Origin: Solirubrobacterales bacterium
GTDB taxonomy: Bacteria; Actinomycetota; Thermoleophilia; Solirubrobacterales; 70-9
Length of the DNA stretch: 50,498 nucleotides
Assembly (NCBI GenBank): GCA_023958085.1
Contig: JAMLGI010000014.1
Location: 1-50,498, forward strand
Reading direction: 5' to 3'
Shown: positions 1 through 50,498 of the stretch, in pieces
Layout of the letters: every line of letters starts with the position of its first letter
Position numbering within the stretch: position 1 is the first letter of the stretch
Notes under the pieces: model-generated
The model's input: only the letters and a program-made list of their open reading frames with translations
Databases searched by the model: none
Told to the model about the DNA's origin: nothing
Made by a program: the position numbers and the translations under genes

Positions 1-23
1 TGTGGGGGGTCGCCTTGGATATT

Positions 24-179
24 GGCGTTCGCTGCGCTCACCAGTATCTCCAAGTCGACCCCCGACACCCTGGGGAACTCCCAGGAGGATCGGTGATGTT
101 GCGGGGCACCGCGGGTCCGTTCGGAGACAGGCGTTCGCTGCGCTCACCGGTATCTCCAGGTCGACCCTCGACGCCCGAC
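24..179. repeat. Two direct copies of a hairpin-forming repeat
   Basis: Bases 24-72 and 131-179 are similar 49-bp copies (about 43 of 49 identical), 107 bp apart. Both contain the same GCGTTCGCTGCGCTCAC loop. In each copy the bases flanking the loop can pair: CTTGGA/TCCAAG plus TATTGG/CCAGTA in the first, GGAGA/TCTCC plus GG/CC in the second. A further 6-bp hairpin (CCTGGG/CCCAGG) lies at about 69-85. No convincing coding frame covers 1-288, so this is an intergenic repeat of unknown function. Confidence 0.6.
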
Positions 180-252
180 CCCCTGAGCCCGCCAGCATTG
201 CGACAAACCTGCCGTCGATTCTCGGCAGCCGGTTGTCGCGACAGATTCCAGG

Positions 253-279
253 CTTGACAAATAGGCATAATCTGTCAAG
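253..279. promoter_or_regulatory. Inverted-repeat operator upstream of alkB
   Basis: CTTGACA at 253-259 and TGTCAAG at 273-279 form a perfect 7-bp inverted repeat with a 13-bp spacer, ending 9 bases before the alkB start codon. The left arm contains a consensus -35 (TTGACA). A regulator bound here would block transcription or initiation of alkB. The TetR gene at 1704-2312, last in the same cassette, is the obvious candidate, but that link is inferred from position only. Confidence 0.6.
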
Positions 280-288
280 CTAGCGGAC

Positions 289-1524
289 ATGACAACCACT
301 GTTGACAAGGCTGGCGGGTTCGGTGACGAGCTCGAGGCGGATCACCACCATCACCATCACGATCACGAGGATGTCGATCTCGGTCCGACCTCCTGGCGGG
401 ACGGCAAGCGGTACGCCTGGCTGCTCGGAATCTTCGTGCCGCTCACCCCGTTCGTCGGATGGGGTCTGGTTGAGTTGACCGGATTTGGTGGTTTCTGGTT
501 CCTCACCCCGTTCGTGGTCTTCGTGATCTTCCCGCTGCTCGATGTGACGATCGGGCTCGATCCGACCAACCCGCCCGACAGCGTGCTCATGTGGCTGGAG
601 CAGGACCGCTACTACCGCTGGATCACCTTCCTCTTCATCCCGATCCAGTACCTGGGGCTGATCTTCGCCTGCTGGCAGTGGGCGTACGGCGGTCTCGCCG
701 TCTGGGAATCGATCGGACTGATGTTGACCATCGGGGTGGTCGGCGGGATCGCGATCAACACCGCCCACGAGCTCGGCCACAAGCGGGCGAAGGCCGAACG
801 CTGGCTCAGCCGGATCGCTCTCGCCCAGACCGGCTACGGGCACTTCTTCATCGAGCACAACCGCGGCCACCACGTTCGGGTCGCGACCCCCGAGGATCCG
901 GCCAGCTCCCGGATGGGGGAGAGCTTCTGGTTCTTCCTGCCGCGCACCATTTACGGCAGCCTGCGATCCGCCTGGGGAATCGAGGCCGCCCGACTGGACC
1001 GGCTGGAGGCCTCCCACTTCGGGCCCCGCAACGACATCCTCACCGCCTGGGTGATGACCGTGCTGCTGTTCGCCGGCCTGACTGCCGTCTTCGGCTGGGT
1101 GGTGCTGCCGTACCTGGTCGGTCAGGCCGTGGTCGGTTTCTGCCTGCTGGAGGTGGTCAACTATCTGGAGCATTACGGCCTGCTCCGCCAGCGACTCGAA
1201 AACGGGCGCTACGAACGCTGCCGGGCCGAGCACAGCTGGAACAACAACAACGTCGCCTCGAACGTGCTGCTCTTCCATCTGCAGCGCCACAGCGACCATC
1301 ACGCCCATCCGACCCGCCGCTACCAGGCCCTGCAGCACAAGGGCGAGGCGCCACAGCTGCCGACCGGGTACGCCGGAATGATCGTGCTGGCCTGGTTCCC
1401 GCCGCTCTGGCGCCGGGTGATGGATCCCCGCCTGCTGGCCCACTACGATGGCGACGTGACCCGGGCCAACCTCGATCCCCGTCGCCGCGACCGGCTGATC
1501 GCCCGTTACGGAGGTGACGGGTGA
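289..1524 (+). CDS. alkB: Alkane 1-monooxygenase AlkB
   Basis: Integral-membrane non-haem di-iron hydroxylase that oxidises medium-chain n-alkanes at the terminal carbon, taking electrons from rubredoxin. The 411-residue protein carries all family histidine motifs: HELGHK at 160-165, EHNRGHH at 189-195, NYLEHYG at 291-297 and LQRHSDHHA at 331-339, between hydrophobic segments. Length matches the AlkB family. The ATG at 289 lies just after an inverted-repeat operator, with no strong Shine-Dalgarno sequence. The stop overlaps the start of the rubredoxin gene by 4 bases. An uninterrupted run of six histidines (residues 19-24, then Asp-His) near the N-terminus is unusual and is not part of the di-iron site. 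Confidence 0.96.
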   Translation: MTTTVDKAGGFGDELEADHHHHHHDHEDVDLGPTSWRDGKRYAWLLGIFVPLTPFVGWGLVELTGFGGFWFLTPFVVFVIFPLLDVTIGLDPTNPPDSVLMWLEQDRYYRWITFLFIPIQYLGLIFACWQWAYGGLAVWESIGLMLTIGVVGGIAINTAHELGHKRAKAERWLSRIALAQTGYGHFFIEHNRGHHVRVATPEDPASSRMGESFWFFLPRTIYGSLRSAWGIEAARLDRLEASHFGPRNDILTAWVMTVLLFAGLTAVFGWVVLPYLVGQAVVGFCLLEVVNYLEHYGLLRQRLENGRYERCRAEHSWNNNNVASNVLLFHLQRHSDHHAHPTRRYQALQHKGEAPQLPTGYAGMIVLAWFPPLWRRVMDPRLLAHYDGDVTRANLDPRRRDRLIARYGGDG

Positions 1525-1685
1525 GTCGCTGGCGCTGCCCGGAATGCGGCTACCTCTTCGACGAGGCATCCGGTGACCCCCGCGAGGGTTTTCCGGCAGG
1601 AACCGCGTGGAGCGAGGTGCCGGACGACTGGCCCTGCCCCGACTGCGGGGTCCGCGACAAGGTCGATTTCGAACCGGCCGACTGA
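1521..1685 (+). CDS. Rubredoxin (AlkG type)
   Basis: A 54-residue electron carrier that passes electrons from a rubredoxin reductase to the adjacent AlkB. It has two CPxCG knuckles for a single iron: CPECG at residues 6-10 and CPDCG at 39-43, with the typical GDPREGFPAGT and WSEVPDDWPCP segments. It starts with GTG at 1521, overlapping the alkB stop (GTGA), so it is probably translationally coupled. No rubredoxin reductase is in the window, so that partner must be encoded elsewhere. Confidence 0.95.
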   Translation: MSRWRCPECGYLFDEASGDPREGFPAGTAWSEVPDDWPCPDCGVRDKVDFEPAD

Positions 1686-1703
1686 ACCGCACGGGACCAG
1701 CCG

Positions 1704-2312
1704 ATGACGACCACCCCGCCCAGAAGCACCTACCAGGAGGCAACCCGGGAACTGCTGCGGGAGACCACCTTCCGGGCGGCCCGGACCCTGCTGGAAGGGC
1801 AGGCCTGGTCGAAGATCTCGATGGCCGAGATCGCCGCCGAGGCGGGGGTCAGCCGCCAGACGATCTACAACGAGTTCGGTAACCGGGAGCAGTTCGGCCA
1901 GGACCTGGTCCGTCACGAGGCGGAGCGCTTCTTCGCCGATGTCGAGCAGGCGATGCGAGCCAACTTCAACGACCCGGAGGCCGCCATCGTCGCCGCCCTC
2001 GAACAGTTCCTCACCGCGGCCACCGACGACCCTCTGGTCCGGGCCCTGCTCAGCGACGAGGGGGAGGGAGGGCTGCTTCCGTTCGTGACCACCCGCGGTC
2101 TGCCACTGGTCGCCTGGGCCGGGGCGCGAATCGCCGAGGTGGTTGCCGAAGGCTGGCCTCGGATCCCCCGGCGAGACGCCTCTCTGCTGGCCGAAACCCT
2201 GGTCCGGCTTGCGATCAGCTACGTGACCACCCCGGCCGGGACGCCGCGGGAAACCGCAACCGCCGCCGGACACCTGCTCGCCCCCTTCGCGGAACGGGCA
2301 CTGATCCGGTAG
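1704..2312 (+). CDS. TetR-family regulator of the alkB cassette
   Basis: A 202-residue TetR/AcrR-type repressor. The N-terminal helix-turn-helix spans about residues 36-60 (ISMAEIAAEAGVSRQTIYNEF) and is followed by a helical ligand-binding region. It lies 18 bases after the rubredoxin gene on the same strand, and an alkB-rubredoxin-TetR order is common in actinobacterial alkane cassettes. It probably senses an alkane or product and represses from the 253-279 operator; binding is inferred. Start: ATG at 1704. The gene converges on the dipeptidase-like gene with a 53-bp gap. Confidence 0.9.
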   Translation: MTTTPPRSTYQEATRELLRETTFRAARTLLEGQAWSKISMAEIAAEAGVSRQTIYNEFGNREQFGQDLVRHEAERFFADVEQAMRANFNDPEAAIVAALEQFLTAATDDPLVRALLSDEGEGGLLPFVTTRGLPLVAWAGARIAEVVAEGWPRIPRRDASLLAETLVRLAISYVTTPAGTPRETATAAGHLLAPFAERALIR

Positions 2313-2365
2313 CGGCCCGTTACCCGCTGATTCTCTTGACGGCGGTTTCGACGGGGCCGGGAAAC

Positions 2366-3187
2366 TCAGGAGCCGCGGAGGGAGCCCCGGGCGACCGGGA
2401 AGTTGAAGTAGGTGTCCGGGAAGGGCTCGTTCCTGAGGGTGTAGTGCCACCACTCCTCCGGCAGGTTCCGGAATCCGTTCCGGTTCATGACCCGTTTCAG
2501 CAGAAGCCGGTTCCGTTTCGCCCGTCCCCTGATATTCGGGTTCAGGGTGTGCGATCGCCGGTCGAAGCAGTCGAAGCCGGTGCCCATCTCGATCGAGTTG
2601 TCGCGGAAACGCAGCCCGCGCGGCGCGGTGCACGAAACCAGTCGCATACCCGGTCGGAACCGCTGCTGCCGGCCGGCCGGGCGCGGGACGATGGTCAGGT
2701 CAACGGTGCTGCCCCGTGAGTGTCCGGACTTGGCGGCGATGTAACCGTCCGCGAAAAGCCTTCCCTTGGGGACCCGGGGGTAGAACTCCCGCTTCATCAG
2801 GTTGTCGGCCCGGTCCCGGGCCCACCGCACGAAATCGTCGACTGCCCGCTGAGGCCGGTAACAGTCGTAGATCTTGAGTTGGAGGCGGTGGCGCCTCAGC
2901 GTCCGCTGGACCGGCACGAGCGCCCGGGCCGCCTGGCGGGTCAGGAGACAGATCGGTTCCCGGTAGCCCCGGATCGGTCGGCCCACGAAGTTGTGCCTGC
3001 CGGTGTATCGCATCTCCTCGATGATTCCCGGCAGGTGGTCTCGCAGGGCCGAGAATCCGCCGGCCCCGGTCTGCCTGGCGGACGCGCCGTTGCCGTCCCG
3101 GGCGGAGGTGGCACCGGTTGAGGCCGGGGCCAGGGCGGGGAGCACCCCGAGAGCGCAGAGCAGCAGGACAGTCCTCCATGAACCCAT
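2366..3187 (-). CDS. Secreted D-Ala-D-Ala dipeptidase-like protein (M15D, VanX/DdpX family)
   Basis: Zinc dipeptidase of the VanX/DdpX type, which hydrolyses D-alanyl-D-alanine. The 273-residue protein has a signal peptide (about 1-26). It carries the family motifs: YRPQRAV with the transition-state Arg, SGHSRGSTVDLTI with zinc ligands His156 and Asp163, EMGTGFDCFD, and EWWHY with catalytic Glu245 and ligand His248. All active-site residues are present, so it should be active. Secretion suggests cell-wall peptide turnover rather than vancomycin resistance; no vanH or vanA is nearby. It is divergent from the TetR-MFS operon across a 28-bp palindrome that may control both sides. Confidence 0.9.
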   Translation of the reverse strand: MGSWRTVLLLCALGVLPALAPASTGATSARDGNGASARQTGAGGFSALRDHLPGIIEEMRYTGRHNFVGRPIRGYREPICLLTRQAARALVPVQRTLRRHRLQLKIYDCYRPQRAVDDFVRWARDRADNLMKREFYPRVPKGRLFADGYIAAKSGHSRGSTVDLTIVPRPAGRQQRFRPGMRLVSCTAPRGLRFRDNSIEMGTGFDCFDRRSHTLNPNIRGRAKRNRLLLKRVMNRNGFRNLPEEWWHYTLRNEPFPDTYFNFPVARGSLRGS

Positions 3188-3225
3188 GGACCCGATCCTA
3201 GTGGGACTGGCCAGGGGAACAGGGC

Positions 3226-3253
3226 TGTACAGGTGTACATGTACACTTGTACA
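3226..3253. promoter_or_regulatory. 28-bp palindromic operator between the dipeptidase and TetR-MFS genes
   Basis: The 28 bases read almost identically on both strands: TGTACA at each end, GTGTACATGTACAC at the centre, and one mismatched pair. The site ends one base before the TetR start codon at 3255. Such a long symmetric site next to a TetR gene is a typical autoregulatory operator. Its place between divergent genes means it could also control the dipeptidase-like gene. Confidence 0.75.
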
Positions 3254-3254
3254 T

Positions 3255-3818
3255 ATGAGCGGTCAGACCACCGGCAGTCCCCGTGATCCCGAGGCCCGTC
3301 GGCGGGCTATCGTCGAGGCCGCTACCGAGCTGATCCTCGACTCCGGCGTGAACGATCTGACTCACCGCCGGGTGGCGGCCCGGGCCGGGGTGCCCCTCGG
3401 CTCGACCACCTACTACTTCGGCTCCCTCGATGAGCTGAAGGAGGCGGCCCTGGAGCTGCTGGCGGTCCGGATCGATCTCGAACTCGAGGCGGTCTCGGCC
3501 GGGCTGGCGGACTCGACCGACATCCCGGCAAGCCTCGCCCGGATGCTCCACCACTACCTCGCGGACCGGGAGCGGATGCAGGCAGAGACCGCGTTCTATG
3601 TGGCCGGTACCCAGAATCCTGAGCTGAGGCCGCTGGCCACCCGTTGGTTCAACGGGCTGGTCGGGATCCTGTCCGGCCATACCGACCCGGCAACCGCCCG
3701 GGCCGTCGGGCTTTTCACGGACGGGCTCACCTTCCATGCCTCACTGGCCGGTCCGGCTCTGGACGAGCGGGAAACCGCGGAGGCCCTGACCCACCTGCTC
3801 GAGCGGTCCGATGCTTGA
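3255..3818 (+). CDS. TetR-family regulator of the adjacent MFS exporter
   Basis: A 187-residue TetR protein with helix-turn-helix at about 33-56 (DLTHRRVAARAGVPLGSTTYYFGS). The reading frame stays open to about 2991, but the ATG at 3255 is preferred. It starts a normal TetR N-terminus and sits directly after the palindromic operator; upstream starts would run through the operator and antisense to the dipeptidase gene. There is no Shine-Dalgarno sequence before this ATG, so the mRNA may be leaderless. The 3' end overlaps the MFS start by 8 bases, implying coupling. It probably represses itself and the exporter and is relieved by an exported compound (inferred). Confidence 0.9.
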   Translation: MSGQTTGSPRDPEARRRAIVEAATELILDSGVNDLTHRRVAARAGVPLGSTTYYFGSLDELKEAALELLAVRIDLELEAVSAGLADSTDIPASLARMLHHYLADRERMQAETAFYVAGTQNPELRPLATRWFNGLVGILSGHTDPATARAVGLFTDGLTFHASLAGPALDERETAEALTHLLERSDA

Positions 3819-5361
3819 CCTGCCGTCCGCTCCGGTAGCCGGCGAAATGAGCTCGCGCCAGCGCTGGGCTGCCCTGGTCATGCTGGCCGGCAGCCTGCTG
3901 ATCGTGGTCATGGACATGACCATCCTGATCATGGCCCTGCCGGCCCTGGTCGAGGACCTCGGACCGTCCGCGACCGAGCAGCTCTGGATCATCGACATCT
4001 ACTCGCTGATCCTGGCCGGCCTGCTGATCCCGATGAGTGCCCTGGCCGACCGTCGGGGACGCAAACTGATCCTCTTGATCGGGTTCACCCTGTTCGGCCT
4101 GGTCTCGGCCCTGGTGCTGCTGGCCGACAGCCCCGGTTTCGTGATCGCCCTGCGGGCGCTGCTCGGGGCGGCCGGAGCGATGATCATGCCGACCACCCTC
4201 TCGATGATCCGCACCATCTTCCCCGACCCGAAGGAGCGGGCCACCGCCCTGGCGGTCTGGTCGGTGGTCTCGGCGCTCGGGGCGGTGATCGGACCGGTGG
4301 TTGGCGGGGCGCTGCTCGAGCATTTCTCCTGGCATGCGGCCTTTCTGGTCAACGTGCCGGTGGTGGTGGTCGCGGTGATCGCCGGGCTGATCCTCCTGCC
4401 CGAATCGAAAGATCCGAACCCGCCTCGCTGGGACTTTGTCGCCACCGCGCTCTCGGTGGTCGGGATGTCCGGGCTGATCTGGGGGATCAAGCGTTTTCCC
4501 GAGGCCGGCTGGGGCGACCCGGTCGGCTGGCTCGCGCTGCTGGCCTCGGCCGGGTTGATGATCTGGTTCGTGCTGCGCTGCCTCGGACGGCCGGATCCGT
4601 TGCTGGACGTGCGGCTCTTCAAGAGCAGCCCGTTCACGGCCGGGACTCTGGCCGCGTTGATGTCCATGTTCGGGATGGCGGCGGTGCTTTTCCTGGTCGC
4701 CCAGTGGCTCCAGGTGGTGGCGGGCTACTCACCGCTCAAAGCCGGCTTCGCGTTGACCCCGATGGCCCTCGGGGCGATCGCCTTCGCTCCGTTCGCCCCG
4801 GCCCTGGCGATCCGGATCGGCGCCCGGACGGTGCTGGCCGGCGGGCTCGCCGTGGCCGGCGGTGGCTTCCTGTTGCTGGCGGTGTTCGGCAGTCCGCTCA
4901 CCTACCTCGAGATTGTTCCCTCCCTGGTTCTGCTCGGGGCGGGCACCGGTTCGCTGGCGGTCGGCTCGGCGATCATCATGGGCAGCACCCCTCCGGAACG
5001 GGCGGGCAACGCGGCCGCGATCGAGGAGTCGATGTACGACCTCGGCAACGTGCTCGGGATCGCCGTGCTCGGCAGTCTCGCCGCGGGCCTCTTCCGCGCC
5101 CATCTCGAGATCGGATCGTTCGCGGGGCAGGGAGTCACCGGCTCGCTGGCGGGGAGGGCGGACGAGTCGGTGGTCGAGGCACTGATGGTGGCCGCGAAGG
5201 TTGGCTCACCCGGACTGGCCGACCGGGCTGTCGCGGCGTTCACCGAGTCCCTGATCCAGACCTCGGTCGCCGGTGGCCTGGTCATGGTCGCCACCGCGAT
5301 CGTCGTGTTCCTCCTGATCCCGAGAACCTTCGACCTGGTCAGGCCGGGGGCGAGCGAGTAG
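3811..5361 (+). CDS. MFS drug exporter, DHA2 (14-TMS, EmrB/QacA-like)
   Basis: A 516-residue major facilitator with about 14 hydrophobic segments, the DHA2 architecture of proton-driven multidrug exporters. Visible signatures are motif A (ADRRGRK, 79-85), an acidic residue in TM1 (VVMDMTI) and motif C (GAVIGPVVGG, about 155-165). The ATG at 3811 overlaps the TetR stop; an alternative ATG at 3847 (MSSRQRW) starts closer to TM1. The pairing with a TetR gene suggests substrate-inducible efflux. The substrate cannot be told from sequence. Confidence 0.92.
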   Translation: MLDLPSAPVAGEMSSRQRWAALVMLAGSLLIVVMDMTILIMALPALVEDLGPSATEQLWIIDIYSLILAGLLIPMSALADRRGRKLILLIGFTLFGLVSALVLLADSPGFVIALRALLGAAGAMIMPTTLSMIRTIFPDPKERATALAVWSVVSALGAVIGPVVGGALLEHFSWHAAFLVNVPVVVVAVIAGLILLPESKDPNPPRWDFVATALSVVGMSGLIWGIKRFPEAGWGDPVGWLALLASAGLMIWFVLRCLGRPDPLLDVRLFKSSPFTAGTLAALMSMFGMAAVLFLVAQWLQVVAGYSPLKAGFALTPMALGAIAFAPFAPALAIRIGARTVLAGGLAVAGGGFLLLAVFGSPLTYLEIVPSLVLLGAGTGSLAVGSAIIMGSTPPERAGNAAAIEESMYDLGNVLGIAVLGSLAAGLFRAHLEIGSFAGQGVTGSLAGRADESVVEALMVAAKVGSPGLADRAVAAFTESLIQTSVAGGLVMVATAIVVFLLIPRTFDLVRPGASE

Positions 5362-5503
5362 TTCGTGGGCTCCTTCCCGATCAGGGGCCGGAACTTGCGA
5401 ATCCGGGACCTGCCTTTACGGGTCCGTCCGGTTGTTATACGGTCCCGTTACCGCCGGAGAGGGAGCTTCGGGTGTTCACCGAAAACCCACCGAGAGCTCG
5501 GGC

Positions 5504-8500
5504 ATGCATTCAGGATCCTTCCTCGTCTTCAGGCACCCGACCAGACTGGCACTGCTGGTCCTGGTCGCAGCCGTCTGCCTTTTCGCAGGTACGGTTGGCA
5601 AGGCGTCCGCCGGCAACACGGTCGCACCCGCCGATCAGGCTTCGCTGCAGAGCTCCCCGGTTGATTTTCGGGGCAGCGCCAGCCTTGACTTCCTGACTTA
5701 CGCGCCGGGCGTTTCCCTGGAGCTGTTCCGCTACGAGGAGCAGGTGCAGGGCTGTTTCGATCAGCCCGGTGACCCCTGTTACGACCCCTTCGGGCTTCCC
5801 CTGACCGGTGTCATGCATCCGGCCGGCACCGCCTCGGGCGGTCTCGGCCTGAGCGGCGACTGGAACATTCCGGTCGGTTCGCTGGAGAACCGTTCGGTGG
5901 ATTTCAGTCCGGCCCCGGACGGCACGCCACTCGAGGACGGCAGGTATCACCTCCGGGTCACTCAGGCAAACCATTCCGCGGGTGGTTCCGACGCGGTCTG
6001 GGAAACGGACTTCTGGGTTGACAGCAAGGCCCCGGACACGGTCCTCCAGTCACAGGTTCCTGCCGACCAGTACACGCCCGGACCGAGGAGCTTCAAGTAC
6101 TACGCGCTGCGGAACGGGTACAGCCACGGCCAGAGCCGGGTTGACGCCGGTTCGCCAACCGATCTCGAGTGTCGCGTGGACGGTGGCGGATGGCACGGTC
6201 TCAACACCACGCCGTCCGACCCGCCGGAGGAGTTCAACTGCCATGGCGTCGCCACGCTCGACCCCGATCTGGTCGGACGATACGCCGAGTACACGGTCAA
6301 CGCCGCCGACGAGGGCTGGCACAGCTTCGAGGCGAGGGCCCGGGACGCCGCCGGCAACGTCGATCCGACTCCGCTCCGGGTCGATTGGCTGATCGACCGG
6401 ACCGCACCGGAGATCACCATCAACGAGCCCTCGATGCGTGAACGCTACGTGCTCGGCCAGCACGTCCCTTCGAACTTCAGTTGTGATGACCCGCCGGCCG
6501 GGAGCCCGCCCGGGGCGTCCGGGATCAGGAGGTGTCAGGGTCCGGCGACGGTCGACACCTCCCGGCTCGGCAACTTCACCTTCACGGTGAACGCGGAGGA
6601 CCGGGCCGGAAACACCTCCTCGAAGACCCACAGCTACGCGGTCGATCCGCCCCGCTATCCCGATCTGGTCGGCGGCGGCAGCCCGATCGCCTACTACCGG
6701 CTCGGTGACCCGCTCGGGGCAACCGCGATGACCGACTCCTCCGGCAGTCACCGTGACGGCGAGTACATGAACGGGATCGCGCTGGAGCGACCGTCCGCCC
6801 CGAACTGCGAGCGACGTCCGCATCAGCCTCACACCTGTGACCTGACCGCCGATCCGGAGAACTCTTCGGCCTTCTTCCCGGCCCGTGACGGGTACGGCTT
6901 CACCAACAGCATCGTCGCCCCGCAGACCGGCTACACGCTGGAGGCGTGGATCAACCGGGCCGATTCAGGCGCCGGTTCGATCGTCGGCCAGGGCGGGGCC
7001 GGGCAGCTCTTCGTCAACGCCGACGGGAAACTGGCTCTGCGTCAGACCCAGGACACGGTGACCTCGTCCGGACCGGTGCTCACCCCCGGCCAGTGGTTCC
7101 ACGTCGCCGCGACCTGGAACGGTTCGGTCGCACGGCTCTACGTGAACGGCAGTCAGGTCGGCAGTTCGAGCTCGGCCAACAAGGCACCGTCCGGTTCGGC
7201 CACCCTCTACGTCGGCTACGGCGATCAGGCCCCCTGGTTCCACGGCCGGCTCGACGAGGTCGCCTACTTCGGCAAGGCCCTGTCCGGCGGCACCTTCGCG
7301 ACCCGGTACGCGGTCGGCACCGCCCACGATGTGTCCGGCCCGGTCAACGGCCCGCCGATCCAGCGGCCCGATGTCCACATCCTCACCCCGCCGGACGGGG
7401 CACTCTACGCGCCGACCAAGACCCCGGCCCTCGACTTCAGCTGCTCCGATCTCGACGGCAACGCGACCGTGGCCGACTGTGACGCCACCGTGGACGGCAG
7501 CCCGGCCGCCAACGGTTCCGGGCTGCCGGATGCCCCCGGTGCCCACACCGTTTCGGTCACCGCGGTCGACGACAGCGGGCTGGCCCGCACCCACGCCAGC
7601 ACTTACTACGTCCGTTCCTTCCAGGACATCTACAACGCCGACGATCCGATCGTCTACTACCGCCTCGGTGATCCGGTCGGTGCCGGGACGATGGCCGACT
7701 CCTCCGGCAACCACCGGAACGGAACCTTCAGGAACGCCCAGGACTCCGGTCCGGCCGGGATCTCCGGTGACGGAGACCGGGCCCGCCGCTTCCTCGGCTC
7801 GGGCGGCTACGGCTTCGCCAACAACATCACCGCCCCGACCACCCAGGGTTCGATGGAAGCGTGGGTCAACCCGGACGACAGCCGCGACCAGTCGGTGATC
7901 GGTCACGGCGATGCCGGTGAGATCTACATCGAGAACGGGGTCTTCAAGTTCCGTCACATGGGCACCACGGTTGCCGCCGATCTCGGACCGGTGCCGGGTC
8001 GCTTCACCCAGGTGGCCGCGGTCTGGGACGGGGTGACGATCGCGATCTACGTCGACGGTGAACTCCACGGCCAGACCGAGGCGACCAGGCGACCCTCTTC
8101 TTCCTCAACCCTCTACGTCGGGTTCGGCGAGATCAAGCCCTGGTTCAAGGGTTCGCTCGACGAGGTCGCCTACTACGGCACCGCCCTCACGTCTGCCCGG
8201 GTGCTGGAACACTTCCTCGCCGACCCGCCGGCCGCCGACGAAATCGAAGCCGAAGAGCCACGGCCGACCGGACCCGTCGGCAACGGCAACGATCCGGTTT
8301 CCGGTGAAGAACCCCCGTCCCCGGACGGGCAGCCGGGTAACAACGGGGTCCGGCCGATCGGCGCCCCGGCAGAGAACGGCAGGGCTGCCCGCAAGGCGAA
8401 GGCGAAGATGCGGGCCAAGGCCCGGGCCCGGGCGAACTGCCGCAAGCTCGGCAAGGCAAAGAAACGCCGAGCCTGCCTGCGCCGCGTAAACCGACGCTAG
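5504..8500 (+). CDS. Secreted multidomain protein with two LamG/concanavalin-like domains
   Basis: About 998 residues. A signal peptide (about 12-36) is followed by Ig-like repeats with DxAGN motifs (about 180-380), a LamG-type domain (about 385-602), another Ig-like segment (about 622-702) and a second LamG domain (about 708-904). Both LamG domains open with YYRLGDP and end with LDEVAY. The C-terminus is acidic/Pro-rich and then strongly basic (Ala/Lys/Arg, last 40 residues). The ATG at 5504 is preferred over TTG at 5432 because it directly precedes the signal peptide and has GAGAG upstream. LamG domains usually bind carbohydrate or surface ligands; no catalytic motif is visible. Likely a cell-surface adhesin or polymer-binding protein. 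Confidence 0.8.
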   Translation: MHSGSFLVFRHPTRLALLVLVAAVCLFAGTVGKASAGNTVAPADQASLQSSPVDFRGSASLDFLTYAPGVSLELFRYEEQVQGCFDQPGDPCYDPFGLPLTGVMHPAGTASGGLGLSGDWNIPVGSLENRSVDFSPAPDGTPLEDGRYHLRVTQANHSAGGSDAVWETDFWVDSKAPDTVLQSQVPADQYTPGPRSFKYYALRNGYSHGQSRVDAGSPTDLECRVDGGGWHGLNTTPSDPPEEFNCHGVATLDPDLVGRYAEYTVNAADEGWHSFEARARDAAGNVDPTPLRVDWLIDRTAPEITINEPSMRERYVLGQHVPSNFSCDDPPAGSPPGASGIRRCQGPATVDTSRLGNFTFTVNAEDRAGNTSSKTHSYAVDPPRYPDLVGGGSPIAYYRLGDPLGATAMTDSSGSHRDGEYMNGIALERPSAPNCERRPHQPHTCDLTADPENSSAFFPARDGYGFTNSIVAPQTGYTLEAWINRADSGAGSIVGQGGAGQLFVNADGKLALRQTQDTVTSSGPVLTPGQWFHVAATWNGSVARLYVNGSQVGSSSSANKAPSGSATLYVGYGDQAPWFHGRLDEVAYFGKALSGGTFATRYAVGTAHDVSGPVNGPPIQRPDVHILTPPDGALYAPTKTPALDFSCSDLDGNATVADCDATVDGSPAANGSGLPDAPGAHTVSVTAVDDSGLARTHASTYYVRSFQDIYNADDPIVYYRLGDPVGAGTMADSSGNHRNGTFRNAQDSGPAGISGDGDRARRFLGSGGYGFANNITAPTTQGSMEAWVNPDDSRDQSVIGHGDAGEIYIENGVFKFRHMGTTVAADLGPVPGRFTQVAAVWDGVTIAIYVDGELHGQTEATRRPSSSSTLYVGFGEIKPWFKGSLDEVAYYGTALTSARVLEHFLADPPAADEIEAEEPRPTGPVGNGNDPVSGEEPPSPDGQPGNNGVRPIGAPAENGRAARKAKAKMRAKARARANCRKLGKAKKRRACLRRVNRR

Positions 8501-8504
8501 GAGC

Positions 8505-9145
8505 AGGTACTGGAACTCCCAGTGACGGTGCGGTTGGGGAACCCCACCAGCCGTCGAGCACCCCCACGCTCCCGCCCCAGGCCCTGGCCGGCAGCCGATT
8601 CAGCCCCGGTCCGGAGACCCCTCACAAAGCATTGAGGGGAGGGCTGTCAACCGTATGGCCAAGAAGTCTCCCCTCGATCGCGGGCGGCCGTCAATCACGG
8701 AGCTGTGGAGGCGGGTGGCGTGGCGGATCCCGGCGGATCTCCCGATCCCGCCCTCCAGGTTGGTGGGGCCCGCAGGTATCCGTCTAGGCACTGGTTGGCC
8801 CCACCATTGGTAGCGGGCCGCCTTTGAGCACGGAGCTGTGTAGGCGGGCCGGGTGGGGATGCCGGCGGAACTCCCGGTGAGAGACAGTTGCCGAGCAACT
8901 GTTTCGATAGCCGGCGCACTTAACACGGAGCTGCGGTCGGGTGGGGTGTGGGGGTTCCTCGCGGAACTCCCGGTGAAAATGAGGTTGCGGCCGCAACCTC
9001 ATTGATAGCTGGCCGCCTTTCGTGAACCGAAGCTGTTGAGGGGTGGGCCGTGGGGATCCTGACGGAACTCCCGGTGAGACTTGGATTGCGATAGCAATCC
9101 AAGTGATAGCCGGCCGTCAGGATCCCCACGGCCCACACCCAACCA
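8505..9145 (-). repeat. Tandem array of hairpin units with conserved flanks and variable paired arms
   Basis: This fills the gap between the LamG gene and tRNA-Lys; no protein gene is seen. Three clear units contain GGAACTCCCGGTGA (plus strand, at 8867, 8963 and 9064; period 96-101 bp), then a palindrome, then GATAGCYGG. The palindrome arms are 8884-8891/8895-8902, 8979-8988/8993-9002 and 9080-9089/9094-9103. The outer arm sequences differ completely between units yet pair perfectly; the apex TTGC/GCAA is shared. A CACGGAGCTG-like block recurs at 8696, 8829, 8924 and (degenerate) 9026. Degenerate units lie at 8512-8560, 8634-8675 and 8735-8805. The last unit also has a perfect 23-bp outer stem (9043-9065/9114-9136). 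Confidence 0.8.
8735..8805 (-). repeat. 71-bp inverted-repeat copy, left
   Basis: The reverse complement of this 71-bp segment matches 11074-11144 with three mismatches (68 of 71). The pair brackets the hairpin array, tRNA-Lys and the cysteine-protease-like gene, 2.3 kb in all. Inside it, GGTGGGGCC and GGCCCCACC form a terminal stem. It occupies the palindrome position of one unit of the tandem hairpin array and is followed, on the minus strand, by the CGGGAGATCC variant of the conserved flank. Confidence 0.85.
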
Positions 9146-9154
9146 CAAGCGAAG

Positions 9155-9228
9155 TGCCCCCTCTGGGACTCGAACCCAGGACTCACAGGTTAAAAGCCTG
9201 CAGCTCTGACCAGCTGAGCTAAGGGGGC
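9155..9228 (-). tRNA. tRNA-Lys (anticodon UUU)
   Basis: The minus strand folds into a cloverleaf. The acceptor stem is GCCCCCT/AGGGGGC with an A discriminator. The D arm is GCTC..GAGC, the anticodon loop is CTTTTAA (anticodon TTT), and the T arm is CTGGG TTCGAGT CCCAG. CCA is not encoded. The gene lies between the hairpin array (its 3' side) and the secreted cysteine-protease-like gene, which runs the other way. Confidence 0.97.
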
Positions 9229-9336
9229 CCGGCCATTTTCGCATCGTTTGATCGGTCGGGGGGTTCCCGGTAGGGTCAGATCAGGACCGGCCACCGGACG
9301 GTCACTCCATCAACCGGATTTCCTGCCAGGAGGAAC

Positions 9337-10992
9337 ATGACCAACAGATCTGCCGCACGGATGAGCGCGGTCCTCGCCTTCGTGGTCGCCTTCGCGCTTG
9401 TCGGGCTCCTCCTGATCGGCGGGGCGAAACCCGCGGCCGCCGGGACGATCGTTGCGGACTCCGGTTTCCGGGCCAAGCCCGACGGGTTCGCCTTTCCCAA
9501 CTACGGATACGTCCGGGGCCGGGTCAATCTGGACTCCGGTGAGGTGCAGCGTATTTTTGGCCGGGCGGCCTGCCTCACTGGCAGGGGCGCGAAGTGTGTG
9601 CTCAACCCCGGCGTCCGGGCCTGGATGAGGCAGGTGAACCAGGGCTTGTCCGGCGGGCACTGTTACGGGTTCACCACCCTCGCCCAGATGATCCACAAGG
9701 GCCAGCTGCCACAGTTCGGGTACAACTCGATTTTCGCGTTCGGGGGTGGGCCGGATCCGTTCAACCTTCGGATCAGGAACAGCCAGCGGCTTCAGCGGTC
9801 GATCGCCCGCGCGTACACCTACCAGATGCTTCCCTCGGTGACCAAGGGAGTGGTTGAGGGCGCCCCGAAGCGGATAGTCAACGCGCTGATCAAGAATCTC
9901 GGTGCCAATACGTCGCAGTCGTGGAACCTGGTCATCTTCAAGTGGGGGATGAACGGTGGCCACGGGATCACTCCATACGCGGTTGAGAAGACGGGTCCCG
10001 GCAAGTACGACATCCATGTGTACGACAACAACATGCCGGGCGAGAGTCGCCGGGTCCATGTCGACACGGTGAAGAACATCTGGACCTACTACGCAACCAC
10101 CAAGCCCGGAATCCCGCAGGCCCGGTACGTCGGCAATGCCAGGTCACGAACCCTGATGCTCTACCCGAACCGTGAAGCTCTCGGGGTGCAGCCGTGCAAC
10201 GTCTGTTACGGCCGCCGGGGGGCCGGGTCGAAGTACAACCAGGTTTCCATCTCCGGGGGCGCCAACCAGCACGCGAGGTTGCTGATCACCGATCCTCAGG
10301 GGCGCCAGACCGGTTTCCGGAACGGCAAGCTGATCAACCGGATCCCGGGAGCGAAGGTCCTGCCGCAGACCTCCGGAGGGTTCCAACTCAGCGCCGATGG
10401 TTCGACCGGGCTGATCGCCGACTCGCCGGAACCGATCTACCTGATTCCGAAGCGGCTCAGGATCAAGATCCGGGTGGACGGTCGCGCGATGAAGGTCCGT
10501 GATCGCGAGTCGCTGGGAGTGGTCGGCCCGACCTTCGATTCGACCATCGAGAACCTGAGGATGGGACCGGGAAAGGTCGCTTACGCGACCCTCTCCCCGA
10601 AAAAGCAGACTCTGACCATGACCGGGGCGGAGGGTGAATCCTCACCGCGAGTCTCCTTCGGTGCCCAGACCAGAAGAATCGCCTACCGGGTCAAGGCAAG
10701 CGCGATCAACGCACCGTCCCGTTCGACCCTGTTCTTCGCCAAGAAGCCCCGGTACCAGCTGCTGAGGATCGGGCGGAAAACAGGCGGGAACCAGGTCTGG
10801 CGGGTCGGGGTCGACCGGTTCGACTCGGGAGGGAAGGCCTCCTTCGGTCTGAAGTACCGGCTGCGGGGCCGCCAGGTGGCATTCCTCTACTACGGACCGC
10901 TAGCGGTCGGCAAGCGGGCCTACGTGGTGATCGCCTCGGCCAACGGCAACAAGATCCGTCTGCTGAAGCTCAAGAAGCTCAAGTCCGAGTAG
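9337..10992 (+). CDS. Secreted protein with papain-like Cys/His/Asn residues
   Basis: 551 residues with a signal peptide (about 1-36, ending AAAG). I do not recognise a named family. Three motifs are spaced like a papain-fold triad: GGHCYGF (Cys109), GGHGITPYAV (His209, at the start of a beta-strand-like segment) and YDNNMPG (Asp230, Asn231, Asn232). The C-terminal half (about 290-551) is beta-rich without recognised motifs. A strong AGGAGG lies just upstream of the ATG. Best guess is a secreted cysteine peptidase or transglutaminase-fold enzyme; activity is inferred from motif spacing only. The gene stands alone between tRNA-Lys and a strong hairpin, bracketed by a 71-bp inverted repeat. Confidence 0.6.
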   Translation: MTNRSAARMSAVLAFVVAFALVGLLLIGGAKPAAAGTIVADSGFRAKPDGFAFPNYGYVRGRVNLDSGEVQRIFGRAACLTGRGAKCVLNPGVRAWMRQVNQGLSGGHCYGFTTLAQMIHKGQLPQFGYNSIFAFGGGPDPFNLRIRNSQRLQRSIARAYTYQMLPSVTKGVVEGAPKRIVNALIKNLGANTSQSWNLVIFKWGMNGGHGITPYAVEKTGPGKYDIHVYDNNMPGESRRVHVDTVKNIWTYYATTKPGIPQARYVGNARSRTLMLYPNREALGVQPCNVCYGRRGAGSKYNQVSISGGANQHARLLITDPQGRQTGFRNGKLINRIPGAKVLPQTSGGFQLSADGSTGLIADSPEPIYLIPKRLRIKIRVDGRAMKVRDRESLGVVGPTFDSTIENLRMGPGKVAYATLSPKKQTLTMTGAEGESSPRVSFGAQTRRIAYRVKASAINAPSRSTLFFAKKPRYQLLRIGRKTGGNQVWRVGVDRFDSGGKASFGLKYRLRGRQVAFLYYGPLAVGKRAYVVIASANGNKIRLLKLKKLKSE

Positions 10993-11012
10993 CCGGAAGG
11001 ATCCCAATCAAT

Positions 11013-11056
11013 GGTGGGGCCCACAGGTGTCCATATGGATACCTGTGGGCCCCACC
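11013..11056. terminator. Strong hairpin between convergent genes
   Basis: The arms 11013-11032 and 11037-11056 pair over 20 bp with one G.T wobble around an ATAT loop. The hairpin lies 20 bases after the cysteine-protease-like gene and before the 3' end of convergent purH, so it may end transcription from both sides. There is no T-tract. Its arm sequence (GGTGGGGCCC...) is shared with the 71-bp inverted repeats, so it belongs to the same repeat family. Confidence 0.6.
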
Positions 11057-11073
11057 CCTGAGGTACGGGCTCC

Positions 11074-11144
11074 GGTGGGGCCAACCAGTGCCTACACGGA
11101 TACCTGCGGGCCCCACCAACCTGGAGGGCGGGGCCGGGAGATCC
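11074..11144 (+). repeat. 71-bp inverted-repeat copy, right
   Basis: Reverse-complement partner of 8735-8805 (68 of 71 identical). It begins GGTGGGGCC, contains the matching GGCCCCACC arm and ends with CGGGAGATCC. It lies 17 bases after the 11013-11056 hairpin and 18 bases before the end of purH. Together with its partner it flanks the tRNA-Lys/cysteine-protease-like segment. Confidence 0.85.
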
Positions 11145-11162
11145 TTCATTGCGGGCCGGGGG

Positions 11163-12758
11163 TCAGTGACGGAAGTGGCGGGTGCGGGTGAAGACCATTG
11201 CCGTCTCGGTCTCGTCACAGGCGGCGATCACCTCGGAGTCCCGCTTCGAGCCTCCGGGCTGGATCACCGCGGTCGCTCCGGCCTCGATCGCCGCGGCGGG
11301 GCCATCGGCGAAGGGGAAGAAGGCGTCGGATGCCATCGCGCAACCGGCCAGCAGGTCGTCGGCGTCGTCGCCATGAGCGTCCCGGCACTTCTCGATCGCC
11401 AGTCGTGACGAATCCACCCGGCTCATCTGGCCAGCCCCGATCCCGAGCGTGACCCCGTCCCGGGCCAGCACGATCGCGTTGGAACGAACGTGCCGGCAGA
11501 CGGTCCAGGCGAACAGCAGGTCCTCCCACTCGCGCTCGTTCGGCTTGCGGTTGGTGACCGTCTCCATCAGCTCCCGCTTCTCGACCTCACCGTCCCGGTC
11601 CTGGGCGAGGATCCCGCCACGGACCCGCTTGTAGTCCTTCTCGTTCGGGTCGGAGATCGGAGGTGCCTGGTCGGTGAAGATCCGGATCGCCTCCTTGCGG
11701 GTGAGAATCTCAAGCGCCTCCTCGTCGTATCCGGGCGCGACCAGGACCTCAACAAAGTTCTTGCTGAGCGCTTCCGCGAGCGGCACGTCAACTCGCTGGT
11801 TCACGGCGATCACGCCACCGTAGGCCGAGACCGGGTCGCAGTCCCGGGCCCGTTCGTAGGCGTCCAGTCCGGAGTCACCGAGCGCGACCCCGCAGGGATT
11901 GTTGTGCTTGACGATCACGCAGGCGGGACCCTCGAGATCGGCGAGCAGCTTGCGGCAGGCGTCGAGGTCGAGCACGTTGTTGAAGGAGAGCGCCTTGCCG
12001 TGATGCTTCGACATCCCCGTCAGGACGTGGCTGTCGAGCCCGACCTGGGAGTAGAGCGCCGCCCGCTGATGCGGATTCTCCCCGTAGGAGAGATCGAGCT
12101 GCTTCTCGAAGGCCAGCACCCGGTGTTCGGGGAAGGTCTCGTAGGACTCGGAGAACCAGGCCGAGATCGCGGCGTCGTAGCGGGCGGTCTGGGCGAAAGC
12201 CTCGTTGGCCAGCCAGTGCCGGGTCGAAGCTGAAACCTCACCGCCGGTCTCCCGCAGCTCCTCGATCACCGCGTCGTAGCTTTCCGGCTTGACCACCACC
12301 GCCACGTCCTCGTGGTTCTTGGCGGCGGCCCGGATCATGGTCGGTCCGCCGATGTCGATGTTCTCGATTGCTTCGAGCGAACTCACGTTGTCGCGGGCGA
12401 TCGTCTGCTCGAACGGGTAGAGGTTCACGCAGATCAGATCGATCGGCGGAATTGACTCGGCATCCAGCACCTCGACGTGGGCGGGGTCGGAGCGACGCGC
12501 GAGGATCGCGGCGTAGATCCTCGGGTGGAGGGTCTTCACCCGGCCGTCCATGATCTCGGGCTGTCCGGTGAACTCGGACACATCGATCACTGCGAGTCCG
12601 GCGTCCCGCAAGGCATTTGCGGTACCTCCGGTGGAGAGGATCTCGACCCCCTGCGCGGCCAGTTCCCGGGCGAACTCGACCACACCGGTCTTGTCGGAAA
12701 CCGAGACCAGGGCCCGCCTGATCTTCACCGGTCCGTTGGTCGGATCCATGTTGTCCAT
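11163..12758 (-). CDS. purH: Bifunctional AICAR formyltransferase/IMP cyclohydrolase PurH
   Basis: Catalyses the last two steps of IMP synthesis: formylation of AICAR, then ring closure. 531 residues, normal length. The N-terminal IMP cyclohydrolase domain (about 1-150) has STGGTA and [10 protein letters not shown]. The C-terminal transformylase domain (about 200-531) has the VKHNNPCG active-site motif and ends FTRTRHFRH. The ATG at 12758 follows the purN stop by 2 bases, so the two are co-transcribed. An alternative ATG four codons in (MDPTNGP) would change little. Confidence 0.97.
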
Positions 12759-12760
12759 TC

Positions 12761-13432
12761 TCAGCCTTGCTTTCCGGGGGTGGGTGGGGATGACTGGTCG
12801 TCGGGGGGAAGGTCGATCAAGACCCGCCCGGGGTTGTCGTCAGCGATCCTAATCCGGCCCTGCGCGATCATGCGGATCGCCTCGGGGAAGATCTCGTGCT
12901 CAACCCTGTGGATGGCTTCCTCGAGCAGCTCACGGGAGCCGTCCGCGGGGACTTCCACCGGCCGCTGCAGGATGATCGGGCCGGTGTCGGTTCCCTCGTC
13001 CACGAAGTGAACGGTCACCCCGGTGACTCGAACCCCGTGGGCGAGCGCCTGGCCGATCCCGTCGAGTCCGGGAAAGGACGGCAGCAGCGCCGGATGCACG
13101 TTGACGATGCGGCCCCGGAAGCGCTCGACGAATCCGGGTGAGACCAGTTGCATGTACCCGGCCAGCACCACCAGATCCGTATCCAGAGAGGTGATCCAGT
13201 CGGCCATCGCCGCGTCCCGGGCCGCACGATCCGGGTACTCGCTGCGGGGAAAGGTGGCGGTCGAAATACCTGCCCGGTCGGCCCGTTCCAGCGCAAGAGC
13301 GTCCGGTCTGTCGGAACCGACCCCGGCCACCGTGATCCCGTCCCGACCATGCAGCCGGTCGAGGATCGCCTGCAGGTTGGTCCCCGACCCGGAGGCCAGC
13401 ACCACGATCCGGAACTCTCCCGTGGAATTCAC
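12761..13432 (-). CDS. purN: Phosphoribosylglycinamide formyltransferase PurN
   Basis: Transfers the formyl group from 10-formyl-THF to GAR, step 3 of the purine pathway. Family signatures are visible: ASGSGTNLQAI near the N-terminus, NVHPALLPSFPG with the catalytic Asn and His, and HFVDEGTDTGPI with the catalytic Asp. The GTG at 13432 (VNSTGEFRIVVLASGSG) is chosen because the longer frame begins only with TTG at 13486 and adds a basic stretch not expected in PurN. Product about 223 residues. It is first in a purN-purH operon and divergent from the DUF4258/DUF2283-type pair. Confidence 0.93.
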   Translation of the reverse strand: MNSTGEFRIVVLASGSGTNLQAILDRLHGRDGITVAGVGSDRPDALALERADRAGISTATFPRSEYPDRAARDAAMADWITSLDTDLVVLAGYMQLVSPGFVERFRGRIVNVHPALLPSFPGLDGIGQALAHGVRVTGVTVHFVDEGTDTGPIILQRPVEVPADGSRELLEEAIHRVEHEIFPEAIRMIAQGRIRIADDNPGRVLIDLPPDDQSSPPTPGKQG

Positions 13433-13491
13433 GCGCCCATCTTCGCGGAAACGCCGGGGGCGAGTTTCCCCGGCCCGGGGCTTCAAGGATC

Positions 13492-13710
13492 GTGGGTCTC
13501 GGATTCAGCCGACACGCACAGAACGGAATGCGAGGCATGAAGATTTCCAGGGAGGAGGTCGAGGTCTTTCTGGACGGTCGCGCACCGACCGACTTTGATC
13601 CCGAAGGTCGGCTGCGCTTCACCGGCGAGATCCGGGGGATCCAGGTCAGGGTGGTCCAGGCGATTGACAGGAAGAACTACGTTGTTACCGTTCACGGAAG
13701 GAGAAGGTGA
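13492..13710 (+). CDS. DUF4258-like small protein
   Basis: 72 residues resembling the DUF4258 family: an N-terminal FSRHAQNGMRGMKISREEVEVFL segment (RHA..RM..R.I...EV pattern), then a short beta-rich region ending YVVTVHGRRR. It begins with GTG at 13492. Its stop overlaps the next ATG (TGATG, 13708-13712), so the two genes are coupled. DUF4258 proteins often pair with DUF2283 proteins in an arrangement reminiscent of toxin-antitoxin modules, but function is not established. Family assignment is from motif memory. Confidence 0.65.
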   Translation: MGLGFSRHAQNGMRGMKISREEVEVFLDGRAPTDFDPEGRLRFTGEIRGIQVRVVQAIDRKNYVVTVHGRRR

Positions 13711-14018
13711 TGCGAGCCGAATACGACAGCGAAGCCGACGCGCTCTCGATCGAGTTGATCGACGCCGAGCGATGGAACGGGGCGATCTGGATCGACGATG
13801 ACTACTGCCACATTGCCACCGAAAATGGGGTGCCGGCGAACATCGAGCTGCTCTCGCCGAAGATCAATCTCGGTCTGCTCGACCGGGCTGCCCCCAGGGC
13901 GCAGGTGTCGTCCGACAAGTTGATCGCAGCGGCCCGCTGCGCGATCGAAGCCGCCGATCGCACCGTCTCGATCGATTTCTCCGAGATTCACTCACCGGGC
14001 AGTCAGACCGCAGCCTGA
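13710..14018 (+). CDS. DUF2283-like small protein
   Basis: 102 residues opening MRAEYDSEADALSIELID, the hallmark of DUF2283 proteins (YD.EADALYI). The acidic beta-rich N-terminus is followed by a longer helical C-terminal extension than the usual 60-80 residues. The ATG at 13710 overlaps the previous stop, so expression is tied to the DUF4258-like gene. The pair sits between purN (divergent) and purF (convergent) and interrupts the purine cluster. Function unknown. Confidence 0.65.
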   Translation: MRAEYDSEADALSIELIDAERWNGAIWIDDDYCHIATENGVPANIELLSPKINLGLLDRAAPRAQVSSDKLIAAARCAIEAADRTVSIDFSEIHSPGSQTAA

Positions 14019-14049
14019 CCGCGACACCGGGCGGGAGCCGTCCGGTCGG

Positions 14050-15498
14050 CTACCGATCGACCGGCAGGACGGCGATCCGTTCCAGATCGAACTTGCCGTC
14101 GGCCGAGTCGGGGTCGTCTCCGAGCGGATAGTTGCCGGTGAAGCAGGCGTCGCAGTGGACCGAGGCGGGGGTCCCGACCGCTTCGTATACGCCCTCCATC
14201 GAGAGGTAGGCCAGGGAGTCGGCGCCGATCTCGGCGGCGACCTCCTGCTCGCTCCGGTCGTGGGCGATCATCTCCAGCTTGTTCGGCATGTCCACCCCGT
14301 AGTGGCAGGGAAACCGGATCGGCGGAGCGGAGATCCGCAGGTGAATCTCGGCCGCCCCGGCCTCCCGCAGCATGCGGACCAGATGCCGGGTGGTGTTCCC
14401 GCGGACGATCGAGTCGTCGACCACCACCAGCCTCTTGCCGGCGACGATTTCGGGCAGCGGGTTGAACTTCATCCGCAGGCCGTGCTTGCGGAGTTCCTGT
14501 CCGGGCTGGATGAAGGTGCGGGCGACATAACGGTTCTTGATCAGTCCGTCGTCCTGCGGGATGCCGGAGGCCCTGGCGTAGCCCCGGGCGGCCGGGATGC
14601 CGGAGTCCGGCACCGGGATCACGAGATCGGCCTCGGCCGGCGCCTCACGCCAGAGGATCTCACCCATCTGCCCCCGGACCTCCTGCAGGCGCTTGCCTTC
14701 GAGTTTCGTGTCCGGCCGGGAGAAGTAGATGTGCTCGAAGACACACATCGCGGTGCGATCGGTCTCGATCACCTGGCGGGACTCGAGGCCGCGCTCGCTG
14801 AGCGAGATCATCTCGCCCGGATTTACCTCCCGGACCATCTCCGCCCCGATGATGTCGAAGGCGCAGCTTTCGGAGGCGAACACGTAACTGCCGTCGGCCA
14901 GCCGGCCGAGAGAAAGCGGTCGGATCCCGAGCGGATCACGGAAGGCGGCGACCGCGTGCTTGGTCATGACCACGGTCGAGTAGGCGCCCTTGAGTTGCGG
15001 CATCACGTTGGCGACCGCATCCTCCAGGTAGCGACCGTAGTCGCGCGAGATCAGGGCGGCGATGATCTCCGAGTCGGTGGTGCCGCGAAAGTTGAGCCCC
15101 TTGCGACGCAGCCGGTTGTAGAGCTCGACCGCATTTGTCAGGTTGCCGTTGTGGGCGAGCGCCAGTTCCCGGCCATCATCGCGCCAGACCGGCTGGGCGT
15201 TCTCCCAGGAGCCGCTGGAGCCGGTGGTCGAGTAGCGCACGTGGCCGATCGCCATGTCCCCGGTCAGGGCCCGGAGCTTGTCCTCGTCGAAGACCTGGGA
15301 GACCAGCCCGCCATCCCGCATGGTGGTGATGTGGCCACCCTCGCAGGTGGCGATCCCGGCCGACTCCTGGCCCCGATGCTGCAGCGCGTAGAGCGAGAAG
15401 TAGGCAAGTCGGGACACGTCGTGGCCCGGCGCGTAAACGCCGAAGACACCACATTCGTCACGAGGTCCGTCGCGGTCCGGGAAGTTCGGCTCGCTCAA
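14050..15498 (-). CDS. purF: Amidophosphoribosyltransferase PurF
   Basis: Committed step of purine synthesis: PRPP plus glutamine gives phosphoribosylamine. 482 residues. A 15-residue propeptide precedes the N-terminal nucleophile Cys16 (DECGVFG). The glutaminase domain runs to about 240, then the phosphoribosyltransferase domain with VVVDDSIVRGNT (PRPP loop). Cysteines that could serve a 4Fe-4S cluster, as in B. subtilis-type PurF, appear near the end (VHCDACFTGNYP). It lies 69 bases after the NhaA-DsbA gene on the same strand. purM, its usual neighbour, is absent here. Confidence 0.97.
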   Translation of the reverse strand: MSEPNFPDRDGPRDECGVFGVYAPGHDVSRLAYFSLYALQHRGQESAGIATCEGGHITTMRDGGLVSQVFDEDKLRALTGDMAIGHVRYSTTGSSGSWENAQPVWRDDGRELALAHNGNLTNAVELYNRLRRKGLNFRGTTDSEIIAALISRDYGRYLEDAVANVMPQLKGAYSTVVMTKHAVAAFRDPLGIRPLSLGRLADGSYVFASESCAFDIIGAEMVREVNPGEMISLSERGLESRQVIETDRTAMCVFEHIYFSRPDTKLEGKRLQEVRGQMGEILWREAPAEADLVIPVPDSGIPAARGYARASGIPQDDGLIKNRYVARTFIQPGQELRKHGLRMKFNPLPEIVAGKRLVVVDDSIVRGNTTRHLVRMLREAGAAEIHLRISAPPIRFPCHYGVDMPNKLEMIAHDRSEQEVAAEIGADSLAYLSMEGVYEAVGTPASVHCDACFTGNYPLGDDPDSADGKFDLERIAVLPVDR

Positions 15499-15567
15499 GG
15501 TCTGGAAACCACCAAAGGAGAGTCGGTCACAGAGAGACGTAGGCGGTCCACCTACATCCGCAGGGTA

Positions 15568-17448
15568 TCAGGGGGTAGAGGTCGCTTCCTGTCCGCGACG
15601 AAGCTCGGCGGCGAGCGTGACCGCATCGTACGGGCCGGTGTGTCGCATGCCGTTGACGAAAAAGGTCGGTGTGCCTCGCACCCCGGAGGCGTCGGCGGAA
15701 GCCGCATCGGTCTGGACATGGCCGGCGTGGACCCCGTTCTCAAGCTCGAAAGCGAACCGGTCGATATCCAGCTCAAGCTCGGCCGCGTATCCGATCAGAT
15801 CCTCGATATCGAGGTCGCCCTGATGCTCGAACAGCAGGTCGTGCATCTCCCAGAAGCGCCCCTGGACCGCGGCTGCCTCGGAGGCCTCGGCGGCAAGCTC
15901 GGCCCGGGGGTGAACGTCGACCAGGGCGAGGTGGCGATGGACGTAACGGAGCTCGTCACCCATGATCTGACGTAGCTCCCGCACCATCCCGGTTGACCGG
16001 CCGCAGTAGAGGCACTCGAAGTCGGCGTACTCGACCAGGGTGTATGGGGCGTCCACCGGACCGCGGATGTGGTCCCTGATCGGATCAACCGGGAGCGACA
16101 GTTTGCGCGGCAGACTGGCGGTGACCTCCCCCCGGAGGACCGCGGCCAGCCGGAAGATGATCCAGGCGAGGAGCACCGCGATCACGGAGGCCAGCAGGAT
16201 TCCGACGATCGCTTCGTCCTTGGTTTTCAGGTCGTTCCCGAAGGCAAGATTCGCGATCAAGAGGGAAACGGTGAAACCGATGCCGGAGAGGGCGGCGCCG
16301 CCAACGGTCTGGCCCCTGCCGATACCGCGGGGGAGGGCACCGATTCCGCTGCGGATCGAGGCGACCACGCCGGTGGTGATCCCGAGCGTCTTGCCGAGTA
16401 CCAGCCCGGCCACGATGCCCCAGGTGAGGGTTGATCCGAGCGCGTCACCAAGCACCCCACCGCGCAGATCCACGCCGGCGTTGATCAGGGCGAACAGCGG
16501 CACGATCAGGAACCCGGTCACCGGGTGGAGCATGGTCTGGAGCCGCTCGTTCGGCGACATCGCCCGCTGCACACTTCGGCGGGCGTCCCGGGCGACTTCC
16601 GGCAGCGGCGACTGGCGAAACGCACGGACCCGGGTGGCGGCGGCGGTCACCTGCCAGCTCGGCGGCCGGTAGGCGGCAACCAGCAGACCGGCCAGCATGC
16701 CGGCGAGAGTGGCGTGAATTCCGGACTCCATGGCCGCGACCACCAGCACCAGCCCGAGGGCGAGATAGGAACCGTTCTGAGCCAGCCCGATCCGAGGCAG
16801 CAGGGGGATCACGGCCAGACAGCCGGCGCAGATCAGGATCGGCACCAGATTCAGAGCTTCCGAGTAGACAACGCCGATCACCGAGATCGCGACGATGTCA
16901 TCAACGATGGCCAGGGTGAGCAGGAACACCCGCAACTGGGTCGGGAACTTCGGTCCGACCAGGGCCAGCGCTCCGAGCAGGAACGCGGTGTCGGTGGCGA
17001 TCACGATCCCCCAGCCGTCGGTCGCCTGGGTCCCGCGGGTGAAGAGCAGGAAGATCAAGGCCGGAACGACCATTCCGCCGATGCCGCCGGCGACCGCGAC
17101 CGCGACCTTCTTGCGGTCGGTCAGTTCACCCATCGAGAGTTCCCGCCGGACTTCGAGTCCGATCACGAAGAAGAACATCGCCATCAGCAGCTCGTCAACC
17201 CAGTCCTGGAGCGAGTGATCGATCGACCAGTCCCCGATCGAGAAGCTGATGTCGACCGCCCGAAGGTCGAAGTAGGAGCCTGAAACCGGGGAGTTCGCCC
17301 AGATGATCGCGATCACCGCCGCGGCGAGCAGCAGCCCGGCACTGCCCGCCTCGGTGGAAAGGAAGTTCCGCAGAGGCCGCGCAACCTGGGCAGCCAGATC
17401 ACGTCGACTGCTGGTTGTGTCGAGGTCGGGGGTCACACCGGCAGGCAC
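15568..17448 (-). CDS. nhaA: Na+/H+ antiporter NhaA fused to a DsbA-like thioredoxin domain
   Basis: 626 residues. About 1-430 is a complete NhaA antiporter: multiple membrane segments, the ion-binding pair in AIVDDIVAI, ATDTAFLLG, and GKTLG matching the conserved Lys region. About 440-626 is a DsbA/thioredoxin-fold domain with CLYC (Cys479, Cys482) and the cis-Pro loop GTPTFFVNG. NhaA-DsbA fusions are known in actinobacteria; why they are fused is unclear. The final NhaA helix suggests the side on which the DsbA domain lies, but I cannot determine it. Upstream is a hairpin-containing gap; purF follows 69 bases downstream. Confidence 0.95.
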   Translation of the reverse strand: MPAGVTPDLDTTSSRRDLAAQVARPLRNFLSTEAGSAGLLLAAAVIAIIWANSPVSGSYFDLRAVDISFSIGDWSIDHSLQDWVDELLMAMFFFVIGLEVRRELSMGELTDRKKVAVAVAGGIGGMVVPALIFLLFTRGTQATDGWGIVIATDTAFLLGALALVGPKFPTQLRVFLLTLAIVDDIVAISVIGVVYSEALNLVPILICAGCLAVIPLLPRIGLAQNGSYLALGLVLVVAAMESGIHATLAGMLAGLLVAAYRPPSWQVTAAATRVRAFRQSPLPEVARDARRSVQRAMSPNERLQTMLHPVTGFLIVPLFALINAGVDLRGGVLGDALGSTLTWGIVAGLVLGKTLGITTGVVASIRSGIGALPRGIGRGQTVGGAALSGIGFTVSLLIANLAFGNDLKTKDEAIVGILLASVIAVLLAWIIFRLAAVLRGEVTASLPRKLSLPVDPIRDHIRGPVDAPYTLVEYADFECLYCGRSTGMVRELRQIMGDELRYVHRHLALVDVHPRAELAAEASEAAAVQGRFWEMHDLLFEHQGDLDIEDLIGYAAELELDIDRFAFELENGVHAGHVQTDAASADASGVRGTPTFFVNGMRHTGPYDAVTLAAELRRGQEATSTP

Positions 17449-17760
17449 GGACGCTCAATTTACCGGGTGGTGGGGATCAGCCGGTGAAGCGTTTCCCGGA
17501 GTCGGGGTCGAATGTTCACGGTGAAGATCAGGCCCGCCATGCGAGCCCGATCCTCACCGTGCCAGCGGGGATCAGGGTCAGGACCGATGCTCGGCGGCCA
17601 TCCGGAAGGCCGCCCCCAGCGACGCATTCGCCGGCGTGCGACGCCGTTCCAGCGCCAGAAGGATGTGGCGAGCGACCTCGTCGGGATGGCCGGTGACCTC
17701 TTGCCAGGTTTCTCTCCTGTGGCCACAGGGAGCGGAAGCTACCGAACCGCGGGGTTCCGG
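17449..17760. other. Gap with a hairpin and a possible gene remnant
   Basis: Two things are visible here. A hairpin has arms 17517-17533 and 17545-17561 (17 bp; two pairs are G.U wobbles when read on the minus strand). On the minus strand, about 17578-17720, there is a short high-GC3 frame ending in TGA (reads ..TGHPDEVARHILLALERR..) without a plausible start. It looks like the C-terminal relic of a lost gene. No intact gene is seen. Confidence 0.4.
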
Positions 17761-18258
17761 TCAGCAGTGGCCTGTGTAGTCCAACCGGATGGTCGAGCTG
17801 TGACCGTTGGGGTCTGGCCTCGGCCCGTAGTGAGCCCAGCCCTTAAGCCGGCATACACCCGGCTCGTCTCTTCTGACGTTCACCCGCGCCCGGCCGTAAA
17901 TGACAAGAGACTCGTGGCTCTCGGTAACGATCCGCCGCCAGGAGGCCCGGCACCGGAACCGATAGCGCTTCTTTCGTTTGCAAGCGATCGAGCGCTTGAA
18001 GCCTTTTCTCCAGTAGGTCCAATTGGTCCGGAGGGCGGCCTTTAGCGTTTGCTTCGCGCTACGCAGCCTCAGGAACGAGGAAGCACGGGTCCTCTTGAAG
18101 TGCGGGAGCGGTCTCAGCGACGTGCCCACGCCTGGGTGACCACCTCGGTTGAAAGCCATGGGGTCGGTGTTGTTGAACCCGTACCCGTTGGTGGTGAGAG
18201 CCGACGATGAGAACACCAGCATGACTGCTGTGGTAGCTAGGGCGGCGGTCAGCTTCAT
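17761..18258 (-). CDS. Small secreted hypothetical protein
   Basis: 165 residues, not recognised. The ATG at 18258 gives a signal peptide (MKLTAALATTAVMLVFSSSALT). The mature part is basic with a Lys/Arg cluster (ACKRKKRYRFRCR), four cysteines that could form two disulfides, and a beta-like C-terminus ending DYTGHC. The frame is open further upstream to 18354, but only the 18258 start precedes a signal sequence. Base use looks less GC-rich than its neighbours and the gene lies between long gaps, so recent acquisition is possible. An overlapping plus-strand frame (17512-18045) has no signal or motif and is less likely. Confidence 0.6.
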   Translation of the reverse strand: MKLTAALATTAVMLVFSSSALTTNGYGFNNTDPMAFNRGGHPGVGTSLRPLPHFKRTRASSFLRLRSAKQTLKAALRTNWTYWRKGFKRSIACKRKKRYRFRCRASWRRIVTESHESLVIYGRARVNVRRDEPGVCRLKGWAHYGPRPDPNGHSSTIRLDYTGHC

Positions 18259-18467
18259 GCGTGGTCCTGGCGTAGGGACATCGAGGCTCTCAGCGGAAGA
18301 AGTTAGCACAGGCCATTGTTGAGTTTTCGGGCGATCTCGGCGGAGCTTCATCATGATCGTCCAATCGTTGGCAGATGGGGAATCACCCTGGCAAGCCGCG
18401 AGAGTGTCCCTCCGCCCATGAGCTTCCCGGCTAGGCTCGACGGTGCCGCCAGCGGGCGGCGTCGAGG

Positions 18468-20693
18468 TCAGTGGGTGAGGCCGGGTTGGTCCGACTCGAT
18501 CCGGGCCGCGAGGGAGTCGTGGGCGGCGCGGGCCTCGTCGACCAAGATCCGGACGCTCAGGTCATCCGCGGTGATCTCGATCAGACCCCCTCCGACCCGG
18601 CCGATCAGCTCCACCGGCACTCCTCGGCCACCGAGCTGCTCGAGCTCGGCCGGGCTGCCGGCGAGGATGAATCCACCCGGTCCCTCGCCAAAAAGTGCGT
18701 CCTCGGCCGAGCACTCGACCCGGGTGATGAAGGGGCCGAGTTCGGCCTGGACCCCGACCCCGGAGGCCACGGCCAGTTCCGAAAGGGTGGCGGCGATGCC
18801 GCCGTCGGAGATGTCGGTCGCGGTCCGGACCCGGCCGGCGCGGACCGCCTCGCGGACCAGCTCGATCGCCTTCCGCGCCGGGTCGATCGCAACCTCGGGG
18901 AGGCCCCGGCCGAGTTCGCCGCGCTGCTTCTCCAGTTCCGAGCCGGCCAGGGAAGGATTGAAAGGACCGATAATCGCGATCGAGTCCTCGTTTTCCCAGG
19001 GCCGACCGCCGGCAGTCTCGGCGTCCGGCAGCTCGCCGACCATGCCGATCACCGGGGTTGGGTAGATCGGGCCGGACGGGGTCTCGTTGTAGAGCGAGAC
19101 GTTGCCACCGACCACCGGGGCGTCGAGCGCCCGGCAGGCCGCGGCCAGGCCGGCGATCGCCTCCCCGAGCTGCCAGGCGACGGTCGGCTTTTCCGGGTTG
19201 CCGAAGTTGAGACAGTTGGTCACACCGAGCGGTTCCGCCCCGACGCAGGCCAGATTGGCGGCGCACTCGAGGGTGGCCTCGATCGCCCCCTGGCGGGGAT
19301 CACAGGCCACGCGGCGGCCGTTGCCGTCGATCGCCACCGCGATCGCCCGGCCGGACTCGGGGATGTTCAGCACCGCGGCGTCGGTCGCCCCGGCCCGGTG
19401 TGCGGTCCGCGAACCGACAATCGAGTCGTACTGGTCGTACGCCCACCGTTTCGAGGCGATCGACGGTGCGGCGAGCAGCGAGAGCAGGATCTCGCTCGGG
19501 TCGGTGTCGTTCGGCAGGGTCTGGCGGTTCGGGTAGATCCACTCGACCGGTTCCTCGGGATCGAGGTCGTAGAGCGGGCAGCCGTCGACCAGGTCGTGAA
19601 CCGCGATCTCGCCGACCGTGGCACCGTGCTTCAGGATCCGGAAGATGCCGTTGTCGGTCACCTCGCCGATCACCGCAGAGGCGGTCTGCCACTTGTCGCA
19701 GAGGGCGAGGACGGCCTCCACCTTGGTCGGCTCGACCACCGCCAGCATCCGTTCCTGGGACTCGGAGACCATGATCTCGAACGGCTCCATGTCTGCCTCC
19801 CGCAGCGGCACCAGCCCGACGTCGATGTCGATTCCGGTCTCGCCGGCCGAGGCCATCTCGCCGGCCGAAGAGGTGAGTCCGGCCGCGCCGAGGTCCTGGA
19901 GTGAAACCAGCAGGCCGTCGGCCAGGAGCTCCTGGCAGCACTCGAGCAGTTTCGACTCCTCGAACGGGTCGCCGATCTGGACCGTGGGCCGCTTGGCGTC
20001 GTCACCTTCGTCGAGCTCGGCCGAGGCGAGGACGGAAGCTCCGCCGATCCCGTCCCGTCCGGTGAGGGAGCCGAACAGGACGACCCTGTTCCCGGCCCCG
20101 GCTGCCGCCGCCCGGACCATCTCCTCGGTCCGGGCGATCCCGACACACATCGCGTTGACCAGCGGGTTCTGCTCGTAGGGCGGCTCGAAGTAGATCTCGC
20201 CGCCGACCGTCGGGATCCCCATCGAGTTTCCGTAGTGGCCGATTCCGCGGACAACTCCGTCGACCAGGTAGCGGGTGCGTTCGGTGTCCGGTTCACCGAA
20301 TCGGAGCGAGTCCAGCATCGCGATCGGCCGGGCTCCCAGCGCGATCACGTCGCGCAGGATTCCCCCGACCCCGGTGGCGGCCCCCTGGAACGGTTCGACC
20401 GCCGAAGGGTGGTTGTGGGACTCGACCTTGAAGGCGATCGAGTGGCCGTTGCCGATGTCCACCGCTCCGGCATTCTCGCCCGGTCCCATCACCACTCTCG
20501 GACCCTCGGTGGGAAGCTGCCGGAGCAGCTTGCGGGAGTGCTTGTAGGCGCAGTGCTCGGACCAGAGCAGCGAGAACATCGCCAGCTCGACCCCGTTCGG
20601 CTCGCGACCCATCTTTTCGCAGATCAGGCTGTACTCGGCGTCGGTCAGGCCGAGCTCACGGTGGGCGGACCCGGCATCCGTACCGTCGATCAC
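18468..20693 (-). CDS. purL: Phosphoribosylformylglycinamidine synthase subunit PurL
   Basis: ATP-dependent synthetase subunit of FGAM synthase (step 4), working with PurQ (glutaminase) and PurS. 741 residues, the size of the stand-alone PurL in PurLQS systems. Motifs include KVESHNHPSAVEPFQGAATGVGGI (ATP/substrate region) in the N-terminal half, and GGNVSLYNE and TDISDGGIA in the C-terminal half. It starts with GTG at 20693, overlapping the purQ stop (GTGA). It is last in a purC-purS-purQ-purL operon. Confidence 0.97.
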   Translation of the reverse strand: MIDGTDAGSAHRELGLTDAEYSLICEKMGREPNGVELAMFSLLWSEHCAYKHSRKLLRQLPTEGPRVVMGPGENAGAVDIGNGHSIAFKVESHNHPSAVEPFQGAATGVGGILRDVIALGARPIAMLDSLRFGEPDTERTRYLVDGVVRGIGHYGNSMGIPTVGGEIYFEPPYEQNPLVNAMCVGIARTEEMVRAAAAGAGNRVVLFGSLTGRDGIGGASVLASAELDEGDDAKRPTVQIGDPFEESKLLECCQELLADGLLVSLQDLGAAGLTSSAGEMASAGETGIDIDVGLVPLREADMEPFEIMVSESQERMLAVVEPTKVEAVLALCDKWQTASAVIGEVTDNGIFRILKHGATVGEIAVHDLVDGCPLYDLDPEEPVEWIYPNRQTLPNDTDPSEILLSLLAAPSIASKRWAYDQYDSIVGSRTAHRAGATDAAVLNIPESGRAIAVAIDGNGRRVACDPRQGAIEATLECAANLACVGAEPLGVTNCLNFGNPEKPTVAWQLGEAIAGLAAACRALDAPVVGGNVSLYNETPSGPIYPTPVIGMVGELPDAETAGGRPWENEDSIAIIGPFNPSLAGSELEKQRGELGRGLPEVAIDPARKAIELVREAVRAGRVRTATDISDGGIAATLSELAVASGVGVQAELGPFITRVECSAEDALFGEGPGGFILAGSPAELEQLGGRGVPVELIGRVGGGLIEITADDLSVRILVDEARAAHDSLAARIESDQPGLTH

Positions 20694-21382
20694 GCCGGGC
20701 TCCCGGCGATCGCTCCGGCAACCCCGCGGAACAGGGCCAGCCCGTCGGTTGAACCGGTGAATGACTCGACCGCGTGCTCGGGGTGAGGCATCAGGCCGAG
20801 CACGTTGCCCGCCTCGTTGGTCACTCCTGCGATGTCGCCCAGCGAACCGTTCGGGTTCTGTCCGGGGGCGTAGCGGAAGGCAACCTGCCGGTTCGCTTCA
20901 ATCTCCGCCAGCAGCTCCGGCGGGGCGAAGAAGCGGCCCGACTGATGCTTGAAGGGAACCGAGACCGTCTCCCCGGCGGTGAGCCCGGTCAGGAAGGGTG
21001 ATTCCGCATCACCGACCACCAGGTCGCCCTGCCGGCAGATGAAGCGGGTGCCGGTGTTGTCGAGCAATGCCCCGGGCAGCAGTTCGGCTTCGCAGAGCAC
21101 CTGGAAGCCGTTGCAGATGCCGAGAACGGGCCCGCCGTCGGCAGCGAAATCGGCGACCGCGCCCATCACCGGGGAGAGACCGGCGATCGCCCCGGCCCGC
21201 AGGTAGTCCCCGTAGGAGAAGCCACCCGGAACCACGATCGCGTCCAGTCCCGAGAGGTCGGTCTCCTCGTGCCAGACCAGCCGGGCCGAACCGTGGCCGC
21301 CGGTGGCGAGCAGACAGGCGTTGAGCGCGTCACGTTCGTCGCAGGAACCGGGGAACTGCAGTACCCCCCAGTTCACGCTCAC
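20690..21382 (-). CDS. purQ: Phosphoribosylformylglycinamidine synthase subunit PurQ
   Basis: Class I glutaminase subunit that supplies ammonia to PurL. About 230 residues. Visible are the GGFSYGDYLR segment, the nucleophile elbow GICNGFQVL (catalytic Cys) and MPHPEHAVE with the catalytic His and Glu. Chosen start: GTG at 21382, overlapping the purS TGA; GTG at 21376 is an equally good N-terminus (VNWGVLQFPGS). The frame is open to 21841, but that part overlaps purS and purC. Confidence 0.95.
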   Translation of the reverse strand: MSVNWGVLQFPGSCDERDALNACLLATGGHGSARLVWHEETDLSGLDAIVVPGGFSYGDYLRAGAIAGLSPVMGAVADFAADGGPVLGICNGFQVLCEAELLPGALLDNTGTRFICRQGDLVVGDAESPFLTGLTAGETVSVPFKHQSGRFFAPPELLAEIEANRQVAFRYAPGQNPNGSLGDIAGVTNEAGNVLGLMPHPEHAVESFTGSTDGLALFRGVAGAIAGSPA

Positions 21383-21606
21383 GCCGGGGTCACGATCTCG
21401 TAGTCCTCGATCAGGGGATTGGCGAGCAGCTTCTCGCAGAGCTCCTCCAGCCGTTCGGTCGAGTCCGCCTCGAGCTCGACGATCCGACCGACCCGCACCT
21501 CTCGGATCCCCTCGAAGCCGAGCGCCGGCAGGGCGGTCTCGACCGCCTTGCCCTGGGCGTCGAGGATGCCTTCCTTGGGCCGGATCAGAACCCGCACCGC
21601 GGTCAA
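21379..21606 (-). CDS. purS: Phosphoribosylformylglycinamidine synthase subunit PurS
   Basis: Small bridging subunit needed to assemble PurL with PurQ. 75 residues with the family pattern IRPKEGILDAQGKAVETALPALGF, an RVGR(I/V)VEL strand and a terminal IEDYEIV. Start: TTG at 21606, overlapping the purC stop (TTGA), or GTG at 21597 giving VRVLIRPKEG. Both fit the family. It is coupled on both sides by overlaps. Confidence 0.93.
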   Translation of the reverse strand: MTAVRVLIRPKEGILDAQGKAVETALPALGFEGIREVRVGRIVELEADSTERLEELCEKLLANPLIEDYEIVTPA

Positions 21607-22469
21607 ACCCCGGCCCCTTCCAGTTCGTTGCCGGTAATTCGGTGGTAGGCCTCGAGGTACTTCTCACGGGTCTGCTGAACCACCTCGTCCGGCAGTTCCG
21701 GGGCGGGCGGGCTGTGGTCCCAGCCGGCGTCGTTGGCCCAGTCGCGCACGAACTGTTTGTCGAAGGACGGCTGAGCCCGGCCCGGTTCGTAGAGGTCGGC
21801 CGGCCAGTAACGGGAGGAGTCCGGGGTGAGGACCTCGTCACCGAGCACGATCTCGGCCCCGGCGTGGCTGCCGAACTCGAACTTGGTATCGGCGAGGATG
21901 ATCCCCTGTTCGGCCGCGTGGCCGGCCCCGTACTCGTACAGCTCGATCGAGATCCGGCGAAGTTCCTCCATCAGATCCCGGTTCCCGACCACCTCCACCG
22001 CCCGTTCGAAACTGACGTTCTCGTCGTGCTCGCCGAGCTCCGCCTTGGTGGAGGGAGTGAAGATCGGTCGCGGCAACCGGTCCGACTCCCTCAATCCCTC
22101 CGGCAGGCCAACTCCACAGACCTCTCCGGTCGCCTGGTACTCCTTCCAGCCGGAGCCGGAGAGGTAGCCACGGACGATGCACTCGACCGGGTACATCTCG
22201 AGTTTCCGCACCCGGACCGCCCGGCCCTCGACCTCGGCCGGCACCTCGCCCGAGAGGAAGTGGTTCGGCACGATCCGGCCGGTGTTCCCGAACCAGAAGT
22301 TGGACATCTGGGTCAGAACCCTGCCCTTGTCCGGGATCGTGGTCGGCATGATCACGTCGTAGATCGAGATCCGGTCGGAGGCGACCAGCAGCAGGTCGTC
22401 CTCGATCTCGTAGATCTCGCGGACCTTGCCGGAGTTGACGAGCTTGAGGTCATCGATTCTGGGTGGCAT
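21603..22469 (-). CDS. purC: SAICAR synthase PurC
   Basis: Joins CAIR and aspartate to SAICAR using ATP. 288 residues, typical of the longer PurC type. Motifs are SGKVREIYE (nucleotide-binding), ASDRISIYDV, RGYLSGSGWKEYQ and ILADTKFEFG. The ATG at 22469 (MPPRIDDLKLVNSGK) is chosen; the frame is open far upstream but only as antisense to the beta-propeller gene. First gene of purC-S-Q-L and divergent from the secreted propeller protein. Confidence 0.96.
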   Translation of the reverse strand: MPPRIDDLKLVNSGKVREIYEIEDDLLLVASDRISIYDVIMPTTIPDKGRVLTQMSNFWFGNTGRIVPNHFLSGEVPAEVEGRAVRVRKLEMYPVECIVRGYLSGSGWKEYQATGEVCGVGLPEGLRESDRLPRPIFTPSTKAELGEHDENVSFERAVEVVGNRDLMEELRRISIELYEYGAGHAAEQGIILADTKFEFGSHAGAEIVLGDEVLTPDSSRYWPADLYEPGRAQPSFDKQFVRDWANDAGWDHSPPAPELPDEVVQQTREKYLEAYHRITGNELEGAGV

Positions 22470-22586
22470 CGGAGTCGATCCTAGCGCCAGAACCCCTGGG
22501 CGAAACTCTGACGGCGCGGGGCCGCCCCCGACCGGTCCGGCGAGGTTCGGTAGACATGGACGTACCGGCTCTCGTACGATGATGCG

Positions 22587-23543
22587 ATGAAACGTTCGAT
22601 GATCCGGGTTCTGATCGCCGTAGTAGCCACGGGAAGCCTGACCTTCGGTCTTGCCGGAATCGCTTCGGCGGCGCCACCACCAGCCTGCCAGGGGACGATC
22701 GAGCAGCGGACCCTGTACGAAGGTCAGGGTCGGCTCGAAGCCCTGATCGCCGGGGGTAGTGGCCGGCTCTATGTCTCCGGGGCCGACACCAGCCAGGGTG
22801 AGGTCGCCTATCTCAGCCGGATTCTCAGACCGGGTGCCGAGCCGCGGCGGATCACCACCGCCGGGGAGGGCCCGGGTGGACTCGCATGGGCCGGTCGCCG
22901 CCTGGTCTGGGGCAGCGGCAACAACCAGACGAACGGCCAGAAGGGTGACGACGACCCGTCGGCAACCCTGCTCAAGGTGAATCCCGTGACCGGCCGGAAG
23001 AGCCTGTTCGCCTCCGGCCTCGGCATGGCCAACGGGGTCCTCGCCGGTCCGGACGGCAGCTTCTTCGCCTCCAACGACTTCGGCACCAAACTCGACCGAA
23101 TCGACAAGAAGGGCAGGGTCACCCACGGCTGGGCCACGGTCGAGAGCGGCAACGGGATGACCCTCAGCCGCAGTGGCAGGTACCTGTACGTGAACCAGAC
23201 CTTCACCGCGGCATCCTCGATCGCACGGATCAGCCTGGCCGATCCCGGGAAGGTTCGGACCTGGTACACGCGGGAGGGCGAGTTGCCCTACATGGCGGTT
23301 TTCGACGGCCTCACCCGCGACGACGCGGGCAGCCTCTATGTCGCGGCCTGGAGCCGCGGCGAGATCTGGAAGATCGACGCCCGCCGTCATGCCTGCGTGC
23401 TTGCTTCCGGGCTCACCAATATCTCCAACGTCGCCTTCGGCAAGGGGCGGCGGGGATTCAAGTCCGGGGATCTGTTCGCGGTGACCTTCGGCGGGCAGAT
23501 CGTCCGGATCACCGGTGCGGTCAAGGCGACGGTTCCGGCCTGA
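22587..23543 (+). CDS. Secreted beta-propeller protein (SMP-30/gluconolactonase-like)
   Basis: 318 residues with a signal peptide (about 1-28, ending ASA-AP). The rest shows repeated blades (GGLAWAGRRLVWGSG, NGVLAGPDGSFFASNDFG, NGMTLSRSGRYLYVNQT, DGLTRDDAGSLYVAAW) typical of SMP-30/gluconolactonase/LRE-type propellers, with a NG(M/V) and DG pattern that could bind a metal. The substrate is unknown; it may be a lactonase or a sugar-binding propeller. The gene is single, divergent from purC and convergent with ctaD across a strong hairpin. Confidence 0.75.
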   Translation: MKRSMIRVLIAVVATGSLTFGLAGIASAAPPPACQGTIEQRTLYEGQGRLEALIAGGSGRLYVSGADTSQGEVAYLSRILRPGAEPRRITTAGEGPGGLAWAGRRLVWGSGNNQTNGQKGDDDPSATLLKVNPVTGRKSLFASGLGMANGVLAGPDGSFFASNDFGTKLDRIDKKGRVTHGWATVESGNGMTLSRSGRYLYVNQTFTAASSIARISLADPGKVRTWYTREGELPYMAVFDGLTRDDAGSLYVAAWSRGEIWKIDARRHACVLASGLTNISNVAFGKGRRGFKSGDLFAVTFGGQIVRITGAVKATVPA

Positions 23544-23580
23544 TCCCGTACCGGGACCGATCCGGGCGACCCTTAACGCA

Positions 23581-23611
23581 CACCGGCCGCCAAAGGGGGA
23601 GGCGGCCGGTG
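23581..23611. terminator. Bidirectional hairpin between convergent genes
   Basis: Perfect 11-bp stem (CACCGGCCGCC / GGCGGCCGGTG) with a 9-base loop, midway between the ends of the propeller gene (+) and ctaD (-). Its symmetry and position suggest it terminates both transcripts. There is no T-tract, as is common in high-GC actinobacteria. Confidence 0.65.
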
Positions 23612-23656
23612 GGATCCGGACATGCCAGGGGCAGCCGGAAGCTTTGACGGATCGGG

Positions 23657-25591
23657 TCAGGCCGAGCTGAGCCGGGCCGGTTCCGGTTCGGGGACCTTGA
23701 CCCCTTCGCTCTCGCCGCCGATGATCGCGTGTCGGTAGCCGGGCACCCCGAACTCGTAGGGGCCGCCAACCACCCGCGGGATCCGGTCGAAGTTGAAGAC
23801 GGGCGGGGGTGAGGAGACCTGCCACTCGATCGTGTGGGCCCGCCACGGGTTGTCTCCGGCTTTCGGGCCGAAGCGCCAGCTGACGATCATGTTGTAGAGG
23901 AAGATCAGCTGGGCGGCGCCGAGCACGAAGGCCGAGATCGAGATCAGCAGGTTCCAGTCCCCGTACTGGGCTGCGTAGTCGGCCACCCGGCGGGGCATTC
24001 CGTCCATCCCGATCCAGTGCATCGGGACGAAGGTGAACCAGGTCCCGATCAGGGTCAGCCAGAAGTGCCAGTGACCGAGCCGCTCGTCATACATCCGCCC
24101 GGTGATTTTCGGGAACCAGTGGTACAGCCCGGCGAAGATCGTGAAGACCGAGCCGGCGAACAGAACGAAGTGGATGTGGGCGACGATGAAGTAGGTGTCG
24201 GTGAGATGGATGTCGAGCGGCACCAGGGCGACCATCACCCCGCTGATCCCCCCGAGGATGAAACTGAGGATGAAGCCGAGCGCGAACAGCATCGCGGTTC
24301 GGTTGGCGTGGATCTTGCCCCAGAACAGGGTCGCGGTCCAGGAGAAGATCTTGATCCCGGTCGGCACCGCGATCAGGGTCGAGGTGATCATCATCGGCAC
24401 CCTCAGCCAGCTGAACATGCCGGAAACCAGCATGTGATGGGCCCAGACCGAGTAGCTGAGGACGACGATCCCGATCAGGGAGAGCGCCATCAGGCGGTAC
24501 CCGAAAACCGGTTTCCTGGCGTGGGTGGCGATCACCTCGCTGACGATCCCGAAGCCGGGCAGCATCATGATGTAGACCGCCGGGTGAGAGTAGAACCAGA
24601 AGACGTGCTGATAGCTGATCACGTCCCCGCCCTGGATGAAGTTGAAGAAGTTCATCCCGAGCAGTCGGCTGAGCACGACCATCAACTGGGCCCCGGCGAG
24701 GAACGGGGTGGCGCCGATGATCAGGAGCGAGGTGGCGAGGTTGGCCCAGGCCAGCAGCGGCATCCGCCAGAGACTCATCCCCGGGGCCCGCATGGTGATG
24801 ATCGTGACCAGGAAGTTGACCGCGGCGAAGATCGAGGAGAACCCGGCGAACTGCACCCCGATGTTGAAGAAAGACTGCCCGAGTGGAGCCCCGTCGGAGA
24901 GCGGGGCGTACCCGGTCCAGCCGGCGTCGAAGGCGCCACCCGGGGCGAGGAAGGAGGCGATGAAGATCAGTCCGGCCATCGGCAGCATCCAGAAACTGAG
25001 TGCGTTCAGGCGGGGGAACGCCATGTCGGGGGCGCCCAGCATCAGGGGCAGTACGTAATTGGCGATCCCGGCGAACATCGGGATGATGAACAGGAAGATC
25101 ATCAACGTCGCGTGCATCGAGAACAGGCCGTTGAAGGTGTTCGGCGCGACGATCTGGGAACCGGGCTGGGCCAGCTCGCTGCGGATCAGCATCGCCATCA
25201 GGCCGGCGAACAGGAAGAAGACGAAGGTGGTGACGATGTACTGGATGCCGATCACCTTGTGATCGGTGTTGAAGCGGAAGTAGTCCCGCCAGTTGGTCGC
25301 GCCGTGGTCGGAATGGTCCTCCGGTGTGGTTGGCCTGCCGATCGCCCAGCGGAGCCAGTAGTCGAAGCAGCCCATACCCCAGAGGAAGCCGATCGGCCCG
25401 GTGACCAGCGCCGCAACCACATGCGGGTAGCCGACCTGTTCGGTCTGGAAGGCGTCCAGACCGCTGACCAGCCGCATGATCACCACGATCCCGACCCCGA
25501 TCGCGGCTCCGGCCAGGGTGCCGAGCAGTGCCCTCGCGATCGGGATCCGGTGGCGGACGGCAGGGTCGACGGTCGGGACGGAGCTTTCCAT
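23657..25591 (-). CDS. ctaD: Cytochrome c oxidase subunit I, A2-type
   Basis: Catalytic subunit of a haem-copper oxygen reductase that reduces O2 and pumps protons. 644 residues with about 12-14 membrane helices. Haem and CuB ligand motifs are present: SMHATLMIF, QHVFWFYSHPAVYIMM (His336), WAHHML and HIHFVLFAGSVF. The helix VI motif is YSHPAV (334-339). The D-channel Glu of A1 enzymes (HPEVY) is absent and replaced by the Tyr-Ser pair that defines A2 oxidases such as Rhodothermus caa3. Start: ATG at 25591. No subunit II, III or haem A synthase gene is adjacent. Divergent from a LysR gene. Confidence 0.95.
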   Translation of the reverse strand: MESSVPTVDPAVRHRIPIARALLGTLAGAAIGVGIVVIMRLVSGLDAFQTEQVGYPHVVAALVTGPIGFLWGMGCFDYWLRWAIGRPTTPEDHSDHGATNWRDYFRFNTDHKVIGIQYIVTTFVFFLFAGLMAMLIRSELAQPGSQIVAPNTFNGLFSMHATLMIFLFIIPMFAGIANYVLPLMLGAPDMAFPRLNALSFWMLPMAGLIFIASFLAPGGAFDAGWTGYAPLSDGAPLGQSFFNIGVQFAGFSSIFAAVNFLVTIITMRAPGMSLWRMPLLAWANLATSLLIIGATPFLAGAQLMVVLSRLLGMNFFNFIQGGDVISYQHVFWFYSHPAVYIMMLPGFGIVSEVIATHARKPVFGYRLMALSLIGIVVLSYSVWAHHMLVSGMFSWLRVPMMITSTLIAVPTGIKIFSWTATLFWGKIHANRTAMLFALGFILSFILGGISGVMVALVPLDIHLTDTYFIVAHIHFVLFAGSVFTIFAGLYHWFPKITGRMYDERLGHWHFWLTLIGTWFTFVPMHWIGMDGMPRRVADYAAQYGDWNLLISISAFVLGAAQLIFLYNMIVSWRFGPKAGDNPWRAHTIEWQVSSPPPVFNFDRIPRVVGGPYEFGVPGYRHAIIGGESEGVKVPEPEPARLSSA

Positions 25592-25648
25592 AGCTCCAAG
25601 AGACGGTAGGGCCGGAGATCCTTTCTGTCTAATACCGATAATCCGTCT

Positions 25649-25660
25649 AATCCATAGATT
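25649..25660. promoter_or_regulatory. Dyad in the ctaD-lysR divergent region
   Basis: AATC-CATA-GATT forms a 4-bp dyad 6 bases before the lysR ATG, resembling the ATC-N-GAT core of LysR-type sites. A GTCTAAT direct repeat lies just upstream (about 25627 and 25645). These could form an autoregulatory site that also affects ctaD. The motif is short, so confidence is low. Confidence 0.35.
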
Positions 25661-25666
25661 GCACCT

Positions 25667-26542
25667 ATGGACATTGAACTGAGACACCTGCGCTACTTCA
25701 CCGCGGTGGCCGAGGAACTTCACTTCGGCCGGGCGGCCGAGCGCCTGCACATCACCCAGCCGTCACTGAGCCAGCAGATCCGGAAGCTGGAAGGGATCAT
25801 CGGGGTCGAGCTCTTCGATCGGACGAGCCGGGCGGTCGGACTGACTGCGGCCGGCGAAGCCCTGCGGGTTCACACAGGCAGGGCCTTCGAGGATGTGGAC
25901 GAGGCGGTTGCTGCGGCCCGGGACGCCGCCCAGGGAATCATCGGGAACTTCTCGGTCGGATTTGTCGAGCCGGTGGCGATCGGGATCGTCCCCGCGGCGG
26001 TGAGACGGTTTCGGGAAAGTCATCCGCGGGTCCGCCTGAAGTTGCGGGAACTCTCGGTACCGGACCAGATCGACGGCCTGATCACCGGTGCGCTCGATCT
26101 CGGTTTCGTCCTGACCGATCCGGCACATGGTGAGCTGATGGTGGATCACGTACTGGAGGAGCGGTTCGTGGTCGCAGTTCCATCGGGCCATCGCCTCGCC
26201 GGACGGGCCGAGCTGGCGCCGGCCGAGGTGGTCACCGAGCCGCTGGTGGTGATCGAACGGGAGGGGATGCCCGGCCTTTACGACGAGACCGTGGCCCTGG
26301 TTCGCAGGAACGGGGCCGAGCCAGTGATCGCCCAGCGGGTGACCGGCATTCTCGCGGTGCTCGGCCTGGTGGCCGCCGGGATCGGCCTGGCGCTCCTGCC
26401 GGCCTCGGTCCGCGCCCTCCGGCTCTCCGGAATCGAGTACTCCGGACTCGACCCCTCGCCGATCAGCTCGGTGATGGCGGTTCGGCGGCGCGGCGCGACC
26501 TCACCTCACATCGAACCCTTTCTGGAGGCGATCCGGGCCTGA
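25667..26542 (+). CDS. LysR-family transcriptional regulator
   Basis: 291 residues. The N-terminal winged helix-turn-helix (about 4-63: LRYFTAVAEELHFGRAAERLHITQPSLSQQIRKLE) is followed by a linker helix and a periplasmic-binding-protein-like effector domain (about 90-291). The N-terminus resembles the CatM/BenM group. Start: ATG at 25667 (MDIELRHLRYF), the usual LysR beginning. It is transcribed away from ctaD, from a 75-bp shared region, so ctaD is the most likely target besides itself. Its effector is unknown. It converges on purB, with both stop codons inside a short hairpin (26537-26563). Confidence 0.92.
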   Translation: MDIELRHLRYFTAVAEELHFGRAAERLHITQPSLSQQIRKLEGIIGVELFDRTSRAVGLTAAGEALRVHTGRAFEDVDEAVAAARDAAQGIIGNFSVGFVEPVAIGIVPAAVRRFRESHPRVRLKLRELSVPDQIDGLITGALDLGFVLTDPAHGELMVDHVLEERFVVAVPSGHRLAGRAELAPAEVVTEPLVVIEREGMPGLYDETVALVRRNGAEPVIAQRVTGILAVLGLVAAGIGLALLPASVRALRLSGIEYSGLDPSPISSVMAVRRRGATSPHIEPFLEAIRA

Positions 26543-26557
26543 GGTTGCCCGGCCCGG

Positions 26558-27844
26558 TCAGGCGCGGATCGCCTCGAGCCGCTCGAAGACCTCGGGCAGA
26601 TGGGTCAGGTAGGCGCCGTAATCGAAGATCTCCTCGAGATTCAGTTCCGGTGCCGCGGTGCCGATCAGCTCCCGGAAGTGGGTTCCGGTGTCGAAGGCCT
26701 CCTGGGCAGCCGACTGAACCACCCGGTAGGCCTCGTCCCGGGTGAGGCCGGACTCGATCAGCGCGGTCAGCGCCCGCTGGCTGAACAGCGCCCCGTGGGT
26801 CAGCTCGAGGTTGAGCGCGAGCCGGTCGGTGTGGACCACCAGCCCGGCCGCCATCTTGGTGGCCAGATCCTGCATGTAGTCGAGTCCGATCGTCGCGTCC
26901 GGAAGGATCACCCGCTCGGCCCCGGAGTGCGAGATGTCACGCTCGTGCCAGAGGGCGACGTTCTCGAGACCGGTCTGGGCGTATCCGCGCAGCAGCCTGG
27001 CCAGGCCGGTCAGCCGTTCGGTCCGGATCGGGTTGCGTTTGTGGGGCATCGCCGAGGAGCCCTTCTGCTTGCCCGAAGCGAACGGCTCCTCGGCTTCACG
27101 GACCTCGGTTCGCTGCAGGTGTCGGACCTCGGTTGCGAACCGTTCGATTCCCGCACCGGCCAGGGCGATCGCCGAAAGAAATTCGGCGTGCCGGTCCCGC
27201 GGAACCACCTGGGTCGCGATCTCCTCGCGCTGGAGACCGAGCGACTCCATCACCCGCCGCTCGATCGCCGGCGGCACCGAGGCGTAGGTCCCGACCGCAC
27301 CGGAAAGCTTGCCCCTGGCGACCTGGGCCGAGGCCGCCTCGAGCCGCTTCACGTTGCGGTCGGCCTCGAAGGCAAAACCGGCCAGCCGCAAGCCGAAAGT
27401 GGTCGGCTCGGCGTGGATCCCGTGGGTCCGCCCGATGCAGAGCGTGTCGCGGAACTCGAAAGCCCGTTCGATCAGGGCATCCCGGTAGGCGGTGGCGCCG
27501 TCAACCAGGATCCGGCCGGCCCGGACCAACTGGGTGGCCAGTGCGGTGTCGAGCACGTCGGAGGAGGTCAGTCCGTAATGGATCCAGCGGCCAGGTTCGC
27601 CGACCGAAGCGGCGACCTCGTCGACGAACGCGGCAACGTCGTGGTTGGTGATCCGTTCGCGTTCGTTCACCGCCTCGACCGTGAAGGAAGCACGTTCGCG
27701 GCAGGCATCGCCGTCGGCCCGGGGCACGACCCCCTCGGCCGCCCAGGCCTCGGTCGCGGCCAGCTCGACCGCGAGCCAGCCGTCCATCTTGGCTCGGGGG
27801 GTCCAGATCGCACCCATCTCGGGACGTGTGTAACGCTCAATCAT
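26558..27844 (-). CDS. purB: Adenylosuccinate lyase PurB
   Basis: Cleaves SAICAR to AICAR and adenylosuccinate to AMP, both with fumarate release. 428 residues with the fumarase-superfamily signature [10 protein letters not shown], preceded by the flexible catalytic-Ser loop, and conserved H-containing segments ([19 protein letters not shown]). Start: ATG at 27844, 15 bases after purE. It is last in the GYD-purD-purE-purB run. Confidence 0.97.
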
Positions 27845-27859
27845 CGTTCAGCCCTGCGC

Positions 27860-28327
27860 TCAGCCGACGTTGAGGATGCGGGCGGCCAGCACCCCGGCGT
27901 TCTTGGCGCCATCGATCGCAACGCAGGCGACCGGAACACCCGGGGGCATCTGAACCGCGGAAAGCAGGGCGTCGAGGCCGCCCAGCGACTTGCCGAGGAT
28001 CGGCACCCCGATCACCGGCAGGTCGGTGTGAGCTGCGGCCACACCCGGCAGCGCCGCCGACATGCCCGCCCCGGCGATGATCACCTTCAGGCCGCGCATC
28101 CGGGCGTTGGTGCAGTACTCCACCACCAGTTCAGGGTCGCGGTGGGCGGACATCACCCGGACCTCGTACCGGATCCCGGCGTCCTCCAGGGCCTTGCCGG
28201 CCGGCTGCATCTTGGGCTTGTCGTTCTTCGACCCCATGATGATCCCCACCTGGGGCTGATCCACCTCGATCTCCTCGAAAAGCTCTTCGACCGAGGCCAA
28301 GGTCTGGGACTCCTGCTGTTCACTCAT
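27860..28327 (-). CDS. purE: N5-carboxyaminoimidazole ribonucleotide mutase PurE
   Basis: 155 residues. PurE motifs are present: IIMGSKNDKPKM (GSxSD variant with Asn for Ser), SAHRDP with the catalytic His, and GVPILGKSLGGLDALLS. An N-terminal extension of about 25 mostly acidic residues precedes the core. Class I PurE converts N5-CAIR made by PurK; class II carboxylates AIR directly. No purK is in the window, so the class cannot be settled from context. Start: ATG at 28327 with GAGAGGAAC upstream, 2 bases after the purD stop. Confidence 0.93.
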   Translation of the reverse strand: MSEQQESQTLASVEELFEEIEVDQPQVGIIMGSKNDKPKMQPAGKALEDAGIRYEVRVMSAHRDPELVVEYCTNARMRGLKVIIAGAGMSAALPGVAAAHTDLPVIGVPILGKSLGGLDALLSAVQMPPGVPVACVAIDGAKNAGVLAARILNVG

Positions 28328-28329
28328 TT

Positions 28330-29655
28330 TCAGTTCCTCTCCCGCGAGCGGTCGACCGCCCGGTCGGCGATGTCGCGCCGTAGCTGCATGCCGTCGAAAT
28401 TGACGGCATCTGCCGCATCGTAAGCGCGTTGGCGTGCGGCTGCCGGGTCGGCCCCCTTGCCGGTCAGATTGAGCACCCGTCCCCCCGCGGTCACTACCTG
28501 TCCGTCACGTTCCGCGGTGCCGGCGTGGATCACCTCGGCGAGGTCCGCCGCCCGGTCCAGTCCGGTGATCACATCTCCCTTGGAGGAGGAGGCCGGGTAG
28601 CCGGCCGATGCGAGTACCACGGTCACCGCCCAGTCGTCGCTGAAGGTCACATCGGACCCTTCGAGGCCGCCTTCTTTGCAGGCTGCGAAGAAGAGGTCAA
28701 CCAGGTCGCTTTCGAGCCGCGGCAGAACCGCCTGGGTTTCGGGGTCGCCGAAGCGGACGTTGTACTCCAGGACCCGGACCCCGTCGGCGGTCATCATCAG
28801 GCCGGCGTAGAGGATCCCGTGGAAGGGATGGCCACGACGGGCCATCAGGTCGACGATCGGCTGATGGACCATGGCGCTGAGCTCGGCCAGCCGTTCGTCG
28901 TCGATCGCGGGTACCGGCGAGTAGCTGCCCATCCCCCCGGTGTTCGGTCCGGTGTCGCCCTCGCCGATCCGTTTGTAGTCCTGGGCCGGAGCCAGCGGGA
29001 TCGCCCGGACGCCGTCGCAGATCGCCAGCAGGGAGAGTTCCTCGCCAGCCAGATGTTCCTCCAGCACGACCTCGGTCGAACCGAAGCGCTGTTCGGTGAA
29101 GAAAACCTCGATTCCCGCGCGAGCCTCGGCCTCGGTCTGGCAGATCAGGACCCCCTTGCCGGCGGCCAGTCCGTCCGCCTTCAGAACGGTCGGGTAGGCG
29201 GCGCAGCTGAGCTGTCCGAGGGCCTCCTCCCGGTTGCGCAGGACCGTGTAGGCGGCGGTCGGCACCCCGGCCTCCTTCATGGCTTCCTTGGCGTAGGTCT
29301 TCGATCCTTCCAGTCGTGCAGCCTCGCGGGAGGGGCCGAATGCCGCGATCCCGGCGGCTTCGAGTCCGTCGACCACGCCGGCGACCAGCGGTGCCTCCGG
29401 CCCGACCACGACCAGGTCGATCCGGTGTTTCCGGGCGACGGCGACCACGGCGTCCACGTCGGACGGGTCGATCCCGGTGACGCAGACAGCGTCGGTCGCG
29501 ATCCCGGGGTTGCCCGGGATCGAGAACAGTTCGGGCGACCGAGGCGAGCGAGCCAGCGCCCTGATGATCGCGTGTTCGCGTCCCCCGGCTCCGAGAACCA
29601 GAATCCGTGCCCCCGACCCGATCCGGCCGGGGGCGCTCCTGGCCGAATCGCTCAA
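28330..29655 (-). CDS. purD: Phosphoribosylamine-glycine ligase PurD
   Basis: Makes GAR from phosphoribosylamine, glycine and ATP (step 2). 441 residues with an N-terminal Rossmann-like LVLGAGGREHAI, an ATP-grasp domain (KADGLAAGKGV, GPNTGGMGSYSP, EYNVRFGDPETQ) and a C-terminal domain. No ATG or GTG lies between the upstream stop and the first conserved strand, so the TTG at 29655, overlapping the GYD-protein TGA (TTGA), is the likely start. That implies translational coupling to the GYD gene. Confidence 0.95.
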   Translation of the reverse strand: MSDSARSAPGRIGSGARILVLGAGGREHAIIRALARSPRSPELFSIPGNPGIATDAVCVTGIDPSDVDAVVAVARKHRIDLVVVGPEAPLVAGVVDGLEAAGIAAFGPSREAARLEGSKTYAKEAMKEAGVPTAAYTVLRNREEALGQLSCAAYPTVLKADGLAAGKGVLICQTEAEARAGIEVFFTEQRFGSTEVVLEEHLAGEELSLLAICDGVRAIPLAPAQDYKRIGEGDTGPNTGGMGSYSPVPAIDDERLAELSAMVHQPIVDLMARRGHPFHGILYAGLMMTADGVRVLEYNVRFGDPETQAVLPRLESDLVDLFFAACKEGGLEGSDVTFSDDWAVTVVLASAGYPASSSKGDVITGLDRAADLAEVIHAGTAERDGQVVTAGGRVLNLTGKGADPAAARQRAYDAADAVNFDGMQLRRDIADRAVDRSRERN

Positions 29656-29933
29656 AGAACTTCCGCGAGCCGTTCGGCGGAGAGCGCGGTCAGGGTCTGG
29701 CTGGTCATCGTGCCCCGCGAACCCATCTCGATCGAGACCCGGGCCATGTGCTCCTCGGAGGGCGCGTCGATCACGGTGACGAAGTCGTACTGGCCGAGGG
29801 TCGTGTACTGGGCCACCACCTTCGCTCCGAGCGCCTCCACTTCACGGTTCACCTCGGCCACCCGGCCGGGGTTGTTCTTCAGGGTCTTCACGCCTTCGGC
29901 GGTCAGGTTGGTCAGCATCACAAAGGTGGGCAT
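29652..29933 (-). CDS. GYD-domain protein
   Basis: 93 residues. MPTFVMLTNLTAEGVKTLK and GQYDFVTVIDAPSEEHMARV match the GYD domain, a small ferredoxin-like dimeric alpha/beta fold of unknown role that carries a G(Q/R)YD motif. It has a good Shine-Dalgarno (GAGAGGAG) and its stop overlaps the purD start, so it leads the purD-purE-purB operon. A regulatory or small-molecule-sensing role in purine synthesis is possible but only inferred from position. Confidence 0.85.
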   Translation of the reverse strand: MPTFVMLTNLTAEGVKTLKNNPGRVAEVNREVEALGAKVVAQYTTLGQYDFVTVIDAPSEEHMARVSIEMGSRGTMTSQTLTALSAERLAEVL

Positions 29934-29996
29934 CGCGCTCCTCTCGATTGGTCTGGTTCCGGTGAATCCGCTCCAGTGGCAGCATAAGGTTTAGCG

Positions 29997-31703
29997 ATGG
30001 TGGAAAACGGGTCAACGGACCGTGCCCATGACGTGATCGTGATCGGCTCCGGTCTCGGCGGGCTGACCGCCGCTGCCTGCCTGGCGGCGGCCGGACGGAA
30101 AGTGCTGGTTCTGGAGCAGTACGACGTGGCCGGCGGAGCCAGCCAGACCTTCCGGCGGAAGCGGAAGTGGCAGTTCGATGTCGGTCTGCACTACATCGGC
30201 GCGGTCGAGAACGGCGAGATCGCCCGGGTCCTCGGAGGGGTCGGGCTGGCCGGAAAGATCCCGTTCACCGAGCTTGACCCGGACGGATTCGACACTCTGG
30301 TCTTCCCCGACTTCACCTTCCGGGTACCGAAGGGCTGGGACAACTACCGTGCCCGTCTGATCGAGACCTTCCCCGACGAGGCAGAGGGCGTCGCCCGGAC
30401 GGTGGACACGATGCGGGCGGTGATCGAGGAGCTTCGGCGGGTCGGCGTTCCGGACGCGGATACCGATCTCGAGCGCTACCTGGAACTCGCCCCGAACGTG
30501 GTGACCTGGGCGATGCGCCCGCTGGACGAACTGTTTGACGAGAGTGGGCTGGGTGAGCGTTCCCGGGCGGTGATCACCGGGCAGGCCGGGGATTACGCGA
30601 CTCCCCCGTCGCGCACCCCGGTGGGTCTCCACGCGGGAATCCTCGACCACTACCTCAAGGAGGGGGCTTTCTACGTCTCCGGCGGGGGTCAGGTGCTGGC
30701 CGGCCATCTGATCGACGTGATCCATTCGAACGGCGGACGGGTCCGGACTCACGCCGAGGTGACCGCGATCGAGACCGAGCCCGGCGGGCCGAACGGGCAC
30801 CGGGTCACCGGGGTGACGCTGGCCGACGGTGAGCAGTTCGAGTCGTCGACCGTGATCGCCACCGGGGACATCAAACGACTGTTCGCTGAACTTCTGAACC
30901 CCGATGTGGTGCCGGCGGAGCTGCGCGAAACGGTTGCCGGTTACCGGATGGCGACCGCCCTGGCCACGGTCTACCTCGGCCTCGACTTCGAGATCACCGA
31001 CCGGATGGGTGCGACCAACATCTGGATCCACCCGCGCTACGACAGCGAGCGTTACTACGACGCGGTCGAGCAGGGTCGTTTCGATCCGGAGCCGCCGGTC
31101 TACGTGTCTTCCGCCTCGGCCAAGGATCCGGACGGACCCGATCACGCGCCGCCGGGCTGCTCCACGGTCGAGCTGATGACCTGGATCACCTCCGACCCGG
31201 CCGCCTGGCGGGTCGACCCGGAATCCGACCTCCGCTACAGCAAGCAGCCGGGCTACCGGGAGGCGAAACGGGAGCTGATCGACCGGCTGATCACGGCCGC
31301 CGAGCCGGTGCTGGGCGAGCTGCGGTCACACATCCTCTGGGAGGAGGCGGCAACCCCGCTGACCCATGCCCGATACACGATGGCCAGTGAGGGGTCCTGC
31401 TACGGGATCGAGCTGGCGACCGACCAGTTCGGCCCGCTCAGACCGGCGGTGAAGACCCCGGTTGACGGGCTCTACCTGGCCGGGGCCAGTGCCCGCCGCG
31501 GCCACGGAATCGCCGGCGTGATGGTCGGGGGTGTGGATGCCGCCGGGGCGGCGCTCGGCCGGAATCTGTTCCGGGAGTTCGCCTCCGGGACCGTCCTCGG
31601 CGACCCGTCCCGGCTGACCGCCGGCGGCAACGGCTGGGACCCGCTGGAGGCCTGCCGCCGCCTGCAGGACAAGACCAGGCGGGAAGTCCACCCGCACGCC
31701 TGA
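29997..31703 (+). CDS. FAD-dependent oxidoreductase, phytoene desaturase/retinol saturase-like
   Basis: 568 residues. An N-terminal Rossmann dinucleotide-binding motif (about 12-41: DVIVIGSGLGGLTAAACLAAAG..VLVLEQ) is followed by GGASQTF and a large substrate domain. The C-terminal FAD signature is LYLAGASARRGHGIAGVMVGG. Overall this fits the CrtI/CrtH/RetSat superfamily acting on polyenes or long-chain lipids. No other carotenoid gene (crtB, crtE) is nearby, so the substrate is unknown. Start: ATG at 29997, divergent from the GYD-purDEB operon by 63 bp. Confidence 0.85.
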   Translation: MVENGSTDRAHDVIVIGSGLGGLTAAACLAAAGRKVLVLEQYDVAGGASQTFRRKRKWQFDVGLHYIGAVENGEIARVLGGVGLAGKIPFTELDPDGFDTLVFPDFTFRVPKGWDNYRARLIETFPDEAEGVARTVDTMRAVIEELRRVGVPDADTDLERYLELAPNVVTWAMRPLDELFDESGLGERSRAVITGQAGDYATPPSRTPVGLHAGILDHYLKEGAFYVSGGGQVLAGHLIDVIHSNGGRVRTHAEVTAIETEPGGPNGHRVTGVTLADGEQFESSTVIATGDIKRLFAELLNPDVVPAELRETVAGYRMATALATVYLGLDFEITDRMGATNIWIHPRYDSERYYDAVEQGRFDPEPPVYVSSASAKDPDGPDHAPPGCSTVELMTWITSDPAAWRVDPESDLRYSKQPGYREAKRELIDRLITAAEPVLGELRSHILWEEAATPLTHARYTMASEGSCYGIELATDQFGPLRPAVKTPVDGLYLAGASARRGHGIAGVMVGGVDAAGAALGRNLFREFASGTVLGDPSRLTAGGNGWDPLEACRRLQDKTRREVHPHA

Positions 31704-31779
31704 CCTCCGGTTCCGCCGAGGTGTCGTTCAACCGGCAGGGCGCGTCGGTCGAACCGATCTCGGCCACCTTGGACGGTGG

Positions 31780-33246
31780 TCAGAGGCGGGCGAGGACGGC
31801 TTTTGCGGCCACCTCGCCGGAACGAATCGCGCCCTCCATGTATCCGTTCCAGATCTCGGAGTGCTCGGTTCCGGCCCAGTGGATCCGGTTGTGACGTCGA
31901 CGCAGCGCGGGACCGTACCCGGTCAGCACCCCCGGGGGCAGAAAACCCGCGTAGCAGCCCCGGGCCCACTGGTCGGCGCTCCAGTTGCGTTCGACGTATC
32001 GAACCGGTGACCCTGCCGCCGGCCCGATTGTCTGTCTCAAGTTGGCGAGCACCGCGGCCCGGCGGGCAGCCGGATCCATCCGGGCCGCCACCCGGGCTTC
32101 CTGTCCCTCGATGAAGCCCATCAACACCCCGGCCGACCCGTCCGCCGGGGAGTCGTCGTACATCAGCCGGACCGGACCTTCATCCGAGTTGACGTAGCCG
32201 GAGAGCCCCTCATCTCTCCAGAACGGAGTGGGGTAGACGGCGTGCACCTTGATCACACTGCCCTGCGGGAATCGCTGCAGCAACTGGGCCCGGTCGGGAG
32301 GCAGGATCGGGTCGTAATCGATGAACGCGCTGACCGCAGGCGGGACCGCCACAATCACCTGTCGTGCCCTCCAGGTACCCCGGTCGCTCACAACCCGGCA
32401 GAGTCCCCCTCCCTGTCGTATCTGACGCACCGGCGCCCCGAGGACCACCCGTTTGCCCAGCCGTCGTGCCATCTTCGCCGAGAGTTGCTGCGAGCCGCCG
32501 ACGAACCGGGACTCCTGGGCCCCTCCGGTGGTGTCGGTGAGCCGGAAGATGCTTCCGGGCTTGGTTTCGTTGCCGGCCGACGAGATGTAGAAGAGCATGT
32601 GGAGCAGCGAGATATCTCGCGGTTCGCAGGACCAGACCGAGTTGGTCAGGAGGTCGGCGAGGAAACGCCCACCTTCGGTGCTGGCGTTCGCCAGCTTGAA
32701 GGTCTCGAAGGTCTGGCCGTCGTAGAGATCAGCCTGGGGGTGTTCCCACGGGGCCGATCTGGACACACCGTAGGCAAGGCTGTTCAGTTCGAGGATCAGG
32801 TCGGTGGCGTCGTCTGCATCGGGGTCGGGTGGGACCGGGGAGGTGACGTCGTAGAGGGTCCTGCTTCCCTTGCGCCGGTACACAGCCTGCCCGTTCCAGT
32901 GGGTCTTGAAGGTGCGGACCCCGAGTTCCCGTGCAAGCAGGGCGATCCGGTCCTGGGTCGGACCGAACCACTGGCCGCCGAGATCGAGTGTGACCCCGGA
33001 GAATCGCGGGCTCAGGGTCCGGCCCCCGACCCTTCCCTGGGCCTCCAGCACCTTGACCCGTTTGCCCTTGGCAACCAGGCTCCGGGCGGCGGTCAGTCCG
33101 GCCAGACCGGCACCGACCACCACCACGTCCTGAATTGGTGGTCGACGGGTTCGGTTACGGGCATCGGCGCTGGCCGGCAGAGCCGCGCCGATGGCGGCTG
33201 CGGTACCGGTCTGAACCAGTCGGCGACGCGAAATCCTCTCACTCAA
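31780..33246 (-). CDS. Tat-exported flavin monoamine oxidase-like protein
   Basis: 488 residues. A twin-arginine signal (ISRRRLVQTG, residues 5-14) and hydrophobic stretch precede an FAD Rossmann motif (VVVVGAGLAGLTAARSL, about 41-57), RVGGR and the C-terminal WAGTEHSEIWNGYMEGAIRSGE flavin signature of monoamine oxidases. It likely oxidises an amine outside the membrane with FAD loaded before export, in keeping with Tat export. The start is TTG at 33246, with GGGAGA upstream; no ATG fits the signal peptide. Upstream lies the repeat-rich gap 33247-34100. Confidence 0.88.
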   Translation of the reverse strand: MSERISRRRLVQTGTAAAIGAALPASADARNRTRRPPIQDVVVVGAGLAGLTAARSLVAKGKRVKVLEAQGRVGGRTLSPRFSGVTLDLGGQWFGPTQDRIALLARELGVRTFKTHWNGQAVYRRKGSRTLYDVTSPVPPDPDADDATDLILELNSLAYGVSRSAPWEHPQADLYDGQTFETFKLANASTEGGRFLADLLTNSVWSCEPRDISLLHMLFYISSAGNETKPGSIFRLTDTTGGAQESRFVGGSQQLSAKMARRLGKRVVLGAPVRQIRQGGGLCRVVSDRGTWRARQVIVAVPPAVSAFIDYDPILPPDRAQLLQRFPQGSVIKVHAVYPTPFWRDEGLSGYVNSDEGPVRLMYDDSPADGSAGVLMGFIEGQEARVAARMDPAARRAAVLANLRQTIGPAAGSPVRYVERNWSADQWARGCYAGFLPPGVLTGYGPALRRRHNRIHWAGTEHSEIWNGYMEGAIRSGEVAAKAVLARL

Positions 33247-33351
33247 GCTGAATCTCCCGATGGTCTCAACGGATAGTTCCGCGGAACAGTCTCTACGCTA
33301 CCTACCGCGGAAGCAAGGAATCCACCCGAACCCACCCCAACCTCCAACCGT

Positions 33352-33469
33352 TCTGGAGCCGATAAAGGAGGCTACATCGCCGAAATCGGCTCCAGACAGA
33401 ACACCGTGCGCCCCATCCGTTCTGGAGCCGATTGTGGCGGTTATGTCGCCTAAATCGGCTCCAGAACGG
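33352..33469. repeat. Pair of long hairpins with a common stem
   Basis: Hairpin 1 pairs 33352-33363 with 33385-33396 (12 bp, perfect). Hairpin 2 pairs 33417-33432 with 33454-33469 (16 bp, perfect). Both use the stem TCTGGAGCCGAT/ATCGGCTCCAGA and have 21-base loops that match at 13 positions; loop 2 contains an inner GGCG/CGCC stem. They lie 106-223 bp upstream of the amine oxidase start, so they may be regulatory sites or transcript-end hairpins. Confidence 0.7.
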
Positions 33470-33561
33470 TTCACCGTGGGTAGGTGGTGGCTTGCAGGGC
33501 CCCACCGGGTGACGCCGCAGACGCCGCTGGTTGGTCTCTCCTGGTCGCTCTGGTTGGGCGG

Positions 33562-33633
33562 GCGGGTGCTGCACCGGGATCGTCAGTCTGTGCGGGTGGT
33601 TCGCAGGGGCCTCCAGCCGCTCGCTGGCGAGGA
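33562..33633 (+). repeat. 72-bp repeat, copy 1
   Basis: Identical to 33828-33899 except at one base. The first 25 bases are the left end of the 148-bp element (GCGGGTGCTGCACCGGGAT...). The rest (TGCGGGTGGTTCGCAGG...) recurs at 44169-44212 and can form a CCAGC/GCTGG hairpin. It looks like a shuffled derivative of the 148-bp element. Confidence 0.8.
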
Positions 33634-33827
33634 TTGCAGCTGGATCCACCGATCTGCGCGGCGCCGGAACGCCCACGGCACGGCGCCACACGAAAATCGG
33701 TGCTTGCGAGGGGTTCACCCCGAGCTTCACACCGATTTCCGTCTGGCTTGGCCGTGAACGCTCCGGCATCCACGGATTTCGGTGGATCCAGGCTAAAGGC
33801 CGGAAATCGCCGCGATGGGGTGACCAC

Positions 33828-33899
33828 GCGGGTGCTGCACCGGGACCGTCAGTCTGTGCGGGTGGTTCGCAGGGGCCTCCAGCCGCTCGCTGGCGAGGA
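33828..33899 (+). repeat. 72-bp repeat, copy 2
   Basis: Second copy of 33562-33633 (71 of 72 identical). It is preceded by a 32-bp stretch that also precedes the 148-bp element at 33956, showing duplication of a larger block. Confidence 0.8.
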
Positions 33900-33955
33900 A
33901 TAAAGGCCGGAAATCACCGCGATAAGGCCGGAAATCGCCGCGATGGGGTGACCAC

Positions 33956-34103
33956 GCGGGTGCTGCACCGGGATCGTCAGGGTGGATGGATGCAAGGAAC
34001 CGGGTCGGGACGGTCCGCGATCGTACCCATGTACTTGAGCTGGTCGTCCCGACCCGGTGACGCCGCAGACGCCGCCCTGGCGGTTCCGGGGCAGTACCCG
34101 CTA
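33956..34103 (-). repeat. 148-bp structured element, copy 1, ending on a stop codon
   Basis: 134 of 148 bases match 44305-44452 without gaps. The ends pair over about 26 bp: GCGGGTGCTGC with GCAGTACCCGC (one G.T), then 15 further pairs including three G.T. A perfect 13-bp stem (ACCGGGTCGGGAC / GTCCCGACCCGGT) lies inside. The last three bases are the complement of the TAG stop of the minus-strand murein hydrolase gene, so the element starts exactly at that stop codon on the mRNA. It could be a structured 3' UTR or a terminal-inverted-repeat mobile element. Confidence 0.8.
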
Positions 34104-35777
34104 CAGGCCGAAGCCGGCGTGAATGTGGTCCTGATGATCGGAGAGCGCGAACGCCGCCCCGGGACCATCGAGATCCCAGCCGTAGATCAGCTCGGTCGGT
34201 CGGATACCGTCCGGCAGGGAGGCGAGCAGCAGGCCGACCTCGGTGCAGGGGCTGGAGGCGGACTGGTCGGTGCAGGAGACCCCGTTGACCGAGGCGATGT
34301 CCATCGCCCGGCCGCCGAAGTGGTTGGAGACGTTGCCGCTGGCGGTCATCATCGAGTGGTCGGAACGCAGCGAGGAAAGCTGAAGGCTGTACTTCTGGGT
34401 CAGCATCGCCAGCAGGTTCAGCACCCGGCGGTCGATCAGGCCGTTCTGGATGTCCCGGGCGGCGGACGGGTTGAGCACCTGGAGGTTGTCCCAGTTGATC
34501 TCGGTCGCGTTGGTTGTCGCCCGCGGGTAGGCGATCTTCCAGGCGGCCTTGGCGGTCTTGCATTTCCCGGAGATCCGGTCGGCGTCGCCGGTCACCGCCT
34601 CCACGTACCAGGCGGCGTGATTGTGGCTGAAGAGTCCGGCACCAACGGTCGGCTTCGACCACAGCATCCGGGCGAAGGTGGCGATTCCGTCCCAGGGCTC
34701 GTCCCGGCGGACCAGGCCGTCCCCGTCCCCGTCGACCCCGTACCGCTTCCATTCACTCGTCGAGAGGCCCATCGGGCCGGTTTCGGCCAGCTGTTTCGCG
34801 GTCATGCCGCGACCGTAGTCGGACTCGAGCCGGGCGACCGCGGCGAGAATCCAGACTCCGCGACGGCCGAGTCCGTAACGGGAGGCGGCGTCTTCGAAGC
34901 CGCGCATGTAGTAGTTCGGGATCTCCAGCGCCCGGGCCTCGGAGGCCTCGCAGGTCAGGGTGACCAGCTTCTGCTCGGTCTGCTTCGAGCTTTCCAGGGT
35001 GCCGTAGCAGGAGGCTCGTTCCTGGACGTCCTTCACGTACCAGTCGGCGTGGTTGTAGGCCCAGATCGCGTCGTACCAGTTTTCCGGTGCACCGGCCGCG
35101 GCGAGGTAGTTGGCGGCAGAGTGGATCGCGTCCTTCGGGTTGTACGGGTCGGCCTTGCCGTCGTTGTCGGCGTCGACCCCGTAGGAGTCCCAGGTTGCGG
35201 GCATGAACTGCATCCAGCCGACCGCTCCGGCCGTGGAGGTCACCTGGTTCAACCGGCCGAAGTCGGTTTCAATCCGGTTGATCGCGGCCAAGGTCTGCGG
35301 TCCGAGTTCGCCCAGGCCGTACCGGTTGGACGCGGCGATGTAGAGCGGGATCAGATTTCGCGGTGGCCCGGCGGACCCGTCGCAGGCCGGGGCCGGGGTG
35401 CTGTCTCCGGGAACCGTGGTCGTTCCGGACGGCGGGGTGATCTGAACGTGAAGTGGTTCGTTCGACTGGGGAATCACCTGCCGGGGTGGTTTCGGCTGGG
35501 GTGCCGGCTTCTTCGGGTCGACCGTCTGTTTGCCGCTGGTGTTCCGGTCTGGCTTCCGGGGCTTGTCTCTGCCCGGCTTCCGGTTGCCCTCCTTGCCGGT
35601 GGTTCCGGTGGTGCCGGTCGGACCGGTGGTCCCGGTCGAGCCGGTTTCCGTATCGGCCTGGGAGGCCCCGGCCACGGCGCCGGTCACCGGCACCTCACCC
35701 TGGGCGGTCACCGCCTGCCCGGTGGCGAGCATCGCTCCCACCGAGATCGTTGCGAGGGCCATCCGGAAGCGACCCAT
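34101..35777 (-). CDS. Secreted murein hydrolase: tandem lytic transglycosylase-like domains plus M15-like domain
   Basis: 558 residues. A signal peptide (about 1-26) is followed by a Gly-Thr collagen-like run (about 47-62) and a Lys/Pro-rich linker to about 110. Two MltB-like transglycosylase segments follow, each with an ExxxG-type start and a GxxGxMQ/GPMGLS core (INRIETDFGR..GAVGWMQFMPATW; VARLESDYGR..TGPMGLSTSEW). The C-terminal domain (about 465-558) has NHFGGRAMDI and DHQDHIHAGFG, like D-Ala-D-Ala-cleaving M15 peptidases. It likely remodels peptidoglycan. The start overlaps the upstream membrane-protein stop (ATGA). The TAG stop is part of a repeated 148-bp element. Confidence 0.85.
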   Translation of the reverse strand: MGRFRMALATISVGAMLATGQAVTAQGEVPVTGAVAGASQADTETGSTGTTGPTGTTGTTGKEGNRKPGRDKPRKPDRNTSGKQTVDPKKPAPQPKPPRQVIPQSNEPLHVQITPPSGTTTVPGDSTPAPACDGSAGPPRNLIPLYIAASNRYGLGELGPQTLAAINRIETDFGRLNQVTSTAGAVGWMQFMPATWDSYGVDADNDGKADPYNPKDAIHSAANYLAAAGAPENWYDAIWAYNHADWYVKDVQERASCYGTLESSKQTEQKLVTLTCEASEARALEIPNYYMRGFEDAASRYGLGRRGVWILAAVARLESDYGRGMTAKQLAETGPMGLSTSEWKRYGVDGDGDGLVRRDEPWDGIATFARMLWSKPTVGAGLFSHNHAAWYVEAVTGDADRISGKCKTAKAAWKIAYPRATTNATEINWDNLQVLNPSAARDIQNGLIDRRVLNLLAMLTQKYSLQLSSLRSDHSMMTASGNVSNHFGGRAMDIASVNGVSCTDQSASSPCTEVGLLLASLPDGIRPTELIYGWDLDGPGAAFALSDHQDHIHAGFGL

Positions 35778-36571
35778 CAGCCCCGGACCTCGCTTACCCG
35801 CCAGCCCGAGCCGGTGCGGGTCAGGCCGAGACGCAGTTCACTGGCGGCACCGGCGCGGACCAGCGCCACCGAGACCGCGAGGCGTCTGCCTTCCCGCTTG
35901 CCCGGCACCACATTCATCACCGAGGCCTTCGGCACACTGCCGTTGACCGGCAGCTTCGGCGGGTTGGCTTTCAGTTCCCGGGCCAGTTTTGGCGAGGCGG
36001 TCTGGCCGAGCCGTCTGGCCGCCTGCTTGCCGCCGACCTCGTACCCGGTGAAGGCGGTGGCGAACTGGTGGGCGACTCGTAGTGGTCCACCCTTCGGGGC
36101 GGGGGAGGGTTTCACCACTGCCTTCTCGGCTGCCCGCTTCCGGTTCTTCGCACGGGCTGCTGTATTCCTGAAGTTCGGGACCACGCCCTGGAGAGTGTCC
36201 GGGGATTCCTCGGCGACCGCGGGAGGGGTCGTGGTCGGAACGGCCGGCGGGGTCGGGGTGGCGACCTCGGTGGGGGTCGCCTGGGGCGCCGCCGGGCTGC
36301 CGGGTTCGGCCTGCTTGTAGAAGTAGTACGCAGCGGCAACCGCGCCGGCGGTCACGGTGACCGCGAGGGTGGCGCCGATGTAGGCGAACGGGCTGCGGTG
36401 GCGGAAGGCTCCGAAGAACCGGCCGATGCCACGGCCGACCCAGCGGAAGGAGTCCGCGATCGGCCACAGAATCAGTTTGCGCAGATACCAGCCGATCTGC
36501 TGGAAGAACCAGGAAATTCCACCCGGACCACCGGGTTGCTGGCTATGGTGGTTTTCGTTGTAAGGATTCAT
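35777..36571 (-). CDS. Single-pass membrane protein of unknown function
   Basis: 264 residues, not recognised. An N-terminal cytoplasmic part rich in His/Asn/Gln then Trp/Phe leads to one membrane helix (about 62-84), a Pro/Thr/Ala-rich linker (about 88-125), a basic segment and a C-terminal alpha/beta region (about 165-264) of the kind seen in extracellular NTF2-like or anti-sigma-type domains. ATG at 36571 (MNPYNENHH) is preferred to upstream starts, which give a low-complexity lead. Its stop overlaps the murein hydrolase ATG (ATGA), so the two are co-translated. It may anchor or control the hydrolase (inferred). Confidence 0.7.
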   Translation of the reverse strand: MNPYNENHHSQQPGGPGGISWFFQQIGWYLRKLILWPIADSFRWVGRGIGRFFGAFRHRSPFAYIGATLAVTVTAGAVAAAYYFYKQAEPGSPAAPQATPTEVATPTPPAVPTTTPPAVAEESPDTLQGVVPNFRNTAARAKNRKRAAEKAVVKPSPAPKGGPLRVAHQFATAFTGYEVGGKQAARRLGQTASPKLARELKANPPKLPVNGSVPKASVMNVVPGKREGRRLAVSVALVRAGAASELRLGLTRTGSGWRVSEVRG

Positions 36572-36782
36572 CCGATGACCGATCCTGCTCCGTCCCCTGG
36601 AGCCGTGGTCAGAACTACGGCCACGGCCGGTGCAGGGTACCGATTCAACCCCAAACTCTAGGTAAAGACGCGCCCCGGGCAGGAAACCGGGCCGGCGCTG
36701 CACCGGGAATCCCGGCCGGGGAACGTCGAGTCGGGCGGATTCGGTTCGAGTCCTGTCCGATTGCTGTTGCGACAGCCCGGGT

Positions 36783-39359
36783 TCAGGCGGTCTGCCGGGT
36801 GAAGGTGAGTTCGCCTTCGGCCGCGTCCACGATCACCCGGTCTCCTTCGCCGAACTCGCCTTCGAGCAGTCTCAGGGCGAGCTGGTCGACCAGATGCTTC
36901 TGGATCACCCGCTTGAGCGGGCGGGCCCCGTAGGTCGGGTCGTAGCCGAGGTTGCCGAGCAGAACCCGGGCTTCCTCGGTCAGTTCGACCTCCACCCCGC
37001 GCTCGGCCACCCGTCCGATCAGGGAGTTCACCTGGAGTTCGACGATCTCGCCGATGTCCTCCTTGGAGAGTCGGTGGAAGATCACCGTGTCGTCGATCCG
37101 GTTGAGGAACTCCGGTTTGAAGGTGCGGGCGAGCACGTCCTCGACCCGTTCCCGGATCCGTTCGTCCACCGTTTCACCGGCGATCTCCTGGGAGCCGACG
37201 TTGGAGGTCATGATCAGCACCGTGTTGGTGAAGGAGACGGTGCGGCCCTGACCGTCGGTCAGGCGACCGTCGTCCATCAGCTGGAGCAGAGTGTTGAACA
37301 CATCCGGGTGGGCCTTCTCGATCTCGTCCAGCAGGATCACCGCGTACGGCCGACGGCGGACAGCCTCGGTCAGCTGGCCGCCCTCCTCGTAGCCGACGTA
37401 GCCGGGGGGAGCCCCGACCAGCCGGGAGACGGTGTGCTTCTCCATGTACTCGGACATGTCGAGCCGCACGATCGCCTGTTCGGTATCGAACATGAACTCG
37501 GCCAGCGCCTTGGCCAGCTCGGTCTTGCCGACCCCGGTCGGGCCGAGGAAGAGGAAGGAGCCGATAGGACGGTCCGGATCGGAGAGACCCGCCCGTGAGC
37601 GGCGGAGCGCGTTGGCCACCGCGCTGATCGCCTCGTGCTGACCGATCACCCGCTCGTGCAGGCGGTCCTCCATCTGAACCAGCTTTTCGACCTCGCCCTC
37701 CATCAGGCGGGTGACCGGGATCCCGGTCCACTTGGCGACCACCTCGGCCACATCGGCCTCGGTGACCTCCTCGGTCAGCATGGTGCCACCCTCGGCCTGC
37801 AGCTCGGTGAGTTTGCGTTCCGCCTCGGCCTGGGCCTGTTCCAGCTCCGGGATCTCGGAGTAGCGCAGCCGGGCGGCCCGTTCCAGGTCGGCGTCCCGTT
37901 CGGCCCGTTCGGCCTCACGGTGGGCCTCCTCAAGCTTCATCTTGGCTTCCTTGATCGCCTCGATCAGGCTCTTCTCGGAGTGCCAGCGGGCCTTCATCGT
38001 CCCGGACCTCTCGTTCAGCTCGGCCAGTTCGGCTTCAAGTGCCTCAAGCCTTCCGCGGGAGGCCTCGTCGGTCTCCGCCTTCAGGGCTTCGCGTTCGATC
38101 TCGAGCTGCTGGATGCGACGTTCGACCTCGTCGATCTCGGTCGGCATCGAGTCGATCTCGATCTTCAGGCGGGAGGCCGACTCGTCGATCAGGTCGATCG
38201 CCTTGTCCGGCAGGAAGCGGTCGGCGATGTAACGCTCGGAGAGGGTGGCGGCCGCGATGATCGCGGAGTCGGCGATCCGGACCCCGTGGTGGACCTCGTA
38301 GCGCTCTTTGAGACCGCGCAGGATCGCGATCGTGTCCGGCACATCCGGCTCGCCGACCATCACCGGCTGGAAGCGGCGTTCCAGGGCGGCGTCCTTCTCG
38401 ATGTGTTTCCGGTACTCGTCCAGGGTTGTTGCGCCGACCGCCCGGAGTTCCCCGCGGGCCAGCATCGGCTTGAGCAGGTTGGCGGCGTCCACCGCTCCCT
38501 CCGCTGCCCCGGCCCCGACGATCGTGTGGAGCTCATCGAGGAAGAGGACGATCTGGCCCTCGGCGTCCTGGACCTCGGTCAGCACCGCCTTGAGCCGTTC
38601 CTCGAACTCGCCCCGGTACTTGGAGCCGGCCAGCAGCGCCCCGATGTCGAGTGCGATCACCCGGCGGTCGGTCAGGCTCTCGGGTACATCTCCGGAGACG
38701 ATCCGCTGGGCGAGACCCTCGACGATCGCGGTCTTGCCTACTCCCGGCTCTCCGATCAGCACCGGGTTGTTCTTGGTCCGGCGGGACAGCACCTGGATCA
38801 CCCGGCGGACCTCCTCGTCCCGGCCGATCACCGGGTCGAGCTTCCCGGCGGTGGCGTCCGCGGTCAGGTCGCGGCCGAACTTCTCCAGCGCTTGCATCGT
38901 CTCTTCGGGATTGGGCGAGGTGACCCGGTGCGGGCCGCGGACCTCGGCGATCGCCTTGGCCAGCGACTCCCGGTCGGGCAGGATCTCGCCGAGTGAGCCG
39001 CCGGAGTCGGCGATCGCCAGCAGGATGTGTTCGGTCGAGACGAACTCGTCTCCGAGCCCGGCCATCTCGCCTTCGGCCCGGCGCAGGACTTCGGCGAGAG
39101 CCGAGGAGGGCCGGGGGTCCGCGTTGGCCCTTTCCCCGAGCCGGGGCAGGTCGTTCATCGCGGCGCGGGCGCGGCTGCGGATCGCGGTCAGGTCGGCCCC
39201 TAGTTTGCCCAGCACCGCCGGGACCAGCCCGTCCTCCTGTTCGAGCAGGGCGACCAGCAGGTGGGCGGGGCCGACCTCGGGGTTGCGGGCTGCCGCGGCC
39301 AGCCGCTGGGCCGACTGGACCGCTTCCTGGGATTTGACTGTGAATCGATCTGGTTGCAC
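36783..39359 (-). CDS. clpB: ATP-dependent disaggregase ClpB
   Basis: Hexameric AAA+ chaperone that extracts proteins from aggregates with DnaK. 858 residues in the standard order: N domain (1-150), NBD1 with Walker A GEPGVGKT and Walker B LFLDE, a coiled-coil middle domain (about 400-520, marking it as ClpB rather than ClpA/C), and NBD2 with GPTGVGKT and [10 protein letters not shown]. The start is GTG at 39359. The predicted -10 (39369-39374) is so close that the mRNA is probably leaderless; no Shine-Dalgarno is seen. Upstream is a candidate HspR operator also found at dnaK. Confidence 0.97.
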
Positions 39360-39368
39360 GAACAGGAT

Positions 39369-39421
39369 GTTATGTATTCAGCTTCCCCATGTCAAGTGAT
39401 CTAAGTCTTCCACGCTTAGAT
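39369..39421 (-). promoter_or_regulatory. clpB promoter and candidate HspR operator
   Basis: Inverted repeat ATCTAAG (39399-39405), N9, CTTAGAT (39415-39421). Reading the minus strand, TTGACA (39395-39390) follows at once, then a CATAAC -10 (39374-39369) 15 bases later, just before the GTG start. A near-identical inverted repeat occurs at dnaK. It differs from the classic HAIR sequence, so HspR binding is inferred. Confidence 0.6.
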
Positions 39422-39620
39422 TCGGATCGGGTCGGCGGTCCGTGAAATTCAGCGCATCAGGCCGATTCGAAACGATCTGACGACCCGCGTGCCGTTGCTT
39501 GAGGTCGCGGTGACCGCCACGGTCACAACTCCGGACCGGTGGAACCGGTCGGTCCGGTGGCGTTGAGCACACCGATCCTCACGGTGGCCGCAGACATCCC
39601 GACCCAGTCGTTCAGCGGGA

Positions 39621-40073
39621 TCAGTTCCTCTTGCGCTCGACCTTGATCCGGACCGGATGTTCCGGGGCGGGTTCGTATGCCCCGTAGGGCACGATCTCGG
39701 TGTGCAGTCGTTCCCGGACCCGTTCCATCTCCGCTTCGAGCTGCTGCTCGAGCTCCTGTGCGTGGGTCCGGGCCCGCTCCAGTTCGGCCCGCATCGTCTC
39801 GACCCGGGCCTCCATCTCCAGGACGGTCTCGACTCCGGCCAGGTTCAGGCCCTCTTCGGTGGTCATCTGCTGGATCCGGCGCAGACGCTCGACGTCCCGT
39901 TGCGAGTACAGCCGGGTGTTCTTCGGTGATCGCTTCGGGGAGATCAGCCCCTTCGCCTCGTAGATCCGCAGGGTCTGCGGGTGCATGTCGGCCAGCTCGG
40001 CGGCGACCGAGATCATGAACACGCCGCGTTCCTCGTCCATCTGGACCTCGATCCGGCTGCGGCGACGGGTCAC
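39621..40073 (-). CDS. hspR: Heat-shock repressor HspR (MerR family)
   Basis: Repressor of dnaK and clpB operons in actinobacteria; it uses DnaK as co-repressor. 150 residues: MerR winged helix (about 18-80: [37 protein letters not shown]), then a coiled coil (about 85-130) and a basic end. The start is GTG at 40073, overlapping the dnaJ stop (GTGA). Its place as last gene of dnaK-grpE-dnaJ-hspR is the standard actinobacterial autoregulated arrangement. Confidence 0.95.
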
Positions 40074-41206
40074 GGCCGGCTCCCGTCGGAAGTCGCCTGA
40101 CGCTGCCGGGCGCTGCGGAGCAGCTCGGCCCGTGGATCCGAACCGTTCAGGCTCTCGGCGAGCTGGTCCACGGCTCGTCGCTGCTCGTCGTTCAGCTTCT
40201 CCGGAATCGTGATCTTCAGGCGGTAACGGATGTCGCCGCGGGTGGGGCTGGCGGTACGGGGCGGGCCCTCCCCGCGCAGCCGCTGGATCGTCCCGTTCTG
40301 GGTGCCGGCCTTGACCCGGATTCGCTTGGTTCCGGCGAGGGTGGGAACCTCGATCGTCCCGCCCCGCATCGCCTCGGTGACCGAGATCGGCACCTCGACC
40401 TCGAGGTTGCCGTCATCGAGTCGCTTGAACACCGGCGACGGGGCGACCCGGATGTTCACGAAGAGATCTCCGGAGGGCGCGCCCAACGCCCCGGCTTCCC
40501 CCTTGCCGGCGACCTTGATTCTGGTCCCGTCCTTGACTCCGGCCGGGATGTTCACCTGGTAGCGCTTGGTCTGGTGGGTGAGGCCAGAGCCGTGGCAGGT
40601 GTGGCAGGGGCTGGGAATCACCTGTCCCGTCCCGCCGCACTGCGGGCATGGCTGGCTGATCGAGAAGAATCCCTGCCCCTGGGCGTCGATCCCGCTGCCG
40701 CCGCATTTCGGGCAGGTTTCGGGGCTGGTGCCGGGTTCGGCTCCGCTCCCGGCGCAGGTCGGGCAGCGCTCGTCCTTGGGCACGGTCACGGTCAGCCTGG
40801 TGCCTGACATGGCCTGATCGAAGGAAATCCGGGCGTCGGTTTCGAGGTCGCGCCCGCGTGGAGCTCCGGCCGGCTGGCCGCCGCCGCGGTTGAAGATCGA
40901 GGAGAAGATGTCGCCGATGTCGCCGGTGAAGCGGCCACCCTGACCGCCCTGGCCGCCGAACGGGCCGGGTCCGCCCTGGCCGCCGAAGCCTCCGAACAGA
41001 CCACCGCTGTCGTACTGCTTGCGTTTCTCCGGATCGGAGAGCACGTCGTAGGCCTGCTGAACCTCCTTGAACCGCTCTTCCGCCTGCTTGTCGTCAGGGT
41101 TGCGGTCCGGGTGGTACTTGCGCACCAGCTTCCGGTGCGCCTTCTTGATCTCGTCCTGCGAGGCCTTCTTGCCCACGCCGAGTATGCCGTAAAGGTCCTT
41201 GGCCAT
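40070..41206 (-). CDS. dnaJ: Co-chaperone DnaJ
   Basis: Stimulates DnaK ATPase and delivers clients. 378 residues: J domain (about 5-70) with HPD at 32-34, Gly/Phe-rich linker ([15 protein letters not shown]), four CxxCxGxG-type zinc motifs ([32 protein letters not shown]) and the C-terminal substrate-binding domain. Start: ATG at 41206 with GGAGG upstream. It follows grpE by 35 bases and overlaps hspR. Confidence 0.97.
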
Positions 41207-41241
41207 CCTTCCTCACCTCCTTCCGGATTCCGTTTCGGGTT

Positions 41242-41891
41242 TCACTGGGCGACCACCACCCGGGCCGCCCGCAGTACCGTCTCGCCGGAGCGGTAGCCCC
41301 GCTGCAGCACCTCCAGCACCGTGCCGGACCCGGCACCTTCGGCCGGAACTGCCTGCAGGGCTTCGTGCCAGAGCGGATCGAACTGCTCTCCCTCGGGGGA
41401 GTAGACCTCGACCTCGGCCCGTCCGAGGATCGCGTGCAGGTCCCGCCAGGCCACGATCAGGCCCTGATCGGTGACCGGGGCCTCGCTCGGGATCTCGTTC
41501 TCCAGGGCGTTGGTCCGGTCGATCCCGGCGGCGTCGAGCACCCGTTCGAGGTTGTCGATCGCCCCGATCACCCCCTCGATCACCTCGAACCGGCCCCGCT
41601 GACCCGCCGCCAGGTTCTCGCTGGCCATGCGCTTGCGGTAGTTGTCGAAGTCGGCCCGGGTCCGCTGGGCCAGGTCGAGATACTCGTCCGCCTTCGAGCG
41701 AGCCTCCTCGACCAGGGCGTTCAGATCCCGTTCGACCGCCGTGTCTCCCTGCTCCGGCTGGCCCGGTCCGGCATCCCGGCCGACCGGCTCACCCCCGCTC
41801 CGGGCGGCTTCGGTGGTCGGGCCCGGGACGCTCTGTGCCCCGGGATCGCCGGCCTCCTCTTCGGGTCTGCCGTTTCCGGCGGGATCCTCGA

Positions 41892-41895
<4 letters not shown>
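41242..41895 (-). CDS. grpE: Nucleotide exchange factor GrpE
   Basis: Releases ADP from DnaK. 217 residues: an acidic, disordered N-terminus (about 1-50), the long coiled-coil helix (about 55-110, with [13 protein letters not shown], the family signature) and the beta-wing domain (about 150-217: [38 protein letters not shown]). The start is GTG at 41895, overlapping the dnaK stop (GTGA), so it is coupled to dnaK. Confidence 0.96.
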
Positions 41896-43796
<1,901 letters not shown>

Positions 43797-43892
43797 TATG
43801 GTCTCCTGTCTGTTCTGCTGCCCGGTGGGGCGTAGCCTGGTTCCGCCCCACGGGGCGGGTGCAGCGAGTCAGAGGTGACTGCGCTGCCCTCA

Positions 43893-43923
43893 GTTATGAA
43901 ATCTAAGTGTGAGTGTGTCAGAT
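43893..43923 (-). promoter_or_regulatory. dnaK promoter and candidate HspR operator
   Basis: On the minus strand, CTGACA (43921-43916), N17, CATAAC (43898-43893) reads as a -35/-10 pair. Between and across it lies ATCTAAG (43901-43907), N9, GTCAGAT (43917-43923), the same half-sites and spacing as at clpB with two mismatches in one arm. A repressor here would block RNA polymerase directly. Confidence 0.6.
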
Positions 43924-44304
43924 CCGCACCGGGCTGTCAACCGGACTTCGATCCAGCCCCCAGACCCACCCCGGCGAGCCGCCGAACAGGCAATGACATT
44001 TCACCCTGATGTATCGGTACGCATTCGGCTCCGCTCCAGGCCCGGTTTTGCGTAGCGGGCGGGGGTTGCGGAGGTTTCCGGCGGCTCCAGCCGCCCGCCC
44101 TAAGCTGCGAGCGGAGACCTGGCAGTCCCACAGAGCGACAAACCTCCCCTCGAAAGCTTGAAGACACGCGGGCGGTTCGCAGGGACCTCCAGCCGTTCGT
44201 CTGGCAAGGAATCCACCGAACGTGGGGCGCGATAGGACATCTGTCCGTGAGCGTCCCGCGTGAGGTTGATGACGCCGCCAGCGGACGGCTGGTGGTTCCT
44301 GCAG
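43924..44304. repeat. Gap between dnaK promoter and cytochrome c gene with repeat modules
   Basis: No gene is visible. A module at 44169-44212 (GCGGGCGGTTCGCAGGGACC...) matches the second half of the 72-bp repeats at 33591-33633 and 33857-33899. The following GCAAGGAATCCACC also occurs near 33314, so this stretch shares several pieces with the 33247-34100 mosaic. The 148-bp element begins at 44305. Confidence 0.7.
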
Positions 44305-44452
44305 GCGGGTGCTGCACCGGGGCCGTCAGAGCGGATGGATGCAAGGAACCGGGGTGGGACGGCCCGCGATCGTACTCCGGTACTTGAGCTGGTCGTCCCG
44401 CACCGGCGACGCCGCAGACGCCGCCCTGACGGTTCCGGGGCAGTACCCGCTA
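44305..44452 (-). repeat. 148-bp structured element, copy 2, ending on a stop codon
   Basis: 134 of 148 bases match 33956-34103. Most of the differences keep pairing: in the inner stem a T-A pair becomes G-C and a C-G becomes T.G; in the basal stem two G.T pairs become Watson-Crick pairs and one A-T becomes G.T. Two inner-stem positions and one basal position lose pairing. The last three bases are the complement of the TAG stop of the cytochrome c gene, exactly as in copy 1 with an unrelated gene. Confidence 0.8.
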
Positions 44453-44866
44453 GCCGCGGCCGGCGGTGTTCGCCACAAACTCCGCGACCTGCTCGGCCAC
44501 GATGCCGGAAACGATTCCGGGGGGCATCCGGCCGGGGACGTCCGGACTGTCGGCGCCCTCTTCGAGTACCGCCAGCACCTGCTTGCGGGTGCTCTCGATC
44601 GTGTCGGCGGCGGTGTCCCCTTCGGGAAGACCGGCCGGGGCCAGCTTCTGGTCGAGGTCGGGGCCGAAGTCCCCGCTGGTGCCGGCCGAGTAGAGCATGT
44701 GGCAGTTGCCGCAGTTCTGGCGGAAGAGCTCCTGGCCGTGTTCCAGATTCGCGGGAACGTCCATCCGGGCGGTCGCCGGGTCGCCGTCCTTGAAAACCCA
44801 GAACGGCACGATCACCAGCAGCAGGACGAGGACGAGTCCGAATATGACGAAAGGTTTCTTGCTCAT
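44450..44866 (-). CDS. Membrane-anchored c-type cytochrome
   Basis: 138 residues: an uncleaved N-terminal membrane anchor (about 5-25), then a single haem-c domain with CGNCH (haem attachment, His as proximal ligand) and a likely distal Met in GRMPPGIV. Class I cytochrome c fold, small. It probably shuttles electrons at the outer membrane face to an oxidase; the A2-type ctaD in this window is a possible partner, though the genes are 20 kb apart. The stop codon is part of the 148-bp repeat. Confidence 0.9.
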   Translation of the reverse strand: MSKKPFVIFGLVLVLLLVIVPFWVFKDGDPATARMDVPANLEHGQELFRQNCGNCHMLYSAGTSGDFGPDLDQKLAPAGLPEGDTAADTIESTRKQVLAVLEEGADSPDVPGRMPPGIVSGIVAEQVAEFVANTAGRG

Positions 44867-44912
44867 GTCGGGACCGGCCGGTTGGGCCGGGACGTATTCA
44901 GCGCCGGTGATA

Positions 44913-45635
44913 CTACCTGCCGGAGCCGTCCCCGCGCCATCTGGTAAGGCCGAAGGGACACATCCGCCGCAGATCGCACTCCCCGCAGCGGGGGCGCGGG
45001 CGGCAGAGGGTCCGGCCGTGACGGATCAGGTTCATGTGGAACTCGTAGGAGTCTTCCGGGGCGGTCAGGGCCCGGATCTCGTCGTGAGCCTCGTCGAACG
45101 AGGCGTTCGACCGGAACAGTCCGAGCCGGCCTCCGACCCGGTACACGTGGACGTCCACCGGGATCTCGGGCAGGTCCCAGGTGAACACCATCACGCAGGC
45201 GGCGGTCTTCCGTCCCACCCCGGGCAGGCCGGTCAGGAAGGAGAGCGCCTCGTTGCGGTCCGCAGTGGCCAGCCACTCGAGATCCATCGGATCGCCGATC
45301 GAACGCAGGATCGCCTGAATCCGCGGGGCCTTCTGGCGGCTCAGCCCACCGGGGCGGATCGCCGCCTCGACTGCCTCCACCGGAGCATCCCGAACCGACT
45401 CCCAGTCCGGGAAGGCCGCGGTCAGGCCGTCGAAGGCGCGATCCCGGTTGAGGTCGCTGGTTGCCTGAGAGAGCACGGTCTGGACCAGACTGTCGATCGG
45501 ACGGCGGTGGGGAAGGTTGACCGGCCGGCCGTACATCTCCCGCAGACGGTCCCGGATCCGCCGGGCGCGGTCGCGTCGCGGACGGGTCCACTCGTTCCGG
45601 GGTGTGCCCGGCATGGTTTCGTAGCGGGCGGCCAT
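44913..45635 (-). CDS. nth: Endonuclease III-like DNA glycosylase
   Basis: Bifunctional glycosylase/AP lyase for oxidised pyrimidines. 240 residues: helix-hairpin-helix LTGLPGVGRKTAACV with the catalytic Lys, VDVHVYRV with the catalytic Asp, and a C-terminal cluster motif Cys211-x5-Cys217-x2-Cys220-x5-Cys226. The first spacing is 5 rather than the usual 6, so 4Fe-4S binding is likely but not certain. ATG at 45635 is chosen because it overlaps the kinase stop (ATGA); the frame is open upstream within the kinase gene. Confidence 0.88.
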   Translation of the reverse strand: MAARYETMPGTPRNEWTRPRRDRARRIRDRLREMYGRPVNLPHRRPIDSLVQTVLSQATSDLNRDRAFDGLTAAFPDWESVRDAPVEAVEAAIRPGGLSRQKAPRIQAILRSIGDPMDLEWLATADRNEALSFLTGLPGVGRKTAACVMVFTWDLPEIPVDVHVYRVGGRLGLFRSNASFDEAHDEIRALTAPEDSYEFHMNLIRHGRTLCRPRPRCGECDLRRMCPFGLTRWRGDGSGR

Positions 45636-46555
45636 CAGCCCTGGGCCCCCAGATGCCTGCAGACCGTCGCGGCTGCGGTCGCGGCCGGCTCCAGGGTCTC
45701 CCCGGCCCGGGTCAGATCCCACTCGACCCGGGCGAGGCCGGCGGCCAGGGTCCCCATGAAGGCGTCACCCGCGCCAAGCGGACTCACCACCTCGGCCGGG
45801 GCCGGCCGGAAGGAGGTCTCCACCGCCCCGCCGGTCAGGATCGTTCCCGCGCCATCGGTCGCGACCACCAGGCCGGTTCCGGCCTCGGCCAGGTCCCGGA
45901 CCGCGGTCGCCAGATCCGGCTCACCGGTAAGGAGTTCCGCTTCCGCCCGGTTCAACTTGACCACCGCGGCGGTTCGCGCGAGTTCGACGCAGTACTCGCG
46001 GGCCGCTTCCCGTTCGGCCCATCGGCCGGGCCGGAAGTTCGGATCGAGCAGAACCGGGCGACCGAGCTCCCGGGCCAGCTCGACAGCCCGCCGGGTCACC
46101 TCCCGTTCGACCGGGCCGACCATCGTGTTCGATCCGACCACCAGAGCGGAGCTTGCGTCGACCGCCTCGGGCAGCAGTCCGTCGACCGCGGCCATCGTGG
46201 TGCCGATGTGTTCGCCGTAGATCTGGAACTCGGGTTCTCCCCCGGGGCCGAGCATTGCGATTCCGAGTGGCGTGTCCACTCCGTCCAGCCGGGTCAGCCA
46301 ACGGGTCGAGACTTCTTCTTCCTCCAATCGCCGAGCCAGCCAGGAGCCCCAGTGGTCGGTTCCGACCCCACCGGCCAGCGCCGCGGGAGAACCGGCCCGG
46401 GTGATCGCAACCGCGACGTTTGCGAGGGCACCTCCGGGATAAGGCACCAAGCGTTCCGGGACTTGGTCCCGGGCATCGGGACGTTCGCAGATCAGGTCGA
46501 CGATCGCTTCCCCCAGGCAGAGGATCGGACTGACTCTCTCCATGCGGACTGCCAC
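45635..46555 (-). CDS. PfkB-family sugar kinase
   Basis: 306 residues of the ribokinase/fructokinase family. N-terminal LCLGEAIVDL, a GGALANVAVAI segment and the C-terminal SPLGAGDAFMGTLAAGL anion-hole/catalytic Asp motif. The sugar cannot be assigned; GEAIVDLI and GGALAN resemble fructokinases. Start: GTG at 46555 or ATG at 46543 (MERVSPILCLGEA). It overlaps nth downstream and is divergent from the PAP2 gene by 42 bp. Confidence 0.88.
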   Translation of the reverse strand: MAVRMERVSPILCLGEAIVDLICERPDARDQVPERLVPYPGGALANVAVAITRAGSPAALAGGVGTDHWGSWLARRLEEEEVSTRWLTRLDGVDTPLGIAMLGPGGEPEFQIYGEHIGTTMAAVDGLLPEAVDASSALVVGSNTMVGPVEREVTRRAVELARELGRPVLLDPNFRPGRWAEREAAREYCVELARTAAVVKLNRAEAELLTGEPDLATAVRDLAEAGTGLVVATDGAGTILTGGAVETSFRPAPAEVVSPLGAGDAFMGTLAAGLARVEWDLTRAGETLEPAATAAATVCRHLGAQG

Positions 46556-46597
46556 CCTACATCCCGCATCCCCGCGGGTGGATAAACTGGAGACTTC

Positions 46598-47380
46598 GTG
46601 CTTGCGGTAGTTGCCCGGATCGGGGCGTGGCTTCCCCGGGGCTGGGGCGATCTATTCCGTCAACTGGCCCTCTACGTTTTCGCCGACATCTCCTACGAGG
46701 TGGCTCGTGGCATGGCCGATGGCCGGGCCGAGCTCGCCTTTGCCAACGGAGAACGGGTGATGGACCTCGAACGATCGGTCCACACCTTCTTCGAGCCGTC
46801 GCTCCAGGCGAGCTTCATCACGATCAACTGGGTGATCGAGTTCGCCAACACGATCTACCTGAACAGCCAGTTCACGGTTGCCCTCGGCTTCCTGATCTGG
46901 ATGTACTTCTTCCGCAACGAGCAGTACTACTTCTTCCGCAACATGCTGTTCGCGGCGATGGCCCTGGCCCTGGTCGGTTACATCGGCTTTCCGACCGCAC
47001 CGCCCCGAATGTTCCCCGAGTACGGGTTCATCGACACGATCAACGCCCACTCCTCGGTCAATCACGACTCCGCCCTGGCCCGGCTCTTCATCAATCCCTT
47101 CGCGGCGGTGCCGTCGATGCACTGTGCGGTCGCCCTGATCATCGGCGGCACCGGTTTCAAGGTCTGCCGCAACTGGGTGGCCCGCGGGTTCTGGGCGATC
47201 TGGCCGCTGCTGGTGGCGTGGGTCACCGTGGTCACCGCCAACCACTACTGGGTGGATGCGGTGCTGGGATGGGCGGTGGCCGGCGCTTCCTATCTGATTG
47301 CGGTCTACGTGGTTGCGAACTTCAAGCCGGAACTCTGGACCTGGACCAGCCCGGGCCGCGGCCGACGGGCCGAGTCCTGA
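46598..47380 (+). CDS. PAP2-superfamily membrane enzyme (inositolphosphotransferase-like)
   Basis: 260 residues with about six membrane helices. The acid-phosphatase/PAP2 motifs are AVPSMHCAV (His175) and NHYWVDAVLG (Asn215, His216, Asp220), the pattern of the inositol-phosphorylceramide synthase-like PAP2 group. Those enzymes move or remove a phosphoryl head group on lipids. The start is GTG at 46598. With PIP synthase and inositol-3-phosphate synthase downstream, a role in inositol-lipid metabolism is likely (inferred). The next gene follows within 8 bases. Confidence 0.85.
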   Translation: MLAVVARIGAWLPRGWGDLFRQLALYVFADISYEVARGMADGRAELAFANGERVMDLERSVHTFFEPSLQASFITINWVIEFANTIYLNSQFTVALGFLIWMYFFRNEQYYFFRNMLFAAMALALVGYIGFPTAPPRMFPEYGFIDTINAHSSVNHDSALARLFINPFAAVPSMHCAVALIIGGTGFKVCRNWVARGFWAIWPLLVAWVTVVTANHYWVDAVLGWAVAGASYLIAVYVVANFKPELWTWTSPGRGRRAES

Positions 47381-47387
47381 GGCCGAC

Positions 47388-49013
47388 TTGGATGCCGACC
47401 TGAGATCCCCCGGCGGGCAGATCGTCCGTTCCCGGAGCTGGTTCCTGCTGTCCCTGATCCTGGCCGGGATCCTCGCCGCGGTCTACCTTTTCCTCGCCCC
47501 GCTCAGCGCCGATCACGCCGCCCAGACTTTCCGCACCGAACTGTTCGAACTTTCCGGCCCGACGATCTGGAACAACTACTGGTTCGGCGGCCACTACCTG
47601 CCCACCTACAGCCTGCTCGCACCACCGCTCGGCGCCTGGATCGGATTTCGGGCGATGGGAGCGGTCGCGGTCATCGGCACGGTGCTTCTGTTCGGTCTCG
47701 TCGCCTGGCGGCAGTGGGGCGATGCGGCCCGTTACGGGGTGATCTGGTTTGCCCCGTCCGCGGCAATCAGCCTGTACTCGGGCCGGATCACCTTTGCTCT
47801 CGGGGTTCTGATCGCCGCCGCCGCGGTCGCCGTCGCCCAGCGGGGAGGCCGCACGGTCTCCCTCGTTCTCGCCATCGCCACGGGCCTAGCCAGCCCGGTG
47901 GCGGCACTCTTCCTCGCCTGCCTCGGATTCAGCCACTTTCTCTCCTCTCGCCGGGACCCGCAACCCGACCGCCGCGGCCTGGAGATCGCTGTCGTCGCCT
48001 TCGCTGCCAGCGCCACGGTTGCCCTGCTCTTCCCGGGCGGCGGTGACGAGCCGTATGTGTGGAGCAGTTTTGTCCCGGCGATCGGACTCACCCTCGCCGC
48101 TGCCGCCTTCGTTCCGTCGAGTGAACGCCTGGTCCGGACCGGGATCCTGGTCTATGCCGGGGCGCTGATCGCAGCCTTCCTCATTCCGACCCCGATGGGG
48201 GGGACCGCCAACCGGCTTGGCACGCTGCTGCTCGGTCCGCTGCTCGCGATCTCGGTGGCGGCCGGTACCGGGATCTCCGGTCATGTTCGTCGCTGGATCC
48301 TGGGGCTGCTGTTTGTCCTGATCGCGGCCTGGCAGGTGGTCCCGGTGGCTCGGGATCTCGGTCTGGTCCATCAGGAGGCCGCGGTCGAGCCGTCCTTCTA
48401 CCGCCCCCTGGAGAGTGCCCTGGCTCCCCACATGGCCGCCGGCCCGGCCCGGGTCGAGGTGGTGCCGATCGCCTCCCACTGGGAATCGGCCCGGGCCGCT
48501 CCGGAGTTTCCCCTGGCCCGCGGCTGGGAGCGCCAGACCGACCGCCACCTGAACCCGATCTTCTACCGGGAGCGGCTTCCCGCCCCGGCCTACCGACGCT
48601 GGCTGGACAGCCTGGCCGTTGCCTGGGTCGCCCTGCCTCAAGCCGAGCTCGACTATGCAGGACGAGCCGAGGCCGCGCTGATCCGTCGCGGTACCGCCTA
48701 CCTCGAAGAGGTCCCGGTCAGCGGACCCTGGCGGCTGTTCCGGGTGACCGATCCGGTCCCGATGGCTGCCCGCCCCGCCCGTATGACCGCAATGACCACC
48801 AACGGTTTCACTCTGATCTCATCCCGCGCCGGATCCTTCCCGGTCCGGATCCGCCAGAGTCCGTACTTCCGGGTGGTCACCGGGGTCGGCTGTGTGGGGC
48901 AGACCAGAAACGGTTGGACCCGGGTTGATTTCCCGTCCCCCGGTCGGATTCAGGTGGAGACGAAGTTCAGCCCGGCTGCCCGGTTCAGCGGCGGCGAGCG
49001 GTGCCGACCCTGA
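47388..49013 (+). CDS. Polytopic membrane protein, GT-C glycosyltransferase-like architecture
   Basis: About 541 residues, not firmly recognised. An N-terminal membrane helix is followed by a loop with WNNYWFGGHYLPTYS, then about 9-10 hydrophobic segments to about residue 330, and a soluble C-terminal domain (about 340-541). Many membrane helices, a conserved first loop and a soluble C-terminus resemble GT-C glycosyltransferases using lipid-linked sugars, but I see no clear DxD/ExD metal motif. TTG at 47388 follows a CTGAGG site right after the PAP2 stop; no ATG fits. It lies in a phosphoinositide operon, so lipid glycosylation is possible. Confidence 0.6.
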   Translation: MDADLRSPGGQIVRSRSWFLLSLILAGILAAVYLFLAPLSADHAAQTFRTELFELSGPTIWNNYWFGGHYLPTYSLLAPPLGAWIGFRAMGAVAVIGTVLLFGLVAWRQWGDAARYGVIWFAPSAAISLYSGRITFALGVLIAAAAVAVAQRGGRTVSLVLAIATGLASPVAALFLACLGFSHFLSSRRDPQPDRRGLEIAVVAFAASATVALLFPGGGDEPYVWSSFVPAIGLTLAAAAFVPSSERLVRTGILVYAGALIAAFLIPTPMGGTANRLGTLLLGPLLAISVAAGTGISGHVRRWILGLLFVLIAAWQVVPVARDLGLVHQEAAVEPSFYRPLESALAPHMAAGPARVEVVPIASHWESARAAPEFPLARGWERQTDRHLNPIFYRERLPAPAYRRWLDSLAVAWVALPQAELDYAGRAEAALIRRGTAYLEEVPVSGPWRLFRVTDPVPMAARPARMTAMTTNGFTLISSRAGSFPVRIRQSPYFRVVTGVGCVGQTRNGWTRVDFPSPGRIQVETKFSPAARFSGGERCRP

Positions 49014-49036
49014 CCCAGGCTCTAAGCTTCTCCGCC

Positions 49037-49675
49037 ATGGAGACGTCATCGTCCCGACCGCCGGAGGGCGGTCGCAACGGCCCGCTCGGTCGCTCAGGCC
49101 AGGAGTTCCGCGATCAGGCGCGAGACCGGTTGATCCAGTCCCGGCTGACCCCGAACGCAATCTCGATCGCCGGGTTGATCGGCAATCTGGTTGCCGCCGT
49201 GCTGATCACCCAGGGCCTCTACATGTGGGGCGGCATCGCCTTCATCGTCGGATCGGTCATGGACACACTCGATGGCCGGTACTCCCGGATGTCGGGGAAG
49301 GGAACCCTGTTTGGAGCCTTCCTCGACTCGACCCTGGACCGGATCGAGGAAGGGATCGTGCTGACCGCGATCGCCTGGCGGTTCGCCGAGCAGGGAGACT
49401 CGCTGGCAGCGGCGGCATGTGTCTTCGTGGTGCTCGGATCGCTGATGGTCTCCTACACCAGAGCCCGGGCGGAAGCGCTCGGTGTCGAGTGCAAGGTCGG
49501 GTTGGCGACCCGGCCGGTTCGCGTGGTCCTGCTCTCGATCGGGATACTGTTTGCCAACGGAATTTTCGGTGGCCCCGAGCTGCTGGCTCCGGCGATCTAC
49601 GTGATGGCAGCGCTGACCACGTTCACGGTCGCCCAGCGCGTCTGGCATGTCCGGCGTGAACTGGCCGCCAACTGA
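49037..49675 (+). CDS. pgsA1: CDP-alcohol phosphatidyltransferase, likely phosphatidylinositol phosphate synthase
   Basis: Transfers phosphatidic acid from CDP-diacylglycerol to inositol-1-phosphate in actinobacteria. 212 residues and about six helices. The family motif is complete: Asp76-x2-Asp79-Gly80-x2-Ser83-Arg84-x8-Gly93-x3-Asp97-x3-Asp101, with Ser in place of the usual Ala. The PIP-synthase assignment rests on the adjacent inositol-3-phosphate synthase. ATG at 49037 is chosen; GTG at 49001, overlapping the previous stop, would add 12 residues and is possible. Confidence 0.85.
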   Translation: METSSSRPPEGGRNGPLGRSGQEFRDQARDRLIQSRLTPNAISIAGLIGNLVAAVLITQGLYMWGGIAFIVGSVMDTLDGRYSRMSGKGTLFGAFLDSTLDRIEEGIVLTAIAWRFAEQGDSLAAAACVFVVLGSLMVSYTRARAEALGVECKVGLATRPVRVVLLSIGILFANGIFGGPELLAPAIYVMAALTTFTVAQRVWHVRRELAAN

Positions 49676-49753
49676 TTTGTCAAGCAGGTGTAACCGGACC
49701 GGCACTCGGGTGTCGTTCCGAACCGCACCTGAAACAGGAGGATTCAAAACCTT

Positions 49754-50498
49754 ATGAGCGGTAACAAGAACGGATCAAGCGAAAACGGCGCCGATCGTCG
49801 TGACGACAAGGTCCGAGTAGCGATTGTCGGCACGGGCAACTGTGCCAACTCCTTTATCCAGGGTGTCCAGTACTACAAGGACGCCGATCCGAAGGACCAG
49901 GTCCCCGGACTTATGCACGTCGATCTGGGCGGCTACCACGTCCGCGACATCGAGTTCGTGGCGGCCTTCGACATCGACCAGGAGAAGGTGGGCAAGGACC
50001 TCTCCGAGGCGATCTGGTCGGGCCAGAACGACACGATCAAGTTCGCCGACGTCCCCAATCTCGGGGTCAAGGTTGAACGGGGAATGACCCTGGACGGCCT
50101 CGGCAAGTACCTGAAGCAGAAGATCACTCCGGCCCCCGGACCGACCGCCGACATTGTCGGGATCCTTCAGGAACGGAAGGTCGACGTGCTGGTCTGTTAC
50201 CTCCCGGTCGGCTCGGAAGATGCGGTCAAGTGGTACGTCGAGCAGGCCCTGGCCGCCGGCGTCGGTTTCGTCAACTGCCTGCCGGTCTTCATCGCCCGCG
50301 AGGACTACTGGGACGAGCGCTTCAGGAAGGCCGGCCTGCCGATCATCGGGGACGACATCAAGTCCCAGGTCGGGGCGACGATCGTTCACCGGCAGTTGGC
50401 CCGGCTGTTCCACGAGCGCGGAGTCGAGATGCAGCACACCTCGCAGCTCAACGTCGGCGGCAACATGGACTTCTACAACATGCTCGAACGGGAGCGGC
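49754..50498 (+). CDS. ino1: Inositol-3-phosphate synthase (5' part, runs off the window)
   Basis: Converts glucose-6-phosphate to inositol-3-phosphate with NAD. 248 codons are visible. The NAD-binding GTGNCANSF lies at 26-34, the [11 protein letters not shown] active-site segment is present and [16 protein letters not shown] matches the actinobacterial Ino1 type. Start: ATG at 49754 with a strong AGGAGG at 49736-49741. It lies 78 bases after the PIP synthase, so the inositol head group and the lipid synthase are encoded together. The 3' end is outside the window. Confidence 0.95.

What the first reader, a model, noticed from the sequence alone, without database searches (positions are those of the whole stretch)
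8505..9145. Tandem hairpin array: conserved flanks, non-homologous but perfectly paired palindromes
Three clear units and at least three degraded ones repeat every 96-101 bp. Each has GGAACTCCCGGTGA, then a palindrome, then GATAGCYGG. The outer palindrome arms are unrelated (ACAG/CTGT, ATGAGG/CCTCAT, CTTGGA/TCCAAG) yet pair perfectly, while the apex TTGC/GCAA is constant. That pattern of conserved repeat plus variable palindrome implies selection for structure, not sequence. The last unit adds a perfect 23-bp outer stem. It could be a family of structured RNAs, a protein-bound cruciform array, or a repeat expanded by recombination.
Basis: seen in the sequence. Interest (0 to 1): 0.75.

Follow-up and report, generated by a model that had tools for sequence, protein, structure and literature searches.

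The report
Mobile hairpin repeats inside essential genes
The hairpin array beside a tRNA gene belongs to a family of short mobile-looking DNA hairpins that has spread, without breaking the reading frame, into the flexible linkers of essential genes in one family of bacteria, always keeping the same small bulge and near-perfect pairing while almost everything else in the sequence changes.

Summary
The intact unit (9040-9139, + strand) is one copy of a dispersed hairpin family: a 24-26 bp outer stem with almost free sequence, an invariant 5-nt bulge A(A/G)CUC on the 5' strand, a variable inner stem and, in the short form, a CGAA(G) loop. It occurs in 16 of 18 genomes of the window's genus (Solirubrobacterales MAGs) and in two further genera of the family. 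In 54 copies the outer arms pair 95% with their own partner but 65% when swapped; 354 double-compensated cells against 107 in shuffles. About 35 copies sit in frame, always in the same codon phase, in linkers or tails of nuoC, nuoF, nuoG, dnaX, PDH-E2 and rpsE. Orthologous sites are empty in some species, and nearest relatives often lie in different genes. Imperfect pairs are G.T rather than A.C on the bulge strand (68:11), even where that strand is antisense to the gene (35:1), so the constrained molecule appears to be the element's own strand, not host mRNA. Best reading: a non-autonomous, RPE-like palindromic mobile element recognised as a folded single strand. The mobilising enzyme was not found. 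The kind is known (RPE/REP); this family appears new.

The parts
9040..9139 (+). complete unit C: 5' outer arm 9040-9065, bulge AACTC 9066-9070, CCGGT 9071-9075, inner hairpin 9079-9104, GATA-GCCGG 9105-9113, 3' outer arm 9114-9139
   Evidence: covariance-model hit R2 E=2e-11
8940..9014 (+). unit B: 5' outer arm, GGAACTC at 8963, inner hairpin 8978-9003; 3' outer arm lost here, intact in the paralog on contig C15
8841..8915 (+). unit A: 5' arm, GGAACTC at 8867, inner hairpin ACAGTTGCC-GAG-CAACTGT; 3' outer arm lost
8696..8830 (+). variant unit: shared leader CACGGAGCTGTGG, GGCGGATCTCCCG, then a hairpin of a second repeat family (8762-8805), then GGTAGCGGGCCG
8512..8570 (+). degraded copy GGAACTCCCAGTGA with local hairpin, 12 nt after the stop codon of the upstream gene; no outer stem
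9154..9228 (-). tRNA-Lys(TTT), converging on the array; its 3' end is 14 nt from unit C
5432..8500 (+). upstream gene, long secreted-type protein (1022 aa ORF), ends just before the array

Best explanation
The units are copies of a non-autonomous mobile palindromic element of the RPE/REP kind, here with a bulged hairpin as its identity tag. SHOWN: a dispersed family with an invariant 5-nt bulge A(A/G)CUC between GG/CC and a C-G pair, a freely varying but compensating outer stem of 24-26 bp, a variable inner stem and often a CGAA loop; in-frame residence in linkers of essential genes in both orientations; empty orthologous sites; closest relatives in different genes; a pairing constraint specific to the bulge strand whichever way the host gene is transcribed. 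INFERRED: the bulge strand is exposed as a folded single strand (ssDNA at the replication fork, or an RNA copy) and is recognised by an unidentified recombinase through stem plus bulge, then reinserted in either orientation. Only insertions that keep the frame and give a disordered Pro/Gly/Ser/Thr/Ala/Asp/Glu-rich peptide survive in genes. Copies that lose pairing are no longer mobilised and decay. In this window, copies also piled up downstream of a tRNA gene.
For: Covariation: 17 of 29 pairs doubly changed in six own-genome units; 59 double-change cells vs 17 shuffled, 93.5% paired, collapsing on slides; 54 copies from three genera: 95% paired with own arm vs 65% with swapped arms, 354 double changes vs 107 (max 128) shuffled; bulge AACTC 51/54, AGCTC 3/54. 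Strand specificity: G.T vs A.C on the bulge strand 68:11 overall; 22:9 in sense-coding, 35:1 in antisense-coding, 11:1 in non-coding copies. In-frame residence, fixed phase, both orientations, Pfam-confirmed hosts nuoC, nuoF, nuoG, dnaX, E2, rpsE, mfd-like, recJ, murC-like. Empty vs occupied sites in dnaX, nuoG, E2. Nearest copies in different genes, e.g. G013 nuoC/nuoG, G000 nuoC/nuoG, G010 nuoC/G011 dnaX. Inverted pairs always divergent.
Against: No transposition was observed, no target-site duplication or exact boundary was established, and no mobilising enzyme was identified: Y1_Tnp and RVT_1 are absent from all 18 genomes except one. Copy numbers are modest (about 1-12 per genome). Some orthologous copies keep pairing over long divergence, which could also mean a resident function. 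The G.T/A.C count is not corrected for shared ancestry, although excluding the two most conserved wobble columns leaves 43:11 overall and 21:1 for antisense-coding copies. All genomes are drafts.
Confidence: 0.6

Rival explanations
1. Resident mRNA structure: hairpins at domain boundaries act in the host mRNA, for example slowing ribosomes between domains or protecting or processing the transcript.
For: Copies sit in linkers between folded domains of multidomain proteins (dnaX, E2, nuoG) and stay very stable in mRNA in either orientation: -89 and -77 kcal/mol for the two strands of the nuoG copy.
Against: In antisense-coding copies the departures are G.T on the bulge strand, i.e. A.C mismatches in the mRNA, 35:1. 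Orthologous genes lack the element in several species. Disordered linkers are also simply where insertions are tolerated.
Confidence: 0.12
2. Selection-free palindrome maintenance: template switching or arm-to-arm conversion keeps the arms complementary (quasipalindrome correction), as discussed for nematomorph mitochondrial coding palindromes (PMC6649704).
For: Some close pairs differ only by fully compensated pairs (G000 nuoC vs nuoG: 3 two-sided outer-stem changes, 0 one-sided).
Against: Arm conversion has no reason to keep G.T and remove A.C on one defined strand (68:11), nor to hold a 5-nt unpaired bulge constant in 54 copies. One-sided changes are as common as two-sided in closest pairs (36 vs 35).
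Confidence: 0.12
3. The window array is a tRNA-Lys or gene-end terminator or RNA-processing array; the coding copies are secondary.
For: Non-coding copies lie just 3' of tRNA-Lys (window) and two tRNA-Leu genes (L125, L134) and 9-24 nt after likely stop codons in other species.
Against: No U-tract follows; most copies in the genus are inside open reading frames; the bulge strand is antisense to the tRNAs.
Confidence: 0.08
4. A trans-acting structured RNA gene family.
For: Strong covariation and an invariant bulge look like an RNA or protein-binding motif.
Against: No Rfam family matches above its gathering score. Copies are mostly embedded in coding sequence in both orientations with presence/absence variation.
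Confidence: 0.05

Closest known systems
Rickettsia palindromic elements (RPE-1 to RPE-7)
   Same: Small palindromic repeats of about 100-150 bp, lineage-restricted, inserted in conserved protein-coding genes without breaking the frame and also between genes (PMC2229807, PMC3767692).
   Different: Different host (Actinomycetota, Thermoleophilia); a fixed strand-specific AACUC bulge; pairing kept by compensatory change while the stem sequence turns over, whereas RPEs are reported to lose repeat identity with time (statement in PMC6649704).
REP/REPIN elements mobilised by TnpA-REP (RAYT)
   Same: Bulged, strand-specific hairpins; E. coli TnpA-REP needs the folded single strand and its bulge (PMC8266576); inverted doublets.
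   Different: No GTAG foot seen, a much longer stem, frequent coding location, and no Y1_Tnp gene in 17 of 18 genomes.
Coding palindromes of nematomorph mitochondria
   Same: Long inverted repeats inside coding genes, gained and lost dynamically (PMC6649704).
   Different: Those are perfect repeats arising within the genes themselves; here all copies share a bulge motif and belong to one dispersed family.
Integron attC sites
   Same: Folded single-strand recombination sites with conserved unpaired bases and variable stems (general knowledge).
   Different: No cassette organisation or attC core boxes recognised; integron integrase was not searched for.

Membership tests
Rickettsia palindromic elements (RPE) | palindromic repeat inserted in frame in conserved protein genes | tested here: met
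   nuoC/F/G, dnaX, E2, rpsE, mfd-like, recJ, murC-like
Rickettsia palindromic elements (RPE) | sequence homology to RPE families and occurrence in Rickettsiales | not tested
   RPE sequences were not compared; all copies found are in one family of Solirubrobacterales. I claim 'works like', not membership.
REP/REPIN | cognate TnpA-REP (Y1 HUH) transposase in the genome | tested here: not met
   PF01797: 1 of 18 genomes (G004), absent from the copy-rich genomes; control genomes ring
REP/REPIN | short hairpin with 5' GTAG foot | tested here: not met
   flanks of 45 copies show no common GTAG at the stem foot; 24-26 bp outer stem
Classical MITE | conserved terminal inverted repeats and target-site duplication | tested here: inconclusive
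   outer arms vary between copies (56% identity in two other genera); boundaries fuzzy, no duplication established
Known Rfam RNA family | match above gathering score | tested here: not met
   only tRNA-Lys in the window; permissive scan gives only matches below gathering score, mostly generic hairpin-type

The most novel reading that the evidence does not exclude
A new class of mobile hairpin without a recognised transposase, defined by an AACUC bulge in an otherwise free-sequence stem, moves as a folded single strand (DNA or RNA) through an unknown recombinase and has repeatedly remodelled essential proteins, including a ribosomal protein, the clamp loader and complex I, in a family of Actinomycetota.
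Probability: 0.35. Interest if true: 0.78.

Novelty: new variant of a known kind. Interest (0 to 1): 0.62.

Why it matters
In-frame mobile palindromes in conserved genes are best known from Rickettsiales, and I found no report of them in Solirubrobacterales in the papers searched. This family has a sharp structural signature, strong covariation and a strand asymmetry that separates host-mRNA function from mobile-strand function. That makes the open question of how RPE-like elements move testable: what binds an AACUC-bulged hairpin. It also shows essential proteins acquiring linker sequence from selfish hairpins.

Tried and rejected
Rfam scan: only tRNA above gathering; the low matches are mostly generic miRNA-like hairpins. 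Chance: rejected by fold z-scores, covariation and a genome-wide count of 13 against 0. RAYT/REP mobilisation by Y1 transposase and retro-mobility by RVT_1: genes absent except in G004. Wide taxonomic spread: the exact-core scan of 84,980 species gave hits in Streptomyces, Pseudomonas, archaea and others, but their flanks pair at chance level (6-16 of 24) against 22-24 of 24 (or nearly all of the stretch available at a contig end) in Solirubrobacterales. Translational bypassing (byp-like): not needed, since the coding copies are stop-free in frame with lengths of 71, 77, 80 or 101 nt. A first idea that the family is confined to one genus was dropped after searches found members in two more genera. 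A paper search found nothing on palindromic repeats in Solirubrobacter-type genomes.

Full report
1. The observation. The window is contig C14 of a 2.44 Mb draft genome. Three exact GGAACTCCCGGTGA units lie at 8867, 8963 and 9064, with a one-mismatch copy at 8512. Each exact unit carries a fully paired inner palindrome. Only the last (9040-9139) still has both outer arms, 26 nt and 96% complementary. It folds at -83.3 kcal/mol, z = -12.7, with 0 of 200 shuffles as good. The 'degraded units every 96-101 bp' are not a regular array: Tandem Repeats Finder sees none, and the stretch 8696-8830 is a variant unit holding a hairpin of a second, unrelated repeat family.

2. Genome-wide family. The 14-mer occurs 13 times in the genome and never read backwards. 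Six full units align with 17 of 29 pairs doubly compensated. A covariance model from these units (R1) found more copies in the genome and in 11 congeners. There a shorter form prevails: outer stem, bulge AACUC, CCGG-CGAAGU-CCGG. A second model (R2) found members in 16 of 18 genomes of the genus and, family-wide, hits in two further genera. Of 18 such loci fetched, 11 keep the GG-AACUC-C bulge and a CGAA loop, with outer arms only 56% identical to each other; the rest are other palindrome families. An exact-core scan of 84,980 species found true members only in MAGs labelled Solirubrobacterales or Actinomycetota; other hits lack the outer stem. Solirubrobacterales belong to Thermoleophilia, Actinomycetota.

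3. Structure under constraint. In alignment A4 (16 copies) 93.5% of cells pair and 59 cells are doubly changed against 17 in shuffles; sliding the partners by 1-3 columns drops pairing to 30-53%. For 54 copies from three genera the outer arms pair 95% with their own partner, 65% with another copy's; 354 doubly changed cells against 107 shuffled (maximum 128). The bulge is AACTC in 51 and AGCTC in 3. In two rpsE copies even the inner helix changed in a compensated way (CCGGT/GCCGG to CGGGT/GCCCG).

4. Which strand. Departures from Watson-Crick pairing are G.T far more often than A.C when read on the bulge strand: 22:9 where the bulge strand is the mRNA sense, 35:1 where it is the antisense of the gene, 11:1 elsewhere. 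Without the two columns with the most wobbles these are 13:9, 21:1 and 9:1. In antisense copies the host mRNA would carry A.C mismatches, so host mRNA is unlikely to be the constrained molecule. The counts are not corrected for shared ancestry. G.T tolerance would be expected for RNA and, more weakly, for folded ssDNA; the data do not decide between them.

5. Where copies live. In the window's genus 35 of 45 tabulated copies lie in long coding frames (14 sense, 21 antisense), and wherever the host frame was read out they are in the same codon phase: sense GGA-ACT-CCC (GTPGE...), antisense ...PGVP.... That phase gives peptides about 80% P/G/S/T/A/D/E with few aromatic or basic residues; other phases are richer in Arg and Cys/Trp/aromatics, and two of them often contain stops. 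Hosts confirmed by Pfam: nuoG, nuoF, nuoC, dnaX, PDH-E2 between lipoyl and E3-binding domains, rpsE C-terminal tail, an Mfd-like protein (UvrB-interaction domain) and, in other genera, recJ, E2, a Mur ligase and a GMC oxidoreductase. Own-genome coding copies include nuoG, nuoC (two), E2 (two), rpsE (two), mfd-like and a decayed one in dnaX. Non-coding copies in this genome lie just 3' of tRNA-Lys (window) and of two tRNA-Leu genes; in other species several lie 9-24 nt after likely stop codons.

6. Mobility evidence. Orthologous linkers in dnaX, nuoG and E2 are occupied in some congeners and element-free in others; the nuoG linker carries sense copies in some species and antisense in others. 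Among closest copy pairs several join different genes: G013 nuoC/nuoG, G000 nuoC/nuoG, G010 nuoC/G011 dnaX, G013 nuoC/G015 nuoG. Where two copies sit close together in opposite orientation they are always divergent. Decayed remnants exist. I could not fix the ends or a target duplication, and did not see movement itself.

7. Mechanism. I commit to a non-autonomous mobile palindrome recognised as a folded single strand by stem plus bulge (0.6). REP elements are the mechanistic precedent: E. coli TnpA-REP acts on one folded strand and needs the bulge (PMC8266576). But Y1_Tnp, and RVT_1 as a retro alternative, are missing from 17 of 18 genomes, so the enzyme is unknown. Biologically the closest match is the Rickettsia palindromic element, in frame in conserved genes (PMC2229807, PMC3767692), which is reported to lose repeat identity over time (PMC6649704); here pairing is kept by compensation.

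8. Rivals. Host-mRNA function conflicts with the antisense-copy wobble bias. Template-switch correction does not explain strand-specific wobbles or the constant bulge. A terminator role may hold for the tRNA-adjacent copies but not for the family. A discrete RNA gene family is unlikely given coding residence in both orientations.

9. Limits. All genomes are drafts; gene calls are ORF-based with Pfam support for representatives; no expression data; related copies are not independent. The array in the window probably reflects repeated insertion or recombination beside a tRNA gene: a paralogous array on C15 retains the arm that unit B lost here, and ends in a stretch resembling the 3' half of a tRNA-Leu.

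Noticed in passing
window 8762-8805 and 11009-11144; L216-L224: A second dispersed palindrome (GGTGGGGCC..GGTATCCGTATGG..GGCCCCACC, about 44 nt, tens of copies in the genome), usually as doublets about 60 bp apart and often between convergent genes; REP/terminator-like.
   Followed up: partly
L235, L238, L242, L243: Another palindrome family with a different internal motif (GGAACAACRGCGGGGA.GTTCC) in two other genera; three of the four lie in frame, in an Lhr-like helicase, cysteinyl-tRNA synthetase and a pseudouridine synthase, giving an EQQxGGS peptide.
   Followed up: partly
L239, L240, L241: Long palindromes of about 120 nt (CCGGTGGGGGTCCC..GGGACCCCCACCGG) with a large internal loop in two genomes of another genus of the family.
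   Followed up: no
L125:2200-2260 (G000 contig C15, near 38,240): Sequence resembling the 3' half of a tRNA-Leu directly beside a hairpin array; looks like an integration scar that carried the array.
   Followed up: no
window 8696-8708, 8829-8841, 8924-8936, about 9028-9037: A leader CACGGAGCTGTGG precedes each array unit and resembles the sequence around the tRNA 3' end (GCGAAGTG / GCGGAGTGCGG); possible target or junction sequence of the array.
   Followed up: no
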